Source: Hufsiella ginkgonis
GTDB lineage: Bacteria; Bacteroidota; Bacteroidia; Sphingobacteriales; Sphingobacteriaceae
DNA length: 64,000 nucleotides
Assembly (NCBI RefSeq): GCF_009834915.1
Contig: NZ_WVHS01000002.1
Location: 1,054,001-1,118,000 of the forward strand
Direction of reading: 5' to 3'
The notes beneath the pieces were generated by a model. It was not told where the DNA came from. It was given only the letters and a program-made list of their open reading frames with translations, and searched no databases. Positions 1-64,000 of the stretch are shown here, piece after piece. A program made the position numbers and the translations under genes. Numbering within the stretch: position 1 is the first letter of the stretch; every line of letters begins with the position of its first letter.

Positions 1-800
1 CGGAAAGCGACTTTCATGTTCACATCCACCGAGGTAGGCGCCGGGGATACGTATTTTACCATTACGGATGGAATGGCTGCAATATCTTCGTTCAGAAAGA
101 ACTTATACCCCGCAGTGCCAAAAAAGTGCGGAACCTGTTTACCCTGCGTATAGGTATCGTCGTTGGTAAAGTTTATGCGGCGGCTTAATAGCTGCTGCGC
201 CGAAAGTCCCACAAAATAGCGGGCGCCGTATACATAAATACCCGCGCCCATATCAGGCTTTACGCGGTTATTCTCATCTTCTACGATAGCGGGATCTACC
301 GCATTTTCCAGGCTGATCTTATCCAGGTCGAGACTAATGCGCGAAAAACCGGCAGACACGCCCAAAGAAACATTTACGGTGTTGCTTACGCCGATGTGGT
401 AAGCATAGGTACCGTTCACGTCAGTACGCCTGATGGGGCCGGCCTTATCCACCACTGCGTGGAAACCGATGCCATGATGCGGTTCAGAAGCGGCGTAGTT
501 TTGTACGTAACTACGGTTCATCGGGTTGTCACCCTGGCCGCCGAACGAATTAGCGGAGCTCCATAAAAAGTTCTTGCCAAGCGGGGCATGAATAGAAATA
601 TAAGAGGTCACAGGCGCACCATCCAGGCCGCTCCACTGGTTGCGGTAACCTGCTTTCACGTCAATGTAGTTTTCAATTCCTGTAATGGCCGGGTTAAGCA
701 GGTAGCTGTTAAAAATGTACTGGGTATACTGCGGCCGCTGCTGGGCAAAGGTCAACGTAGCACTGCATAACAACAACATCCCGGGTAGCCATTTCTTCAT
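1..800 (-). CDS. PorP/SprF family type IX secretion membrane protein (C-terminus outside window)
   Basis: The gene is open from the ATG at 798-800 to the window edge, so about 266 residues are visible and the C-terminus is missing. The N-terminus is a signal peptide (MKKWLPGMLLLCSATLTFAQ) followed by QRPQYTQYIFNSYLLNPA, GYRNQWSGL and SYISIHAPLG, the diagnostic start of the PorP/SprF family. These are outer-membrane beta-barrel proteins that work with individual type IX secretion cargos, usually large proteins with a type B C-terminal domain. The gene starts about 100 bp downstream of just such a protein (900-3701) on the same strand, which is the standard pairing. An operon and a dedicated export or anchoring role for that neighbour are inferred. 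Family assignment is firm; the partner role is inference. Confidence 0.9.
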   Translation of the reverse strand, partial: MKKWLPGMLLLCSATLTFAQQRPQYTQYIFNSYLLNPAITGIENYIDVKAGYRNQWSGLDGAPVTSYISIHAPLGKNFLWSSANSFGGQGDNPMNRSYVQNYAASEPHHGIGFHAVVDKAGPIRRTDVNGTYAYHIGVSNTVNVSLGVSAGFSRISLDLDKISLENAVDPAIVEDENNRVKPDMGAGIYVYGARYFVGLSAQQLLSRRINFTNDDTYTQGKQVPHFFGTAGYKFFLNEDIAAIPSVMVKYVSPAPTSVDVNMKVAF

Positions 801-899
801 AAGCGTTACAAATCGTGCATAAATATAATTAAACGGGTATATCCCCCATAAATTATCTCAGAACAAATGCATTAGGAATATTTCTTTCGGATGACAGAT

Positions 900-3701
900 C
901 TACCTCACCACGGCAACATACCCCGAATGCGGCTTCCTGTCGCGGGCCTGTATCACGTAATAGTAGGTCCCCACCGGCACGGGGTTTCCATTGGAGGTGC
1001 CATCCCATGGCTGGGTATATCCGACAGACATAAATACCCGGATGCCGTACCGGTTAAACACCGTAACCAGCACGTCGGGATAGCTATCGAGGTAATTGAT
1101 CGTCCAATGATCGTTGATCCCGTCGTTATTGGGGGTAAAAGTATTGGGAACTTTAAAATCAGGGATCACGCGCACCTCCAGCTGGTCGGTCCGGGTGCAG
1201 TTCTCCCCGGTAGTGATGGTGACCGAGTAAATGGTGGTTTCTTTTGGCGACGCTACGGGATTTTTGATATCATCGCGGCTCAGGCCTGCGGACGGCGTCC
1301 ATTTATAACGAATGTTGTTGCCATCTGCGAAGATGTTCATTTTCTTTTCACCGTCTACCAGTATGACCATGTCAGGACCGGCTTCGAGGGAGGGCGCGAA
1401 TGCGTTTACTACACGCACGGCGGGTTCGCTGGTACACCCAAGCGAATTGGTTACGCGGAGCGCTACCGGGTAATTGCCCACCTTAGCGAAGGTGTGATTA
1501 AAAGAGCCTCCGGATATCCGTTCCACGGTAGTACCGTCGCCAAAGTCCCAACTCCATTTAACGATCGTCCCTTCGGCAGGCTGCGATGAACCGGTGAAGG
1601 TGAATGTGTTGTTCTCGCAGGTTCCGTCGGTATTGGCAAAAACGGCGACCGGCAGCGGTCGTACCGTCACCGTATGTTCGGCTACGTTACTGGTACAACC
1701 GGTGCCGCTGGCCACGCTGAGCTTAACGATATACGTTCCTGGTCGTGCGTAGCTATGTACCGGGTTTTGCTCCGAAGAAATTTCGCCATCGCCAAAATCC
1801 CAGGTCCAGGTACTTATCTCCTTAACCTTGTCGGTGCTCTTATCCGTAAAAGAGATCCCCGTTTTAGCGCAGGCCGCCGTCGCCGCGGAGAAGTCGGCCG
1901 TCGGCGGATCGTACACATCGAAAATAAATTCGATGTCCTGGAAAGCCAGGTTACAGCTTCCTACGCCGGCATATTGGGCAGTGACTTCCACATTCCGTTG
2001 TCCCGCGGTTTCAAAGGTCTTGGTTTTCGGATGAAAGTATTGATAAAGTGTTTTGCCATTCTTCACAATAACCTTCGGAACAGGATTCGGGTCAAAAACA
2101 ACTTCAGAGCCGTCGGCGAAATTATAGCGGAGACTTATTGCGGGTTCATTTAACACCAACCTGAATCTAAAATCCTCCAGCGTACAGGCGTTTGATAATT
2201 CAGGACCGGTCTCCTGCCCCCCTGTTACTCTTACCGCCGTAAGCGTCTGTGTGGAGGCAAGGTTCGTTCCCGCTGAATAGGCATACGATTCGTAGTCACC
2301 AAATCCGTACGCGATCGCGTTAAAGCCTTCGCTCGCCGAAAGCTTGAAGTAATTCCCGTTCAGGATCAATTTAAGAAAAGAATACCCGGAAGTACCCATC
2401 GCGGTGAAATTACCCGCCGGCATGGCGCCATTGATCCTGAAGCTCGCCGCGGCTGTGGTCTTGATCAGCACGTTCAGGTATTTCTCCTGGATATTCTGCA
2501 GCGGCGATGAGAACACCGTAATATTCGAAATATTGTACTCTACCGGGTTCAGCAGCACCATATCCGGGTCGCTGGGCGCGCCTCCGGCACAATCCTGTGT
2601 AAGCGCATATTGGGCTACCGCGATGGGTTTATCGGCAGTGATCATCGACGCAGCCGTGGCAGGCGACGGCAGCTCATAAAACTGTCCCGCATTTAAGGTA
2701 GCGATCACCTGGTTATCCGAGCGCACCGTGGTCAGGTCCTCTTTAGCAACTACCCGGTAAATACTGCCACGGGTACGGGCGCTTTTTCCGCCGGGACGCT
2801 GTGTGCTGAATGGGACAAATCCGTAAGTATTTCCCCAGCTTTCTACCGGGTAAGCCTGTTGGTAAAGCGGGTCTGCCGAAATATTGCGGGGAGAACAATT
2901 AGGGGCATAAATGGTAGTGGCCGAGCTTCCCGTAAAAACGGCAATTCGTTTACAGCTGGAAGTGGACGGATCTGCCTCAACGATCGTCCCGGTAAGATCC
3001 TGGGTATTTGTGTATTCATACACATCGCCTTTTTGGGGAAGCCTGATACGCACAATGTTACCGGTGGGCTGGTTATTTTGCCGAACGCGGATAAGCACGT
3101 CGGTATTGTCATCAGCAGCTACGATGGTGATCATCGAAAGCCGGGGTTCCAGGTCGGCATCGGAAGTGGGATACTGGTTGTAGCTCATCGCGATGTAACG
3201 CTGGCCGAGCGCATTTTCGGGAAGGATCAGCGAAGCTGCGGAACGCGCTTCCCCATAAATATGACCGTATACCACCACCCGAGGCTGCCCGGGATTTACA
3301 GAAACCCTGATGACCTTTTTTTTAATGACCTGGTCCTTGTCGGCACTGCTGATATAAGCCTGGTCCCTGGGAATGAGGATGCTGATCACCGCTTCTTTGG
3401 CCGGATCGAAATCGAACGGGGTGGAGAAGTTGCCGACCGAAACTACGCCCGACGACTTTTGACGGCCCGTGATCAGGATATTATACTTTGCGAGGGAAGG
3501 TACCGGCCTTCCGATACCGGTACTTGCGGAGCCGGGCACGTGCGTGGGAAATACGGCATAAAACTCCGTACCTTCGTTCGATACGTTTTGCGCCAGGCAG
3601 CGGCCCGCGAATAACGAAAACAACAGGCACAGCGATAACACACATGCGTGTGCCGCATAGCTAACTTTGTAAACAGAAGCAATATTTGTATAAATACGCA
3701 A
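900..3701 (-). CDS. Secreted PKD-domain protein with T9SS type B (gliding-type) C-terminal sorting domain
   Basis: A large exported, probably surface-attached protein. The frame is open to an ATG at 3861-3863, but the first 54 residues of that version are not signal-like. The TTG at 3699-3701 has a purine-rich GGGAGGG a few bases upstream and gives a clean signal peptide ending FAGRCLAQ, so I prefer it (933 aa); the TTG at 3705-3707 is an alternative. After the signal comes a beta-rich region starting GTEFYAVFP that resembles the IgGFc-binding-type N-terminal domain of Bacteroidota surface proteins. Two PKD domains follow, each with the WxWDFGDG core. The C-terminus (VPNTFTPNNDGIND ... PVPVGTYYYVI) is a CHU_C/type B sorting domain, the signal for type IX secretion. 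The PorP/SprF gene directly downstream supports this route. Its ligand or adhesive role is unknown. Confidence 0.85.
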   Translation of the reverse strand: MRIYTNIASVYKVSYAAHACVLSLCLLFSLFAGRCLAQNVSNEGTEFYAVFPTHVPGSASTGIGRPVPSLAKYNILITGRQKSSGVVSVGNFSTPFDFDPAKEAVISILIPRDQAYISSADKDQVIKKKVIRVSVNPGQPRVVVYGHIYGEARSAASLILPENALGQRYIAMSYNQYPTSDADLEPRLSMITIVAADDNTDVLIRVRQNNQPTGNIVRIRLPQKGDVYEYTNTQDLTGTIVEADPSTSSCKRIAVFTGSSATTIYAPNCSPRNISADPLYQQAYPVESWGNTYGFVPFSTQRPGGKSARTRGSIYRVVAKEDLTTVRSDNQVIATLNAGQFYELPSPATAASMITADKPIAVAQYALTQDCAGGAPSDPDMVLLNPVEYNISNITVFSSPLQNIQEKYLNVLIKTTAAASFRINGAMPAGNFTAMGTSGYSFLKLILNGNYFKLSASEGFNAIAYGFGDYESYAYSAGTNLASTQTLTAVRVTGGQETGPELSNACTLEDFRFRLVLNEPAISLRYNFADGSEVVFDPNPVPKVIVKNGKTLYQYFHPKTKTFETAGQRNVEVTAQYAGVGSCNLAFQDIEFIFDVYDPPTADFSAATAACAKTGISFTDKSTDKVKEISTWTWDFGDGEISSEQNPVHSYARPGTYIVKLSVASGTGCTSNVAEHTVTVRPLPVAVFANTDGTCENNTFTFTGSSQPAEGTIVKWSWDFGDGTTVERISGGSFNHTFAKVGNYPVALRVTNSLGCTSEPAVRVVNAFAPSLEAGPDMVILVDGEKKMNIFADGNNIRYKWTPSAGLSRDDIKNPVASPKETTIYSVTITTGENCTRTDQLEVRVIPDFKVPNTFTPNNDGINDHWTINYLDSYPDVLVTVFNRYGIRVFMSVGYTQPWDGTSNGNPVPVGTYYYVIQARDRKPHSGYVAVVR

Positions 3702-3939
3702 CGGCAACCCTCCCGGTCTTATTGATTCCTTCACAACGCAGAAACTACCCGCCGGATTGTCCTGCAATAAAAAATTGACGGTGCAATCTACTAATACCTC
3801 ATGATTTTTGCAGCTATGGCTAATTTCTTTATCTTTACGCGATGATCGCGCACTTCGTGACATTCACAAAAAGATTTACCTATACCGATAAAATGACTAA
3901 CAGCTTATCTGTCAGCTCACCTTTAAAAAACCGATTCTC

Positions 3940-4482
3940 ATGAAAATCTTTGTAGGAGGACTACCGAAAGATATTACGGACAGCGATCTGCTCGACGCTT
4001 TTACCGATTTTGGACAAGTAAGCTCTGCCAGGGTGGTAACTGATAAAAAGACCGGTATCAGCCGAAGCTATGGATTTGTAGAGATGCCCGACCGCGAGCA
4101 GGCGATGCGCGCTATCGAGGCACTGCATGAAGCGGTGGTCGACGGGATGACGGTAAGCGTAAAAGCCGGAGTTGAAAAAGTGGAACCACCTAAAAAGCCT
4201 TTCGTAAAAGGAGCGCGCAAACCTTATGGCAATGCCCCTGCCAAAAGCGGCTATGCGCCTAAACGGAACAAAACCAGTGCCGGTGTAAACGGGAATACCT
4301 ATAACAGCAATACCGCAGGCTCCAGCTATGCATCAAACACGAACTACAACGGCAACAACGCAAACAGCTATAACCAGAGTACCAGCGGCGACAATGCCAC
4401 CATCCGCACCGGCGGATACCGTAAACGTACCAATGGAACTTCCGGGCCAGGCACACGCCCCCGCACCGAAAGAAAGCCTTAG
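3940..4482 (+). CDS. RNA-binding protein with one RRM and an Asn/Gly-rich tail
   Basis: The first 80 residues form an RNA recognition motif: RNP2 is IFVGGL at the N-terminus and RNP1 is RSYGFVEM around residues 48-55. The rest is low complexity, first Lys/Pro/Ala, then a run of Asn, Ser, Tyr and Gly, then Arg/Thr. This resembles the small glycine-rich RRM proteins common in Bacteroidota and cyanobacteria, some of which respond to cold; the RNA targets here are unknown. A TATCTTTA element about 110 bp upstream on this strand could be the -7 box. The stop codon overlaps the stop of the convergent trxB gene (4479-4481 versus 4480-4482), so the two messages run into each other with no terminator between them. 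Confidence 0.88.
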   Translation: MKIFVGGLPKDITDSDLLDAFTDFGQVSSARVVTDKKTGISRSYGFVEMPDREQAMRAIEALHEAVVDGMTVSVKAGVEKVEPPKKPFVKGARKPYGNAPAKSGYAPKRNKTSAGVNGNTYNSNTAGSSYASNTNYNGNNANSYNQSTSGDNATIRTGGYRKRTNGTSGPGTRPRTERKP

Positions 4483-5447
4483 AGCTGTACTTCTTTTTGC
4501 GGCTCGTACTCTTTAGCGGCCAGGTAGCGCTCTGCTTCCAGCGCAGCCATACAACCTGTTCCGGCTGCCGTTACGGCCTGGCGGAAGATCTTGTCCTGCG
4601 CATCGCCGCAAGCAAATACGCCATCGATGTTGGTTTGCGTGGTACCCGGTTTGGTGATCAGGTACCCTGTTTCGTCCATATCGAGCCAGTTCACAAAGAT
4701 GTCGGTATTGGGCTTATGCCCGATGGCCACGAAAAAACCGGTAACCGGGATGGTCGACTCCTCGCCGGTGCTGTTATTTAACACGCGGACGCCCGTTACA
4801 TTCTGGCCGTTCCCCATAATTTCCCGGGTTTCGGTATGGTAGTGGATCTCGATATTAGGCGTATTAAGCACCCGGTTAACCATGGCCTTCGAGGCGCGGA
4901 ATTCTCCTTTACGTACCAGCATATGCACCTTGCGGCAAAGCTTTGCCAGGTAGGTGGCTTCTTCTGCGGCGGTGTCGCCGGCGCCAACGATCGCCACTTC
5001 TTCTCCCTTGAAGAAAAATCCGTCGCAAACCGCGCATGCTGAAACGCCGAAACCGTTGTATTTCTGTTCGCTTTCCAGGCCGAGCCACTTGGCGGAAGCG
5101 CCGGTTGCCACGATCACGGTATCGGCAGTGATCGTTTTATGCTCATCCACCACCACGCGGTGAGGCAGCGAGGAAAAATCAACCGAAGTGACATATCCGA
5201 AACGGATCTCCGTGCCGAAACGCTCTGCCTGCCTGCGGAAATCTTCCATCATCTCCGGGCCCATAATGCCGTCCGGATAACCGGGAAAGTTTTCTACATC
5301 GGTAGTTTGGGTGAGTTGTCCGCCGGGGACAATCCCGGTATACATTACCGGTTTCAGGTCTGCACGGGCAGCATAAATAGCGGCAGTATAACCGGCCGGA
5401 CCGGAGCCTATAATGAGGCAGTGAACGTGTTCGTTTTCTTGTGACAT
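4479..5447 (-). CDS. trxB: Thioredoxin-disulfide reductase
   Basis: NADPH-dependent flavoenzyme that reduces thioredoxin in the cytoplasm. The FAD motif GSGPAG lies at residues 15-20. The redox pair CAVC is at Cys138/Cys141 in the context SACAVCDGFFF. The NADPH site is GAGDTAAEEA and the C-terminal FAD motif is GVFACGDAQD. Length (322 aa) is normal for the family. I chose the ATG at 5445-5447; the frame continues to a GTG at 5463-5465, but that lies inside a good -7 promoter box, so the shorter start is right. The gene is monocistronic and convergent with the RRM gene, with overlapping stop codons. Confidence 0.96.
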   Translation of the reverse strand: MSQENEHVHCLIIGSGPAGYTAAIYAARADLKPVMYTGIVPGGQLTQTTDVENFPGYPDGIMGPEMMEDFRRQAERFGTEIRFGYVTSVDFSSLPHRVVVDEHKTITADTVIVATGASAKWLGLESEQKYNGFGVSACAVCDGFFFKGEEVAIVGAGDTAAEEATYLAKLCRKVHMLVRKGEFRASKAMVNRVLNTPNIEIHYHTETREIMGNGQNVTGVRVLNNSTGEESTIPVTGFFVAIGHKPNTDIFVNWLDMDETGYLITKPGTTQTNIDGVFACGDAQDKIFRQAVTAAGTGCMAALEAERYLAAKEYEPQKEVQL

Positions 5448-5464
5448 TGAAGTATTTCGAAACA

Positions 5465-5495
5465 CAAATTTAAGGGTTTATTAAGGGTTGTACAA
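5465..5495 (-). promoter_or_regulatory. Bacteroidota-type promoter of trxB
   Basis: On the minus strand a TTG (5493-5495) is followed after 20 bases by TAAATTTG (5465-5472), an exact match to the TAnnTTTG -7 consensus of Bacteroidota. The inferred start of transcription near 5459 gives a leader of about 12 bases before the trxB ATG. Confidence 0.7.
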
Positions 5496-5708
5496 CAGGT
5501 ATCAGCCGGAGGACGACTAAAATGACGCGGGATAAATAATTCTCCTGTAATTTATCGAAAGATGACAAGCGCCAGGAAATAAGATTAAAATTTTCTATAA
5601 ATTGCCTAAAGTCGTATTTTATTTCTTAATAATTAAATGTATGTTCATTTTCTGGGGCGCACAGATTTATCCACCTTTGGCTTGATTGTCCTATTCATCA
5701 AACGATGA

Positions 5709-7340
5709 TCAGGTTTGTATTACACCCGGGTTGAACTTCTTCACGATCGGGGATTGGTTGGCCGCAGCAATCCCCATCGAGATCACCTTCCTTGTTTCCA
5801 GCGGATCGATGATCCCATCCACCCACAAGCGTGCAGATGCGTAATATGGCGACGTTTGACTATTATACCGCTCGCTGATCTTCTTGAGGAGTTCCGCCTC
5901 TTCTTCCGCGCTGATTTCCTGTCCTTTCGCCCGCAGGGCAGATTCCTGGATCTGCAAAAGTGTTTTCGCCGCCTGGCTGCCGCCCATTACCGCCAGCCTC
6001 GCCGAAGGCCAGGCAAATATCAGCCGGGGATCATATGCCTTGCCGCACATGGCGTAATTACCTGCACCATAAGAATTTCCGATAACGATGGTAAACTTAG
6101 GGACGACTGAATTGGCTACTGCGTTTACCATTTTAGCCCCGTCTTTGATGATCCCGCCCTGTTCAGAGCGGCTGCCCACCATAAAACCCGTTACATCCTG
6201 GAGAAAAACCAGCGGGATTTTCTTCTGGTTACAATTCATGATAAAACGGGCCGCTTTATCAGCAGAATCCGAATAGATCACACCGCCAAACTGCATTTCT
6301 CCTTTTTTTGATTTCACCACTTTTCGTTGGTTAGCTACGATGCCTACCGCCCAACCATCGATCCGGCCAAGCCCGCAGATTATTGTCTGCCCATACAGTT
6401 TCTTATATTCTTCAAATTCTGAATGATCGGTGATCCGGTAAATGATCTCCAGCATATCGTACGGGCTCTCGCGGCTGTCCGGCAGCAGCCCGTAGAGTTC
6501 CTTTTCGTCTTTGACGGGGGGGGCCGGTTTTACACGGTCGAATCCTGCATTTTCGGGGAGCCCTGTCATGCTCATGATCTTCTTGATCGAGTCGAGGCAC
6601 GAGGTATCGTCCTTATGCTTGTAATCCGTCACCCCCGAAATTTCGCAATGCATGGCAGCGCCACCGAGGCTTTCGTTGTCAATGTCTTCGCCGATGGCGG
6701 ATTTCACCAGGTAACTTCCCGCGAGAAATACGGAACCGGTGCCTTCTACGATCATCGCTTCGTCGCTCATGATCGGCAGGTAAGCGCCTCCCGCCACACA
6801 AGAGCCCATAATGGCCGAAACCTGTATGATCCCCTCGCTGCTCATCCGTGCGTTGTTCCGGAAGATGCGGCCGAAATGCTCTTTATCCGGAAAGATCTCA
6901 TCCTGCAGCGGCAGGAAAACGCCTGCGGAATCTACCAGATAGATCACCGGCAACCGGTTTTCCATGGCGATCTCCTGCGCCCGCAGGTTCTTTTTCGCCG
7001 TCATGGGGAACCAGGCGCCGGCCTTCACCGTGGCATCGTTGGCAATGATAACGCATTGCCGTCCTGACACATACCCTATACCGCAAACCACCCCGGCCGA
7101 TGGGCAACCGCCATATTCGGCGTACATACCTTCCGCCGCCAGTGCGCCGATCTCCAGCCATTGGCTTCCGGGGTCGATCAGGTAACTGACGCGTTCGCGG
7201 GCCAGCATTTTACCCCGCTCTTTTTGTCTGAGCGCCGCCTTTTCGCCGCCACCGGCAAACGCTTTTTTTAGCCGTGTGCCCAGTTCATAGCTCAGCTGTT
7301 TGTTAACATCCTCATTCTTGTTGAAGTTCAGATCGGTCAT
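5709..7340 (-). CDS. Acyl-CoA carboxylase carboxyltransferase (beta) subunit, methylcrotonyl-CoA carboxylase type
   Basis: This 543-aa protein has the two crotonase-fold halves of biotin-dependent carboxyltransferases. ECMIIANDATVKGG-like and LRAQEIAMxNRLPxIYLVDSAG segments, MGSCVAGGAYLPIMSDEA, and the C-terminal GNSYGAGNYAMCGKAYDP are hallmarks. The sequence is closer to the methylcrotonyl-CoA (leucine breakdown) or geranyl-CoA type than to propionyl-CoA carboxylase, judged from remembered family sequences. The enzyme transfers CO2 from biotin to the acyl-CoA. No biotin carboxylase/biotin carrier subunit and no leucine-degradation genes are next to it, so the alpha subunit must lie elsewhere. 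Substrate is inferred. An intergenic stretch of about 240 bp separates it from trxB; apart from the trxB promoter I see nothing in it. Confidence 0.88.
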   Translation of the reverse strand: MTDLNFNKNEDVNKQLSYELGTRLKKAFAGGGEKAALRQKERGKMLARERVSYLIDPGSQWLEIGALAAEGMYAEYGGCPSAGVVCGIGYVSGRQCVIIANDATVKAGAWFPMTAKKNLRAQEIAMENRLPVIYLVDSAGVFLPLQDEIFPDKEHFGRIFRNNARMSSEGIIQVSAIMGSCVAGGAYLPIMSDEAMIVEGTGSVFLAGSYLVKSAIGEDIDNESLGGAAMHCEISGVTDYKHKDDTSCLDSIKKIMSMTGLPENAGFDRVKPAPPVKDEKELYGLLPDSRESPYDMLEIIYRITDHSEFEEYKKLYGQTIICGLGRIDGWAVGIVANQRKVVKSKKGEMQFGGVIYSDSADKAARFIMNCNQKKIPLVFLQDVTGFMVGSRSEQGGIIKDGAKMVNAVANSVVPKFTIVIGNSYGAGNYAMCGKAYDPRLIFAWPSARLAVMGGSQAAKTLLQIQESALRAKGQEISAEEEAELLKKISERYNSQTSPYYASARLWVDGIIDPLETRKVISMGIAAANQSPIVKKFNPGVIQT

Positions 7341-7473
7341 AATGGTTAGTAACTAGGCGTTTACGGGGATTCACGGTTGGGGGTACGGATAAAGCTATGG
7401 TATTTTCGCAGCTTTATCCAAAGGAGAAACAGGGTTACCAGGAATATGTTCCGGTACCGTGCAGGAAAAACGG

Positions 7474-8064
7474 TCAGGTAAGGTTTCGGTCCCTGAACCA
7501 AACTTCATCGGGTTTAGCGTCGTACTTACTCATCTTTTCCACCAGCGTCTGTGGATCTGGTTCATTGAAGACCAGTTCCCTGTTCGCCGGCTTCAGGTAG
7601 CGGTGCCGTACCATTACGTCCATCTGGGCAAACAGCGGATCGTAAAAGCCGCCGATATTCAGAACGCCGACCGGGTTTCCATGTAACCCCAGCTGCAGCC
7701 AGGTCAGTACTTCGAAAAACTCCTCCAGGGTACCGAATCCGCCTGGGAGCACGATAAATCCGTCAGACAGATCAGCCATTTTTTGCTTCCGCTGATGCAT
7801 GTTTTCAATGATGATCAACTCCGAAATCCCCGTATGCCCTACCTCCTTATCTACCAGGAACCGCGGGATCACCCCGATCACCTTGCCGCCCCTGGCGAGT
7901 GCGGCATCGGCTATAAGGCCCATTACGCCTACTTTACCGCCACCGTAAACAAGCGTGATGTTATTGCGGACGAGGATCGCCGCCAATTGTTCAACCGCAG
8001 CAGATAACGCCGGATCACCATTAAAATTTGAGCCACAAAAAATACAAATCGCCTTTAATTTCAT
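7474..8064 (-). CDS. LOG family protein (TIGR00730), nucleoside monophosphate phosphoribohydrolase-like
   Basis: This 196-aa cytoplasmic protein carries the LOG signature PGGFGTLEEFFE (around residues 107-118) and the Rossmann-type GGGKVGVMG near residue 42, plus a CIFCGSN start. Family members remove the base from AMP-like or cytokinin nucleotides, releasing ribose 5-phosphate; in bacteria that make no cytokinin the physiological substrate is often unclear. It lies about 107 bp downstream of the TonB receptor gene on the same strand, but a terminator-like hairpin separates them, so it is probably transcribed independently. Confidence 0.9.
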   Translation of the reverse strand: MKLKAICIFCGSNFNGDPALSAAVEQLAAILVRNNITLVYGGGKVGVMGLIADAALARGGKVIGVIPRFLVDKEVGHTGISELIIIENMHQRKQKMADLSDGFIVLPGGFGTLEEFFEVLTWLQLGLHGNPVGVLNIGGFYDPLFAQMDVMVRHRYLKPANRELVFNEPDPQTLVEKMSKYDAKPDEVWFRDRNLT

Positions 8065-8085
8065 CGGGCAAATGTAACAAGACTT

Positions 8086-8120
8086 AAATAAAAAAGGGAG
8101 CCGCTATGGATCTCCCTTTT
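8086..8120 (-). terminator. Rho-independent terminator after the TonB receptor gene
   Basis: On the minus strand AAAAGGGAG (8112-8120) pairs perfectly with CTCCCTTTT (8092-8100) across an 11-base loop, and a T-rich tail (TTATTTA) follows. It lies about 50 bases past the stop of the receptor gene. Confidence 0.75.
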
Positions 8121-8171
8121 CCTCAATCAAACAAACAAGTCTTATTTATTCGTCATGTAATATGCTGGTTA

Positions 8172-10745
8172 TCAAAAAGAATAGTGTAAGGTTACGCCAA
8201 AAGTACGTTGATCCCCCAATACCCCTGCATAATGCCCGGCATTGCCGCCGGCCGGCAATAGTTGTTCGAAATAGTTCTTATCAAACAGGTTACGGCTCCA
8301 GATAAAAGCCGAGAGGCCCGAAGTCGCCCTGAAACCCGTCCTGGCGTTAACCAGCGTATAGCCATCGATATTCAAGTATTTTGACGGAGACGGGCTCGAA
8401 GAAAAATGCGACCGGAAAGATCCGTCGGCCGCGAAAAAGAATTTCGAGCCGTGGCTTACAAATTTAGCCGCAGCAGAGAATTCGCCTCCGAGCGATCCGG
8501 CCCATTTCGATACACCCGGGAGTACGCCGCCCGAGATATCTTTAAAGGCTATTTGTACATTGCTGCTGTTGGCAAGACCTGTTTCTTCCAGCGGAAGCGG
8601 TGCATTGGTAAAGCGAACATACTTGGCATCGGTATAGGCGCCGGCTCCAAAGAACGAGAAATGCTGCCCGCCCCTGATATTGGCATCCAGCTCCACCCCT
8701 TTTACATTTACCTTTTCGGCGTTGGCGATGTAACCGCGGTTAACGCCAAGTTCGGCCGACTGAACGTTTGTCTGGTAATTTTTAATATCAGAATTATGGA
8801 AGGTTACGTTGAAGGTGAGGTTATCTGCGGGCGTGGTTTTAACCCCAAGTTCATAATGTTTAGTGTCTTCGGGCTTGATAACCGCCAGGTCTGTCGCTGC
8901 AGCGCCATTAACGGTAGGGAGACCGGCGACGTTCACCCCAACAGGCTTGTAGCTGGTAGAATAGGTAGCAAACGCGTTGATACGGCCGGTGGGCTTGTAA
9001 GCCAGGGTAAGCTGGTAGGTAAAATTATTTTCATCCGCATCTGCAGCGTACGACTGGCTGCTATATACACCATTTTTTAAAGCGATTAAGGCGGCATCTG
9101 TAGTTTGGAGACCACCTTTCGCAACACGGTCGTATACGACGTCTTTTTTGTCGTAGTTGAAGCGCACACCGGGTAATACATGGAATCCCTCGAAGATCTG
9201 CCAGTCAAGATTAGCAAATACCGCCGCGCTTTTCGACTTGATAGAAGCCTCCGTATAAATTCCGTACCCCTCGAACAGGCCCGGTGTTTTCCATAAAGCG
9301 CTGGTCGAGCTTTGCGAAAAGCGCCATTGCGCGGAACCAGACTCTTCTGTACCATGGATTTTAACCTCCTGGTCGAAATAGAATACGCCGACAACGCCGC
9401 TAAGCCTGGACGACAACTCCCCGGCGTACCTCACTTCCTGCGACCAGCTCCTGTGCTCGGCCGGGTTCTGTGATTTTGCGAGTGCCTGGAGACCGGTAAA
9501 ATCCCTGTCGTTAGACGGGTCCCAGTTCCAATAGCGCCATGCCGTGGTAGAGGTGAGCGTACCGAACCCGATCTTTGAATCAACATTCAGTGAAACGCCG
9601 CCCAATTGGTTGCCTGACCTCCATGGGGTGTCGTGATCTATCTTGCGGTCGAAAGCATTCAGGCTTGGCAGCGTGTAATTAAGATCAGCAATGATGGCGT
9701 TAAACTGGCGGTATGCAGGTCGTAACGTAGTAACCACGCCTGCCACTACCTGGGCATAACCATCCGGTTTTTGATCTGATGCGTCGCCCGCGAGCGTGAT
9801 GGCCGTATTTTCAGATGGTTTGAACAGCAGCTGACCGCGAACGCCCAGGTTATTGATGTCATTGGTCGCTCTTCCCGTTCTTACATTCTCAACCAGGCCG
9901 TTACGCTGCGTCCCAGAAAAGGAAAGACGGCCGGCAAACTTCTTGCTTAACGGTCCTGTAACCGAAGCTTTGGCCTGGATATATCCATAATTGCCGAAGC
10001 TGGTCTCGAAATCGGCGTCGGGGATAAAACTAGCCTTCCTGGTGGTAATATTGATCGCACCTGCTGCGGTGTTTTTACCGAACAGGGTGCCTTGCGGACC
10101 ACGTAATACTTCAACGCGCTCTACATCGATAAAGTCGAAAGTGGCGGCGGCCGGTCGTGCGTAGTACACGCCGTCCACGTAAAATCCCACACCCGGGTCG
10201 AGACCGTCATTGGTAAGCCCGAACGGCGAGCCGATGCCCCTGACGTTGATACCCGTATTGCGGGGATTTGACGTATAAAGCTGGAGCGAGGGAACTACCT
10301 CTTTCAACCGGTTTACGTTGAACGCGCCCGACTGTTCTATCTGGGCGCCGCTTACCACCGAGATAGGAATTGGCACATCCTGCAGCACCTCCGCACGCCG
10401 CCTGGAGGTTACCACGATCTGGTCAAGCAGCGCATTTTCTACGAGCACTAATTCCAGCGGAGTATCCTGGAGCTTCAGCACCTGGAAGTCCTGGGGAGTA
10501 TAACCAACCGAGCTAACCCTGATGTAGAACGGCGGCTCTTGCCTTGCATTGATGCTGAAGGCGCCATTGTCATCTGCGCTTACGGAAACCGTGGTGCCTC
10601 TTATCGCCACCGTTGCGCGTGGTACCGCCTCCCCTTTGCCGTTCTTTATCACGCCGGTTAACGTGCCCTGGGCAAGCGCCGCCGTGTTTGGTAAGAGCAG
10701 AACGAATAAAGGCAAAAATTTTATTACGTAAAGTAAACGTTTCAT
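8172..10745 (-). CDS. TonB-dependent outer-membrane receptor (orphan, possible sulfur-compound or siderophore importer)
   Basis: An 857-aa receptor. It has a signal peptide (ends NTAALAQ), an N-terminal carboxypeptidase-regulatory-like domain (about residues 27-110), and a plug domain starting QDVPIPISVVSGAQIEQSG with RGIGSP and VERVEVLRGPQGTLFGKNT. A long beta-barrel follows, ending in aromatic residues (GVTLHYSF). It is not a SusC: there is no SusD partner, and the plug sequence LFGKNTAAGAINITTRK resembles the iron-complex/alphaproteobacterial receptor type. The leader contains a seven-cysteine upstream ORF, two hairpins and an inverted repeat (separate entries), suggesting control by cysteine or sulfur supply. 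The imported molecule is therefore guessed to be a sulfur compound. No transport or enzyme genes next to it help to narrow this. Confidence 0.88.
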   Translation of the reverse strand: MKRLLYVIKFLPLFVLLLPNTAALAQGTLTGVIKNGKGEAVPRATVAIRGTTVSVSADDNGAFSINARQEPPFYIRVSSVGYTPQDFQVLKLQDTPLELVLVENALLDQIVVTSRRRAEVLQDVPIPISVVSGAQIEQSGAFNVNRLKEVVPSLQLYTSNPRNTGINVRGIGSPFGLTNDGLDPGVGFYVDGVYYARPAAATFDFIDVERVEVLRGPQGTLFGKNTAAGAINITTRKASFIPDADFETSFGNYGYIQAKASVTGPLSKKFAGRLSFSGTQRNGLVENVRTGRATNDINNLGVRGQLLFKPSENTAITLAGDASDQKPDGYAQVVAGVVTTLRPAYRQFNAIIADLNYTLPSLNAFDRKIDHDTPWRSGNQLGGVSLNVDSKIGFGTLTSTTAWRYWNWDPSNDRDFTGLQALAKSQNPAEHRSWSQEVRYAGELSSRLSGVVGVFYFDQEVKIHGTEESGSAQWRFSQSSTSALWKTPGLFEGYGIYTEASIKSKSAAVFANLDWQIFEGFHVLPGVRFNYDKKDVVYDRVAKGGLQTTDAALIALKNGVYSSQSYAADADENNFTYQLTLAYKPTGRINAFATYSTSYKPVGVNVAGLPTVNGAAATDLAVIKPEDTKHYELGVKTTPADNLTFNVTFHNSDIKNYQTNVQSAELGVNRGYIANAEKVNVKGVELDANIRGGQHFSFFGAGAYTDAKYVRFTNAPLPLEETGLANSSNVQIAFKDISGGVLPGVSKWAGSLGGEFSAAAKFVSHGSKFFFAADGSFRSHFSSSPSPSKYLNIDGYTLVNARTGFRATSGLSAFIWSRNLFDKNYFEQLLPAGGNAGHYAGVLGDQRTFGVTLHYSF

Positions 10746-10811
10746 AATGTGAGTTGGATATAAAAAGTTGTGTTAAGGAATGATATGTTACCGGGAAATA
10801 AACGAAGCTGT

Positions 10812-10848
10812 CGGGAAACAGGTCCCGTTCAGTTGCAGGAGACGCAAC
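10812..10848 (-). promoter_or_regulatory. Pair of hairpins at the end of and just after the polycysteine leader ORF
   Basis: Two perfect 5-bp stems follow each other on the minus strand. The first pairs GTTGC with GCAAC (10844-10848 with 10832-10836) around a 7-base loop and includes the last cysteine codons of the leader ORF. The second pairs CGGGA with TCCCG (10823-10827 with 10812-10816) around a 6-base loop, just after the leader stop. A further TTCCCGG near 10790 could pair with the GGGA of stem two instead. Ribosome position on the leader could choose between these structures. Attenuation is inferred, not shown. Confidence 0.5.
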
Positions 10849-10891
10849 AACAGCAGCAACATGGAGATGAAGAATGAATGATCCGGTTCAT
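10829..10891 (-). CDS. Polycysteine upstream ORF (putative cysteine-responsive leader peptide)
   Basis: A 20-codon ORF runs from the ATG at 10889-10891 to TGA at 10829-10831. Its peptide ends SSSPCCCCCCVSCN. Six consecutive cysteine codons use a mixture of TGT and TGC (TGT TGC TGC TGT TGT TGC), and a seventh follows after Val-Ser. It sits about 80 bases upstream of the TonB receptor start, on the same strand and directly downstream of a TAGACTTTG/inverted-repeat region that may hold the promoter. If so, the mRNA would begin within a few bases of the ATG. Polycysteine leader ORFs that act as cysteine attenuators are known in mycobacteria. Here the role is inferred from composition, position and adjacent hairpins. 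A metal-sensing role for a Cys-rich leader is an alternative. Confidence 0.6.
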   Translation of the reverse strand: MNRIIHSSSPCCCCCCVSCN

Positions 10892-10901
10892 TAATTACAA
10901 A

Positions 10902-10920
10902 GTCTATAGGATTAATAGAC
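10902..10920. promoter_or_regulatory. Perfect inverted repeat GTCTAT-N7-ATAGAC upstream of the leader ORF
   Basis: GTCTAT (10902-10907) and ATAGAC (10915-10920) are perfect reverse complements separated by seven bases, a size typical of an operator for a dimeric helix-turn-helix regulator. The repeat overlaps the minus-strand TAGACTTTG that could serve as the -7 element and ends about 11 bases before the polycysteine ORF. I see no regulator gene nearby that obviously binds it. Confidence 0.5.
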
Positions 10921-11018
10921 AATTATACGGTGAGAGATCGGATGCTGCAAACTTTTTTTAAAAAAAGAAGAGTAAAAGGAGAAAGCGGGAACAGATTCTA
11001 TTCTCCATTCCCCATTTC

Positions 11019-12572
<1,554 letters not shown>

Positions 12573-13844
12573 CTACCGCTTGCCCACAATCACTTTCTCC
12601 ATATCTTCAAACCGCAGGTACTCGTTGGCCAGCCGAAGCAGCTCATGAGGCGAGATCGTTTTAATCACCTCTAGGTAGCGGTCATAATAATCGTAATCCA
12701 ATCCGAAAAAATGAATGTTCTTAAATTTATCGGCATGTGAGAACGCATTCTCCAGGCCGCCGAGGAACGACCCCAGGATATAATTTCTTACCAGCCCAAG
12801 CTCCTCCCCGCCCACCGGTTCCTCTTTTAACAAAGTGATCTCCTTTTGAATTTCGTTAACGGCAGCGCTGCATACTTCCGCCCCGACCTCGGAAGAGATA
12901 AAAAAATACCCGGCATGCTGCATCGACGCAAGGCCCGAGCCGATGCCATAGGTATAGCCCTTGTCTTCGCGGATATTTGCCATCAGCCGCGAGCCGAAAT
13001 AGCCGCCCAGAATGGTATTCAGCACCTGCAATCCCGGGAAATCTGCATGCGTACGATTTACCGACAACTGCCCGATCCTGATAGCAGACTGCAGCGCGCC
13101 CGGCTTTTCTACGTAATGCTCCTGCCCTGCTCCCTTCGAAAAAGTAAAATTGTTTTTTCTTGCGGGTGCGCCGGAGTCTGCATCGCTGCCAAAATATTCG
13201 CCGATCGCGTCGATCATATCGCCCGTTACCCTGCCGGCTATCATGATGGTGCAGTTCTTAGGACGGTAGCACTTCTTAAAATAATGCTGGAGATCCTCCC
13301 GGGTCAGCCGGTCATAATCGCCGGCCTGTACCGGGAAGCCGTAAGGCGTCGTTCCGAACAAGGCGTACGAGAATGCTCTCCTGGCAACCACGTCGTTCTT
13401 TTCCAGGCTCACCAGCAGCTTTTGCTTTTGGTTACGTTTAAAAGTTTTAAGTTCCTGCCCCGGGAATATCGAATCTGTGATCACCTCCCGCACCACCGGC
13501 AATACCGATCGAAGGTGCTTATTTAACGTATAAAGCACTACGGACGATTGATCAACACTGTGCTCCATCTGGATAAATGCACCGTAGTAATCCACGCGCC
13601 CGGCTATTTCCGAAGCTTTCAGCTTGCCTGTGCCGTCGTTCAGCATGGTATTCACTGCCTGGGCCTGCAACGGTTTTGCAGCATCCCAGTTTACGTTCTG
13701 GTAAATAAACTCAATCCGGCAAAGCTCCTGGTCGCCGGCATCGATTGTAAAAATTTCTATCCCGTTTGGCAGCACGTGCTTAAGCGGGCGTATAAGCTCA
13801 ATATTTTCTACCTGCCTGAAGGCAGGCGCTATTTTTCTATCCAT
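12573..13844 (-). CDS. M16 family (insulinase-like) protein without the zinc motif
   Basis: A 423-aa protein with M16 fold features (FSYALFGTTPYGFPV, LNTILGGYFGSRLMANIREDKGYTYGIGSGL) but no HxxEH zinc-binding motif where the active subunit has it. The last part contains the R/Y-type substrate-binding segment (DKGYTYG). M16 enzymes of the mitochondrial-processing-peptidase type work as a catalytic subunit plus an inactive subunit, and the gene lies 12 bp after the catalytic member (13857-15137), so this is the likely inactive partner. No clear signal peptide is visible in either; the location is probably cytoplasmic or periplasmic by another route. Confidence 0.88.
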   Translation of the reverse strand: MDRKIAPAFRQVENIELIRPLKHVLPNGIEIFTIDAGDQELCRIEFIYQNVNWDAAKPLQAQAVNTMLNDGTGKLKASEIAGRVDYYGAFIQMEHSVDQSSVVLYTLNKHLRSVLPVVREVITDSIFPGQELKTFKRNQKQKLLVSLEKNDVVARRAFSYALFGTTPYGFPVQAGDYDRLTREDLQHYFKKCYRPKNCTIMIAGRVTGDMIDAIGEYFGSDADSGAPARKNNFTFSKGAGQEHYVEKPGALQSAIRIGQLSVNRTHADFPGLQVLNTILGGYFGSRLMANIREDKGYTYGIGSGLASMQHAGYFFISSEVGAEVCSAAVNEIQKEITLLKEEPVGGEELGLVRNYILGSFLGGLENAFSHADKFKNIHFFGLDYDYYDRYLEVIKTISPHELLRLANEYLRFEDMEKVIVGKR

Positions 13845-13856
13845 TTTTCTTTCTTA

Positions 13857-15137
13857 TCAGGATGCCCGTAAAGCTTCCGGGGTTTCGGCTACCTTTCCCG
13901 GCGTTTCGGCGAGATAGTACATTACAGAGGCGTTTTGTTTGGTAAATACCTCGCGGGCCCGGTTCCGCAGATCTTCGGAAGTAACGGCCAGGTATTTTTC
14001 GGTTTCCCGGTTCAGGTCCCCGGCATCGCCAAGAAGCTCGAAATAGGCCAGGTTCATGGCCTTATCCAGCAGGCTCATCTCCGCAAAAGCGGCAGTCGAT
14101 TCGATCTTGTTCTTAATCTTGGTAAGTTCATCGTCGCCAATCAGCCCGTTTTTTAGCACATCCAGCTCTGCCCAAAGCGCCGCTTCCGCCTGTCCGGGCG
14201 TTACGCCGGCAACCGGTTTACCTTCCAGGATAAACAGGCCCGGATCAACACTGCTGGTATGATACGCGTTCACTTCGCTGAAAAGTTGCTGCTCTTTTAC
14301 CAGGCTGAGATAAAACCGTGAAGATTTCCCCCTCGACAGGATATCCGACAAAAGGTCCGACTCATAAAATCCGCCGGTCCTTCTTGCCGGGATGTGAAAT
14401 CCCATATAGATCGCGTTCACCGGTACTTTCGCTTCCACCACCAGCCGTCGCTCTGCGGTTTGCGCAGGTTCCTGCACCAGGTTGCGCACATATTTTTCTC
14501 CTGCGGGGATGTTCCCGAACCATTTCTCCGCCAGCAATTTAACCGCAGCCGTTTCAACATCGCCGCCCACCACCAGTATCGCGTTTTGCGGGTTATAATG
14601 CTTGTAAAAGAACGCTTTCACATCTTCGATCTTTGCGTTTTCGATATGGGAAAGATCTTTACCGATTGTGGCCCACTGATACGCGTGCTCCCGGTAAGCC
14701 AGCGGGCGAAGCTTAAGCCACACATCGCCGTATGGCTGGTTAAGATATCGCTGCTTAAACTCTTCCGAAACCACGTTCCGCTGTACTTCCAGGCTTTTCT
14801 CGCTGAACGCCAGCCCGAGCATCCGGTCGCTTTCCAGCCAGAAGGCGGTTTCTAGATTTACCGCTGGCAGTGTGATGTAATAATTGGTGATATCATTACT
14901 CGTAAAGGCGTTATTCTCCCCGCCAACGCGCTGTAAGGGCTCGTCGTAACTCGGCACGTTTACCGAGCCGCCAAACATCAGGTGCTCGAATAAGTGGGCG
15001 AATCCTGTTTGTTCCGGGTTTTCATCCCTCGCACCTACATCGTATAATATGTTCATCACCGCCATGGGGGTGGTTTTGTCTTCATGCACAATCACCCGCA
15101 GCCCATTTGCGAGTGTAAACCGGTTAAATTTTACCAT
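13857..15137 (-). CDS. M16 family zinc metallopeptidase (catalytic subunit)
   Basis: This 426-aa protein has the inverted zinc motif HxxEH: His48, Glu51 and His52 in GFAHLFEHLMFGG. The third ligand is expected about 75 residues later, in the LEVQRNVVSEEFKQRYLNQPYGD segment, where the EE motif occurs. The middle and C-terminal halves follow the usual M16 pattern. It is encoded 8 bp after the acyltransferase gene and 12 bp before a catalytically empty M16 paralogue, consistent with a heterodimeric protease of the processing-peptidase type. The substrate is unknown. Confidence 0.92.
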   Translation of the reverse strand: MVKFNRFTLANGLRVIVHEDKTTPMAVMNILYDVGARDENPEQTGFAHLFEHLMFGGSVNVPSYDEPLQRVGGENNAFTSNDITNYYITLPAVNLETAFWLESDRMLGLAFSEKSLEVQRNVVSEEFKQRYLNQPYGDVWLKLRPLAYREHAYQWATIGKDLSHIENAKIEDVKAFFYKHYNPQNAILVVGGDVETAAVKLLAEKWFGNIPAGEKYVRNLVQEPAQTAERRLVVEAKVPVNAIYMGFHIPARRTGGFYESDLLSDILSRGKSSRFYLSLVKEQQLFSEVNAYHTSSVDPGLFILEGKPVAGVTPGQAEAALWAELDVLKNGLIGDDELTKIKNKIESTAAFAEMSLLDKAMNLAYFELLGDAGDLNRETEKYLAVTSEDLRNRAREVFTKQNASVMYYLAETPGKVAETPEALRAS

Positions 15138-15145
15138 GTAGTTTT

Positions 15146-16027
15146 CTATCGTTTATAATCCTCCGGCCTGAACTTCCATCGCCTGTGCGACCAAAGCCAA
15201 TACCGTGGTTCCCGAATAATGAGGCGCTCCAGGCACCTCACATGCGCTTCGGTAATTTCGTGCTCCTTCATTTCGGCCGGGTTCTCTACCAACGGCACAA
15301 AATTGCAGCTATAGTACCCTCGCTTCACCACCCTGACATCACAGAACACGACAGGATAATTGGTTGTTTTTGCGATCTTCTCGATCCCAAGGAATACCGC
15401 TGTCGGCTGGTTTAGAAACGAGGTAAAAAACTGTGTTTCGTGCTTTACCGGGGTTTGGTCGCTTAGGAAAACCGATATGGAAGGCTCACGCCTGAATTCC
15501 GCGATCTTTCGCAACGTAAGTTTCATCGGCACCATTACCGCCCCAAACCGCGACCGTACCTTCCTGGTGAAATCCTCGTAAATTCCGCTCGCCAACGGCT
15601 TATAGATCACCAATGCTTTTTTATCCGTTAACGACCCGATCGTAGCCGCCATCTCCCAGTTGCCGTAATGACCGGCGGCCAAAATAACACTTTTTCCATC
15701 AGCAAAATACTTGTGCAATACCTCCGGGTTAAGAAATACGAAATGTTTGGCCGCCTCCTTGTAAGGAATGGTGATCATTTTTACACATTCCACGATCAGA
15801 TCCGATAAATAACGGTAATAAGCCTCTTCAATTTCGGCGCACTCTGCTTCCGTTTTTTCCGGGAAGGCGTTGCGCAGGTTCATACGGACCACCGGCCGGC
15901 GGTATTTCACCACGTGATACAGCACCAGGAAGATGAAGTCAGAAACAACGTACAACACCCCAAACGGCAGCAGCGAAAGCAAAAACAGTAACCCGATGGC
16001 GATCCTTGTCAATCCCGATCTTATCAT
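15146..16027 (-). CDS. Lysophospholipid/lipid A acyltransferase (LpxL/LpxM/HtrB family)
   Basis: A 293-aa inner-membrane-associated protein. One N-terminal hydrophobic segment (IAIGLLFLLSLLPFGVLYVV) is followed by the NLRNAFPEKTEAE helix and the catalytic HYGNWE motif in LAAGHYGNWEMAA, the form of the HX4D/E acyltransferase box used by late lipid A acyltransferases. Such enzymes add secondary acyl chains to lipid A. The open frame begins with a TTG at 16058-16060, but the ATG at 16025-16027 (MIRSGLTR) is the more natural start. First gene of the operon with the M16 pair and guaB; divergent from the adenine deaminase gene. Confidence 0.88.
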   Translation of the reverse strand: MIRSGLTRIAIGLLFLLSLLPFGVLYVVSDFIFLVLYHVVKYRRPVVRMNLRNAFPEKTEAECAEIEEAYYRYLSDLIVECVKMITIPYKEAAKHFVFLNPEVLHKYFADGKSVILAAGHYGNWEMAATIGSLTDKKALVIYKPLASGIYEDFTRKVRSRFGAVMVPMKLTLRKIAEFRREPSISVFLSDQTPVKHETQFFTSFLNQPTAVFLGIEKIAKTTNYPVVFCDVRVVKRGYYSCNFVPLVENPAEMKEHEITEAHVRCLERLIIREPRYWLWSHRRWKFRPEDYKR

Positions 16028-16103
16028 TAAGGCGATAATTTGAACATTCAAACTTATCAATTATTCTGTTTTCCCTATCTTCCGTCCGAAATTAAACCCA
16101 GGA

Positions 16104-17753
16104 ATGACTTTCAACCTCACCGGGAACCTTGTTGATATTGCAGGATCCGCCATATTTCCCGCAACCATTTTCGTAGAAAACGGACGGATCACCCGGATCC
16201 TGCCGCTGGAATCGATGGCGGATCCCGGGGCTCCTTTTATCCTCCCGGGATTTGTGGATGCCCACGTACACATCGAAAGCTCTATGCTGGTGCCTTCGGA
16301 ATTTGCCAGGCTTGCAGTGGTACATGGTACCGTAGCCACGGTAAGCGACCCGCACGAGATTGCCAATGTTTGCGGCATGGCCGGCGTAGAATTCATGATC
16401 GAAAACGGCAAAACCGTACCGTTTAAGTTCAATTTCGGCGCACCGAGCTGTGTCCCCGCCACTTCATTTGAAACCGCCGGCGCCCGGCTCAACGTAGCCG
16501 AAGTGACCGCACTGCTTGAACGCGACGATGTTAAGTACCTGTCGGAGATGATGAATTTCCCGGGCGTGCTGTCTGACGACCCCGAAGTGCTGCAAAAGAT
16601 CGCCGCAGCCCACCGGCTGGGCAAGCCTGTTGATGGCCATGCACCCGGGCTACGCGGTGAGAAAATAAAAAAATACGGTGGCGCAGGCATCAGTACCGAC
16701 CACGAATGTTTTACGCGCGAAGAAGCCCGGGATAAACTGGACCATAACATGAAGATCCTGATCAGGGAAGGAAGCGCCGCAAAGAATTTCGACGCGTTGA
16801 TCGGTTTGCTGCATGAATACCCGGATAGCATCATGTTTTGCAGCGACGATAAACACCCCGATAGCCTCATAGCCGGGCACATTAACCAGCTATGCGCCCG
16901 TGCGGTACAACAAGGCGTCCCGTTATATAACGTCCTGAAAGCGGCTTGTATCAACCCGGTCATACATTATTCGCTCGACGTCGGTTTGCTGCGGGAAGGC
17001 GATACCGCCGATTTTATCCTGCTAAAAGACCTCGTGCGTTTCGAAATTGTTAAGACTTACATAAACGGTATCCTTGTCGCGGAAGACGGCGTCTCGTTTA
17101 TCGATCGCCAACCGGTGGTGCCGCTCAACCAGTTCAATTGCGAATCCAAAGTTCCCGCCGATTTTGCCGTTCACACCACAGAAACCGTTCCCGAAATAAA
17201 CGTTCCCGTAATAGAAGCGCTTGACGGGCAACTCATCACCAACAAGCTCATGCTAGCTGTGGCGGTAACGAACGGGATGATCCGTCCCGATCTTAGCCGT
17301 GATATCTTAAAGATCGCCGTGGTGAACCGTTACCACGAAGCACCCGTGGCTACGGCTTTTATTCATAATTTCGGCCTTAAACGGGGCGCGATTGCGTCGT
17401 CGGTAGCGCACGACAGTCATAATATCGTAGTAGTTGGCACCAGCGACGAAACCATCGCCCGGGCCGTCAACCTGGTGATCGGGGCGAGAGGAGGCATCAG
17501 CGCGGTGGATGATCATGTACAGGCGCTCGTGCTTCCGCTCCCGGTAGCCGGCCTGATGAGCGATAACGATGGTTACCGGGTGGCGGCCGCCTACACCCAT
17601 ATCGACGCTTTTGCAAAAAATCTGGGCTCAACCCTCGCCTCACCTTTCATGTCGCTTTCTTTTATGGCACTCCTGGTCATCCCCTCACTTAAACTGAGTG
17701 ATATGGGGTTGTTTGACGGGGAGAAGTTCAGCCTGGTTAACGCCTCACGTTGA
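16104..17753 (+). CDS. ade: Adenine deaminase
   Basis: Hydrolyses adenine to hypoxanthine and ammonia for purine salvage. The 549-aa length and amidohydrolase fold are right for the Ade family. The metal motif is in [14 protein letters not shown], with [21 protein letters not shown] and [12 protein letters not shown] after it. The C-terminal Ade-specific domain holds [13 protein letters not shown] and the late [19 protein letters not shown]. The next gene on the strand is mqnC; the futalosine pathway frees adenine at the MqnB step in many organisms, so a salvage link is plausible but inferred. Confidence 0.94.
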
Positions 17754-17803
17754 CCCAATGTAAAATAACCCCCCTCCCATTCTCAATCTGGATCGCTACT
17801 CGC

Positions 17804-17811
17804 TATCTTTG
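17804..17811 (+). promoter_or_regulatory. TATCTTTG -7 box directly in front of mqnC
   Basis: The octamer is an exact match to TAnnTTTG and ends only four bases before the mqnC ATG at 17816. Transcription would begin at or within a few bases of the start codon, so the mqnC mRNA from this promoter would be leaderless or nearly so. A -33 TTG at the usual spacing is not evident. Confidence 0.5.
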
Positions 17812-17815
17812 CTTT

Positions 17816-18940
17816 ATGATTGTTTCGGAGCTCCTTAACCGCGCTGCGGCGTTCGATTTTCTTTCGGAAGAAGAAGGCGTTTTTCTTTTTAAACATGCCG
17901 GCACCGCCGAATTGATGCATGTGGCCAACGAACTCCGGAAAAAACAAGTACCGCATGGCAAGGTAACCTGGCAGATCGACCGCAATGTAAACACCACGAA
18001 CGTTTGTATTGCCAACTGCAAGTTTTGTAATTTCTTTCGCCGTCCCGGGCATGCCGACAGTTACATTACCGGGATCGAAACCTATAAACAAAAAATTGAA
18101 GAAACTTTCCGCTATGGCGGAGACCAGCTGCTGCTACAGGGCGGGCATCACCCCGACCTGGGGCTTCAGTTCTACTCGGACCTTTTCCGGGAATTAAAAT
18201 CATTATATCCTAACCTGAAATTACACTCGCTCGGCCCGCCGGAGATTGCGCACGTTTCAAAGCTCGAAGGCATGTCGCATTACGACGTATTGAAGGCGTT
18301 GAAGGAAGCCGGGCTTGACTCGCTTCCCGGCGCCGGGGCCGAGATCCTGAATGACCGGGTGCGCAGGTTGATCTCTAAAGGTAAATGCGGCGGCCAGGAG
18401 TGGCTCGACGTGATGCGCGCCGCACATAAACTGGATCTTCCGTCATCGGCAACCATGATGTTCGGGCACGTGGAAACCGTCGGGGAACGCTTCGAACACC
18501 TGGTATGGATCAGGCAGGTACAGGCCGAAAAGCCCGAACACGCCATGGGCTTTACCGCATTTATCCCGTGGCCGTTCCAGGACGACGGTACGCTGCTCCG
18601 GAAAGTACGCGGCATTACCAACAACGTAAGCGGCGATGAATATATCCGCATGATCGCACTCAGCCGCATCATGCTTCCCAACATCAGGAATATCCAGGCT
18701 TCGTGGCTCACCGTGGGAAAACAGGTAGCCCAGCTATGCCTGCACGGCGGCGCCAACGACTTCGGCTCTATTATGATCGAGGAGAACGTGGTTTCGGCTG
18801 CGGGTGCACCTCACCGGTTCACTGCCAAAGGGATCCAGGAAGCGATCATCGAAGCAGGGTTCGAACCACAACTGCGCGATCAGCGCTACCGGTTCCGCGA
18901 CATCCCGGCGGAAATTGAGGAACAGGTAATTAATTATTAA
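17816..18940 (+). CDS. mqnC: Cyclic dehypoxanthinyl futalosine synthase (radical SAM)
   Basis: A radical SAM enzyme of the futalosine route to menaquinone; it cyclises dehypoxanthine futalosine. The CX3CX2C cluster motif is in VCIANCKFCNFF. The MqnC-type segments LLQGGHHPDLGL, SLGPPEIAH and SLPGAGAEILNDRVR are clear, the last distinguishing it from MqnE. The frame is open 22 codons upstream, into the stop of ade, but the ATG at 17816 gives the expected N-terminus (MIVSELLNRA) and follows a -7 box. Length 374 aa is normal. No other mqn gene is in the window. Confidence 0.92.
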   Translation: MIVSELLNRAAAFDFLSEEEGVFLFKHAGTAELMHVANELRKKQVPHGKVTWQIDRNVNTTNVCIANCKFCNFFRRPGHADSYITGIETYKQKIEETFRYGGDQLLLQGGHHPDLGLQFYSDLFRELKSLYPNLKLHSLGPPEIAHVSKLEGMSHYDVLKALKEAGLDSLPGAGAEILNDRVRRLISKGKCGGQEWLDVMRAAHKLDLPSSATMMFGHVETVGERFEHLVWIRQVQAEKPEHAMGFTAFIPWPFQDDGTLLRKVRGITNNVSGDEYIRMIALSRIMLPNIRNIQASWLTVGKQVAQLCLHGGANDFGSIMIEENVVSAAGAPHRFTAKGIQEAIIEAGFEPQLRDQRYRFRDIPAEIEEQVINY

Positions 18941-19032
18941 GGTACGGCATTTAGACGTTCCTGTCCCCCGCTTAAAACACATTGCGGACGTATGCACCCG
19001 GGTGTACAGCGCCGAACGTATAACATTCCATA

Positions 19033-19076
19033 TATAAAAGAAAGAGGCAGGATTTCTCCCGCCTCTTTCTTTTATA
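19033..19076. terminator. Bidirectional terminator between mqnC and the ferritin-like genes
   Basis: A 16-bp perfect stem (19033-19048 with 19061-19076) has the core AAAGAAAGAGGC/GCCTCTTTCTTT and a 12-base loop. A-rich and T-rich arms supply the U-tract in both directions, fitting the convergent genes on either side. Confidence 0.85.
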
Positions 19077-19092
19077 GTTCCCCGAACGACCG

Positions 19093-19947
19093 TTAAGCCA
19101 GGAACGGAGTAACTATTGCGAGAACAGCTGCTTTGGTGAGCGGTTCGTCGAAGGCTTCTGTAGCCGCGTTGGTAGAGATGTTGCCGCCCACTCCCATAAT
19201 GGAAGTAATAGTAACACCGCTCTGCGACACGTTATTTTCACCCGCATAGATCGCGTCGACCGAAGTACCGATGCCGGTATCATTGGTTCCTGTGATCCAA
19301 GGCTTCATAGCCGAGGCGGCGATTGAAGTGGCTCTTCCCCTGCGCATCTGCCGCAAATGAGAAGCGTGACGTGCTTCCACGGAATGAAGGTTTAATGCCG
19401 CAGTGAGCACTACTTTATTTCCCACCAGCGAAGGAGCTTGTCCTTTGTAGGCACGTACGCCGGTATCTTCAAATGCCTGGGCGACGGCCAGGAACGTGTC
19501 ATAGTTGGTAAATACCGTTGGGAAAGTGCCCTTTGCTGTAAAATCAAAGGCAGGCTTGGCGATGGCGGCAGTGCCCAATACAGACTTCAGGAACGCCACA
19601 TGCGCGTTTTCATCCCCGGCGATACGCAGCAATGCACTTGCCGCGGCAGTACTCTGTCCCTGCGTGGTAAACAATGCGCTGCGCGTTGAATTGGTGCCCG
19701 CCGCATAAAACTCCGACTCGAGATATTCCAGCGTAAGCGCAAAATTCAGTACCGCGTTTACGTCGGCAGTCGACTGCTGTCCGTATGCTTTCTTGAAAAG
19801 AGTCGCAAATGCCATAGGTAATGCCGCTATGGCAATTTTTGAGCCGAAGCTGGTAATATTCTTGATCGCGGCACGGCGCGGACTAATGCGCTCATTAAAT
19901 TCGGGATCAACGGTCTCAATTTCTTTTATAATGTTTAATAAGTTCAT
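19093..19947 (-). CDS. Ferritin-like domain protein (PF13668-like), Tat-type N-terminus
   Basis: A 284-aa exported protein with a ferritin-like four-helix domain of the desiccation-related type. Helix signatures with carboxylate/His pairs are visible: FALTLEYLESEFYAAG, AGDENAHVAFLKSVLG, AQAFEDTGVRAYKGQ and LNLHSVEARHASHLRQMR. These give the E-ExxH-E-ExxH pattern of a di-metal site. The N-terminus holds an Arg pair (SPRRAAIKNITS) before a hydrophobic stretch, a degenerate Tat-like signal. It is encoded 11 bp downstream of a second member of the same family, so the two probably form a pair. Physiological role (iron or oxidative protection, desiccation) is not established for these exported forms. 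Confidence 0.85.
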   Translation of the reverse strand: MNLLNIIKEIETVDPEFNERISPRRAAIKNITSFGSKIAIAALPMAFATLFKKAYGQQSTADVNAVLNFALTLEYLESEFYAAGTNSTRSALFTTQGQSTAAASALLRIAGDENAHVAFLKSVLGTAAIAKPAFDFTAKGTFPTVFTNYDTFLAVAQAFEDTGVRAYKGQAPSLVGNKVVLTAALNLHSVEARHASHLRQMRRGRATSIAASAMKPWITGTNDTGIGTSVDAIYAGENNVSQSGVTITSIMGVGGNISTNAATEAFDEPLTKAAVLAIVTPFLA

Positions 19948-19958
19948 GTTTGCTGTTT

Positions 19959-20651
19959 TTAATAGGTTGGAAGTCCTTCTACGTTAATTGCTGTCTTGAT
20001 GTACGCGCCTGCGATCGCCAATACTTCCGAAGGACTGCGTGATTTCTCCATCGCGTAACCGTCCAACACATCGGTACCAACGAACGTGCCGTTGCTGATC
20101 AGGTCGCGGATGAGCGCAGCATGCCGGGCTTCCACAGAAACGATTTTGCCCGCAAGCGTCAGGTATTCGGGATTCTGGATCAGGAACCCGGCGCCGTTAT
20201 AGGCAGAAACACCGAGGTCTTCAAAGGCCTTCGCGGTAGCGAGCACGCTATCACGGCTGTTAAAATTGATCGACGAGAAGTTCACCTCCAATGCGGCGAT
20301 CGCATTAACCCCAAGCGCCGCCTTAAAAAACTCGCGGTGGGCAATCTCATGGTCGCGGATATCGGTCAGGTAAGACGTTTCCATCGCTGTGATCGAGGCG
20401 TACTGTGTAGCCACCACCTGGGTGTAAAATGCGGCTTCCAGTTGCTCCAGCGCATATGCATAGTTAAGGATGGCGATATCCCCCGTACCGAAATATACCC
20501 CGTTTATTTCGTCGTCCTTATCGCAACCCGCAGCCAGCAAAGCGATCGATGCTGCTCCTGCGCCTGCATATTTCAGGAACGAACGGCGTTGGAGACTGGC
20601 GGATAGAAAGGCTTTCTCTTTCTTCTCTTCAGCATAAGTTAATTTTTCCAT
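19959..20651 (-). CDS. Ferritin-like domain lipoprotein (PF13668-like), Tat signal
   Basis: A 230-aa protein with a twin-arginine signal (QRRSFLKYAGAG) that runs into a lipobox-like LLAAGC, suggesting Tat export and lipid anchoring. The ferritin-like helices carry NYAYALEQLEAAFYTQV, IRDHEIAHREFFKAALG, AKAFEDLGVSAYNGAG and VSVEARHAALIRDL, the same carboxylate/His pattern as its neighbour. First gene of a two-gene operon. The intergenic region upstream (20652-20793) is AT-rich and shared with the divergent scpB gene. Confidence 0.87.
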   Translation of the reverse strand: MEKLTYAEEKKEKAFLSASLQRRSFLKYAGAGAASIALLAAGCDKDDEINGVYFGTGDIAILNYAYALEQLEAAFYTQVVATQYASITAMETSYLTDIRDHEIAHREFFKAALGVNAIAALEVNFSSINFNSRDSVLATAKAFEDLGVSAYNGAGFLIQNPEYLTLAGKIVSVEARHAALIRDLISNGTFVGTDVLDGYAMEKSRSPSEVLAIAGAYIKTAINVEGLPTY

Positions 20652-20793
20652 AGGTTAATTGTTAAAGTGATGTATAATTATTGAGTAAGAATTTTCATAT
20701 CGGTTAAATGAACTTACGATGAAAAACCAGGACCAGTTTTCGCAACATGATTTTTTCCTGACAATTGTGTAGCAAAAGTTCATTTCCTTATAA

Positions 20794-21375
20794 TTGCCCT
20801 CAAAACATACATACTTGGACAAGCTGGTTTTATATACTGAAGCGTTGATCTTCGCCTCCGAGCAAAGTGTGGGAATTGCCGATATCAGGGAAGTTATGCA
20901 AACGCTCATCGAGCCTGCGCCGGACTACGAAGCGATTTTATCGGCCATTCACACGATCCGGGAAAAATACAGCGACGGTCAATTCGCTATCCGGCTTGCC
21001 GAGCTGAACGGCGGCTACCAGTTTCTTACCGCCAGGGAATTTTACCCCGTGATTAACCAGCTGCAGGTACAGCGTTCCCGGAAAAAACTCTCGCAGGCGG
21101 CGCTCGAAACGCTGGCCATCATCGCTTACCGGCAGCCGATCACCAAGCTGGAGATCGAGCAGATCAGGGGTGTAAACTGCGATTACTCGGTACAAAAATT
21201 GCTCGATAAAGAGCTTATCAGCATCTCCGGCAAAGCCGAAACCGTAGGAAAACCCATCTTATACAGCACCAGTTCGCTGTTCATGGATTATTTCGGGATC
21301 AACTCGATGGCCGAACTTCCTGAGATGAAAGACATCTCAGGCGAACAAAATGAAATCGGCGAACATGCCGAATAA
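20794..21375 (+). CDS. scpB: Segregation and condensation protein B
   Basis: ScpB is the winged-helix kleisin partner of SMC/ScpA in chromosome condensation and segregation. Typical segments are EALIFASEQSVGIADIREVM, the central TLAIIAYRQPITKLEIEQIRGVNCDYSVQKLLDKELI (second winged helix; quoted as separate blocks, not one peptide limit) and the end LMDYFGINSM. The frame begins at a TTG (20794); a second TTG at 20815 (giving DKLVLYTEALIF) also fits, and there is no ATG before it. scpA is not adjacent. Confidence 0.9.
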   Translation: MPSKHTYLDKLVLYTEALIFASEQSVGIADIREVMQTLIEPAPDYEAILSAIHTIREKYSDGQFAIRLAELNGGYQFLTAREFYPVINQLQVQRSRKKLSQAALETLAIIAYRQPITKLEIEQIRGVNCDYSVQKLLDKELISISGKAETVGKPILYSTSSLFMDYFGINSMAELPEMKDISGEQNEIGEHAE

Positions 21376-21491
21376 ATTATTTTCTGCTATTTCAGAAACT
21401 ATGATTTCTTGTAAATTTGGTAGAAGTAAAAATCTTATTAATTTTAAAGTACAGGAAGTAACAACCATTCGTTTTATCACAATTTAATTCG

Positions 21492-21704
21492 ATGAAGACT
21501 CCAAAGAAAACCGATAAGAAGGCAGGCATTAATAAAACTCCTGGCAAAGAGATTAAGAACACAGCCGGTAAACCAGCCGAGGATAAAATGATGAACAGCC
21601 GGTTCACGGGTGACGACGACGACGATGATTTCGACGGCATGCCGCTGGACGAGATTGATGGTTTTGACGAGCTGAACAGCTACGATGACGACGACGATTA
21701 TTAA
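21492..21704 (+). CDS. Small highly acidic protein of unknown function
   Basis: A 70-aa protein. The first half is lysine-rich (MKTPKKTDKKAGINKT) and the second half very acidic, with DDDDDDFDGMPLDEIDGF and a DDDDDY C-terminus. No signal peptide, membrane segment or known domain. It has its own signals: a TAAATTTG -7 box at 21412-21419 and a very good rho-independent terminator right after it (21728-21760). The Lys-rich/Asp-rich layout suggests a disordered, charge-balanced protein that could bind nucleic acid, RNA polymerase or ribosomes, but that is a guess. Confidence 0.75.
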   Translation: MKTPKKTDKKAGINKTPGKEIKNTAGKPAEDKMMNSRFTGDDDDDDFDGMPLDEIDGFDELNSYDDDDDY

Positions 21705-21727
21705 TCATTACAGATAAAATTGGCGCA

Positions 21728-21760
21728 GCATCCGGATTTCTACGGATGCTTTTTTATTTT
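21728..21760 (+). terminator. Rho-independent terminator after the small acidic gene
   Basis: GCATCCG (21728-21734) pairs perfectly with CGGATGC (21743-21749) around an 8-base loop and is followed by an 11-base T-rich tail (TTTTTTATTTT). It ends eight bases before the next ATG, so the following gene needs its own promoter inside or after this element. Confidence 0.9.
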
Positions 21761-21767
21761 AGCGCGG

Positions 21768-22901
21768 ATGGTGATAAGCGAAGTTATTTCCCGACAAGAC
21801 AAAAAAGATTTCCTGGATGCAGCAAGGACCATTTACCGGAACGACCCGGTTTGGGTGTGTCCGCTCGATGAGATGGTCGAAAGCGTATTCGATCCCGCGA
21901 GAAATAATTTCCATAAACATGGCAAAATAACCCGCTGGATCCTTAAAGATGCATCGGGGAACCTCATCGGCCGCATCGCCGCGTTTATCGACGAGCTAAA
22001 AGCTTACGCGAATGAACAACCGACCGGCGGGATCGGTTTCTTCGAATGTATCGACAGCGTACCGGCATCGGTAATGCTGTTTGATACCGCGCGCAACTGG
22101 CTTACCGGAAACGGGATGCAGGCCATGGACGGCCCCATAAACTTCGGCGAGAACGATACCTTTTGGGGTCTCCTCGTAGAAGGATTCACACACCCCTCTT
22201 TCGGGATGAATTACCACCCGCCCTATTACCACCGGTTGTTTAATGCGTACGGTTTCCAAACGCTTTACGAGCAGATCACCAACCACCTGGCAGTTAAGAA
22301 GCCGTTCCCCGAACGGTTCACAAAAATCGCAGAGTGGGTGGCTAAAAAGCCCGGTTACGAGTTCAGGCACCTCGAAGTAAAGCAGTTCGGTAAATTCGCC
22401 ACAGACTTTATGGAGATCTACAACGATGCCTGGAAGGACTTCAAGAATTTTGTTCCCATCACCAGGCAAACCATCCTGGAAAGTTTCGAAAAAATGAAAC
22501 CGATCATGGACGAGAAACTGATCTGGTTTGCCTATATCAATGGCGAGCCCGCCAGTTTCGTGGTAATTATGCCGGATGCCAACCAGATCATAAAACCGCT
22601 AAATGGAAAACTGGGCCTTATCGGAAAGCTAAAGTTCCTGTATTACCGCTACCGCGGCGTAAACCGGATGCGTGCAATTGTGATGGGCACCAAGCAGGCA
22701 TACCAGAAACATGGGCTCGAATCGGCCATGTTTATCAAATTAAAAGAATACGTGCTTCCGCTTAACAGATACGAAGAGCTGGAACTTTCGTGGGTAGGCG
22801 ATTTTAACAGCAAGATGCTGGCGATCCATGAAGCAACAGGGGCGGTTCCCGGAAAGAAACACCTCACGATGCGTAAGTTATTTAAAGAGGACCAGGCGTA
22901 A
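21768..22901 (+). CDS. GNAT-type N-acetyltransferase-like protein (uncharacterised Bacteroidota family)
   Basis: A 377-aa cytoplasmic protein with features of a two-domain GNAT fold: an N-terminal half with GGIGFFECIDSV, a central MDGPINFGENDTFWGLLVEGF and YHPPYYHRLFNAYGF, and a C-terminal half with the acceptor-domain-like YNDAWKDFKNFVPI and ELSWVGDFNSKMLAI. The family is common in Bacteroidota but I know of no defined substrate. The frame is open back to a TTG at 21720, but that would place the start inside the preceding terminator; the ATG at 21768 is preferred. Confidence 0.72.
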   Translation: MVISEVISRQDKKDFLDAARTIYRNDPVWVCPLDEMVESVFDPARNNFHKHGKITRWILKDASGNLIGRIAAFIDELKAYANEQPTGGIGFFECIDSVPASVMLFDTARNWLTGNGMQAMDGPINFGENDTFWGLLVEGFTHPSFGMNYHPPYYHRLFNAYGFQTLYEQITNHLAVKKPFPERFTKIAEWVAKKPGYEFRHLEVKQFGKFATDFMEIYNDAWKDFKNFVPITRQTILESFEKMKPIMDEKLIWFAYINGEPASFVVIMPDANQIIKPLNGKLGLIGKLKFLYYRYRGVNRMRAIVMGTKQAYQKHGLESAMFIKLKEYVLPLNRYEELELSWVGDFNSKMLAIHEATGAVPGKKHLTMRKLFKEDQA

Positions 22902-22938
22902 GGTACCAGTTAAATCAGCTGATACCCGACCCGGCATT

Positions 22939-23280
22939 TTACACAGAAATTTTTGTTCTCCTGATCTCCTCGAACAGGTCGATGATCTTTTTCTGAAGAC
23001 CGATCACTTCGGCTTCTCTCTCCTGCAGCTTTTTGGTGAGTATTTCCAGCTCGGAGACATATTTTTCCTGCTGCTCCGAATCGTTAAACGTGAGCAATTG
23101 CACTACGCTCATCTCAAACAAGGTAGCGATCTGCTCCAGCCGCGATAAGTTAATATCTGTAATTCCGGTTTCTATCTTTGAAAAAGCAGGGATCGAAATA
23201 TCCAGTCTTTTTGCTACGTCTTCCTGGCTCCAACCCTTTTGGTGCCTTAACAACCTGATCTTTTTTCCTAACGTTTTCAT
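22939..23280 (-). CDS. XRE-family helix-turn-helix regulator with coiled-coil tail
   Basis: A 113-aa DNA-binding protein. Residues 1-60 form an XRE/Cro HTH (GKKIRLLRHQKGWSQEDVA and KIETGITDINLSRLEQIA). The C-terminal half (ILTKKLQEREAEVIGLQKKIIDL) has heptad-like spacing and should form a short coiled coil for dimerisation. It lies 42 bp after mpl on the same strand and may be the last gene of the tpiA/prmA/mpl operon. No target site is visible. Confidence 0.85.
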   Translation of the reverse strand: MKTLGKKIRLLRHQKGWSQEDVAKRLDISIPAFSKIETGITDINLSRLEQIATLFEMSVVQLLTFNDSEQQEKYVSELEILTKKLQEREAEVIGLQKKIIDLFEEIRRTKISV

Positions 23281-23322
23281 TTACTTCTTAATTAATTATC
23301 CTGTGTGTGTGTTTGTTACTGT

Positions 23323-24684
23323 TTAACTGTTAACTGCTGTTTCCGCTAATTCCTGCAAGTTCATACCGCCAAAGTTGCCAGAGCTCATCAGAAGCAAATT
23401 TTTACCCTTATAATTAAGGGAACTCAAAAACCTTTCCAAAGTTTCAGTGTTATTGAAAAATTTTAACTTATTGTCGCCAAAGGCAGCCTTAACCTCACTT
23501 TCACTAAATTCCTGCATCTTTTTTTGCTCGAAAGTGTGCTTATCTATAAAAACTATTGCTTCATTGGCAAGTTTCATACTTCCCTCGTATTCCTTAAGAA
23601 AATCGCGGTTTAAGCTGCTAAAAGTATGCAGTTCGATCACGGCAATTAATTCGCGGTCGGGATATTGTTCTTTTACCGCACTGGTGGTTGCCGTAAGCTT
23701 GGAAGGAGAATGTGCGAAATCTTTATAAACCATGGTACCGGCACCCCTGCCGATCACTTCCAGCCGCTTCGCAGCACCGGTGAAAGTGCTGATGGCGGCA
23801 TTAAATTCGCGGTCGCTCACGCCCAATTTCCCGCACACGAGACGGGCGGCGGTCAGGTTTAACAGGTTATGTCGCCCGAATACTTTCAAAGGAACCCGCT
23901 CACCATTCTCTACCAATCCGGTAACTCCGTCTTTAACGACATATGCCGGTGTTTGGTATGGAATTTTTTCCAGTTGAATGTCATAATGTTTCACCATTTC
24001 GTTCAACAACGGATCTTCGCTGCAATAGATGATGGTACCTCCCGGTGTAATGGTATCCAGGAATTGCCTGAACTGATCTGCATAGTTCTCAAATGTCGGG
24101 AACACATTGATATGATCCCAGGCAATCCCGCTTATAACCCCTATATCAGCCCGGTACAGGTGAAATTTAGGTCTGCGGTCTATCGGCGATGCCAGGTATT
24201 CGTCGCCCTCGATCACCATCACCGGCGCATCTCTTGTGATCCTCACCATCGTTTCGAAGCCTTCCAGTTGCGCACCTACCAGGTAATCGATATCCTTGTT
24301 GTTCGCTTTCAGCACATGCAGGATCATCGACGTAATGGTGGTCTTACCATGGCTGCCGCCGATCACCACGCGCAGTTTCTCTTTGGCCTGCTCGTATACA
24401 TATTCGGGGTACGAATAGATCCGCAAACCGAGCTCCCTGGCCTTTAGCAGTTCAGGATTATCCGGACGCGCATGCATACCGAGGATCACGGCATCCAGGT
24501 CGGCTGTAATATTATTTGTATCCCATCCCATGGTCGCGGGAAGCAATCCATAGCGCTCCAGCCTCGATCGCGAGGGTTCGAATATCACGTCGTCAGACCC
24601 GGTTACTTCTACTCCTTTTTTGACTAAAGCTATAGCAAGATTATGCATCGCACTTCCGCCAATTGCAATAAAATGTGTGTACAT
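23323..24684 (-). CDS. mpl: UDP-N-acetylmuramate:L-Ala-gamma-D-Glu-meso-DAP ligase
   Basis: Recycles murein tripeptide onto UDP-MurNAc in the cytoplasm. The Mur ligase layout is clear: an N-terminal Rossmann-type FIAIGGSAMHNLA (in place of GIGG.GM of MurC), the P-loop VIGGSHGKTTITSM, the central DEYLASPIDRRPKF of the Mpl type and C-terminal DFAHSPSKL. The ATG at 24682-24684 (MYTHFIAIGG) gives 454 aa and avoids the 32-codon extension that would overlap prmA. Fourth gene of a probable operon after the GlmU-like gene, tpiA and prmA. Confidence 0.9.
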   Translation of the reverse strand: MYTHFIAIGGSAMHNLAIALVKKGVEVTGSDDVIFEPSRSRLERYGLLPATMGWDTNNITADLDAVILGMHARPDNPELLKARELGLRIYSYPEYVYEQAKEKLRVVIGGSHGKTTITSMILHVLKANNKDIDYLVGAQLEGFETMVRITRDAPVMVIEGDEYLASPIDRRPKFHLYRADIGVISGIAWDHINVFPTFENYADQFRQFLDTITPGGTIIYCSEDPLLNEMVKHYDIQLEKIPYQTPAYVVKDGVTGLVENGERVPLKVFGRHNLLNLTAARLVCGKLGVSDREFNAAISTFTGAAKRLEVIGRGAGTMVYKDFAHSPSKLTATTSAVKEQYPDRELIAVIELHTFSSLNRDFLKEYEGSMKLANEAIVFIDKHTFEQKKMQEFSESEVKAAFGDNKLKFFNNTETLERFLSSLNYKGKNLLLMSSGNFGGMNLQELAETAVNS

Positions 24685-24743
24685 TGAAACGCTAACGTAA
24701 AAAATATTTTTAAGAAGTAAAAATTTTTTCAGTAAAAAAGGAA

Positions 24744-25592
24744 TTACACGAGCTGCCGCATAAATTTCGCGGCTACCCACTCGCCTGATTTACGATGGCC
24801 GATATAGGTTAACGACACGCTTCCTGCCTGTTGGATAAGCATCGGGAGGTCAGTCTCTTCGTAAAACCCGCTGAGATAAAGAACCGCGCCAGGGGTCATC
24901 ACCTCAGCATAACGGCCGATCTGGTCCAGCAGGATGTTGCGGTTGATGTTGGCCAGGATGACGTCGAATTCGGTGTCGGGGATCGCTTCTTTCGAGCCGC
25001 AGCGCGCTTCGATCCGGGGCACGCCGTTCAACACCGAATTTTCGACGGTGCTGTCATAGCTCAGGGGATCATAATCGATCGCCAGGATCTTTTCGGCGCC
25101 GGAGCGGGCTGCCAGGATCGCCAGGATCCCTGTGCCGCATCCCATATCCAGTACCGATTTACCGGTAAAATCCTCATCCAGCATATAGCTGATCATGAGA
25201 GTAGTGGTGGCGTGGTGCCCGGTGCCAAAGGCCATCTTCGGGTCGATCACGATCTCGTGCGGGTATTCCGGGTGCGGTTCGTGGAATGTGGCGCGCACAT
25301 AACACGCATCGCGGATAAGAAGCGGTTCGAAGTTGCTTTCCCATACTTCATTCCAGTTCTTATGCGCGATAAAATTCGTTTCAAACGAAAATTCAAATTC
25401 CCGGGTCAGGAAAGAGGCCGCCAGGGACTCCAGCGCTTCCTGGCTAAAATTTCCGTCGGGTATGTAGGCATTAAAGCCTTCCGTGTTTTCTTCAAACGTA
25501 TCAAAACCTGCATCGGCAAGTGCCGCGATCAGCAGGTCGCGGTGAAACGCCTCTCCTTTACCGACCTTAAAAACTACTTCCCTGTAATTCAT
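24744..25592 (-). CDS. prmA: Ribosomal protein L11 methyltransferase
   Basis: SAM-dependent methylation of ribosomal protein L11. The SAM motif I is VLDMGCGTGILAILA, preceded by the PrmA-type KMAFGTGHHATTTLM, with post-motifs AIDYDPLSYDSTVEN and DVILANINRNILL. A 282-aa length matches the family. Its ATG overlaps the tpiA stop (ATGA, 25589-25592), so translation is probably coupled. Confidence 0.92.
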   Translation of the reverse strand: MNYREVVFKVGKGEAFHRDLLIAALADAGFDTFEENTEGFNAYIPDGNFSQEALESLAASFLTREFEFSFETNFIAHKNWNEVWESNFEPLLIRDACYVRATFHEPHPEYPHEIVIDPKMAFGTGHHATTTLMISYMLDEDFTGKSVLDMGCGTGILAILAARSGAEKILAIDYDPLSYDSTVENSVLNGVPRIEARCGSKEAIPDTEFDVILANINRNILLDQIGRYAEVMTPGAVLYLSGFYEETDLPMLIQQAGSVSLTYIGHRKSGEWVAAKFMRQLV

Positions 25593-26359
25593 TGATGATT
25601 AAAAACCTTTGCGATATCTGTAAAGTCCCTTGATTTAAGGGATGCACCGCCGATCAGGCCACCGTCTATATCGGGTTGAGCGAACAATTCAGGTGCGTTT
25701 TTCGCGTTGCAGCTTCCGCCATACAGAATGGAAACGCATCCGGCGAACGTCGCATCGTATTGATCAGCCAATTGCTGACGGATAAATGCATGTATCTCCT
25801 GCGCCTGCTCCGGGCTCGCCGTTAACCCGGTGCCGATGGCCCATACCGGCTCATAGGCGAGCACAACTTTGCCGAATGATCCGGCAGGAAGGTGGAACAG
25901 GCCATTTTTCAGCTGACCGCTGATCACGTCGAAATGATTCCCGGAATTTCTTTCCTCAAGTGTTTCGCCAATACAGAAAATAGGGGTCAGACCGGCTTCC
26001 AATACGGTATTCACCTTTAGTACCAGCAGTTCGTCGGTTTCGCCGAAATACTGGCGGCGTTCCGAGTGACCGAGGATCACATGGCTTGCACCGGTCGATT
26101 TCACCATCGAAGCAGATATTTCGCCTGTAAAGGCTCCTGAAGCAGCCTGGTGGCAATTCTGCGCACCAATCGCCACCTTTGCATCTTTACCGGCAAGCTG
26201 TGCCAGCGTATACAGGTGAACTGAGGGCGGGCAAACCACCACTTCCTGCTGGCCCAGCACCTCGTCGTTCACCATGTTCACGATCTCTGAAAAGAGGCTT
26301 TGCGCCGCGGTATGGTCCAGGTTCATTTTCCAGTTACCAGCTACAATTTTTTTTCTCAT
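25589..26359 (-). CDS. tpiA: Triosephosphate isomerase
   Basis: Interconverts dihydroxyacetone phosphate and glyceraldehyde 3-phosphate. All landmarks are present: N-terminal GNWKMN with the active Lys, catalytic His in ILGHSERRQYFGE, catalytic Glu in AYEPVWAIGTG, and the phosphate loops YGGSCNAKN and GGLIGGASL. Length 256 aa. Starts 11 bp after the GlmU-like gene and overlaps prmA by four bases. Confidence 0.97.
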   Translation of the reverse strand: MRKKIVAGNWKMNLDHTAAQSLFSEIVNMVNDEVLGQQEVVVCPPSVHLYTLAQLAGKDAKVAIGAQNCHQAASGAFTGEISASMVKSTGASHVILGHSERRQYFGETDELLVLKVNTVLEAGLTPIFCIGETLEERNSGNHFDVISGQLKNGLFHLPAGSFGKVVLAYEPVWAIGTGLTASPEQAQEIHAFIRQQLADQYDATFAGCVSILYGGSCNAKNAPELFAQPDIDGGLIGGASLKSRDFTDIAKVFNHQ

Positions 26360-26370
26360 GATATTTCCTG

Positions 26371-27546
26371 TTAAAAACTTCTATATTTTTCTGTTTTTTC
26401 AAATATGGCGGTCAGCATGCGCCTGGTAGCAGCATCGAGCTTTATGTCGCGGCGTTCGAACACCCGTTCCACGGTATCGAAGAGCTTTTCGAGGCGATAT
26501 GTCTCTATCCCTGCTGAGCCGCCCCATGAAAAATCGGGGATAAAGTTCTTCGGGAAGCCCGCGCCGAAAACGTTCGCGCAAACGCCCGCCACGGTGCCGG
26601 TATTAAACATGGTGTTGATCCCGCATTTGGTATGATCGCCCATGATCAACCCGCAAAACTGCAGTCCTGTTTTACGGTAATCATCCCTGGAATAATCCCA
26701 AAGCCGCACCTCCGCATAGTTATTTTTTAAGTTCGAGTTATTGCTGTCGGCGCCGATGTTGCACCATTCCCCGAGCACGGAATTACCCAGGTAGCCTTCA
26801 TGCCCTTTAGAGGAATGAGCGAAAATGACCGCATTGTTGATCTCGCCTCCCACGCGGCAGTAAGGACCGATGGTGGTCATCGGGTAAATTTTTGTACCCA
26901 TTTTTACCTGCGAGTTATCGCACAGGGCAAACGACCCTTTAATGTTGCTGCCTTCCCATACAGCACTGTTCCGGCCCAGGTAAACCGGGCCCTTCAACGT
27001 GTTAAAGGTCGCACATTCGGCCTCCGCGCCTTCCTCTGCGAATAAATGGTCGCCAATGATCGTATTGGTAGCGCTCAGGCTTGCGGAGCTCCTGCCTGTG
27101 GTAAGCAGCGCGAAATCTTTCCTGAGCTCGGTATCGTTATTCTTAAAGATGTCTTCCGGGTAAACCAGCCGTGTAAAACTTCCTGTGTAAGGAACCGGTT
27201 TGAAGTCGCTGGCAGCCGTTCCCTCAAAATCCGCATTTCCGGTGGCTACCGCGATCAGCAGGTCCCCGGCCATCAGCGCATCACCGGTATTCAACGCCGA
27301 AATGGCGTTCAGCAACGGCTCATCAGGGCAAACGGACCCATTTATAAACAATGAGGAACGATCGGTATGCGGCGGGAAGAGCTCCTGCAAATAATCTTCG
27401 GTATGGAAAGCCACTTCGGCGCCTAGCCATTTTTGCCATTTCCCGGCAATTGTGAGGATACCGATGCGTATACCTGCCACCGGACGCGTAAAGGTTAGCG
27501 GAAGCAGGGTTTGCCGGCTTGAATCATCAAATAAGGTGATCTTCAT
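26371..27546 (-). CDS. GlmU-like sugar nucleotidyltransferase/hexapeptide-repeat protein
   Basis: A 391-aa cytoplasmic protein of the type annotated in Bacteroidota as putative sugar nucleotidyltransferase. The N-terminal half begins ITLFDDSSRQTLLPLTFTRP, and the C-terminal half has hexapeptide-type turns (IGPYCRVGGEINNAVI, GYLGNSVLGEWCNIGADSNNSN, NTMFNTGTVAGVCANVFGAG) of a left-handed beta helix, as in GlmU. The classical GlmU pyrophosphorylase signature is not obvious, so the substrate is uncertain. The ATG at 27544-27546 is used rather than the open frame 14 codons upstream. First gene of the tpiA/prmA/mpl operon. Confidence 0.8.
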   Translation of the reverse strand: MKITLFDDSSRQTLLPLTFTRPVAGIRIGILTIAGKWQKWLGAEVAFHTEDYLQELFPPHTDRSSLFINGSVCPDEPLLNAISALNTGDALMAGDLLIAVATGNADFEGTAASDFKPVPYTGSFTRLVYPEDIFKNNDTELRKDFALLTTGRSSASLSATNTIIGDHLFAEEGAEAECATFNTLKGPVYLGRNSAVWEGSNIKGSFALCDNSQVKMGTKIYPMTTIGPYCRVGGEINNAVIFAHSSKGHEGYLGNSVLGEWCNIGADSNNSNLKNNYAEVRLWDYSRDDYRKTGLQFCGLIMGDHTKCGINTMFNTGTVAGVCANVFGAGFPKNFIPDFSWGGSAGIETYRLEKLFDTVERVFERRDIKLDAATRRMLTAIFEKTEKYRSF

Positions 27547-27587
27547 GCATTCTTTCTTAAAGCCCCGCCAGGGAGCCTTACCCGGCA

Positions 27588-27620
27588 AAAATAAAAAAGT
27601 CCCGGTTATTGAACCGGGAC
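27588..27620 (-). terminator. Rho-independent terminator after rpmE
   Basis: On the minus strand GTCCCGGTT pairs with AACCGGGAC (27612-27620 with 27599-27607), a perfect 9-bp stem with a 4-base loop followed by TTTTTTATT. It isolates rpmE from the downstream GlmU-like/tpiA operon. Confidence 0.92.
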
Positions 27621-27645
27621 CAGGGATATTTTTTTAATCGCAGAA

Positions 27646-27894
27646 TTATTTCTTTGCATAACGGGTACGGAACTTATCGATACGTCCTGCGGTATCTACG
27701 AGTTTCATTTTGCCGGTATAAAAAGGGTGCGACATGTGAGAAATCTCAAGCTTTATTAAAGGATACTCATTTCCGTCTTCCCACTGGATCGTTTCCTTTG
27801 AATCAATGCATGACCGGGTTAAAAAGGCATAGTCATTAGACATGTCTTTAAACACAACTGGTCTATAGTTTTTAGGATGTAAGTCCGCCTTCAT
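27646..27894 (-). CDS. rpmE: 50S ribosomal protein L31, type B (zinc-free)
   Basis: An 82-aa ribosomal protein with the L31 type B start [19 protein letters not shown] and the end [21 protein letters not shown]. It lacks the CxxC zinc ribbon of type A L31 and so is independent of zinc supply. Own promoter (27920-27950) and own terminator (27588-27620) make it a single-gene unit. Confidence 0.96.
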
Positions 27895-27919
27895 GATATT
27901 CTATTCGTTTTAAGAGGTG

Positions 27920-27950
27920 CAAAGATAACGATCTTGTTTGAAAGTACAAA
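27920..27950 (-). promoter_or_regulatory. Consensus Bacteroidota promoter of rpmE
   Basis: On the minus strand TTTG (27947-27950), a 19-base spacer and TATCTTTG (27920-27927) match the TTTG-N19-TAnnTTTG consensus exactly. Transcription should start near 27913, about 19 bases before the ATG. Confidence 0.85.
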
Positions 27951-27978
27951 ACGTGACGGAATCTTTTTTCCCCCATTC

Positions 27979-30441
27979 CTACTCGTAAAAATACACCCGT
28001 TTTACCCGTTGCGAAACGCCTGTCAGGATCTCATACGGGATCGTGCCCAGTTGCCTGGCCATTTCCTCTATCCTGATCTCTTCGTCAAATACGATCACTT
28101 CATCCCCTTCGCGGGCATTGGTACCAGTAACATCGAGCATGCACATGTCCATGCAGATATTGCCTATGGTAGGCACCAGGTAGCCGTTTATACTCATTTT
28201 ACCTGCACCGTTACCGAGGCGGCGATCATACCCATCCGCATAGCCGATCTTTACCGTAGCGATCTTTCCGCCGTGCGGCAGCACTCCCCTCCTGTTGTAG
28301 CCCACCGTTTCGCCCGGCTCAAGTATTTTTACCTGCGAAATACTGGTTTTAAGCACCACAGCGGTCTGCAGCGGCGAGCGCGTTTTAAAAGCCGTATCGA
28401 TGCCATATAAACCGATGCCTAAGCGAACCATATCGAACTGTGCCGAAGGATGCCGGGTAACGCCCGATGTGTTAGACAGGTGCCGCAGGAAGGAATAGCC
28501 CAGCGTTTCCTCCATCGTAGCCGTAAGCTCACTGAATAACGCGGCCTGGTGGCTGGTAAATGCATCGTCTGCCGCATCTTCGCTTGAAACGAGGTGAGAA
28601 AAAGCCGATTTAACCTTTACTGAAGGTGCATTCCTCAATAATTCAAGCATCCCGCCAACCTCCGCGGGCATAAAGCCGAGCCGGTGCATTCCCGTATCCA
28701 GTTTAATGTGCACCGGGTATTTCTCTGTTTTCTTCTGGCTAAGCACGGTAATTAACTCTTCAAGGATCCGGGAACTGTACACCTCCGGTTCCAGCCCGTG
28801 CGCTATCAGCGTATCGAGCGAGCCCGCATCGGCGCTCATCACCATGATGGGCAGGGTGATCCCCGCCTTCCGCAATGCGACGCCCTCATCTGCAAACGCA
28901 ACCGCCAGGTAGTCTACCTTATTGAACTGCAGCAGGTTGGCGATCTCGAAGCTGCCGCTGCCGTACGAGAACGCTTTGACCACGGCCATTATTCCAACTC
29001 CCGGCCGCAGCTGCGAACGGTAAAAGTTCAGGTTAAACTCAAGGGCATTGAGATTGATCTCCAGGATGGTTTCATGCACTTTCTGTGTAAGCGCTTTGCT
29101 GATGCGCTCGAACCCGAAAATGCGCGCCCCCTTGAGCAGGATAGTTTCGCTTACCAGCTTCAGGTTGCCGAGGTTATCGAGCAACTCTTCTGTGGAGTCA
29201 AAAAACTGTGCCTGCATCTTAAACTTGTCGTGGTGCGTTCCGATCACCGGCCCCACCCCGATCAGCCGGTCCACGAACTTATTCCCGAGCAGCGACGCCA
29301 CTTGTTCGTACAAGTCATCCTGCGGCCCCGTGCCGGGCAGATCAGAAAGTATCAGTGTACGCTTGGGATGTTGATTTTGCTGCTTTAAAAAATCGAGCGC
29401 GATAGCCAGCGACGAAGTATCGAGGCTATACGAGTCGTCGATAACCGAACAATTATTGATACCGTTCTTTAGTTCCAGCCTCATTCTTACGGGCTGCAGC
29501 TTTTCCAGGCGATCGTCGGCCACTTCCGGATCGTAGCCAAGCGCCAGCAAGGTTGCCCAGCAGCAGATCACGTTCTCTACCGAAGCCGCGTCCATGAACG
29601 GTACCAGGCACTGCACTTCTTCCGCTCCGAAACGTCCGCGGAGGAATTGATATTTATCTTCCAGGATCTCGTCGTCGACCACCTCCAGGTCTGCATGACC
29701 GTGGCGGCTCCAGGTAAAACGGCGTTCACCGGGAATTTCCCCGATATAATTTTCCAGGTAAAACGGGGCGTAAATAAACAAACCGGTCTGTTTAAACAGC
29801 CGCAGTTTCTCTGCAATCTTTTCCTCCCGGGAAGAAAAGCCCGACTGGTGCGCTTCACCGATATTGGTAAGGATGCCGATAGTCGGCTGGATCACCTCTC
29901 TTAGCGCTTCCATTTCACCCGTGCGGGAGATCCCCGTTTCAAAGATGGCGAGGGTATGGCTCTCATTCATTTCCCAAACGGACAAGGGAACGCCGATTTG
30001 CGAGTTATAGCTCTTAGGGCTCCGGATAACATGATATTCGGGCGCGAGCAACTGGTACAGCCACTCTTTTACGACTGTTTTGCCGTTGCTTCCCGTTATG
30101 GCGATCACCGGGAATGAAAACTGGCTGCGGTGATGTGCCGCAAGTGCCTGCAGCGCCTTCAGCGTATCAGGTACCACAAGGAAGTTTGCGCCGGGATACC
30201 GGTCGAGGTCGCGATCATACGCAGAAACGATAAAATTCCGCACACCTGCCTGGTACACCTCCGGGATGAACTGGTGCCCGTCGCGGCGCCCTGCCAGCGC
30301 AAAAAACACGGCGTGGTCCATATCCGCAAGCTTACGGCTGTCGGTACTGAGTGTCCTGATCCCCGCTCCCGGATCAGAAAAATGCGTAAACGCCCCGGTC
30401 ACTTTACCCACTTCCGTAACAGGATAGATTTTATGGTTCAT
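27979..30441 (-). CDS. murF-alr: Bifunctional MurF/alanine racemase fusion
   Basis: An 820-aa protein that joins two steps of peptidoglycan synthesis. Residues 1 to about 450 are MurF, the UDP-MurNAc-tripeptide:D-Ala-D-Ala ligase, with the P-loop AITGSNGKTVVKEWL, GTGISRTGEM-like EIGISRTGEMEAL and the C-terminal LILSDLPGTGP. Residues from about 455 on are a PLP-dependent alanine racemase, with the PLP lysine in MAVVKAFSYGSGSFEIA, HIKLDTGMHRLGF, RLGIGLYGID and GYNRRGVLPHGG. The fusion is typical of Bacteroidota. Making D-Ala and using D-Ala-D-Ala in one polypeptide suggests coordinated supply, although Ddl acts between them. Confidence 0.94.
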   Translation of the reverse strand: MNHKIYPVTEVGKVTGAFTHFSDPGAGIRTLSTDSRKLADMDHAVFFALAGRRDGHQFIPEVYQAGVRNFIVSAYDRDLDRYPGANFLVVPDTLKALQALAAHHRSQFSFPVIAITGSNGKTVVKEWLYQLLAPEYHVIRSPKSYNSQIGVPLSVWEMNESHTLAIFETGISRTGEMEALREVIQPTIGILTNIGEAHQSGFSSREEKIAEKLRLFKQTGLFIYAPFYLENYIGEIPGERRFTWSRHGHADLEVVDDEILEDKYQFLRGRFGAEEVQCLVPFMDAASVENVICCWATLLALGYDPEVADDRLEKLQPVRMRLELKNGINNCSVIDDSYSLDTSSLAIALDFLKQQNQHPKRTLILSDLPGTGPQDDLYEQVASLLGNKFVDRLIGVGPVIGTHHDKFKMQAQFFDSTEELLDNLGNLKLVSETILLKGARIFGFERISKALTQKVHETILEINLNALEFNLNFYRSQLRPGVGIMAVVKAFSYGSGSFEIANLLQFNKVDYLAVAFADEGVALRKAGITLPIMVMSADAGSLDTLIAHGLEPEVYSSRILEELITVLSQKKTEKYPVHIKLDTGMHRLGFMPAEVGGMLELLRNAPSVKVKSAFSHLVSSEDAADDAFTSHQAALFSELTATMEETLGYSFLRHLSNTSGVTRHPSAQFDMVRLGIGLYGIDTAFKTRSPLQTAVVLKTSISQVKILEPGETVGYNRRGVLPHGGKIATVKIGYADGYDRRLGNGAGKMSINGYLVPTIGNICMDMCMLDVTGTNAREGDEVIVFDEEIRIEEMARQLGTIPYEILTGVSQRVKRVYFYE

Positions 30442-30526
30442 GTGGTGCTAATTTCCATTATTTTTACCAGAATAAGGAATGGGAAACAGGGAATAGAATT
30501 CACCGCTTCTGCCAACGCCAAACGAC

Positions 30527-30985
30527 ATGCCTGATCCGAAACTACTCACCCGCATCGAAAACTACTGCGTTTACCGGGAACGTGCGCAGCAGGAAGTCCG
30601 TGATAAGCTGTATGAATGGGGTGTTTTTCCTTCGGAAGTGGAAGCGACGATCTCAGCCCTCATAGAAGGCAATTTCTTAAACGAGGAGCGGTTTGCCAAT
30701 GCGTATGCCAGCGGCAAATTCCGCATCAAGCGCTGGGGAAAGACAAAGATCAAACAGGGGTTAAAGCTAAGGAAAGTTCCCGACAAGCTTATCGCGAAGG
30801 CGCTAAACGGCCTGGATGCCCGGGAATATGAAAAAACGCTCAAAACGCTGCTCGAAAAAAAATCGTTCTCGATTAAAGAGCAAAGCCCGCTTAAGCGTCG
30901 TTACCAGCTTATGCAGTTTGCGTACGGCAAGGGGTTTGAATCAGACCTGATCGTCTCTGCCATAGAGGAGCTGGACCTTCAATAA
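30527..30985 (+). CDS. recX: Regulatory protein RecX
   Basis: RecX binds RecA filaments and modulates recombination. The 152-aa sequence is a run of short helices with RecX landmarks: ENYCVYRERAQQEVRDKLYEWGV, LIEGNFLNEERFANAYASGKFRIKRWGKTKI and, later, KRRYQLMQFAYGKGFESDLI (short blocks from different repeats). recA is not nearby. The last seven bases overlap the end of the convergent DUF3500 gene. Confidence 0.85.
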   Translation: MPDPKLLTRIENYCVYRERAQQEVRDKLYEWGVFPSEVEATISALIEGNFLNEERFANAYASGKFRIKRWGKTKIKQGLKLRKVPDKLIAKALNGLDAREYEKTLKTLLEKKSFSIKEQSPLKRRYQLMQFAYGKGFESDLIVSAIEELDLQ

Positions 30986-32001
30986 TGAAACTTCTTATAA
31001 TGCGCCAGCAGCTCATCGCCGCCGTAATCATGTTTCAGGTCGCGCACCACGGTATGCACATGGTTCGCTTCATTTTGCGTATTGTCATACTCAATTAATA
31101 CGGTCGGCCCCTGGATGCGGTAATAATGTCCTTTTCCCAGTTCCTCTACGGTGGCGCCTGCCCATGCGAAAAGCAGTTTATCCACACCGGCCATTTCTAT
31201 TTCGTGCATCATGTCATCCGCGAACCGCGGCGAAAAGCGATTGATATACAGGCTCATCAGCTGCATAAATAACGCTTTCTGTTCCTTGTTAAGTTCGGCA
31301 TAGGGAATCCCGGCGGAGGGTGTGATCAGCGCCGTCCTGTTTGTCATCGTAATGATGTCGCCCGGCGCCGTGGTAGTGTAAACCGCTTTTGCCGCCTGTT
31401 CGGGCGAAAACTTATGCAGCAAAGCGAAACCGAGTTGTGCTTCGTCCTTAAAGATCTGTTTTCCCTTTTCGGGGCCTGCAAGAACGATCGACGGGTTAGC
31501 GCCCATGAACGAGGGCGTTGAGGCGATCACTTTGTTATTGATGCTCGAAAAGCTGAACGACACATGGTGGCCCTCAAACCGCCAGCCCCAGGCATGACCA
31601 GGAGCGGGCGTACCAAAAAAGGTGAGCGAATACCGGCCCGGGTCGCGGTTCCAGCTACCCGGTTCGCGCTTTTCGAGCTCGTGCAGCAACAGCTCCATCT
31701 TCATGATGTCGAGCGTTTTCTGGTACGTTTTATCGCCGATATAGGCCCGCAGCAGCTCGAGCGCGAGGTCGCGCTGCGCCTGGCTTAATTCGTTAAACTT
31801 AACACCGATGCGGTTTTGCAGGGGAACGAAATGCCAGTTGTAGCGTTCGTCGCTTTCGAATGCATAAAGCGCCTTCGCTTTTTGGTCCTCTGTTAAGCCG
31901 GAAACAAATTTCGTGGCGAGGTTGAACGCTTTATCGGTTTGCGCATGCAGCAACTGTGAAGTGGACAGGCATAGGGCGAGCAGGATTAACCTTGGTTTCA
32001 T
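30979..32001 (-). CDS. DUF3500 domain exported protein
   Basis: A 340-aa secreted protein with a signal peptide (ends SQLLHAQ). The body matches my memory of DUF3500: YAFESDERYNWHFVPL, HHVSFSFSSINNKVI, FGTPAPGHAWGWRFEGHH and FMGANPS. Histidines are clustered (EGHHVSF, HAWGW), which could mark metal binding. Function is not known. It lies on the same strand 106 bp after the PmoB-like gene, with a tandem repeat in the gap, so it could belong to that locus but need not. Confidence 0.78.
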   Translation of the reverse strand: MKPRLILLALCLSTSQLLHAQTDKAFNLATKFVSGLTEDQKAKALYAFESDERYNWHFVPLQNRIGVKFNELSQAQRDLALELLRAYIGDKTYQKTLDIMKMELLLHELEKREPGSWNRDPGRYSLTFFGTPAPGHAWGWRFEGHHVSFSFSSINNKVIASTPSFMGANPSIVLAGPEKGKQIFKDEAQLGFALLHKFSPEQAAKAVYTTTAPGDIITMTNRTALITPSAGIPYAELNKEQKALFMQLMSLYINRFSPRFADDMMHEIEMAGVDKLLFAWAGATVEELGKGHYYRIQGPTVLIEYDNTQNEANHVHTVVRDLKHDYGGDELLAHYKKFHY

Positions 32002-32050
32002 TAGGGATTAATTGGTGCTTAAAGCTATAAATATTCTCCCACATCTTTAC

Positions 32051-32106
32051 TGTCACGCTGAGCTTGCCGAAGCGCTGTCACGCTGAGCTTGCCGAAGCAC
32101 TGTCAC
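32051..32106. repeat. Tandem 25-bp repeat, 2.2 copies
   Basis: The unit begins TGTCACGCTGAGCTTGCCGA and occurs at 32051-32075 and 32076-32100 with one difference near its end. A third partial copy (TGTCAC) runs to 32106 and stops at the end of the PmoB-like gene. It sits in the 106-bp gap between two same-strand genes. Related short CTGAGCTTG(C/T)CGAAGC repeats are, from memory, dispersed in many Bacteroidota genomes. Confidence 0.85.
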
Positions 32107-32107
32107 T

Positions 32108-33763
32108 TTAATCTTTCACCTCCGCATCAAACGCGCTGTTCAGTATCTTCCCGTTACGCTTTACCTGCACCCACACCCTGTATTTGCCTGCTTTCGGAAA
32201 TGCGTATGGAAAGCTAACCTCATGTGCGGTATGCCCTCCGGCACTTGCGGTGTGATCCATGCCCAGCGTCAGCAGCGCGTTGCGGGTATTATCGTCCATT
32301 TCATCGAGCTTCCGTACAAAATGGTCGATACTGTCTGCAAACACCCTCGGCCTGGGCAGGTATTCCGAGATCGGTTTATGAAACGCAATGCGATCGAGGA
32401 TGGCACGTTGTGAGCCCATCGAGTAATTGCCGTTTGGATGCAGGTGGATATAGACGGTGCCATCATCCTTCAGGATCACCGCATGAGCCATCATCCCCAG
32501 GTAAGGGTCGAGTAAGGCTGGCTTTCCTTCGGGACCGGTAAAGGCAAAGCGCAGGTCGGTAAGTTTGCCCGCCTGGAGACGCTCTCCGGACTTGCGCATC
32601 CAGGTAGCGGCGGACCCATCGGCCAGGGGAACACTTACCCCGGGGCTCCCGCAGATCGCCACATCCGCATTGCGCAAGTTCCTTGAAGCGGCAGAAATGC
32701 CATTGGTAACAAACCACGTATCATCCCGGTCGGGAGCGCTGCTAACCGGCGAATAAGCGGCATTGCGCATGCGCATACCGGGAATTTCAACGGTATCAAC
32801 AATTGTTTCGGCAAAAACGCTCAACCGCGTGATATCGGCATACAGCCAGTACTTACCTGCAGGAAGTTCCGGCAAGGCCGACTCGAAGGTCACCGAATCG
32901 ACCCTTTTCGGATGCAGGTGCGCAAAGGCATCCAGCTCGCCTGCCTTTACCAGGAACAGGTGCATCAGTTTGCCATGATCAGGTACGAGGTAGTTTAACT
33001 TCCGGGTGGTAACGAAGCGGCCCGTGGTTCTCATTTTATGCAGGAGCATGGAATCGATCCTGAGCGTGAGTATATGATTGTCTACGTCGGCGATGGTGGT
33101 GGCCTGGAACGGCTGGTAAAGATAATCGCGGTAATCGGCGGCAAGGCCGTTCCACCAGGTTTTCCCGCCCCAAAGGATCAGGGCCAGCACTACGAGAGAG
33201 CCTGCCGAACCGATGATCCTGCGGGTTGCCCTTTTACTATCGGTAGAGATACCTGGCATCAGCTGCCCGTCGCTTACGCTCGAGCCGATAATGGTCACCA
33301 TCAATATCACCAGGAAGACCGCCATGGCCAGCAATCCCCAGCCAAGGCCGGGCGGCATGGTCCTTACCGCAGTAGAAACGGCCATTACGGGGATCAGCAC
33401 TTCGCCTTTACCCGCCGGCCCGTCGACCTTAACCGACACACTCGATGCGCCGGCACTCATAAACCAGAGCCTTACATCATACCGCCCGGGCTGATCGGTG
33501 GCTTTCGCTTCGTCAGACTTAGGCGTCCCCTCCTTCCCGCTCATAAAATATACGGGCATGGCCGTGATGCGCACATCTTTGGTAGCGCCCTCCAGGAATA
33601 CACTTACTTGCGCGGTTCCGGGGATCACATCCGGCGGCGCAATACTAACCAACACTTTATACGGGCCCGCCTTGCCCTCGTAGGTAACCCCGGGACTGCC
33701 AACATGGGCGAAACCGCTGAACGAACAGGCAACAACAAACAGGAAAATAAACAGGTTTCTCAT
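32108..33763 (-). CDS. PmoB-like exported membrane protein with His-rich beta domains (putative copper protein)
   Basis: A 551-aa protein. A signal peptide (residues 1-19, ending SGFA) would leave His20 as the mature N-terminal residue. Residues 20-135 look like a beta-sandwich (YKVLVSIAPPDVIPG, RYDVRLWF). Two membrane helices at about 140-160 and 184-203 form a hairpin, and residues 210-551 form further beta domains. This order matches PmoB/AmoB of copper membrane monooxygenases: N-terminal His, cupredoxin, helix pair, cupredoxin. The C-terminal part repeats a His motif: H263, H268 and H282/H284 (MHLF...HLHP), then H427 and H440/H442 (MMAH...HLHP), then H504, H511 and H514. The HxH pair that completes the CuB site in PmoB's N-terminal domain is absent. 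The gene lies six bases after the AmoC/PmoC-like gene. Features are seen; homology to PmoB is inferred from topology and context. A YtkA/FixH-like copper protein is the alternative. Confidence 0.6.
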   Translation of the reverse strand: MRNLFIFLFVVACSFSGFAHVGSPGVTYEGKAGPYKVLVSIAPPDVIPGTAQVSVFLEGATKDVRITAMPVYFMSGKEGTPKSDEAKATDQPGRYDVRLWFMSAGASSVSVKVDGPAGKGEVLIPVMAVSTAVRTMPPGLGWGLLAMAVFLVILMVTIIGSSVSDGQLMPGISTDSKRATRRIIGSAGSLVVLALILWGGKTWWNGLAADYRDYLYQPFQATTIADVDNHILTLRIDSMLLHKMRTTGRFVTTRKLNYLVPDHGKLMHLFLVKAGELDAFAHLHPKRVDSVTFESALPELPAGKYWLYADITRLSVFAETIVDTVEIPGMRMRNAAYSPVSSAPDRDDTWFVTNGISAASRNLRNADVAICGSPGVSVPLADGSAATWMRKSGERLQAGKLTDLRFAFTGPEGKPALLDPYLGMMAHAVILKDDGTVYIHLHPNGNYSMGSQRAILDRIAFHKPISEYLPRPRVFADSIDHFVRKLDEMDDNTRNALLTLGMDHTASAGGHTAHEVSFPYAFPKAGKYRVWVQVKRNGKILNSAFDAEVKD

Positions 33764-33769
33764 CGCCGT

Positions 33770-34969
33770 TTAACGTTTTACAGATTTCATCCAGCTTCCC
33801 CAGCTTAATCCAACAAAGGAGGAGATGATGGCTGCCACCAATGCGATAGCCATTCCTTTTACCAGGTAAACGCCCGAAGCCACGTTGCCCGGGTAAAACA
33901 GGTACCGGTACGCATAATCCGGCGAAGAGCCAAAATACCAAGAATCCGTGCCCAGGAAACGATTGGGGCTGCCCGACATCAGCAGGTTACCGAACGGCCA
34001 CTGCGCCGCGAATAACAAGGCGGTGAAAATTACGCCCGTCGCCAGCGCCCGGATAAAAATATTCTTCCCGCCCAGGCGCTGAAGCGCGAGGTCGATGCCA
34101 AAAGCCGGAACAATAAGCAGCAGCGGAAAATGGAAGCTTTGAAAAGATTCGACCCGGTTAAGTACCGGCCCCAGTAAAGGCTCGGCATGGAATAACGGAA
34201 GTACCCATACCATTAAAGCCATGATGACGGTATAAACGGCCGCCATCGCGGTAGCGCCCCAACGCGAAAATGAAGAAACCGACACCGCCACCATAAAGAG
34301 CGGGAAAAGCCCGCCGCTTACCTGGTAGAAAACCGTACTGTGCATATCATGACGGGTAAGATATTCGGACGCGATGGTGAACAGCATGATAAGCATGAAC
34401 CCGGAAGAAAGAGCAAAGCTCCAGCGAAGCACCGTACGCGTGGCATTGCTGGCGCCGGCATCCAGCCGGTTCCCAAGCGCGAGCACGCTCACTATGGCCC
34501 CGAACTGTACAGTAACCATTCCCAGCAGCAATACGGTGTGCGGTGGCGACAGGATCTGCACATCGAGACCGAAAGTATTGTGCCACCAATCGTCGAATGG
34601 TGCGGAAGTGATCATGGTAAAAGCGCCCCATATCGCGAAAAGCGCGCCCAGCGAGCCGTAAAACATCCCCCAGAACTTAACGCTTTGGCTCCGTTCTGCC
34701 GCACTGCCCGCAAATGTAACCCGCAGCACATGGTACCCGGAAAACGTACCCGCTACTACCGCTCCAAGATAAATGGCCAGGTGCGGGGGGGAAAAGAGCC
34801 CGTCGCGACCAATGCTCATGTGCCAGGAAATATCCCAGATCAGCCCGATAATGATGCTCAGCGACGAAAATACCGTGGCATAAATGTACAGGGGAACTTT
34901 CGCAGCGGCTGCGGCAGGCCGGTCCTGCGCCACCGAAAGACCGGAGGGTGATAAGGTAATAGCGCTCAT
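33770..34969 (-). CDS. AmoC/PmoC-like polytopic membrane protein (putative copper membrane monooxygenase subunit)
   Basis: A 399-aa protein with about ten hydrophobic helices. Two related motifs stand at the ends of helices: D46-x3-H50-x12-H63 (DISWHMSIGRDGLFSPPH) and D126-x3-H130-x13-H144 (DDWWHNTFGLDVQILSPPH). In Methylococcus capsulatus pMMO the PmoC copper ligands are Asp156/His160/His173 (CuC) and Asn227/His231/His245 (CuD), the same spacings exactly, with Asp replacing Asn in the second. From memory, AmoC of Nitrosomonas reads DASWHQVIIRDTSFTPSH at the first site, sharing D-x-S-W-H, R-D, F and P-x-H. The protein lacks the helices that precede this site in AmoC and has four to six extra helices after the second site. 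The gene follows an outer-membrane receptor gene by 76 bp and precedes the PmoB-like gene by 6 bp. No PmoA-like gene is visible. Substrate unknown. Confidence 0.62.
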   Translation of the reverse strand: MSAITLSPSGLSVAQDRPAAAAAKVPLYIYATVFSSLSIIIGLIWDISWHMSIGRDGLFSPPHLAIYLGAVVAGTFSGYHVLRVTFAGSAAERSQSVKFWGMFYGSLGALFAIWGAFTMITSAPFDDWWHNTFGLDVQILSPPHTVLLLGMVTVQFGAIVSVLALGNRLDAGASNATRTVLRWSFALSSGFMLIMLFTIASEYLTRHDMHSTVFYQVSGGLFPLFMVAVSVSSFSRWGATAMAAVYTVIMALMVWVLPLFHAEPLLGPVLNRVESFQSFHFPLLLIVPAFGIDLALQRLGGKNIFIRALATGVIFTALLFAAQWPFGNLLMSGSPNRFLGTDSWYFGSSPDYAYRYLFYPGNVASGVYLVKGMAIALVAAIISSFVGLSWGSWMKSVKR

Positions 34970-35045
34970 AAAATAGGGTTACGAGCTAAAGATATTGATT
35001 TTTAACCGGCGGCGTAATGAGATTACATAAAGTTTCGTGGCCTTT

Positions 35046-37430
35046 TTACAAACTCCTCCGCTGCTCCTCCGCCGAACCTGAATTTCGCTTCCGTACATCC
35101 ACTTTGGCGCTGCCAAAATTATAGCTCAGGCTGAGACGCACATTCCGGCTGTCGTAACGGCTCCGGGTTTCGTTGTTTACGTTCCCGTAATTGGCGCGGC
35201 TTCGCTGTACACCTGTAAAAAAAATGTCGTTGATGCTGAACGAGAAACTGCCTTTTCCTTTTAGCACTTTCTTACCGCCGCTTAGCTGTGTGGTGGTAAG
35301 CGGCAGGTTTACCTCGTTGCCGTAGGTTACCCGCGACTGGGCGTAGATATATACATCGAGCCACCAGTCCGCGGGCAGCTCCACCTGGTTATCCAGGTAG
35401 GTATACCCGGTAAGCTGCCTCACCGTTACCGGCGACTGCAGGTAATCGAAATGATAACTGTTGCGGGCCATGCCGGCGGTATAGCTTGCCGCTAGCCAGC
35501 CGAACAGTTTCCCGGAATAGCTAACCTGCATACTGCCGTTGATATTGTCGTTTAAATTGGCTTTTAAGGCGGTGGTCACCTTACTTTGCTCGTCTACCAG
35601 GCTCAGGTCGGCGATCACGTTTTCTGACCGGCTATACGCTGCCGTAAAGCTGAAGTTACTTTTGGCAGTATAGCTCAGCCGGTAATTACTGGTAAAGGAG
35701 GGCTGAAGGTAAGGGTTGCCCCTGAAAACCGAGTAAGCGCCCCTTACTATGCGGAACGGGTTGAGGTAACCGTAGGAAGGCCGCCCGATCCTGCGGGCGT
35801 AGGAAGCATTCAGCGAGCCGCTCCCGAAATTATAACCGCCAATGAGGTTTGGGAAAAGGTTCAGGTAATGGCGGTCCACCACGCTGTCGAGCGTTAGCGA
35901 GTTTCCCTGCGTAAAGGTTTGTTCGGCCCGCAATCCTCCCTGGAGCGTAAGCTTCCCGAATGTTTGTTTGGAGGTGACGTACCCCGCGAGCACCGTTTCG
36001 CGGTAGCGGAAGTCATTGCTGCCATTATCGCTCAACACGCTCCCCGCAATGCCGCTTTCGGCCAGGAAATCATTTTCGATAGTTACGTAACTTCCTTTAA
36101 TGCCGGTTTCAAGAGTCCCTTTTTTAAATTTCTGCAGGTAATCTGCTTTGTAGCTGTAAATTTTTGTGAGCGTTTCCCCATTTTGCGAAAGCTGCTGAAC
36201 CGGCGAAAGGGCGCTTCCCCCGTTGCTTTTTAGCTGGAGACCGATGCGGTTATCGTTTTGGTAATGAAAAAGCCCTGCATCGGCGTCCATGCTAAGTTCC
36301 TTTTTCTTTACCGAATCGAGCAGGGTTTTGTAATTCAGGTTAAGGTTAACACCCTGCGTGGTCCTGAAAGTCGCGTTATCGGCATAACGCACCGAGTCGG
36401 GCCGGAAATCTTTTAAGCGGTAAATGCCTGTCTGAGAAACGGTTTGTGGGTCATAATGTCCGCGGTAGGCGGTAAGCAGCGCACCGAACACCTCGTTTTT
36501 ATCCAGGTAGTGGTCCCAGCCTAACCGTACATTCTGATTGCGGTACGGGGTTTTATAACGGAGCGAATCGAGCAACCGCTGCCCCGCACCTTCCAGGTAA
36601 GTGGTGGTTTGGATCTCCTGGGATTGTTTGCCAAAACCGTAGCCGTAGCTGCCGTACCCATAGTTTTTGCCCCACCGGTAGTTCAACCCGGCGTAGGCGC
36701 TGTTGTTGGACAAATACTTCCAGCCATGTCCGCCGGTGAGACTAACATTGGCGTCGTAGCCCGGCTTCACCCGCTTAATCGTTTTGATATTGATCAGACC
36801 GCCGTCGCCTTGTGCATCATATTTCGCGGAGGGAGTAGGCATTATTTCGATCTGGCTCACGCCGGAGGAGGGCGTACTGGCCAGCAAGGTCACCAGTTCG
36901 CGGCCCGAAAGACGGGTAAGCTTACCATCGATTAAAATACTGACGCTTTTATTTTCGAAAACGACGCTGTTCTCATTGGGAATCACCAGGCCGGGGACCT
37001 TCTTCAGCACGTCGAGCACATTCATCCCGGTCTTGGGATCGCCATCCACGTTCACCACCATACGATCGAACTGCTGTTCAATGAAAGGCTTTTCCGACCG
37101 GATGTTCACTTCGGCGAGCTGACGGGTTTCCGGCCTCAGGTAGATCAGCACCGAATCTTTCGCCAGGCTGTTGATCCGGAAAGGAAAGTAACCGGTATGG
37201 GTGATATAGCCATACGAGGCCCCTGCGGGAACCTGAATGCGGAATGTGCCATCGGCTCCCGTAGCGACGTTGCCGGTGGGTTTGAAATCGGCGCCGTAGA
37301 GCGTGATCGTGGCCCCGGCAATTGGTCCGCCGGCTGTGTCGAGCACAGTTCCACGAAACGTTTTTGGGGTTTGTGCGAAAGTTTGTAATAACGGCACGAG
37401 AAAGAAAATAGTCAGCAAAAACCTGGTCAT
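35046..37430 (-). CDS. Outer membrane beta-barrel receptor-like protein (TonB-dependent receptor family)
   Basis: A 794-aa protein with a signal peptide (VPLLQTFAQ), an N-terminal carboxypeptidase-regulatory-like domain (FRGTVLDTAGGPIAGATITLYG), a plug domain (FIEQQFDRMVVNVDGDPKTGMNVLDVLKKVPGL in parts, then QIEIMPTPSAKYDAQGDGGLINI) and a large barrel. It matches the Bacteroidota outer membrane beta-barrel family (OMP_b-brl type), which is related to TonB receptors. A short 5' leader follows a TATATTTG box. It precedes the AmoC/PmoC-like gene by 76 bp on the same strand, so co-transcription and supply of a metal complex to that system are possible but unproven. Divergent from the histidine kinase/LytTR operon. 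Confidence 0.85.
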   Translation of the reverse strand: MTRFLLTIFFLVPLLQTFAQTPKTFRGTVLDTAGGPIAGATITLYGADFKPTGNVATGADGTFRIQVPAGASYGYITHTGYFPFRINSLAKDSVLIYLRPETRQLAEVNIRSEKPFIEQQFDRMVVNVDGDPKTGMNVLDVLKKVPGLVIPNENSVVFENKSVSILIDGKLTRLSGRELVTLLASTPSSGVSQIEIMPTPSAKYDAQGDGGLINIKTIKRVKPGYDANVSLTGGHGWKYLSNNSAYAGLNYRWGKNYGYGSYGYGFGKQSQEIQTTTYLEGAGQRLLDSLRYKTPYRNQNVRLGWDHYLDKNEVFGALLTAYRGHYDPQTVSQTGIYRLKDFRPDSVRYADNATFRTTQGVNLNLNYKTLLDSVKKKELSMDADAGLFHYQNDNRIGLQLKSNGGSALSPVQQLSQNGETLTKIYSYKADYLQKFKKGTLETGIKGSYVTIENDFLAESGIAGSVLSDNGSNDFRYRETVLAGYVTSKQTFGKLTLQGGLRAEQTFTQGNSLTLDSVVDRHYLNLFPNLIGGYNFGSGSLNASYARRIGRPSYGYLNPFRIVRGAYSVFRGNPYLQPSFTSNYRLSYTAKSNFSFTAAYSRSENVIADLSLVDEQSKVTTALKANLNDNINGSMQVSYSGKLFGWLAASYTAGMARNSYHFDYLQSPVTVRQLTGYTYLDNQVELPADWWLDVYIYAQSRVTYGNEVNLPLTTTQLSGGKKVLKGKGSFSFSINDIFFTGVQRSRANYGNVNNETRSRYDSRNVRLSLSYNFGSAKVDVRKRNSGSAEEQRRSL

Positions 37431-37446
37431 GTGATAAGATTATCAT

Positions 37447-37454
37447 CAAATATA
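37447..37454 (-). promoter_or_regulatory. TATATTTG -7 box upstream of the outer-membrane receptor gene
   Basis: The minus-strand octamer exactly matches TAnnTTTG and lies 16 bases before the ATG at 37428-37430. A short inverted repeat GATAA-GA-TTATC lies between box and start codon. A -33 TTTG at correct spacing is not clear. Confidence 0.5.
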
Positions 37455-37627
37455 TTTGCGGCTCCAACGGCTAAAGCACGGATTCTTTGTTCGGGCATTT
37501 TTCTACGGCAACCTGCCTGTTTTTGTCTGTAACCCTATCGCAGACAAATAGCCGCATTTTGCAGATAAAATCCTGGGGGAGTACGATTCTGGCCGTAAAC
37601 CTCCGGCGGTTCTTTTAGCTTTAGGCC

Positions 37628-38677
37628 ATGAAGCCCCGCTTATTATTGTTATCGCTTTGTTTTTTGCTGTTTTACCTGTTCACAGACATGAACTGGCAGA
37701 TCGGGAATTACCTCGCGGGGAACGACATTTACCGATTCCTTAAGAGCTGGCGCGGACTGGCGGTGGAGGTTTCTAATTTTCTCCCTTTCCTGTTGGATAA
37801 CCTCCTCAGCTACGGGTTATTCTTTGTGCTCTATTACCGCCGGAGACTAAAGGTGGCGGCCATAACAGGTTACCTGCTGGTTACCATTCCCGTGATGATC
37901 TGCGGACGCTACCTCATCCAGGAAACGTTGTTCTACTCCTTGTTCGGCTACCACAATTACGGTGAGCATATGCGCGTACCTGCCCGGTATTTCATGGACA
38001 ATATTTACTTCGCTATCTATTACAGCATGTTTGGCATCGTGTTCTTCTTCCTGCAACTAAGCAGCTATAACCAACGCCGTCAACAGGAACTGGTGCTGCA
38101 GAACCGCAATGCGGAGCTTTCATTCCTGCGTTCGCAGATCAACCCGCATTTCCTTTTCAACAGCCTGAATAACGTGTATACCCTGGTTTACCAGGGCTCG
38201 CCCAACGCCCTGCCCTCCATCAGCACGCTCTCTGAATTACTCCGTTACATGCTCTATGAAAAGGCCGAGCTGGTGCCGCTTCAAAAGGAAGTGCAATTTC
38301 TGCGTAACTACATCGACCTGCAGCTGATGCGCTACAATTTCGAGCCCGCCCTGGCGGTAACGACCGGCATTCCCGCAGATCTCCCGCTCAAGATCGCCCC
38401 GCTTACGCTGATCCCCTTCGTGGAAAACGCTTTTAAGCATGGCGACCTGAAGGATGCGTCGTTCCCGCTCACGATCAGCATAGCGGTAAACGAGGGTCGC
38501 TTATTTTTTGAGGTAATCAATAAAAAAGGTCGGCACCAGAAAGATGAAACAGGCGGGATTGGCCTCGATAATGTGCGAAAACGCTTAACTTTGATCTATG
38601 GAGAACGTCGCCAGCTAACGATCGACGACCAGGACCTGTTATTTTCCGTCCAACTGAACATTCAATTGCATGAGTAA
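37628..38677 (+). CDS. LytS/YehU-type sensor histidine kinase
   Basis: A 349-aa membrane kinase. Four hydrophobic segments fill the first 145 residues (for example LLLLSLCFLLFYLF and FAIYYSMFGIVFFFLQL). The His_kinase domain follows, with phospho-acceptor His174 in SQINPHFLFNSLNNV, then a HATPase region with PLTLIPFVENAFKHG and the GGIGLDNVRKRL box. It overlaps the downstream LytTR regulator by 8 bp. A TAGCTTTA box lies just before the ATG. This kinase type senses unknown envelope signals in Bacteroidota. It is divergent from the outer-membrane receptor gene and may control it. Confidence 0.92.
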   Translation: MKPRLLLLSLCFLLFYLFTDMNWQIGNYLAGNDIYRFLKSWRGLAVEVSNFLPFLLDNLLSYGLFFVLYYRRRLKVAAITGYLLVTIPVMICGRYLIQETLFYSLFGYHNYGEHMRVPARYFMDNIYFAIYYSMFGIVFFFLQLSSYNQRRQQELVLQNRNAELSFLRSQINPHFLFNSLNNVYTLVYQGSPNALPSISTLSELLRYMLYEKAELVPLQKEVQFLRNYIDLQLMRYNFEPALAVTTGIPADLPLKIAPLTLIPFVENAFKHGDLKDASFPLTISIAVNEGRLFFEVINKKGRHQKDETGGIGLDNVRKRLTLIYGERRQLTIDDQDLLFSVQLNIQLHE

Positions 38678-39392
38678 GCCAGGGGTACTTAATTGTATGG
38701 TGGTAGATGACGAGCCGCTTGCACTATCGCTGCTGAGTGACTACATCAGGAAGATCCCGCAATTGAACCTGTACAAGGCCACTTCCGACCCAATGGAAGC
38801 CTTGCCGCTGGCTATTTCCGGCGAAGCCGATCTCATTTTCCTCGACATCCAGATGCCCGAGCTCAATGGCCTGCAGTTCATGAAAATCCTCGGCCAACGG
38901 AGCCTGGTGATCGTTACCACCGCTTATAGCGAATATGCGCTGGAGGGCTATGAGCATCATGTGGTAGACTACCTGGTGAAACCGATCACTTTCGACCGGT
39001 TCATTATCGCCGTGGAAAAAGCGACCGGGCGTTTTCCCCTGATCCAACCAATCACCGGGCATCCTGCACAACACGCCAGCGTCCCGAACAACATTTTCGT
39101 TAAAACAGAGTACCGCATGCTGAAAGTCGAGTTCGACGACATCCTGTTCCTGGAAGGCGCGCGGGATTATGTGGTGATCCACACCCGCGAAGGGCAGGTG
39201 CTAACGCTGGAGAGCCTGAAAAACCTCGAAGAAAGATTGCCGGGAAACCGGTTTATGCGGATCCACAAATCATATATCGTTGCGCTGGACAAGATCAATT
39301 TTGTGGAACGAAGCCGCGTTTCCATCGGGGAGCAACTGCTGCCGGTGAGCGATACGTTTAAGGGAAGGCTCGACGGGTATATTTACAGGTAG
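38670..39392 (+). CDS. LytTR-type response regulator
   Basis: A 240-aa regulator. The receiver domain has the acidic pair Asp13/Asp14, phospho-acceptor Asp59 in LIFLDIQMPELNG, and a Lys in YLVKPI. The C-terminal LytTR DNA-binding domain shows FVKTEYRMLKVEFDDILFLEGARDY and FMRIHKSYIVAL. The ATG overlaps the end of the kinase gene, so the two are translated as a pair. LytTR regulators bind direct repeats; I did not find a clear pair in the 37431-37627 divergent region. Confidence 0.93.
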   Translation: MSKPGVLNCMVVDDEPLALSLLSDYIRKIPQLNLYKATSDPMEALPLAISGEADLIFLDIQMPELNGLQFMKILGQRSLVIVTTAYSEYALEGYEHHVVDYLVKPITFDRFIIAVEKATGRFPLIQPITGHPAQHASVPNNIFVKTEYRMLKVEFDDILFLEGARDYVVIHTREGQVLTLESLKNLEERLPGNRFMRIHKSYIVALDKINFVERSRVSIGEQLLPVSDTFKGRLDGYIYR

Positions 39393-39395
39393 CTT

Positions 39396-40655
39396 TTATT
39401 TGGGCTTTGATAAGCCCTTATTGATCTCCTGGATCTTTTTAAACGTACCCTCCGCATCATAATCCGACAACAAAATGTTATAATCCTTCCAGAATTTCGG
39501 ATCGTCGTTTCCTTTATAGTCGTTGATGTTCTCTCCGCGACCCAGTTTGGTATTGAAGGACGATTTCGCCACCGTATCCACGGCCGTTACCTGGTAATTA
39601 AATTTTACGTGTGCGGCGAGAACGGCCTTCCCGTCGGAGGTGTTAAGTGCCAGCAGGTGGTCTCCCTGCACATGAGAGAGTACCCAGTTTTTGCCCACCT
39701 GCTGGTAAAGAACCCCGGTACTATCCTGTTTAAGCCCGATGGTTACATCACCTGCACTTACCAGCGCATGCGCAATAAAATTCGACGACCGCCAGTCGCT
39801 TATCGCCGAAGGGCTCAGGCCGAAATCGAAATAAATAAAGGCGAAGGTCCTGGTGTCGATGTACATTTTGCCCCGAAATGTAGCGCCTTCTGATCCGGGC
39901 TTTTCTTTAAACTCCATCTCGTAAGCCTGGTAGCCCTGGAAGTCGACCACGTCGGTTACGTGAAACTGGTGATTGGGTATCCCCTTATCGCTTAAAAAGC
40001 CGCTGGCCGCACGGTGGTTGATGATGTCGTCCTCGAACACGGAGTTAGGCTTCTGCCCTAATTTCAGCATATCGAAATCGCGGGAATTCGTTTCGCTGCG
40101 TGCTTTTAGCAGCTTGAATTGGTCGGCATGCTGGTCGCCATAACCAAAGTTATACACATCGAACACCGCTTCAGACAGCTGCAGCGGCAAAGAATCCCTA
40201 TGAGTATACATCCTGTAAAAGCCGCGGAGGATATGGGGATGACTGATATAGTTCCCCGGAATACGGGCAATAGCCTTTTGAAGGATCTTTTGCGCATCGT
40301 AATAGATCACGTTCACTTCTTTAAGTGCCGTTACGTTTTTTGTAAGCGATATAATTAACGCCTGCTTGTCAGACAGCCCGGAAACAGGAAAATACCTGGT
40401 CATAAACCCAATGCATGATACTTTTAAGGTGTCGCCGAGGTTTTCTTCCGGGATAATGAGCGCAAACCTGCCCGCCGTATTCGTGGCTGTAGCAATCCCT
40501 TTGCCGTTGATGCTGATATTGGCATGAGGCACCGGCTGCCGGTCCTCCGCAGCGCTGACGTTGCCGCTGATCACAATGGTGTTTTTTTGGGCGGAAGCAA
40601 GGCCGGCGAGGGTAAGAAGCGATAACAAAAGAAAGGCCCGAAATTTTATGCTCAT
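39396..40655 (-). CDS. Exported carboxypeptidase-regulatory-like domain protein
   Basis: A 419-aa protein with signal peptide (ends AGLASA) and an N-terminal CarboxypepD_reg-like beta domain (ISGNVSAAEDRQPVPHANISINGKGIATATN and DTLKVSCIGF in separate blocks). The rest, about 300 residues starting LKEVNVIYYDAQKILQKAI, is a conserved Bacteroidota region of unknown function without a receptor barrel. The ATG at 40653-40655 is used; the frame reaches a TTG three codons upstream. It is convergent with the LytTR gene with only 3 bp between stops. Confidence 0.78.
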   Translation of the reverse strand: MSIKFRAFLLLSLLTLAGLASAQKNTIVISGNVSAAEDRQPVPHANISINGKGIATATNTAGRFALIIPEENLGDTLKVSCIGFMTRYFPVSGLSDKQALIISLTKNVTALKEVNVIYYDAQKILQKAIARIPGNYISHPHILRGFYRMYTHRDSLPLQLSEAVFDVYNFGYGDQHADQFKLLKARSETNSRDFDMLKLGQKPNSVFEDDIINHRAASGFLSDKGIPNHQFHVTDVVDFQGYQAYEMEFKEKPGSEGATFRGKMYIDTRTFAFIYFDFGLSPSAISDWRSSNFIAHALVSAGDVTIGLKQDSTGVLYQQVGKNWVLSHVQGDHLLALNTSDGKAVLAAHVKFNYQVTAVDTVAKSSFNTKLGRGENINDYKGNDDPKFWKDYNILLSDYDAEGTFKKIQEINKGLSKPK

Positions 40656-40871
40656 GATTTGCAAGATATTTACCGGCTCAAGATGCGCAATAGTAACTTA
40701 TGCCAGGCCTAAAGTATACCACGCAGCATAATAAAGAGACCACCTATCGTTATTCGACGACTTTTATCCGCCGTAGGCGATTTACCCGTCGACTTTTATC
40801 TGCATACCTTGCAACATTTTTATTCTGAAACAGTATAAGTCTAAAAATAGAAAATCTATAATCAAAAATTT

Positions 40872-42164
40872 ATGAAAAAACATTACCTGGCAGTCCTATG
40901 GGCTTTCTTACTGGTTTTAACCATCGGTTCCTGTAAAAAAAACCAACCTGGAGCTTCAGACGAGGCAAAACCCAAGCATGGATTAGGGGCCATTCTCGAC
41001 AACAAAGCTTACCAAAAAATTCAGCCGGCAGACTTTAACGAGATCAGGAAGACGCTGAGCAAGTTAGGGTATTCGGCAGACCGCGTATCTGTGTTACCCG
41101 GCAGTGTGATATTGAATCATCCCGCTGCCGGCGACCAGGGTTTTACGGGAACTTGCGTGTCATGGTCCATCGGTTATGCGCTGATGGGTACTTTGAACAA
41201 TGAATTTCCAACGGTAAATGTGGTAAATCCACGCAGCGGATGGTACATCTATCAAAAAGATCACTCTGCGGTTGGAAATTGCAGCGACCAGGATGGTATG
41301 ACCATTGTGAATGGAATGACCATCGCCACCAACAGCGGCGTTCCGGCCGAAAGCCTCGACCCTTCGCTTGGGTCGCCCTGCGTGGCCCCCTCCTCTACGG
41401 TTAATGCCGATGCTGCAACCAATAAGGTGCTTTACCGGTATGGCACCATTTCTAACCTCACGCAGATCAAAACAGCGCTAAGCCTGCACCTCCCGGTAGA
41501 AATGGGCTTTAATGTATTTGATAGCTTCGACGATGCGTTTTTTTTCGGCACTACATTCTCCTCCGTCAGCGGTAATTACCGCGGCGCGCATGCCGTTTGT
41601 ATCGTGGGGTATGACGATGCCAAAAATGCGGTGCTGATACAGAACTCATGGGGTACGTTTGGTGGAGATGCCACTTACCCGGGCTGTATGTGGCTTGATT
41701 ACGGCGTTCTCTTTAATGGTGCGATGGGCACACAGCTATTTGTAGCTAGTCCCGACAGCGGATCGCCGCAGGAGGTATTCGAGTTCTACAACTCATCCCT
41801 GGGCAACCACGCGCTTAGCTTAAATTACGGTCTGCCATCTTTACACGCAGGATGGAATCACAATGCGCAGCCTTTTAAAGCATATGCCAAAAACCTCACA
41901 GGCACCGTCCCGGTTTACCAGTTCCTTAATAATTCAAACGCGGATCATGTATATACCACTAACCGGTATCCTGGATTCGGACCTTATTACGTATACGACG
42001 GGATCGTATTTTATGCCTACTCCTACAATGCACCCGGAACGGTACCCGTTTACGAGTTCTGGCATGGCTCGGGAGATCATTTTTATTCTACGAATATTAA
42101 CGCCGCCAGCCCCTTCCCCGGATGGACATATAATGGCTTACCATTTTACACTCTTCCTAATTAG
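40872..42164 (+). CDS. Secreted C1 (papain-like) peptidase lipoprotein with DUF5648-like C-terminal repeats
   Basis: A 430-aa lipoprotein with lipobox TIGSC (Cys21). The papain-type residues are all visible: oxyanion Gln89, nucleophile Cys95 (GFTGTCVSWSIGYA, six residues later as in papain), His240 (RGAHAVCIVGYDD) and Asn258 (IQNSWG). After the peptidase domain comes a repeat region with VPVYQFLNNSNADHVYTTN and VPVYEFWHGSGDHFYSTN, which resembles the DUF5648 beta-repeat of secreted bacterial hydrolases. No propeptide is obvious. Likely an outer-membrane-attached or extracellular protease; substrate unknown. The upstream 207 bp hold two copies of a CGACTTTTATC-like sequence about 33 bp apart. 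A large hairpin follows the gene. Confidence 0.85.
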   Translation: MKKHYLAVLWAFLLVLTIGSCKKNQPGASDEAKPKHGLGAILDNKAYQKIQPADFNEIRKTLSKLGYSADRVSVLPGSVILNHPAAGDQGFTGTCVSWSIGYALMGTLNNEFPTVNVVNPRSGWYIYQKDHSAVGNCSDQDGMTIVNGMTIATNSGVPAESLDPSLGSPCVAPSSTVNADAATNKVLYRYGTISNLTQIKTALSLHLPVEMGFNVFDSFDDAFFFGTTFSSVSGNYRGAHAVCIVGYDDAKNAVLIQNSWGTFGGDATYPGCMWLDYGVLFNGAMGTQLFVASPDSGSPQEVFEFYNSSLGNHALSLNYGLPSLHAGWNHNAQPFKAYAKNLTGTVPVYQFLNNSNADHVYTTNRYPGFGPYYVYDGIVFYAYSYNAPGTVPVYEFWHGSGDHFYSTNINAASPFPGWTYNGLPFYTLPN

Positions 42165-42183
42165 GAAAGACCGCCTATGAGCG

Positions 42184-42217
42184 AGCGGGGCCGTTTGCAC
42201 GTGCAGGCGGCCCCGCT
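42184..42217 (+). terminator. Long nested hairpin after the C1 peptidase gene
   Basis: AGCGGGGCCG (42184-42193) pairs perfectly with CGGCCCCGCT (42208-42217), and the interior itself is the palindrome TGCACGTGCA, so the whole 34 bases can fold into one stem. There is no following T-tract, so it may stop or stabilise transcripts in a non-classical way, or bind a protein as DNA. Confidence 0.55.
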
Positions 42218-42288
42218 TACAAGGCACCCGTCTTACAATGTCTATTCATTTCAAATTCAGGCGCTAAGCCATTTTTTTAAAAAACTTC

Positions 42289-42318
42289 TTGACAGCGTTG
42301 TAAATCTCTCTATATTTG
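42289..42318 (+). promoter_or_regulatory. Strong promoter for the tRNA-Gly/tRNA-Leu unit
   Basis: TTGACA (42289-42294), a 16-base spacer and TATATTTG (42311-42318) combine a -33 TTG with an exact TAnnTTTG -7 box. Transcription should start near 42323, about 65 bases before tRNA-Gly. Confidence 0.85.
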
Positions 42319-42388
42319 CACTCCCAACACGAAAGAACGGGCTGGGAGGTTAGAGAAAGCAAGTTTCGAAGACCACAAAACATACATG

Positions 42389-42463
42389 CGAAAGTAGCTC
42401 AGTTGGTAGAGCGCAACCTTGCCAAGGTTGAGGTCGCGAGTTCGAACCTCGTCTTTCGCTCCA
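42389..42463 (+). tRNA. tRNA-Gly(GCC)
   Basis: A complete cloverleaf. The acceptor stem GCGAAAG pairs with CTTTCGC, and the D-arm is GCTC...GAGC. The anticodon stem CAACC/GGTTG holds the loop TTGCCAA with anticodon GCC, and the T-arm is GCGAG-TTCGAAC-CTCGT. The discriminator T is followed by a genomically encoded CCA (42461-42463). Confidence 0.96.
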
Positions 42464-42513
42464 TAATAGATCCCTTCCCTGAAAAAGAAGGGATTTAAAG
42501 TTTAAAAACAGTT

Positions 42514-42598
42514 GCTCGGATGGTGGAACTGGTAGACACGCAGGACTTAAAATCCTGTGCCCTCAACAGGCGTGCGGGTTCGATTCCCGCTCCGAGTA
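42514..42598 (+). tRNA. tRNA-Leu(TAA)
   Basis: A class II tRNA with a long variable arm. The acceptor is GCTCGGA/TCCGAGT (first pair G-T), the anticodon stem CAGGA/TCCTG, the loop CTTAAAA with anticodon TAA, the variable arm TGCCCTCAACAGGCGT and the T-arm GCGGG-TTCGATT-CCCGC. Discriminator A; the CCA is not encoded. It lies 50 bp after tRNA-Gly, and both are probably one transcript. Confidence 0.96.
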
Positions 42599-42610
42599 CA
42601 AAAAAGAAGC

Positions 42611-42644
42611 CGTCTCATAAGTCAATTATGAGGCGGTTTTTTTG
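42611..42644 (+). terminator. Rho-independent terminator of the tRNA unit
   Basis: An 11-bp stem (42611-42621 with 42627-42637, one G-T pair, 5-base loop) is followed by seven T. It lies 12 bases after tRNA-Leu and, with its upstream A-tract, could also stop the converging lipoprotein operon. Confidence 0.9.
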
Positions 42645-42652
42645 TTTTGTAA

Positions 42653-43405
42653 TCACTGGCGGCGCGATCGGAACTTTCTTTGTATGGTTTCTATTTCATC
42701 TTTGCCAAGTCCGGCGGAAGGTTTCAATTCGAATTCGAAAATTCGCCTGGGGACACCTTTTTTCCTATTAAATATCATCTTAACGTCAACGAGCTTTCCG
42801 GTAAGGGTGCTATCCCTGCCGGGCGCAAGAGAGTAAGCTATATGATTTAATCGCTTATCGTAGGTATAAATCATGGTATCCGGGTATTTACTGCTAACGG
42901 TTTTGTCAGGCAGATAAGTTTCTTTTACCTTACCCGTCTGATCGTTTTCCGTTTTGAACAGTTTTTGGGTCAAATCGAAAAACTGCGCCCCTTTAAAGCC
43001 ATATAGCATAAGGATGGAGTCGATCCGCGCCGATTTACCGAGACTATCCGCATAGCTGTTAAAAATTATGCCTGTGGCGTTTCGACCGGATTGCACGACA
43101 TACTTCGCATTCCTGGTACTCTTGAAGCTTAGCGTTTTTTCCGTGTTGGTCGCCGGATCGAATTGCAAATTCTCAAAGATTTCTTCATAAAACCGCTTAA
43201 AGAATATCAGATCGCCGACAGGCATCACTTCAAGGCTGTCGTCATCGATCATTACTTTATTTGTGATCGTATCGACCCAATGAAAATGATTTATCAGCAC
43301 AAAAGCCTGTGAAGTTTTTTGTGCCATGTAATGCGCATCGCATGACACGATACTGTATAAAACCAACCCGGATAACAATAGCAAAGAGATTTTTCGAAAC
43401 ATCAT
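42653..43405 (-). CDS. Exported lipoprotein of unknown function
   Basis: A 250-aa protein with an N-terminal hydrophobic signal ending in a lipobox-like LYSIVSC, so probably a lipoprotein. The body is mixed alpha/beta with no domain I recognise; features include FLINHFHWVDTIT-like VLINHFHWVDTIT, YDKRLNHIAYSLAPG and a basic C-terminus (QRKFRSRRQ). The ATG shares one base with the stop of the upstream gene (TAATG at 43405), so the two are translationally coupled. It converges on the tRNA unit. Confidence 0.65.
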   Translation of the reverse strand: MMFRKISLLLLSGLVLYSIVSCDAHYMAQKTSQAFVLINHFHWVDTITNKVMIDDDSLEVMPVGDLIFFKRFYEEIFENLQFDPATNTEKTLSFKSTRNAKYVVQSGRNATGIIFNSYADSLGKSARIDSILMLYGFKGAQFFDLTQKLFKTENDQTGKVKETYLPDKTVSSKYPDTMIYTYDKRLNHIAYSLAPGRDSTLTGKLVDVKMIFNRKKGVPRRIFEFELKPSAGLGKDEIETIQRKFRSRRQ

Positions 43406-44625
43406 TATGGCAGTGTCCAGGATTTTATCGTGTTAATATCGATATTTTTAACCGGAACCTTTGGCGAACAGTCACAATAAGAAGTCATTACCGCGGCAAT
43501 CGCCATTGATACCTGTTTATGACCGGGATAGATATACGGCGCTGCGGTGATTGATGCGGTTTCATAGCTTAGCGGGCCTGCTCCGACATACGTCAATGAC
43601 TGATGCGTAAATGTCTGATACTGATGATTGGTGCTGGTGATCACTTTTACTGTGGCTAGCTCCACACTTTTAATTTTGTTCGCCGCAACGGCGCTGGCAT
43701 GTGCCGGATACCACACGTAAATCATGGGGTATATGTTGTCTACAGCCTCACTATAATTTGGATTAGCCGCTTCGGATTCGCTATTGGCTACCGTCCAACC
43801 CATCCCGTCAAATGCCTCTTCTGCAAGTTCCAAACAAGTTTTTGGTGGCGCCTCACTTCCGCCGCCGCCTGTGGGGCAGTTATCAACTGTTTCCGAATAC
43901 ATATATGTTTCATCGCAATACCATGCTCCGAGAAGATAATCGCACTCGTACCAATACCAATCGATTGTGAACGGGACGCAATCATCCGGGTTCACAAGCT
44001 TCATTTTATCGTCCTTCGTTTTCTTGGGAACTGAAGCCGCATGAATAGTGCTTACAGCGGCACCGTCTTTATAGCCATTGCCACCTATCAACTGACCGGA
44101 AAGGGAATTAATCAACACGGTGCCGGAGAAATTACCCGTTTTCGCTTTAAACGTGTTTTTTACCAGTGACCCGGGATTGGCGGCGAGATATTGTTTATCT
44201 CCGATAACGGTCATATAAAAAGCCGAAGTCGTTCCTGCGCTTTCGATGAAGATCAGTCTTAGAAACGATCCGGCTTTTTTTTCATCGGCTTTTTTACCGT
44301 CGCTGTTTATTGAAACGGCAAAGGTTTTTGTGCTGCCGACAGGAATTTCCGAAATCGTACTGTCGCCTGATTGGTAAACGATCGCGCTCTCCCAATCGGG
44401 AATGATTGGTAAAGCGGCGGTTTCCGACGAAATAGAATTTCCATCGCTTAGCGGCTTGAAAATCGACACGCTTTGTTCTTTTTTTCCGATAGCCTGTTCA
44501 TACCAGTTCTTTACTCCACTGATATGGTCTTTTTTTGAAATGGTGTCGTCTTTCTTACAGGAATGGATAACAGCGCCTGTTATAAATAGTCCAATCAAAA
44601 AGGATAAGATTTTTTTTGTTTTCAT
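43405..44625 (-). CDS. Exported lipoprotein of unknown function
   Basis: A 406-aa protein. The ATG at 44623-44625 (MKTKKILSFLIGLF) gives a signal with lipobox VIHSC; the frame extends 16 codons further to another ATG, giving a less convincing signal. The mature N-terminus is KKDDTISKKD. A cysteine-rich centre (DDCVPFTIDWYWYECDYLLGAWYC in short blocks, then DNCPTGGGGSEAPPKTC) and a C-terminal CDCSP are notable. It resembles the uncharacterised cell-surface lipoproteins found as families in Chitinophaga-like genomes. Coupled to the downstream lipoprotein gene through TAATG. Confidence 0.65.
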   Translation of the reverse strand: MKTKKILSFLIGLFITGAVIHSCKKDDTISKKDHISGVKNWYEQAIGKKEQSVSIFKPLSDGNSISSETAALPIIPDWESAIVYQSGDSTISEIPVGSTKTFAVSINSDGKKADEKKAGSFLRLIFIESAGTTSAFYMTVIGDKQYLAANPGSLVKNTFKAKTGNFSGTVLINSLSGQLIGGNGYKDGAAVSTIHAASVPKKTKDDKMKLVNPDDCVPFTIDWYWYECDYLLGAWYCDETYMYSETVDNCPTGGGGSEAPPKTCLELAEEAFDGMGWTVANSESEAANPNYSEAVDNIYPMIYVWYPAHASAVAANKIKSVELATVKVITSTNHQYQTFTHQSLTYVGAGPLSYETASITAAPYIYPGHKQVSMAIAAVMTSYCDCSPKVPVKNIDINTIKSWTLP

Positions 44626-44760
44626 TGTCTGCGGGTTTAAGTGGACAATCAAATATATAAGAAATTGCGACATAGTGATATTATACGCTCCTGTAAATCT
44701 ATTTTTTTGAAATTAGATTTTTCAAGTTGTAGATCCAACCACAGGTATCCGAGGATTTAT

Positions 44761-44820
44761 ATGTATGAAACAGCCTCGCTCGGCGCGTATCTAAGAAGCA
44801 AGAAAAAATCAGGCAGATAA
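44761..44820 (+). CDS. Very short ORF preceding the 59-aa gene
   Basis: A 19-codon ORF (peptide MYETASLGAYLRSKKKSGR) ends two bases before the ATG of the next small gene. It could be a leader peptide, the end of a decayed gene or chance. No other support. Confidence 0.25.
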   Translation: MYETASLGAYLRSKKKSGR

Positions 44821-44822
44821 TC

Positions 44823-45002
44823 ATGACCATAGATAACGTACAGGAACTTGTCGAAGGCTATAATGATGGCCGGATACTGGATAATAAGTATAAGCCGGAA
44901 CTTGCCAAAAATCTTAACGCATCACAGGCCGAGAAAAACGAATATCTCAACGGCCTGAAAGAGGGATTGCCTCAGGGAAGCAGACAAAAAAAGAGGCGTT
45001 AA
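44823..45002 (+). CDS. Small conserved-looking protein of unknown function (59 aa)
   Basis: A 59-residue ORF. The pattern GYNDGRILDNKYKPELAKNL followed by a spacer and EYLNGLKEG resembles small uncharacterised Bacteroidota proteins of the form GxNxGxxLxKxxPELAxxL...YxxGxxxG that I recall from accessory regions. The C-terminus is basic (QKKRR). Flanked by non-coding, possibly decayed sequence. Function unknown. Confidence 0.5.
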   Translation: MTIDNVQELVEGYNDGRILDNKYKPELAKNLNASQAEKNEYLNGLKEGLPQGSRQKKRR

Positions 45003-45344
45003 TTCAGATGCAAAGATATGGTTGAACGGGGGAAGAATAAAAAATGAGTAAGTAACGGGGTCAGTGACAGATGATAAAAAGAGATGATTTTCAGTAAGAA
45101 CAGGAAAGCTAAAATTAACACCGGAAATCACTTCTTGAAGTGTTTAAAAAGCTATTCCCTGAAAAAACCGACAGCGCCGATCAACGGTTTTACTTGCCTT
45201 CCCGGGAGGTCACTTTCCTACGCGGAGAGTGGCAGTCAAACCCTAGAAACTACACTACTTCACCTACTTGATATGCACCATAAACTAAATATTCCATTAT
45301 CAGTGGGAAGTACGCAAAAAGTTCCTGACTAAACAGCAGCCCAT
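45003..45344. other. Intergenic stretch with possible decayed coding sequence
   Basis: No convincing complete gene. On the plus strand one frame (roughly 45125-45270) reads EVFKKLFPEKTDSADQRFYL and then PSREVTFLRGEWQSNPRNY before a stop, with no start codon except a GTG. It looks protein-like and may be a remnant. An 82-codon ORF at 45084-45332 in another frame has unremarkable composition and is not called. Together with the small ORFs at 44761-45002 this is the most likely site of past gene loss or insertion in this part of the window. Confidence 0.35.
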
Positions 45345-46379
45345 TCAATTCTTTACTCCCAGCTTTTGAAGTTGGCGATCCTGCTGATCATTTCGTTCTT
45401 TTTGTTCTTTCAGCGCTTCAGTCAATGCGGTAACTTCTTTATCTTTTTGGATAAGATATAGCGTCAGTTCCTCTACCTTCCGAAGCAACTTTATATTCAT
45501 CTCCCCTAATTGCAGCCCGCTCTTCTCCATTTCGGCCGCTGGCGCGATCTCTGGCAGATGCTTGTTCGCTTTCACATATTTATCCACTTCTGCAAGCGGT
45601 TTCAATGCGTAATCATCTGCGAAAACAAAGTCAGCACCGGCATCAATGGTGACGATCACTTCCCGCGAATGCACTTTACCGGCTACGGTTAGCTTTTCAT
45701 CCGGGCTCACCGTTCCTATACCAACGTTTCCGTCATGATTCCAGATCCCTGTTCCTGGCATCCCGATGCTGGCTTCACCGAAACCGCCATCGTAGCCCAG
45801 TTGGATCTTTCCCGCCCCGGCACGGATGAAGTCGACTCGTAAACCCGAGTCATGAAACCCCAGCGTAGAATAATCGAGGCCGCTAAGTAAAAGGGTCGAG
45901 CCGCTGCTGGGCCAGTTAATGATATCCGGTGAATAGCTTACGGAAGAATTACCGAGGCTCATGGATCCACTCGCCGGCATAATCCCGCTGTCTCCGGCGC
46001 TGATAGCGCCACCTAAACGGGTGTTCCCTGCCACGTCCAGTTTTGCGGACGGAATATTGGTTCCAATACCCAGGTTCCCGTTAGTCAACATGGTCATTTT
46101 CTCATTCCCGTCCGTCCAGAATGTCAGGCCAACACCGGTATTGGCGAACATACCCACGTTGATAGAGGTACCCCAAATCTGGCCTCTCACGGTGCCGCTT
46201 TGTTTGATATCCAACACCCCGCCCGTCGAGTTATTAAGCGTGAGGTTTGAAAAACCAGGATAATAGGTGGGAGAGGTGGTGCCAATACCGGCGTCACCTG
46301 AGGCCGGAAAGATATTACTCTGGGCATGGACATACAGGCACGCACTACAAAGGGCGAAGAAGCTAAGGAGCGTTTTCAT
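45345..46379 (-). CDS. Exported tail-fibre-like repeat protein with C-terminal coiled coil
   Basis: A 344-aa secreted protein (signal ends CLYVHAQ). It has several NxGIGTxxPxxKLxVxG repeats (NLGIGTNIPSAKLDVAGN, NVGIGTVSPDEKLTVAGKV), typical of Bacteroidota proteins related to phage tail-fibre shafts. After them comes the common segment FADDYALKPLAEVDKYVKAN and HLPEIAPAAEMEKSG, then a long coiled coil (LIQKDKEVTALTEALKEQ). No S74 autoprotease dyad is evident. Probably a trimeric surface fibre. Follows the 123-aa gene by 11 bp on the same strand. Confidence 0.8.
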   Translation of the reverse strand: MKTLLSFFALCSACLYVHAQSNIFPASGDAGIGTTSPTYYPGFSNLTLNNSTGGVLDIKQSGTVRGQIWGTSINVGMFANTGVGLTFWTDGNEKMTMLTNGNLGIGTNIPSAKLDVAGNTRLGGAISAGDSGIMPASGSMSLGNSSVSYSPDIINWPSSGSTLLLSGLDYSTLGFHDSGLRVDFIRAGAGKIQLGYDGGFGEASIGMPGTGIWNHDGNVGIGTVSPDEKLTVAGKVHSREVIVTIDAGADFVFADDYALKPLAEVDKYVKANKHLPEIAPAAEMEKSGLQLGEMNIKLLRKVEELTLYLIQKDKEVTALTEALKEQKERNDQQDRQLQKLGVKN

Positions 46380-46390
46380 AAAGATATCGG

Positions 46391-46762
46391 TTAGGGAGTT
46401 TGAATGGTGGCTGGTTTAATCGTATCAGGCAATGCGTATATCGAACCTTTCTTTTTATGGCTGTATATTTTCAGTTCTTCCGCCGTTAATATTGACCTAA
46501 ACTCTGCCTGTAACTGTTTTGTCAGCGCTACGGTTTGGCCGGCGTTCATATTGGAGCTCGCCGCCGCGGCGATGGCTTTCTCTTCTTTCTGAAAGAAAGC
46601 CGACAAGGCCACCTTCTTTGCATCCGTAAGAGAAACCGCTGAAGCGATATCCTGTACTTTCAAGGTCACAGACATACTCAGTAGCTCTGCATTTCCCGGA
46701 ACGCTTTGCGAATAAGCCGTGGAAACAATAAAAAACAGGAGCCCAAGGGTAATTTTTTTCAT
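46391..46762 (-). CDS. Small exported protein of unknown function
   Basis: A 123-aa protein with a signal peptide (VSTAYSQ). The mature part is helical and contains FFQKEEKAIAAAASSNMNAGQ and LQAEFRSILTAEELKIY, somewhat like Spy/CpxP-type periplasmic helical proteins, but without LTxxQ motifs. First gene of a two-gene unit with the tail-fibre-like protein. Confidence 0.65.
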   Translation of the reverse strand: MKKITLGLLFFIVSTAYSQSVPGNAELLSMSVTLKVQDIASAVSLTDAKKVALSAFFQKEEKAIAAAASSNMNAGQTVALTKQLQAEFRSILTAEELKIYSHKKKGSIYALPDTIKPATIQTP

Positions 46763-47141
46763 GCTTTTTTTAAGTTGAATAATAAATGGACGGTTATTTA
46801 AAAAACCAAAATTCGCTTAGCGCTCTCGAATAAACGCCTTACAAACACTGGAGATGTAATTTTACTGTATAAAACACATTGGCGTCTACCAATTATTGCT
46901 GAATATAGGGGTAATATTAAATAAAATAATGTGTATAACTAAGTCCGTTAATCTTATAAGCAGAAAACACCTGTATTTGTCCTTCAGCACAAAATATTGT
47001 TTGTGAAAGACCCACACTCATCGATCCATGCTCAGCCCTCCCCGGCCATGATAGTTATTCAGATACACCGTCAAACGCGATCACGATCAGGAATTGATTC
47101 GTATCTTGCACGATAATTCACATACCTAATTATTTACTGAT
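46763..47141. other. AT-rich intergenic region between divergent genes
   Basis: 379 bp without a gene. It must hold divergent promoters for the 123-aa exported protein and the alcohol dehydrogenase. A TATCTTGC sequence about 35 bp before the dehydrogenase ATG is a weak -7 candidate. I see no strong repeat or RNA element. Confidence 0.5.
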
Positions 47142-48185
47142 ATGAACCCTGCAAAAGGATACGCTGCCCAAACACCCAATGCCGAACTAGCTCCCTGGAA
47201 TTTTAACCGCCGCGAGGTCGGTCCGCACGATGTGCAATTCGATATTTTATTCTGCGGCGTCTGCCACTCAGACCTGCACCAGGTGAATAACGACTGGTTC
47301 CCGGGGATCTTCCCGATGGTGCCCGGTCATGAAATTGTCGGCCGCGTGGTTAAAGTAGGCGACCACGTAAAGAAATTTAAGGTTGGCGACCTCGCAGGCA
47401 CAGGCTGCATGGTTGATTCGTGCCAGGTTTGCGAAAACTGCAGGCAAGACCTGGAGCAATATTGCCTTGAAGGTAACACACAGACCTATAACGGGATGGA
47501 GCGCGACGGCTCCTCGCCTACCTATGGGGGCTATAGCAATACCATCGTGGTACGCGAAGAGTTTGTATTGCACATCTCCGGCAAGCTGGACCTTGCTGCC
47601 GTAGCGCCGCTGCTTTGCGCAGGCATTACCACCTATTCGCCGTTAAGACACTGGAAAGTAGGTAAAGGGCATAAACTCGCCGTACTTGGCCTTGGAGGTC
47701 TCGGTCATATGGCGGTTAAGTTCGGTGTGGCTTTTGGTGCCGACGTTACCGTGTTAAGTACCTCGCCAAATAAAGAGGAGGACGCTAAAAAACTAGGCGC
47801 CCATCACTTCGTGGTCACCACGGATGAAACACAGCTAGCCGAAGCAAAAAACAGCTTCGACTTTATCCTCGACACCGTGTCTGCCGAGCATGATTTCAAC
47901 CTGTACTTGTCGCTGTTACGCACAAACGGGGTGATGATCTCCGTGGGCGTGCCGCCAAATCCTGCCGCCATCAAGGCATTCAGCCTGATCGGCGGACGTA
48001 AAAGCCTGGCCGGCTCGGGCATCGGCGGCATTGCCGAAACCCAGGAGATGCTGGATTTTTGTGCCGAACACAACATCGTATCAGACATTGAACTGATCGA
48101 CATCAAAGACATCCAGGCTGCTTACGCCCGCATGGTAAAAGGTGATGTTCGCTACCGGTTCGTGATCGACCTGGCGACGTTATAA
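47142..48185 (+). CDS. Zinc-dependent NAD(P) alcohol dehydrogenase (YahK/cinnamyl alcohol dehydrogenase type)
   Basis: A 347-aa medium-chain dehydrogenase that probably reduces aldehydes with NADPH. Catalytic zinc ligands are in CGVCHSDLHQ and GHEIVGRV. The structural zinc site is DSCQVCENCRQDLEQYC, the nucleotide fold GLGGLGHMAVKF, and the YahK/CAD-type CAGITTYSPLRHW and GSGIGGIAETQEML are present. Monocistronic; followed by a 24-bp palindrome. Confidence 0.93.
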   Translation: MNPAKGYAAQTPNAELAPWNFNRREVGPHDVQFDILFCGVCHSDLHQVNNDWFPGIFPMVPGHEIVGRVVKVGDHVKKFKVGDLAGTGCMVDSCQVCENCRQDLEQYCLEGNTQTYNGMERDGSSPTYGGYSNTIVVREEFVLHISGKLDLAAVAPLLCAGITTYSPLRHWKVGKGHKLAVLGLGGLGHMAVKFGVAFGADVTVLSTSPNKEEDAKKLGAHHFVVTTDETQLAEAKNSFDFILDTVSAEHDFNLYLSLLRTNGVMISVGVPPNPAAIKAFSLIGGRKSLAGSGIGGIAETQEMLDFCAEHNIVSDIELIDIKDIQAAYARMVKGDVRYRFVIDLATL

Positions 48186-48194
48186 TCGTTTGTT

Positions 48195-48218
48195 TTACAC
48201 AGGCTTAAGCCTGTGTAA
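48195..48218. repeat. Perfect 24-bp palindrome after the alcohol dehydrogenase gene
   Basis: The half-site TTACACAGGCTT is followed directly by its reverse complement AAGCCTGTGTAA. As RNA it forms a hairpin with a TTAA turn and could end the transcript, but only two T follow. Such CACAGGCTTAAGCCTGTG-like palindromes resemble REP-type elements. A separate 9-bp inverted repeat, CCTCCGTGC (48225-48233) with GCACGGAGG (48290-48298), lies just beyond. Confidence 0.6.
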
Positions 48219-48453
48219 TTCCCCCCTCCGTGCCCCTGTATACTGCTTGGTAAGTAATGCGGCCTGGTAAAACCACAGCGTACGCAAGCGCACGGAGGTT
48301 TTATGCTTTTACCTTTTTACAAATTACCTCCAAGGGGGTTATGACCGACCGATTTCGCCGTCGGTAAAATCATCTTTACCTTAGCGGCAACCTCTTAATT
48401 TTTACTACTTTCGGAAACGGATCGCCTGGTCCGTTTACTAACCCATTATACTG

Positions 48454-49569
48454 ATGATCATCGCCATATTGAAAGAACCTGCGTTCGAATCAAGGGTATC
48501 ATTGCTGCCGGATGAGGTAGCCGCTTTGCTAAAACGAAAAGTAACAGTCTGGGTAGAGCCCGGCGCTGGTTCAGGCGCATTTTGCACAGATGACGACTAC
48601 GTAAAACAAGGTGCCCTGCTAAGATCTGCCGCCGAGATTTTCGCGGAAGCTGACCTGTTATTGGCTATTAACCATCCCGCACTTACCCCAGGTTTAAAAA
48701 ACAAAGTATTGGCAGGTGTTTACCAGCCGCTATATCACCCGGGCCTGATGGCCGGCTGGGCGGTTGCGGGGCATACCGTATTCAGCCTCGATATGCTGCC
48801 GCGTACCACACGTGCGCAAAGCATGGACGTGCTCAGTTCGCAGGCAAATATTGCCGGTTATAAAGCAGTGTTACTGGCGGCAGCTCAATATCCCCGTTAT
48901 TTCCCGATGCTGATGACAGCGGCGGGCAGTATCGCTCCCGCGAAAGTGCTTATACTGGGCGCCGGCGTAGCAGGCCTGCAGGCAGTTGCCACTTCGCGCA
49001 GGCTTGGCGCCGTAGTTGAAGTGTTTGATACACGCCCCGCCGTAAAAGAAGAGGTAATGAGCCTAGGCGCCCGTTTCGTGGAGGTAGAAGGGACCGCCGA
49101 TGTATCGCAGGCGGGCGGGTACGCCGTAGAGCAATCGGAAGAGTTCGCCAGGAAGCAAAAAGCCTGTATTGCGGCCAGCATCGCCAGGGCCGATATCGTG
49201 ATCACCACCGCGCAGATCTTCGGCAAAAAAGCGCCTGTACTGGTTACCGCCGAAATGATCGGCACCATGCGGGCGGGCTCCGTGATCATAGACCTGGCAG
49301 TTTCTACCGGCGGCAACACCGAGCTCTCCAAAGACAATGAGCACGTGGTCCACGGTGGAGTTACCATCATCGGCGATTCGAACCTGGCGGCCTCTCTCCC
49401 CTTCGATGCCAGCAAGCTATACGGCAAAAACGTGATGAATTTCTTGAAACTGATCATAGATGATACAGGCGCGCTCAACCTCAATTTCGGCGACGACCTG
49501 GTAAAAGGCGCCTGCATGCTGCATGACGGAGCCATTACAAACGAACGACTTAACGCATTACAAGCCTGA
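48454..49569 (+). CDS. pntAA: NAD(P) transhydrogenase alpha subunit part 1
   Basis: The soluble NAD(H)-binding domain I of the proton-translocating transhydrogenase, which makes NADPH from NADH and the proton gradient. The 371-aa protein has AlaDh/PNT features: EPGAGSGAFCTDDDY, LSSQANIAGYKAVL, the nucleotide fold VLILGAGVAGLQAVATSRRLGA (two blocks) and IDLAVSTGGNTELS. First of a three-gene operon; 2 bp to pntAB. Confidence 0.95.
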   Translation: MIIAILKEPAFESRVSLLPDEVAALLKRKVTVWVEPGAGSGAFCTDDDYVKQGALLRSAAEIFAEADLLLAINHPALTPGLKNKVLAGVYQPLYHPGLMAGWAVAGHTVFSLDMLPRTTRAQSMDVLSSQANIAGYKAVLLAAAQYPRYFPMLMTAAGSIAPAKVLILGAGVAGLQAVATSRRLGAVVEVFDTRPAVKEEVMSLGARFVEVEGTADVSQAGGYAVEQSEEFARKQKACIAASIARADIVITTAQIFGKKAPVLVTAEMIGTMRAGSVIIDLAVSTGGNTELSKDNEHVVHGGVTIIGDSNLAASLPFDASKLYGKNVMNFLKLIIDDTGALNLNFGDDLVKGACMLHDGAITNERLNALQA

Positions 49570-49571
49570 TT

Positions 49572-49886
49572 ATGGAAGCAATCCTGAGTTTTATCCACAC
49601 CAATCTCCAGATGTTCTACATCGTAATCCTGTCGATATTCCTGGGCATCGAGGTCATTTCCCGCGTACCGGCGGTACTGCATACCCCGTTGATGAGCGGC
49701 GCAAACGCCATCCACGGCGTGATCATTATCGGGGCCATCATTGTGATGGGCGAAGCCGACAGCGGAAATTACACCGCCTTGTTCCTGGGTTTTATCGCCG
49801 TGATCGTAGGGACGCTGAACGTGGTCGGCGGGTTCGTGGTAACAGACCGCATGCTCGAAATGTTCAAATCAAGCAAAAAGAAATAA
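49572..49886 (+). CDS. pntAB: NAD(P) transhydrogenase alpha subunit part 2
   Basis: A 104-aa membrane protein with three to four helices (IVILSIFLGIEVISRVP, GVIIIGAIIVMG, FLGFIAVIVGTLNVVGGFVVTDRML in parts). It is the membrane part of alpha found as a separate chain in three-subunit transhydrogenases, and forms the proton channel with PntB. It sits between pntAA and pntB with short gaps. Confidence 0.95.
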   Translation: MEAILSFIHTNLQMFYIVILSIFLGIEVISRVPAVLHTPLMSGANAIHGVIIIGAIIVMGEADSGNYTALFLGFIAVIVGTLNVVGGFVVTDRMLEMFKSSKKK

Positions 49887-49908
49887 CTCACCGCAAAGAG
49901 CATATACC

Positions 49909-51345
49909 ATGATACCTTCCAGTATATTATCAGTCTGTTATCTTATTGGCTCGGTCACTTTCATCGTCGGTTTAAAGATGCTTTCGCACCCTGAAACCGC
50001 CAGGAGAGGCAACTGGCTGGCAGCGGCAGGAATGGTGATCTCTATCCTGGGCACCCTGTTCCTTTACCGGCACGATGGCGAACACCTGCATAATTACGGG
50101 TGGATCGCAGGTGGCCTGGTCATTGGCAGCGTGGTAGGCACGATGGCGGCGCGACAGGTAAAAATGACGGCTATGCCGCAGATGGTGAGCTTGTTTAACG
50201 GGATGGGCGGCTTATGCGCCATGCTGATCGCCGTGATCGAGTTCAACCGCTTATTACCCGAAGATGCATCGGTCACCTTTGCACAGGTGCTCGAAAGCCG
50301 GCAATTGTCGCTCTATGTGCTCGCCATCCTTGCCGGGCTGGTGATCGGCGGCGTATCGTTCGCCGGGAGCGTTATCGCTTTCGGTAAACTGGACGGCAAG
50401 ATCAGCGACCGGAACTTCGCCGGGCAGCAGGTAGTGAACATGGCGGTGATCACCGCCATTGCGGCATTGTCCGTCTACCTCATTTGCGGCGATCCCCGTC
50501 AGCCCGCACTCATCTTTTATACCGTTACTTTCCTTTCGCTGTTTTACGGGGTACTATTCGTGATCCCGATAGGCGGGGCGGATATGCCCGTGGTTATTTC
50601 CCTGTTAAACTCGTTCACAGGCGTTGCAACGGCTTTTGGCGGCTTCCTGTACGACAACCAGGTGATGCTTACCGGCGGCATCCTTGTGGGGTCCGCGGGT
50701 ACCATTCTCACCATTATGATGTGCAAAGCGATGAATCGTTCCATCAGGAATGTGCTGCTCGGGTCGTTCAGCGCCACGGCATCCGGCGGCCCGGTGTCTG
50801 GCGGGGAGCAAGGCAACTATAAAGAGATTGGCTTAAACGACCTGGCCATCCTGATGGCGTATGCCCGTAAAGTGATGATCGTGCCGGGGTACGGCCTCGC
50901 AGTGGCCCAGGCGCAGCATGTTTGCCACGAAATGGAAAAGCTGCTGCGCGATAAAGGCGTGGAAGTGAAATATGCCATCCACCCCGTAGCGGGCCGGATG
51001 CCGGGCCATATGAACGTGCTCCTGGCCGAAGCGAACGTTTCTTACGATGAGCTGCTCGACCTGGAGCCCGCCAACGATGCCCTGGCAACCGCCGATGTAG
51101 TATTGATCCTCGGCGCCAATGACGTGGTGAATACAGCTGCTAAAAACGACCCTTCGAGCCCCATTTACGGCATGCCTATACTGGAAGTGGGCAAAGCGAA
51201 AGCCGTGGTGGTCAACAAGCGCAGCATGCGTCCGGGGTATGCCGGGATCGACAACGCCCTTTTTTCCGAGCCCAATACCTCTATGCTCTTTGGCGACGCA
51301 AAAAGCGTGCTGCAAAACCTGGCAGGGGCGATAAAGGAACTGTAA
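49909..51345 (+). CDS. pntB: NAD(P) transhydrogenase beta subunit
   Basis: A 478-aa protein. About nine membrane helices fill the first 280 residues. The C-terminal NADP(H)-binding domain III has VPGYGLAVAQAQHVCHEM, HPVAGRMPGHMNVLLAEA, LILGANDVVNTAAKNDP and RSMRPGYAGIDNALF. It completes the transhydrogenase with pntAA and pntAB. No clear terminator was found after the stop. Confidence 0.96.
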   Translation: MIPSSILSVCYLIGSVTFIVGLKMLSHPETARRGNWLAAAGMVISILGTLFLYRHDGEHLHNYGWIAGGLVIGSVVGTMAARQVKMTAMPQMVSLFNGMGGLCAMLIAVIEFNRLLPEDASVTFAQVLESRQLSLYVLAILAGLVIGGVSFAGSVIAFGKLDGKISDRNFAGQQVVNMAVITAIAALSVYLICGDPRQPALIFYTVTFLSLFYGVLFVIPIGGADMPVVISLLNSFTGVATAFGGFLYDNQVMLTGGILVGSAGTILTIMMCKAMNRSIRNVLLGSFSATASGGPVSGGEQGNYKEIGLNDLAILMAYARKVMIVPGYGLAVAQAQHVCHEMEKLLRDKGVEVKYAIHPVAGRMPGHMNVLLAEANVSYDELLDLEPANDALATADVVLILGANDVVNTAAKNDPSSPIYGMPILEVGKAKAVVVNKRSMRPGYAGIDNALFSEPNTSMLFGDAKSVLQNLAGAIKEL

Positions 51346-51421
51346 TGAGTCGTCATTCGTCAGTACGTTATCAGCGGTCAGTGTCAGCCAACGTTGGCGC
51401 CATGCAGGAACAGATCACTGA

Positions 51422-51691
51422 TTACTGATCACTACCCGCCATCTCCTTATTAAAATGCAGCCCCGGCGTAAGCCAGTACTGAACATATTCCCCCGCCTGT
51501 ATCTTGGACATTTGGCACGCAGCGCGGATGAGCCTTCTGCCGGGGCCCGGCACCATACAATACACCTGGAACGGCTGCACATCAAAACGGTCGAAATTGC
51601 CCGGAATATCATATACCAGCAAACTTTTCATACCATCAAAATGACCAATTATTGTTACGGTTGGTGGTGCAGAACCGCTGTTTGATGGCAC
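51422..51691 (-). CDS. Possible small protein of unknown function (89 aa)
   Basis: A GTG-started ORF two bases after the stop of the upstream exported-protein gene (TAA AA GTG). Its sequence includes MKSLLVYDIPGNFDRFDV and VYCMVPGPGRRLIRAACQM, which look protein-like. A start at the internal ATG (51631) is also possible. No domain recognised. Called only because of coupling and composition. Confidence 0.4.
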   Translation of the reverse strand: MPSNSGSAPPTVTIIGHFDGMKSLLVYDIPGNFDRFDVQPFQVYCMVPGPGRRLIRAACQMSKIQAGEYVQYWLTPGLHFNKEMAGSDQ

Positions 51692-51693
51692 TT

Positions 51694-52527
51694 TTACTGA
51701 TCGATGGAAATTGCTCCATTTTTACCAGGAGAACAATCCACGGTATATTCTACCCGTTTCCGCAGCGCTTTGCTCCAGAAGGTAACCAATAAGGTGCTGG
51801 TTGCGCTTTTCCCGGTACTGGTGGACGCGATTTCGAGGAGGTTTGGCCCCGTGGCCGATAGTACCACATCCGCATACAGCGGGTTCCGGGTAAGCGCGGC
51901 ATCCCTGAGCGGCCGGTTATATACATCGCTGAGGGGCCGCCCGTTGAAACTGATCGTCACCCGGTCGTTATCGGCGATGCCGCGGTCTGTAATAGCGAGG
52001 CGTACCCGGCGAGGGCCGGCAGCGGGGCTGCTTACCACGCTCTTTACCGGTTTCGGTAAGCTTTTAAAGACCGTGAATTTACCCGGCGCACAATCCCGGT
52101 CTATCCGGATAGCTTTGTTGCCGCTGAATCCGTAACCGGTAGAGCTTACGTCGGCCCTGATCACCAGCGAATCGCCTTCCATGGAAATCGTGCCTTTGGA
52201 GATACGTTTACACCAGTAATTATTGGTTTTGCTGTTGTGATCGGCTACGCCTGCATCGTTGAGCACGACACCGTTGCCATTGATCGTGCCCTCTATAGCA
52301 TATACCACGTACATGCTGTCCATATCTGAGTAAATTTTCGAGGTTCCTTTCACGGTATTCCCATCTTGTTTAAGGTTGAGAATAATGTGTGCGTTGGGTA
52401 CGCCGGGCAAAAGGTACGCCCCCGCCCAGGTTCCCGTCATGTTTCGAGGCTGGGCGTGCAGCCAACCGGAACCGCACATCAGCAAGATCCCCGTTAGCCA
52501 TCGTAAAAATATACCGCGACACCACAT
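51694..52527 (-). CDS. Exported protein of unknown function
   Basis: A 277-aa protein with signal peptide ending SGWLHAQ. The N-terminal half has a lipocalin-like or avidin-like start (MTGTWAGAYLLPGVPNAHII and LNLKQDGNTVKGTSKIY). The C-terminal half, GPRRVRLAITDRGIADNDRV and TISFNGRPLSDVYNRPL, is beta-rich. I do not recognise a named family. Confidence 0.65.
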   Translation of the reverse strand: MWCRGIFLRWLTGILLMCGSGWLHAQPRNMTGTWAGAYLLPGVPNAHIILNLKQDGNTVKGTSKIYSDMDSMYVVYAIEGTINGNGVVLNDAGVADHNSKTNNYWCKRISKGTISMEGDSLVIRADVSSTGYGFSGNKAIRIDRDCAPGKFTVFKSLPKPVKSVVSSPAAGPRRVRLAITDRGIADNDRVTISFNGRPLSDVYNRPLRDAALTRNPLYADVVLSATGPNLLEIASTSTGKSATSTLLVTFWSKALRKRVEYTVDCSPGKNGAISIDQ

Positions 52528-52550
52528 GCCAGCCGCAAAATACGCGAAAT

Positions 52551-52591
52551 AAATGAAGAAAGCCTGCCCCGGTTTGATCCGGAACAGGCTT
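52551..52591 (-). terminator. Terminator after susD
   Basis: On the minus strand AAGCCTGTTCCGG (52579-52591) pairs with CCGGGGCAGGCTT (52560-52572) through two G-T pairs around a 6-base loop, followed by TTCTTCATTT. It lies shortly after the susD stop. Confidence 0.8.
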
Positions 52592-52614
52592 AGGTTTAAG
52601 TAAGGCAGGTCTTT

Positions 52615-54426
52615 TTAGATCTTATCTAACGGGGGTATATTACTTTCGGCGCCGTTGTAGCCTTTGTTCTGGTTAATATGACCTAATACATTGGCGGTAA
52701 TGGCTGCCTGTGGGATAGGCCATAACACATGGTAAGGGCTCATGGTGTACTGGTCGCCGTGGTTAGTACGCACGCCGTTCTTATAAAAAACGTTCTTCTC
52801 TTTCACGCGATCGTAATAAAAGTTATCGGTTGAGAAGTTCGCCAGCGTATAGGTTTTCCCATTGTAAGCTGTTTTGCCGGTCATGGCAAACAGGTAAGCG
52901 ATACGGGTAAGCTCACATTTTCTTGGTTCCTCGTAGAAAAGCTCGCGGGCGCGCTCGTCGAGGATGGTGCCGATGTTTAGCTGCGCGGCGGTATAGGGAG
53001 CGGCGTTCGCCCGGACCCTCACTTTATTAAGGTCGGCTACGGCGCTGGCGGCATCGCCTTTCCAATAATAGGCTTCGGCGCGCAGCAGGTAGGTTTCCGC
53101 AATGCGGAACACGTACCAATCAGAGTGACCTCCCGTCATAGGCGTACGTTCCAGGTCGGGCAGGTAAAGCTTGTAGTGAGGCCATCCGTAATAACTCCTG
53201 ATGGTGTCGGTACATAATAAACCGCCGGCGGCATTACGTAGCTGAACCGGTTTACCATAATAGGTGGGATCAGTAGTCTTTAAAGCGGGCTCGTTGTAAA
53301 CGAGGTCCTCCATATTCATCCAGTTGCCTTTAATATGCCTGAGGTCGTTAGCATCGTCCCAGATAGCCTGTGTGCTGTAAGATGTTCCGCGTAAGCGGCC
53401 GATCCCTCTTCCATACATACTGGAAAGCGGGATCTCGGCGGTGGCCAGGTCACTGAGCCCTTTTTTACCATTCGGCGTATTTGTTGGGCCATAGAACTGG
53501 GGAACGCAGTTACGCATCAGGTTCGAGCCTTCGAATCCGCCTTCCTGCTGCCGGTCGATGATCATGAACAATCCTTCTTTGTTCTCTGCCAGCGACTTAT
53601 TGTCGGGACGGTGCAGGTCCCATACCAGGTTTTTGGTCAGATCGCCTTTGGTGGTGCCGAAACGGGCGGTCATCAGCGAGTACGGGCTACCGGTAATTAC
53701 CGCGGAAGCAGAAGCGATGGCGTCATCGAATTTGCCCAGGGCGAGGTTGATCTTGGTAAGCAGGTGATTCACCGCTCCTTTGGTAACTTCACCCCGGCTC
53801 ACGTTGTCTGTCACCCATTTTGCGGCAAACTCCATGTCCTCTTTCATCTTCTGAAGGATCACCTCCCGTTTGGTAGTATAGTAATCTACCTTAGCGGTTG
53901 AAACTTCTTCCAGCGAAAGCGGAACGTCGCCAAACTGGTTTACCAGCCGGTAGTAGCGAAAAGCGCGGTGAAACAGCGCTGAACCCAGGATCGAATTACG
54001 TTCGGCTTCATCCTTGTATTTTGCATCGTCGATACGGGTAATGATGGTATTGGCATATTTGATGCCTTTGTATCCTTCTATCCAATAGTAGCCTATCCGG
54101 TTGTAGTCTACGCTATTCAGCTGTGCATCGGGAGTGATCAGCAGGTTAAGGTCCTGTGCCGGTCCCGATTTATCGGTGATGCCTTCAACGGCTATATCCG
54201 TAAAGATCTGCTCAGTAATAAACGGAGCACCGTCGCCATAGTACTCGTTGCGCAGGTTACGTGCGCAGGCCACGAGCGCGGCGCGAAAGCCTGCGGCATC
54301 TACATAGGCGTTTTCAGGTGCATAGAATGAAAGCGGCTCCGGTTCCAGGTAATTTTTGCTGCAGCTTGTTCCAACCAGCATCAATGCGGCAAAGCCGGTG
54401 ACGGATATCTTATATATACTTTTCAT
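52615..54426 (-). CDS. SusD/RagB family nutrient-binding outer-membrane lipoprotein
   Basis: A 603-aa surface lipoprotein with lipobox VGTSC followed by [13 protein letters not shown]. Typical SusD features include the TPR-like N-terminal helices ([19 protein letters not shown]), the [19 protein letters not shown] helix pair, the [19 protein letters not shown] box and a C-terminal [11 protein letters not shown]. It binds the ligand on the cell surface and acts as the lid of the adjacent SusC. Encoded 10 bp after susC. The substrate cannot be read from the sequence. Confidence 0.94.
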
Positions 54427-54436
54427 GATGTCAATT

Positions 54437-57400
54437 TTATAGCGTTACGTTCAAACCAAGGGTAGAATATCTGGGTGTAGGGTTTTTGTTCTGCGGGTCC
54501 CAGTACTCCCACTCCCGGGTGTATATGGCGGCATTTTGAACGGTACCGAATACCCTTACATTGCTGATCCTGGCACGTTGAACCAGCGATTTCGGCAACG
54601 TGTAAGCCAGCGAAACGTTGTCGAGCCTGATGAACGACGTTTTACGGTACACGCTATAGTTGGCGCTGCCGTTGCTCGAGTAAAGCCTTGCGTAATCGTT
54701 AATCGGGTTTTCGGCGGTCCAGAATGGCAGCTTGTATGAGTTCTGCCGGTCCTGGAAACCGGCGTTGTTCTTGGCTTCGTTAAAGTCAGTCATCGCTCCC
54801 CAGTAAGAGTACATCGAGAATGAGAAATCGAACTTTTTGAAGAGGTTGAACTCGTTGCGCAGGGAGGTAGTGAACTTAGGATTTCGTGAACCGAGGAATT
54901 GTTTATCGGCATTGGTGTATTTTAAATCGCCGTTCAGGTCCTGTACTTTAAAATCGCCGGGTTTAACGCCGTATTTCAGCGCTTCAGCAGCTTCTTCGGT
55001 TTGCCATACGCCGAGTACGCGGTAATCCCAGATCACGTTGATGTCTTTACCAATAAACCAGTTGTTCGCGATATCGTCATTTTCGATCTGCCCGATGACG
55101 TTTCCTTTCGCGTCGAGCTGGTTCACCTTGCCGAACAGGTGAACGATCTTATTGCGGTTCAGGGCAAAATTCAGGGTCGACCTCCACGAAACGTTCTTAC
55201 TTTGAACGTTTTTGGTATTCAGCGCGAGCTCGAACCCGCGGTTACGCACGCTTCCGAGGTTAGATGCTACGCTGGTGAACCCGGTTACATCCGCCAGGGC
55301 ACGGTTAAGAAGCAAGTCCCGGGTATCGCGGTTATAAATTTCGACCGAACCGTCGATGCGGTTGTTAAGCACCGCGAAATCGAGTCCGCCGTTGAGCGAA
55401 TAAGTAGTTTCCCATTTCAGGTCTTTATTAGTCATCCTGTTCACAAATAACTGCGAAACCGGGGTAACCACTCCTGCTTGTGTTACATACAGGTATTTAC
55501 CGGTAGAGAGATCGGAAAGCGCCAGGTAGCCGTCGATATCGCGGTTACCCACTCCGCCGTAAGACAGGCGGAGCTTTCCGTAGTTTAGCCAGTTTGCTTT
55601 CTTTACAAAGCTTTCGTCGCTGAACACCCATCCAAGGGCTACCGACGGGAACGTGGCACGCGGGTTTTTCTGACCGAAGGCAGAATAGCCGTCTCTGCGA
55701 ACGGTTCCCGTGATCATGTACTTTGACGCAAGTGTATAGTTAAGCCTTGCCATCAGGGCATCGCCGGTAGTCTGGATATCGTTACTGCTGATCACCGGCT
55801 TGATACCGGCACCCATATTGTGGTAGCCAAGCTTATCGTTCGGGTCAAAGCCTTCGTTCTCCATTTTTTCGGAGGTTTGCGACAGCTTTTCGGCGTTTGC
55901 AAGCAGCGTTACATCGAACTGGTGCTTGCTGGCGAAAGTCTTGTTCCATTTCAATACGTTGTCTATCTGCCAGTTGAAGCGGGTAGTGCCGGTACGGTTG
56001 GCATAACCTTTACGCGCGGTGTAATCAGGATGGGTGATCTTGTAGTGATTAAACTCACGGGTTTGATCGTAGCTCGGCGTAAGGTTAACGCTGTAGGAGA
56101 AGCCGTACGGCAGTTCGCCTTTCACGAATAAGCTAGAAAATATCGTATTGTACTTCAACACGCGGGTGCGGTAGTAATTATCCAGGAACGGGTTCCTGTT
56201 GTTACCAAAATCATCGTTGGGGCTCGATCGCAGGGTGACGCCGTCCGCCTGGAACATTTCGCCCAAAGGCGAAGCATTTTTCACCTGGCCGTAATCGATC
56301 GGTACGGCGCTCTCATCGCGTCCTGCGTACTGGAAGTTGACACCCACCGTGGCGAATTTCGCCGCCCTGCCTTCCAGGTTTAACCGGGCGCGTGCATTTT
56401 TGTACTGGTCGCCCACTGTTAGCCCGTTGTTATTGGTATACCCTCCAGACATATAGTAGGTGATCTCCTCTTTCCTGCCCGAAAGGCTCATCGTGTGGTC
56501 CTGGCGGCGGCCATTGGTATAAATGAGGTCCTCCCAGCTGGTCTCTTTGCCCGCATTGTAATTAGCAATTTCCACGGGAAATAATTTCAGCCGTGTTAAC
56601 CAGGTGTTTACCGGATCGGCCGTTGCAGGGGTGGCATCGTACGCAAACCACTGCGCCAGTGTAACAGATGGCGGCAGTGTGCGCGGATCATTAAACCGGT
56701 AAGGCTGGGTTGCGGCAGTGGTAACGTTGATACTTTTCAATACTTCGGTACGCCAGTTCACGAAACCGGCTGCATCATACACGTGTTCTGTCACTTCCCG
56801 CGAAGCGACGCCGGTAGTGGTATTGATGTTGACGGTCGGTTTAGACGCCTTCCCCTTTTTTGTCGAAATGATCACCACACCGCTAGCTGCTTTGGCGCCA
56901 TAAACAGCGGCAGAGCTTGCGTCTTTCAGTACGTCGATCGTTTCGATATCACTGGGGTTGATGTCGCTTAACTGGCCCGGGTAAATTACCCCGTCGACCA
57001 CCAGCAACGGGGTGGTTCCCGCGATAAGCGATGCCCGTCCCCTCACCTGCAGGTCGCCGTTGCCGCCTCCTTTAGGTGAAGCGGAAAAAGCCACGTTAAG
57101 TCCCGGTACATTTCCGCGGAGCAGATCCTGCACGCTATTCGGGTGCTGGTTTTCCAGTTGAGTGGCCTTTACCTGGGAAATAGCGCCTGTAAGGTCCCTT
57201 TTTTGGCGGGTACCGTAACCCACCACCACCACTTCACTAAGGTCGTTAACCTTTTCGGTCATGGTTACATTCAATGTTTCGCCCCTGGCGGGAATTTCCT
57301 GTGTGAGGTAGCCGACATAGCTGAACACGAGGACGGCGTTATCGGGCACATTTTTGATGGAGTAAATACCATCAGCGTTGGTGGTGGTGCTGGCGGTGGT

Positions 57401-57622
57401 CCCTTTTATCACCACGTTTACGCCCGGAAGGGGCATGTTCGCCTGGTCGACCACTTTCCCGGTGACTACGGCGATGGGCAGGTAATTTCCTGTTGCGGGG
57501 GTCGACCCGTTTTTGTCATTAGCGGCTTTAGTGAGCTGTGGCACACATAGTGAAATGCCGGCAATAAGGCACAAGAGTTTGCGAATGGACAAAATCTTGC
57601 CATTTGGTAAATTTATTAGCAT
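54437..57622 (-). CDS. SusC/RagA family TonB-linked outer-membrane protein
   Basis: A 1061-aa importer. After the signal comes the carboxypeptidase-regulatory-like domain ([20 protein letters not shown]), the TonB-type [22 protein letters not shown] box, the plug ([23 protein letters not shown] in parts, [17 protein letters not shown]) and the barrel, ending [10 protein letters not shown]. It forms the TonB-driven channel of a SusCD pair. No glycoside hydrolase, protease or anti-sigma/ECF pair flanks it, so it is an orphan SusCD unit. Two palindromes upstream (57721-57746 and 57797-57814) suggest dedicated control. Confidence 0.95.
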
Positions 57623-57720
57623 AGTTAGTTTTTAAGAAATAAGTGATTTTACAACCTTGGACAATACGAAGTCCTGGTTCACGAAGTGTTTAGTCTTGTG
57701 AGCATGGTGGGAATTTAATT

Positions 57721-57746
57721 TAGCTTTAGTTAGTTAACTAAAGCTA
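57721..57746. promoter_or_regulatory. 26-bp perfect inverted repeat at the susC promoter
   Basis: TAGCTTTAGTTA (57721-57732) and TAACTAAAGCTA (57735-57746) are perfect 12-base complements with two bases between. The distal arm contains the minus-strand TAGCTTTA that serves as -7 box, so a bound protein would cover the transcription start. As RNA it would be part of the 5' end of the susC message. Confidence 0.6.
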
Positions 57747-57766
57747 GTAATATTTTTAATACACAA
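57739..57766 (-). promoter_or_regulatory. Probable susCD promoter
   Basis: On the minus strand TTG (57764-57766), a 17-base spacer and TAGCTTTA (57739-57746) match TTG-N17-TAnnTTT(G/A). The predicted start near 57733 gives a leader of about 110 bases before the susC ATG. Confidence 0.5.
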
Positions 57767-57796
57767 CACTAACTGCCTGTTTTTTATAAATCGTTT

Positions 57797-57814
57797 TACG
57801 CAAACGTTTCCGTA
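57797..57814. promoter_or_regulatory. LacI/GalR-type operator upstream of susCD
   Basis: The 18-bp site TACGCAAACGTTTCCGTA is palindromic around AACGTT with one mismatched pair. The AAACGTTT centre is the classic LacI/GalR-family operator core. It lies about 30 bp upstream of the -33 element, a position more usual for activation. No LacI-type gene is in the window. Confidence 0.6.
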
Positions 57815-57891
57815 ACGCTCCGGGAATATTTTTACTCAAAAAAGATACTGATTATCAATATGATATAAAACAGCAGGTTATTTTCTACGCA

Positions 57892-58519
57892 ATGTCGCAG
57901 GTTGCAAAAAACATGCGGCAAAGGATCCCACCGACAAATGGCATCCAAAAAACCGCAGAAAAACCGCAAGCCATGCAACAATTTCGGTACACTCCATTCA
58001 AGAAAGAGCTCCAGTCTGCAGCGGTACGCTACAATACGTCTGATAGTAATTACCAGGTATTACAGCGCTCATACGGCGCGGCGCAGGACACCATCCGCAA
58101 CTACCAGGGCAGAAACAGGTTATTGCGCGAACAGCTGCTGGCGGCCCGGGATCAGGTAAGCCGGCAAAGCAGCACCAACGACCAATTGGTAAACCAGCTA
58201 AAGGACCTTTCGGTAATTTCCGGTTCCCAGGCGGAGAGCATCAAGAATCGCTCGATAACATCAGCGGTAAAGATTCGTACATCCGCAACCTGCAATCGGC
58301 TATCTCGCGAAAGATTCGCTCAACATGGCATTGGTTATGAACCTGAAAGGCGCTATAGGCAACCTCAACGACAAGGATATCAACATTAAAGTAAACAAAG
58401 GCGTAGTGTACATCGATATTTCCGATAAATTGCTGTTCCAGACCGGGAAATATGAAGTTACGGAGCCAGCCAAAGCAGTATTGGAAAAACCTCAATCGGC
58501 GTCGGCCAGTACTAATTAA
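57892..58519 (+). pseudogene. Frameshifted, truncated OmpA-family protein
   Basis: Three frames together read like the middle of an OmpA-type lipoprotein: a coiled-coil region (LREQLLAARDQVSRQSSTND, LKDLSVISGSQAESIK), then SLDNISGKDSYIRNLQSAIS, then NMALVMNLKGAIGNLNDKDI and YIDISDKLLFQTGKYEV. Passing from one part to the next needs single-base insertions, so one base is missing at about 58243-58245 and another at about 58308-58310. The C-terminal peptidoglycan-binding part (HTDN, NRRTRI) is gone; the frame ends ASASTN. The start lacks a signal in frame, although a lipobox-like VAGCKK can be read in another frame around 57885-57905. A decayed gene between two transporter units. The upstream gap (57623-57891) holds the susC control sites. 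Confidence 0.75.
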
Positions 58520-58573
58520 GAGAATTGGAGGAGATCGAACGTTTTGGGCTTGCCAAGACGCATCCGTAGCTTC

Positions 58574-60970
58574 TTACTCGCTCCTTAGGCTCCGTACCGG
58601 GTTGGCAATCGCCGCCTTTACCGACTGGAAACTGATGGTAATCATCGCGATCAGCACCGATACCAGTGCAATGGCAGCAAAAACCAGCCAGCTCACTTCA
58701 ATGCGGTAGGCAAAACCCTCCAGCCATTTGCTGATGGCATACCAGGCGATGGGCCACGCAATGAGGTTGGAAATGAGTACGAGCTTGATAAAATGCCCCG
58801 CAAGTAAGGCCACGATATTCCTGACGGATGCTCCCAGCACTTTTCTTACACCGATCTCTTTCACCCGCTTCTCCGCAGAATACGAAGCCAGGCCGAACAG
58901 ACCCAGGCACGAGATAAAGATCGCCAGGCCGGCCAGCAGGCTCACGATTTTGCTCACCTGGTTATCGGCCTGGTAAACTTCCTCGAAATGATCGTCGAGA
59001 AACTGGTACTCGAAAGGGAAATCGGGCTGAATGGCCTGCCATGTTTGTTTTATAAATGCCAGCGATTCTTTTGCCTTCTGTCCGTTGATCTTAACAGACA
59101 TATACCTGAAGCCCCAATCAGACTGGTTGAACATATACAAAGTTTCGATCTTATGATGCATCGAATTAAAGTTAAAATCCTTTGCGATCCCGGTGATCTT
59201 ACCCAGCGAATCGACGCCGAATTGTTTACCGATAAGCGTTGACAATGCAGCTTTGGGATGATCCTTCAGCAGCTCCTTCGCCATGGCCTCGTTAATAATG
59301 TACTCGCGTCCGTTAGCCGACTTTTCATGCGAGAAGTTCTTCCCTTCCCGCAATTGGATGCCGTACAGGTCCAGGTAGTCGTGATCTACGATAAGACCCG
59401 TGGCCGTAATTTCGCGCACCGGGTCATTGCCATATTTAAAGATCACCCCACCCTGGTCGAGGTGGCTGCCGAGGTTATCAATAGAGCCGGTTACGCCGGA
59501 AATGAGGCTATTTCCCAGTAGTTCCTGCTTCAGCAAGGCATATTTTTGCGAGGTTACACGACTCAGGGGGATGGTCACCACCTGGCTGCGTACGAAGCCG
59601 GGATCCTTATCCTTCATAAAATGCAGCTGTTTCACTACGAAAATGGTGGCGATCATGAGGAACACTGCGCTGGTGAACTGCCCCACCACCAGCATATTGC
59701 GCAGGGAGCTTTTACCGCCGCCTGTATCGGTAACCCCCTTCAGCACCTTTACAGGTTGCACCGACGAAAGAAATAAAGCCGGGTAGATCCCAGACACCAG
59801 TCCCAAAAGCGCGGTTCCGCCAAGCACCGTCAGCAGCACTTTTACGTTGGTGAACAGCGGGAAATGCAGGTCGCGTAAACTGAGCCCGTTAATATACGGC
59901 AAAGCCAGCTCCACCAGGCCAATGGCGATCAGCAGCGCCATCATCGCCAGCATAAGGGTTTCGCCCAGGAATTGCCCGGCTAGCTGCGAGCGTTTCGCAC
60001 CGATAGATTTACGCACGCCCACTTCTCTGGCGCGTTCCGCAGAACGGGCGGTAGAGAGATTCATAAAATTGATGGCTGCAATGGCCAGCACGATAAAGGC
60101 GATGATGGTAAACAACGCCGTGGTCTTTTTATCGAACTTCTGGAAGTTGAGGTAATCCAGGCCTATGTCTGCCGAACCGCCATGTACGTCCGTCAGCGGA
60201 AGCATAAAAAGCTCGTAATACGTAGCTTGGTCCGCGTTCATATGCCTTTTCAGGAATGAAGGGAACTTCTTCTCCAGCGAAGCAAGACTCGTGCCCGGAG
60301 CAAGCTCGAAGTAGGTATTCAGCCAGTTGCCACCCCATCTGTTCATCCACGACTGGTAGTTGGTGCTGATCGGGTAAATAGCATCGAACTGGATCTGCGA
60401 GTTTTGCGGTACATCGGCCAGCACACCCGTAACCACGAATCCAACGGTATCGGTGGCGTAATGCGTTACCGTTTTACCGACCGGGTCGGTATCGCCAAAC
60501 AGCTTCTGCGCGGCAGCCTGTGTAAGTACCAGGCTGTTCGGTTTCTGGAGCACCGTGGCGCGATTTCCTTTAACCAGCTTAAAATCAAACAACTGCAGGA
60601 ACGTCGAATCAACCGCCAATGCCTGTGGCAGGAACAGGCGCTTTTCCTGGTAAGTTACCTGGTACTGCTGGCCCCAGCTTACCCGTGTAAAATTCAGGAT
60701 CTCGGGAAAATCGCTTTTAAGCGCCGGCCCCATCGGGTACATCGAAAGCGCCACCTTTTGCGACGCCAGCATGCCCGGGAATTTCTGCACCTCGTTGAGG
60801 CGGTAGAGATTCTTTGCATGGAAATTATCAAAGCTCCGCTCGTACGAGACAAACAGGAGTATCGTAATACAAGCCGCCATACCCACGGCCAGGCCGGCGA
60901 TGTTAATGGCCGAGAAAACCTTATTCTTCCAGGTATTGCGCCATGCGGACCTGAGGTAACTTTTTATCAT
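58574..60970 (-). CDS. ABC transporter permease, MacB/FtsX type
   Basis: A 798-aa membrane protein of the Bacteroidota FtsX-like family. It has an N-terminal helix (FSAINIAGLAVGMAACITILL), a MacB-type periplasmic domain (YERSFDNFHAKNLYRLNEV), and a first FtsX core (AIAAINFMNLSTARSAERAREVGVRKSIGA in parts). A second periplasmic domain and a second FtsX core with SCLGLFGLASYSAEKRVKEI and GVRKVLGASVRNIVALLAG follow. Such permeases with two cores work with a separate ATPase, which is not adjacent. Likely a mechanotransmission-type exporter; cargo unknown. Confidence 0.9.
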   Translation of the reverse strand: MIKSYLRSAWRNTWKNKVFSAINIAGLAVGMAACITILLFVSYERSFDNFHAKNLYRLNEVQKFPGMLASQKVALSMYPMGPALKSDFPEILNFTRVSWGQQYQVTYQEKRLFLPQALAVDSTFLQLFDFKLVKGNRATVLQKPNSLVLTQAAAQKLFGDTDPVGKTVTHYATDTVGFVVTGVLADVPQNSQIQFDAIYPISTNYQSWMNRWGGNWLNTYFELAPGTSLASLEKKFPSFLKRHMNADQATYYELFMLPLTDVHGGSADIGLDYLNFQKFDKKTTALFTIIAFIVLAIAAINFMNLSTARSAERAREVGVRKSIGAKRSQLAGQFLGETLMLAMMALLIAIGLVELALPYINGLSLRDLHFPLFTNVKVLLTVLGGTALLGLVSGIYPALFLSSVQPVKVLKGVTDTGGGKSSLRNMLVVGQFTSAVFLMIATIFVVKQLHFMKDKDPGFVRSQVVTIPLSRVTSQKYALLKQELLGNSLISGVTGSIDNLGSHLDQGGVIFKYGNDPVREITATGLIVDHDYLDLYGIQLREGKNFSHEKSANGREYIINEAMAKELLKDHPKAALSTLIGKQFGVDSLGKITGIAKDFNFNSMHHKIETLYMFNQSDWGFRYMSVKINGQKAKESLAFIKQTWQAIQPDFPFEYQFLDDHFEEVYQADNQVSKIVSLLAGLAIFISCLGLFGLASYSAEKRVKEIGVRKVLGASVRNIVALLAGHFIKLVLISNLIAWPIAWYAISKWLEGFAYRIEVSWLVFAAIALVSVLIAMITISFQSVKAAIANPVRSLRSE

Positions 60971-61132
60971 AACCGATCATTGCCAAAGTTCATACCATTT
61001 ATGCATTTCATTAACTATCAGTTGATTACTACTTAAACACGCAATAGAGTGTTCATTTTCGCACAGGGAGCGCACGGTTTTGGACAGGAAATCACCTATA
61101 TTACCCCGATCAAGCTTTTAGCTCCGCAAGGC

Positions 61133-62395
61133 ATGAAATATCTCCACATCTTCGTACTACTGCTTTTTGGCTGCGGCGTTTGCGCCCAAACCGATTCTGT
61201 TTACCTGCTTAAGCCAACGCGTGTATTTGATGGCGAAACCATGCATACCGGCTGGGTGGTCCTGGTAAAAGGCAATACCATACAAGCCGCAGGCGCCATG
61301 CAGTTTAAGCTTCCTGCAGGAACCAGGGTGATCGAACTGCCCGGCACAACGTTACTGCCAGGGTTTATCGAAGGGCATTCCCATCTTTTCCTACACCCTT
61401 ATAACGAAGCTTCGTGGAACGACCAGGTATTAAAAGAAAGCCGCTCGGAACGCACCGTAAGGGCCGTTACGCATGCGCGGGCCACGTTGATGGCGGGCTT
61501 CACCACTGTTCGCGACCTGGGTACAGAGGGGGCGGCATATGACGACGTAGGGTTAAAGCAATCCATCGGGAAAGAGATCACCCCCGGTCCGAGGATGATC
61601 ATCGCCACGAAGGGCATCGTAGCCAAGGGAAGCTACGGCCCAAACTACGGCAACCCGGATCTCGACCTGCCGCAGGGCGCCGCCGAGGTAGGCAACGTAC
61701 AGGAAATGGCTGCCGAAGTACGTAACCAGGTAAGCCGCGGGGCGGATGTGGTTAAGCTCTACGCAGATTATCGTTGGGGAGCGGGGGGAGCGCCGGCCGC
61801 TACATTTACCCTGGAAGAGATCGCCATGGCCGTTTCTATCGCCAAAAGCGGTGGCCGGCAAACGGCAGCGCATGCTTCAACCAAAGAAGGTATAAGGAGA
61901 GCGGTATCAGGCGGTGTATCTACCATCGAACACGGCGATTTCGGGGATGAAGAGATCTTCCGCCTGATGAAAGAAAAAGGAGTGGCCTTATGTCCCACGC
62001 TTGCCGCTAGCGATGCTACCCAACAATACAACGGGTGGAAGAAAGGAACGGAACCAGATCCGGAGCGTATCGTCGAAAAGAAAAAAAGCTTCCAGGCAGC
62101 ATTGCGCAGCGGCGTTACCATCTGTATGGGAGGCGATGCAGGAGTGTTTAGTCACGGCACCAACGCCCGCGAAATGGAGCTGATGGTGCAATACGGCATG
62201 AAGCCACTCGACGTGCTCAAATCCGCTACCTCTGTAAACGCTTCGGTATTCGGCATCGGGGACCAGGTGGGCAGGGTGCAAAATGGCATGCTGGCCGACC
62301 TGGTGGCGGTACAGGGAGATCCTTCCCTCGACATCACGCGCACGCGCAACGTGATATTCGTGATGAAAGACGGGGTGATCTACCTTAAAAAGTGA
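61133..62395 (+). CDS. Exported amidohydrolase (imidazolonepropionase-like)
   Basis: A 420-aa metal-dependent hydrolase with a signal peptide (CGVCAQ) from the ATG at 61133; the frame is open 28 codons upstream but without a signal. Metal ligands are in GFIEGHSHLF, with Lys/His in ADVVKLYADYRWG, QTAAHASTKEGIRRAV, STIEHGDFGDEE and the Asp in MGGDAGVFSHG. The family includes Xaa-Pro dipeptidases and imidazolone-type hydrolases; the exported forms often act on peptides or carboxamides. Encoded 11 bp before an M20 peptidase, which suggests a joint role in peptide breakdown in the periplasm. Confidence 0.9.
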   Translation: MKYLHIFVLLLFGCGVCAQTDSVYLLKPTRVFDGETMHTGWVVLVKGNTIQAAGAMQFKLPAGTRVIELPGTTLLPGFIEGHSHLFLHPYNEASWNDQVLKESRSERTVRAVTHARATLMAGFTTVRDLGTEGAAYDDVGLKQSIGKEITPGPRMIIATKGIVAKGSYGPNYGNPDLDLPQGAAEVGNVQEMAAEVRNQVSRGADVVKLYADYRWGAGGAPAATFTLEEIAMAVSIAKSGGRQTAAHASTKEGIRRAVSGGVSTIEHGDFGDEEIFRLMKEKGVALCPTLAASDATQQYNGWKKGTEPDPERIVEKKKSFQAALRSGVTICMGGDAGVFSHGTNAREMELMVQYGMKPLDVLKSATSVNASVFGIGDQVGRVQNGMLADLVAVQGDPSLDITRTRNVIFVMKDGVIYLKK

Positions 62396-62406
62396 TATTT
62401 TTATGT

Positions 62407-63705
62407 ATGAAACTACGACTGACCTTCCTGTTAATTCTCGCCGCTATCACAACCCATGCGCAGCTGAGCCCGCAGGAGCGCAAAATTATCGACTATGTAA
62501 ACAGGAACCTGCCCGCGGCAGAGCAATTGCTGATCCAGACAGTGAACATTAACAGCGGCACCCTCAATAAAGAAGGCGTGCGCAGAACCGGCGATATTTT
62601 CCGGAAAGAATTCGACAAGATCGGCTTCACCACCGAATGGGTAAATCTCCCCGACTCACTGAATCGTGCCGGTCACCTGGTGGCGGTGCGCAAGGGCGCC
62701 AACGGAAAAAAGCGGCTGTTGCTTATCGGTCACCTGGATACCGTATTCGAGCTCGACATGAAGTTTTCGCCTTATACCAGGCTTAACGATTCCACAGCCA
62801 CGGGGCAGGGCGCCAACGACATGAAGGGCGGCGACGTGATCATGATCGCCGCATTGCAGGCGCTTAACGCAACAGGGTCGTTAAAGGACGCCAGCATCAT
62901 CGCTTACCTAACAGGTGACGAGGAAAAGCCGGGCCTCCCCTACAGCGTAGCCCGGGCGGATTTTATTGCCAAAGCAAAGATAAGCGATATATCCCTGGGC
63001 TTTGAAGGCGCACAGGGGCTCAATACGGTGGCTACGGCCCGCCGCGGGTCCAGCAGCTGGACATTGGGGGTGACCGCAAAAACGGGCCACTCTTCGGGCG
63101 TGTTCGGCAGGGGCTCCGGTTATGGCGCCATTTACGAAGCAGCCCGGGTAGTGAACAGCTTCCGCGAAGAGCTATCAGCCGAAAAATACCTCACATTTAA
63201 CCCGGGCATGTTTATCGGCGGTACCGAGATCAAAAAAGATGCCGCACTGGTACGCGGCGAAACGGTTTCGAAAACCAATATCATTGCCCCGGAAGCATTG
63301 GTAACCGGCGACCTTCGGTTTATTACCGAAGCGCAAAAAGAAGCCGCCCGGGCAAAAATGTCGGCAATAGCCGCGCAAAACCTCAACGGTACAAAATCCT
63401 CGCTCACCTTTAGCGATGGTTACCCGGCCATGTCGCCTACCGCAGGCAATAACCGGCTGGTTACCGTGCTGGATAAGATCTCGAGGGATATGGGTATCGG
63501 TGCAACCAATGCCGGCGATCCCGGGTCGCGCGGGGCCGGAGACATTTCCTTCGTGGCGCAATACACCGATTGCTTAGACGGCCTCGGGGCTTCCGGCGGC
63601 GGCTCACACAATCCCGGCGAAACCATCAACCTTAAACAGTTTCCTTATTTGGTGCAGCGGGCGGCATTGCTTATTTATCGCCTGTCGTTAGAAGACAAGG
63701 AATAG
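62407..63705 (+). CDS. Exported M20 family metallopeptidase
   Basis: A 432-aa protein with signal peptide (AAITTHAQ). Zinc-binding and catalytic residues of M20 enzymes are in LLIGHLDTVFE, GQGANDMKGGDV, YLTGDEEKPG and SLGFEGAQGL, and the last His in GGGSHNPGE. A dimerisation domain interrupts the catalytic domain. Glutamate carboxypeptidase-like or dipeptidase activity is likely. The ATG at 62407 gives the best signal peptide. Probably co-transcribed with the amidohydrolase. Confidence 0.9.
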   Translation: MKLRLTFLLILAAITTHAQLSPQERKIIDYVNRNLPAAEQLLIQTVNINSGTLNKEGVRRTGDIFRKEFDKIGFTTEWVNLPDSLNRAGHLVAVRKGANGKKRLLLIGHLDTVFELDMKFSPYTRLNDSTATGQGANDMKGGDVIMIAALQALNATGSLKDASIIAYLTGDEEKPGLPYSVARADFIAKAKISDISLGFEGAQGLNTVATARRGSSSWTLGVTAKTGHSSGVFGRGSGYGAIYEAARVVNSFREELSAEKYLTFNPGMFIGGTEIKKDAALVRGETVSKTNIIAPEALVTGDLRFITEAQKEAARAKMSAIAAQNLNGTKSSLTFSDGYPAMSPTAGNNRLVTVLDKISRDMGIGATNAGDPGSRGAGDISFVAQYTDCLDGLGASGGGSHNPGETINLKQFPYLVQRAALLIYRLSLEDKE

Positions 63706-63831
63706 AAAACAGCCAGGTCATAGCTGTAAAAGTGTAATTCGCTTAAACCTTTCGTCGTGCGTAAGCATTCAACCGGCATGAAACCATTTGTTATGTTCCT
63801 GGTCACACTATTCAAACAAATAATTGTGCTC

Positions 63832-64000
63832 TTATTTGTACCCCATCGCCTGCAGCTCGAACAGTTCTGCATACCTTCCCCGTTTAGCCAGGAGTTCTTC
63901 GTGACTGCCGATCTCCATCAACCGGCCTTTCTCGAGCACCAGGATCCTGTCGGCCATGCGCACGGTGGAGAACCGGTGAGAGATGAGCACGGCAGATTTT
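63832..64000 (-). CDS. ABC exporter ATP-binding protein, C-terminal end only
   Basis: The last 56 codons of an ABC ATPase run into the window from the right. They include the H-loop SHRFSTVRMADRILVLEKG and the typical end of a fused permease-ATPase exporter, HEELLAKRGRYAELFELQ. The stop is TAA at 63832-63834. The N-terminal part lies outside the window. Confidence 0.9.
   Translation of the reverse strand, partial: KSAVLISHRFSTVRMADRILVLEKGRLMEIGSHEELLAKRGRYAELFELQAMGYK

Follow-up and report, generated by a model that had tools for sequence, protein, structure and literature searches.

The polycysteine ORFs of mycobacteria, which are leaderless, are reported to be cysteine-responsive attenuators (Canestrari et al. 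2020, doi 10.1111/mmi.14498), and the initial annotation of the locus described here was right in naming them as known. Candidate leader peptides were also described for cys operons of Mycobacterium and Propionibacterium acnes and for cbs of Bifidobacterium longum (PMC1262725); these leaders have polyY motifs and no conserved terminator, and Rho-dependent termination as in tna was suggested. Within the Bacteroidota, attenuation by leader peptides was inferred before amino-acid operons of Flavobacterium psychrophilum (PMC9723704). A Bacteroidota counterpart of the polycysteine attenuators was not found in the open-access literature that we searched. Here, we describe such a candidate from Hufsiella ginkgonis, a short cysteine-rich ORF upstream of a TonB-dependent receptor. 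It is likely (probability about 0.78) that it encodes the leader peptide of a cysteine-responsive attenuator acting on a receptor of the sulfur regulon; translation, ribosome stalling, the direction of the response, the output via Rho or masking, the protein at the operator and the substrate of the receptor are inferred.

The leader ORF and its surroundings

Coordinates refer to the window, the whole stretch of 64,000 nucleotides that was analysed, and all features given lie on its minus strand. The leader ORF (10829..10891) has 20 codons, encodes MNRIIHSSSPCCCCCCVSCN and ends 83 nt before the ATG of the receptor. Six consecutive Cys codons (TGT TGC TGC TGT TGT TGC) occupy 10844..10861 and a seventh is found at 10837..10835; the earlier description of the ORF, six Cys codons in a row plus one in mixed TGT/TGC usage, therefore held, and the strand, which had not been given, is minus. 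The 20-residue peptide has no match in NCBIfam or Pfam. Runs of five Cys codons occur at only 7 distinct places (12 overlapping matches) of the 5.2 Mb genome, and only the focal one lies in a short ATG ORF whose distance from a convincing gene would suit a leader. Runs of four are more common (67 on both strands; the search gave 30 loci, of which 5 were examined). The focal Cys-run ORF is thus real and above chance.

The receptor itself (8172..10745; 857 aa) comprises a CarboxypepD-like domain, a plug and a barrel according to a domain search. It scores below every NCBIfam cut-off among the 25 families compared, and its relatives of solved structure are distant.

Upstream of the leader ORF lies a gene which we take, judging from its sequence and without a search, to be an IMP dehydrogenase. 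A terminator-like hairpin is predicted 3' of this gene (10987..11012) and is followed by a promoter-like site, made up of a -33 element TTTG (10948..10951) and a -7 element TATAATTG (10920..10927), and then by the leader ORF. TAnnTTTG is the promoter consensus of Bacteroidota; the focal -7 element, recognised by eye in comparison with the orthologues, is of this type with one mismatch. At the expected transcription start the palindrome GTCTATTAATCCTATAGAC (10902..10920) is a putative Rrf2-type operator; its core is enriched in the leaders of orthologues, and the binding protein is inferred. Since the terminator-like hairpin and the promoter-like pair both lie 5' of the ORF, the ORF is probably the first in the receptor's own transcript, a likely conclusion inferred from sequence and without transcript data. 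It is supported indirectly by other genomes: of 56 leaders (picked by their Cys/Met score and with enough sequence), 42 have TAnnTTTG in the 90 nt 5' of the uORF ATG, compared to 3.1 expected from mononucleotide shuffles, and the element is also present in 26 of the 36 leaders with a Cys cluster. In 23 of these 26 the nearest TAnnTTTG ends 16-45 nt before the uORF ATG, which predicts a short 5' UTR; the distance is only 4-8 nt in L045, L047 and L075. Support for transcription together with the receptor, whose absence would have refuted the initial annotation, does not go beyond this indirect evidence.

The gap between the uORF stop and the receptor ATG (10746..10828) is poor in G (C 0.29, G 0.11). 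The initial annotation had pointed to two hairpins before the receptor start. Both can be predicted, one over the last Cys codons and the end of the ORF (10832..10848) and one, CGGGA..TCCCG, after the stop codon (10812..10827). Both are weak and the whole focal leader folds no better than shuffled sequences (z -0.80; 40 of 200 shuffles at least as good), so a special role of these hairpins is not supported.

Recurrence before orthologous receptors, metY and metX

Orthologues of the receptor were found in 14 of 60 genomes, the own genome included, in one search; a second search gave at least 562, the best 80 of which are the named loci used here. A Cys leader was defined as an ATG ORF of 8-60 aa within 330 nt upstream that has at least three Cys in six residues. 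This is met by 38 of 94 receptor leaders, the focal one included, compared to 10 of 631 other genes, none of 94 antisense sequences and 0.98 per 94 dinucleotide shuffles. The difference remains with at least four Cys in six residues (16/94 versus 2/631) and with at least five (8/94 versus 0/631). The 631 control genes are the other genes of the 80 named loci and are not matched in intergenic length, and many of the receptor loci come from Flavobacterium species and are hence not independent. Three duplicates (L041, L043 and L100) were removed from the distinct-leader, pN/pS and codon-pairing analyses, leaving 36 Cys-cluster leaders among 91 distinct ones; the last 200 nt of the leader are identical in L043 (Desertivirga xinjiangensis) and L019 (genome G006, same family as the focal genome). 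Another 22 of the 91 have two Cys among their last seven residues, mostly in the MCMC form of Flavobacterium, and 33 have neither form. No receptor call was obtained for L037 and L054.

The peptides are mostly unlike each other (median alignment score fraction 0.22 without Cys), with close relatives being alike, and the N-terminus shows no conservation. What is conserved before the orthologous receptor in many genera is the Cys cluster as a feature and not the peptide sequence. Lack of conservation of the Cys run had been named beforehand as a refuter, and the attenuator reading survives it. In 30 of the 36 Cys-cluster leaders the last Cys is 0-2 residues from the stop, a position at the end of the leader that is predicted by codon sensing near the stop codon. 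Cys is encoded by TGT 142 times and by TGC 56 times. In seven close pairs, six of them from Flavobacterium, the uORFs have a pN of 0.093 and a pS of 0.220; pN < pS speaks for translation of the leader ORFs, an inference from sequence without ribosome data.

These data also bear on the simplest objection, that the ORF arose by chance in DNA made of CAG/CAA triplet repeats. The 67 four-Cys runs of the own genome speak for this view, as does the fact that just one of seven five-Cys places is leader-like. However, Cys clusters recur at the same place in unlike sequences and above all three controls, and chance is thereby all but excluded. The worry over simple-sequence DNA (GCA/ACA triplets) raised by the initial annotation thus failed.

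A search with the pattern TGYTGYTGYTGYTRA in 399 genomes of the family gave at least 30 loci and 5 sites in the own genome; 32 of these matches could be evaluated, those in L159, L167 and L174 not. Six matches are in ATG ORFs (L131, L160, L168, L172, L177 and L184), and three of these ORFs (L160, L168 and L177) precede metY or the receptor. Two of the other three have no gene of 100 codons within 450 nt and one precedes another gene. The remaining matches probably reflect chance. As a side observation, a uORF ending in STYCCC is found in L073 about 281 nt before position 11392, where the gene is taken from its sequence to be a SusC-like receptor.

The same kind of leader is found before metY, which encodes O-acetylhomoserine sulfhydrylase (TIGR01326) and was found in 21 of 46 genomes, although not in the own genome at the search threshold used. 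A Cys leader, again with at least three Cys in six residues, precedes 14 of these 21 genes; L195 and L200, whose starts were missed at first and then examined, have none. A SAM riboswitch lies upstream of metY in 17 of 19 loci scanned, and the two loci without it (L190 and L209) have the palindrome core. All 14 Cys leaders follow the SAM aptamer directly, with 7-11 nt to the ATG in 13 cases and 2 nt in one. It is conceivable, judging by this spacing in the metY leaders (L189-L208), that the aptamer gates translation of the leader.

The own genome has four SAM riboswitches. One is followed by the leader MKKETPRDFSIRTTSVMCCCMC, with MCCCMC before its stop codon, and then by metX, named by TIGR01392 on its first 120 residues. 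Another precedes a SusC-type receptor with a leader ending in MHCC, which is a weaker case. The remaining two, before a class-V gene and before a gene that we take from its sequence to be metH, have no Cys leader. The metX genes of relatives served as a held-out test with 25 loci, of which 10 have no gene within 150 nt upstream. Only two of these 10, L215 (own genome) and L216, have convincing leaders, and metX of relatives is mostly without a uORF, making this a weak test; L235 reaches three Cys in the absence of a SAM riboswitch and seems to be a chance case. In L219 (about 918-1490) a SAM riboswitch and a Cys leader are followed by an internally deleted metY-like gene, taken from its sequence to be a metY remnant, and then by metX.

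The focal leader has no SAM riboswitch (RF00162). Riboswitches were rejected as a feature of receptor leaders, as none was found in the focal leader (one chance microRNA match) or in the 10 of 80 loci scanned. A cobalamin riboswitch match in L035 lies outside the receptor leader.

Palindrome and sulfur-related neighbours

Of the receptor leaders, 51 of 80 named and 10 of 14 unnamed contain the palindrome core CTAY-N7-RTAG, compared to 47 of 631 control genes; a longer form is seen in 42 of 80 named leaders compared to 25 of 631. These 25 control genes include CysD (L051 and L056), CysI (L070), siroheme synthase (L066) and an Rrf2 gene (L064), as named from their sequences and from cluster representatives; most of the others have no evident link to sulfur. 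The motif or its core is found in the own genome before cysH-cysD and the CysN-like gene after them, and also before two SAM riboswitches, whose downstream genes encode a SusC-type receptor and a protein of class-V aminotransferase fold. The number of palindromes in the own genome is not above that of the reversed-pattern control (7 versus 7; 15 versus 33 per strand), and of the seven sites two are inside genes and one precedes a response-regulator-like gene.

Within four genes of the receptor, 78 named loci have Rrf2 (23), TauE/SafE (21), CysI (5), CysN (5), CysD (4), CysH (4), CysJ (4) and YeiH-type genes (4); neighbours were counted by clusters, with one representative named per cluster. 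The own genome (G000) gave a single Rrf2 gene, preceded by a gene that we take from its sequence to be a siroheme synthase, and its product is 48% identical to the Rrf2 protein encoded next to the receptor in a Flavobacterium. This protein may bind the palindrome, but this is inferred and without binding data. Sulfur context comes independently from the palindrome that these leaders share, from the genes around the receptor and from the Cys leaders on metY and metX.

Three further observations were made. In 26 of 78 named loci, a DUF2490 gene is located downstream of the receptor and no more than three genes away, and its product is possibly part of the uptake system. In the own genome (L034, 1501-1751), two tandem tRNA-Cys genes are preceded by a TATATTTG box and by the palindrome, which differs from the search pattern at two positions. 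In L045, L051, L056, L060 and L085 a second copy of the palindrome lies between uORF and receptor, about -40 to -52 from the ATG; it has no clear promoter, and looping, a roadblock or an RNA hairpin are conceivable.

The uORF could also encode an independent small Cys-rich protein, for example a metal-binding one, under the same regulator, with the receptor having its own promoter, in some genomes at the second palindrome near -50. The second palindrome copies would fit, as would L089, in which a strong terminator separates uORF and receptor. On the other hand, the peptides are mostly unlike beyond the Cys cluster and have interspersed Met, metY behind SAM riboswitches has the same design, most second copies have no clear -7 element (by eye) and the focal leader has one copy of the palindrome. 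We therefore regard this explanation as unlikely. Still less probable is a nascent-chain sensor, in which the Cys-rich peptide senses metal or redox state within the ribosome. Cys runs can bind metals, and a nascent exported protein that senses copper has been reported (PMC9973294). However, the gene classes found point to sulfur, the N-terminus is not conserved, and the clusters end at the stop codon, so that their Cys residues would not yet have left the exit tunnel.

Output step, proposed mechanism and known systems

How the leader could act on the receptor was addressed by RNA folding in 62 leaders, selected by Cys/Met score and including weak cases and duplicates. Intrinsic terminators were predicted in 3 of 62, compared to 4 of 62 in antisense and 0.7 in shuffles, and none was found in the focal gap between uORF and receptor; attenuation by intrinsic terminators was therefore rejected as the general mechanism. 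In L089 a strong intrinsic terminator lies about 43-70 nt before the receptor ATG, after a leader ORF with CCCCC, which makes this locus a good model for classical attenuation. The gap is poor in G in 34 leaders (C 0.19, G 0.08) compared to 180 other 5' regions (C 0.18, G 0.17; p 9e-10), while C is not raised. In this test and in the codon-pairing test, L111 (Flavobacterium) was counted as non-Flavobacterium and L067 (a Flavobacteriales MAG) as Flavobacterium; the codon-pairing test omitted short runs and gaps.

A translational attenuator, in which the receptor start region is paired with the Cys codons until a stalled ribosome frees it, without any termination, is a competing output that we hold to be rather less probable than not. 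In 22 aligned Flavobacterium-type leaders (L069 and L100 excluded), UGUAUGUG pairs with CACAUAUA shortly before the ATG, with 89.1% of cells paired compared to 28-47% in slid controls. Pairing of the Cys/Met codons with this RNA is above shuffles (p 5e-7; 22 related sequences), and the focal Cys codons are predicted to be paired to 0.80, compared to 0.36 in shuffles. This may indicate masking of the start region in the Flavobacterium type, but support by covariation is missing: one pair changed on both sides, and 196 of 500 shuffles reach the score. Furthermore, the 3' arm is similar to another copy of the palindrome, and in leaders outside the Flavobacterium type (p 0.18) as well as on metY (p 0.46) the Cys codons pair with downstream RNA no more than they do in shuffles. 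Folding that conceals the Cys codons was thus rejected as a group feature outside the Flavobacterium type. Codon sensing is the likely principle, inferred from sequence; whether the output is by Rho or by masking remains unresolved.

In the cysteine-attenuator model that we favour, transcription would start about 25 nt before the leader ATG, and the operator would probably be bound by the only Rrf2-family regulator detected in the cell. With charged tRNA-Cys in plenty, the ribosome would pass the Cys run, terminate and leave, and the G-poor RNA behind it would let expression end before the receptor. The simplest stop would be Rho-dependent termination as in the tna operon of E. coli; the alternative would be RNA closing over the receptor start region. 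Under a shortage of cysteine, the ribosome would halt on the Cys run beside the stop codon and shield or reshape the following RNA, so that the receptor is made and may import a sulfur source. What the sequences show is the ORF and its recurrence, where the Cys codons lie, the conservation of promoter and palindrome, and the sulfur context. No expression, ribosome or cysteine-limitation data stand behind the model: the cysteine-attenuator reading of the initial annotation is supported, and response, transcription, translation and substrate are unproven.

It is tempting to go further and to assume a widespread Bacteroidota class of two-input sulfur leaders, each made up of a gate and a leader peptide whose Cys/Met codons read tRNA charging. 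The gate would be either an operator of the Rrf2 type or a SAM aptamer that ends 7-11 nt upstream of the leader's ATG, the latter possibly gating leader translation. This would tie metY and metX to outer-membrane import by a receptor family for an organic or esterified sulfur source; the case for this bolder reading is as strong as the case against it. In any event, the leader is a regulatory hint at what a widespread but uncharacterised family of TonB receptors takes up, it indicates that leader peptides with cysteine runs also exist outside the Actinobacteria, it points to a tandem control by SAM riboswitch and Cys/Met leader in Bacteroidota, and the Cys-tailed leader can be used as a sequence tag for more sulfur-regulon genes in the phylum.

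By sequence and recurrence, the locus fits the criterion for a leader-peptide attenuator, a short upstream ORF with clustered regulatory codons; its translation is supported only by pN < pS. The F. psychrophilum study (PMC9723704) is also on a member of the Bacteroidota, but its relevant section names neither a cysteine leader nor a TonB receptor with one. With the actinobacterial leaders of PMC1262725 the locus shares Cys-codon runs close to the stop, but those precede biosynthetic genes, whereas here a Bacteroidota receptor follows. The pattern seen here, with Cys codons right at the stop, few intrinsic terminators and a G-poor gap, recalls the Rho-dependent termination suggested there. An attenuator of the tna type would have regulatory codons next to the leader stop and C-rich, G-poor RNA after it; Cys near the stop and a G-poor gap are seen, C is not raised, and a role of Rho is only inferred. 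The SAM (S-box) riboswitch RF00162, absent from the focal leader, is found in front of leaders of this kind that precede metY, metX and a SusC-type receptor. Common to the mycobacterial system and the one described here are short upstream ORFs with consecutive Cys codons before a sulfur-related gene. The mycobacterial ORFs are leaderless, whereas in this different phylum a short 5' UTR is predicted in most cases; unlike in mycobacteria, the leaders precede a TonB receptor, metY or metX, often have interspersed Met, and often lie behind a SAM riboswitch or a palindromic operator.
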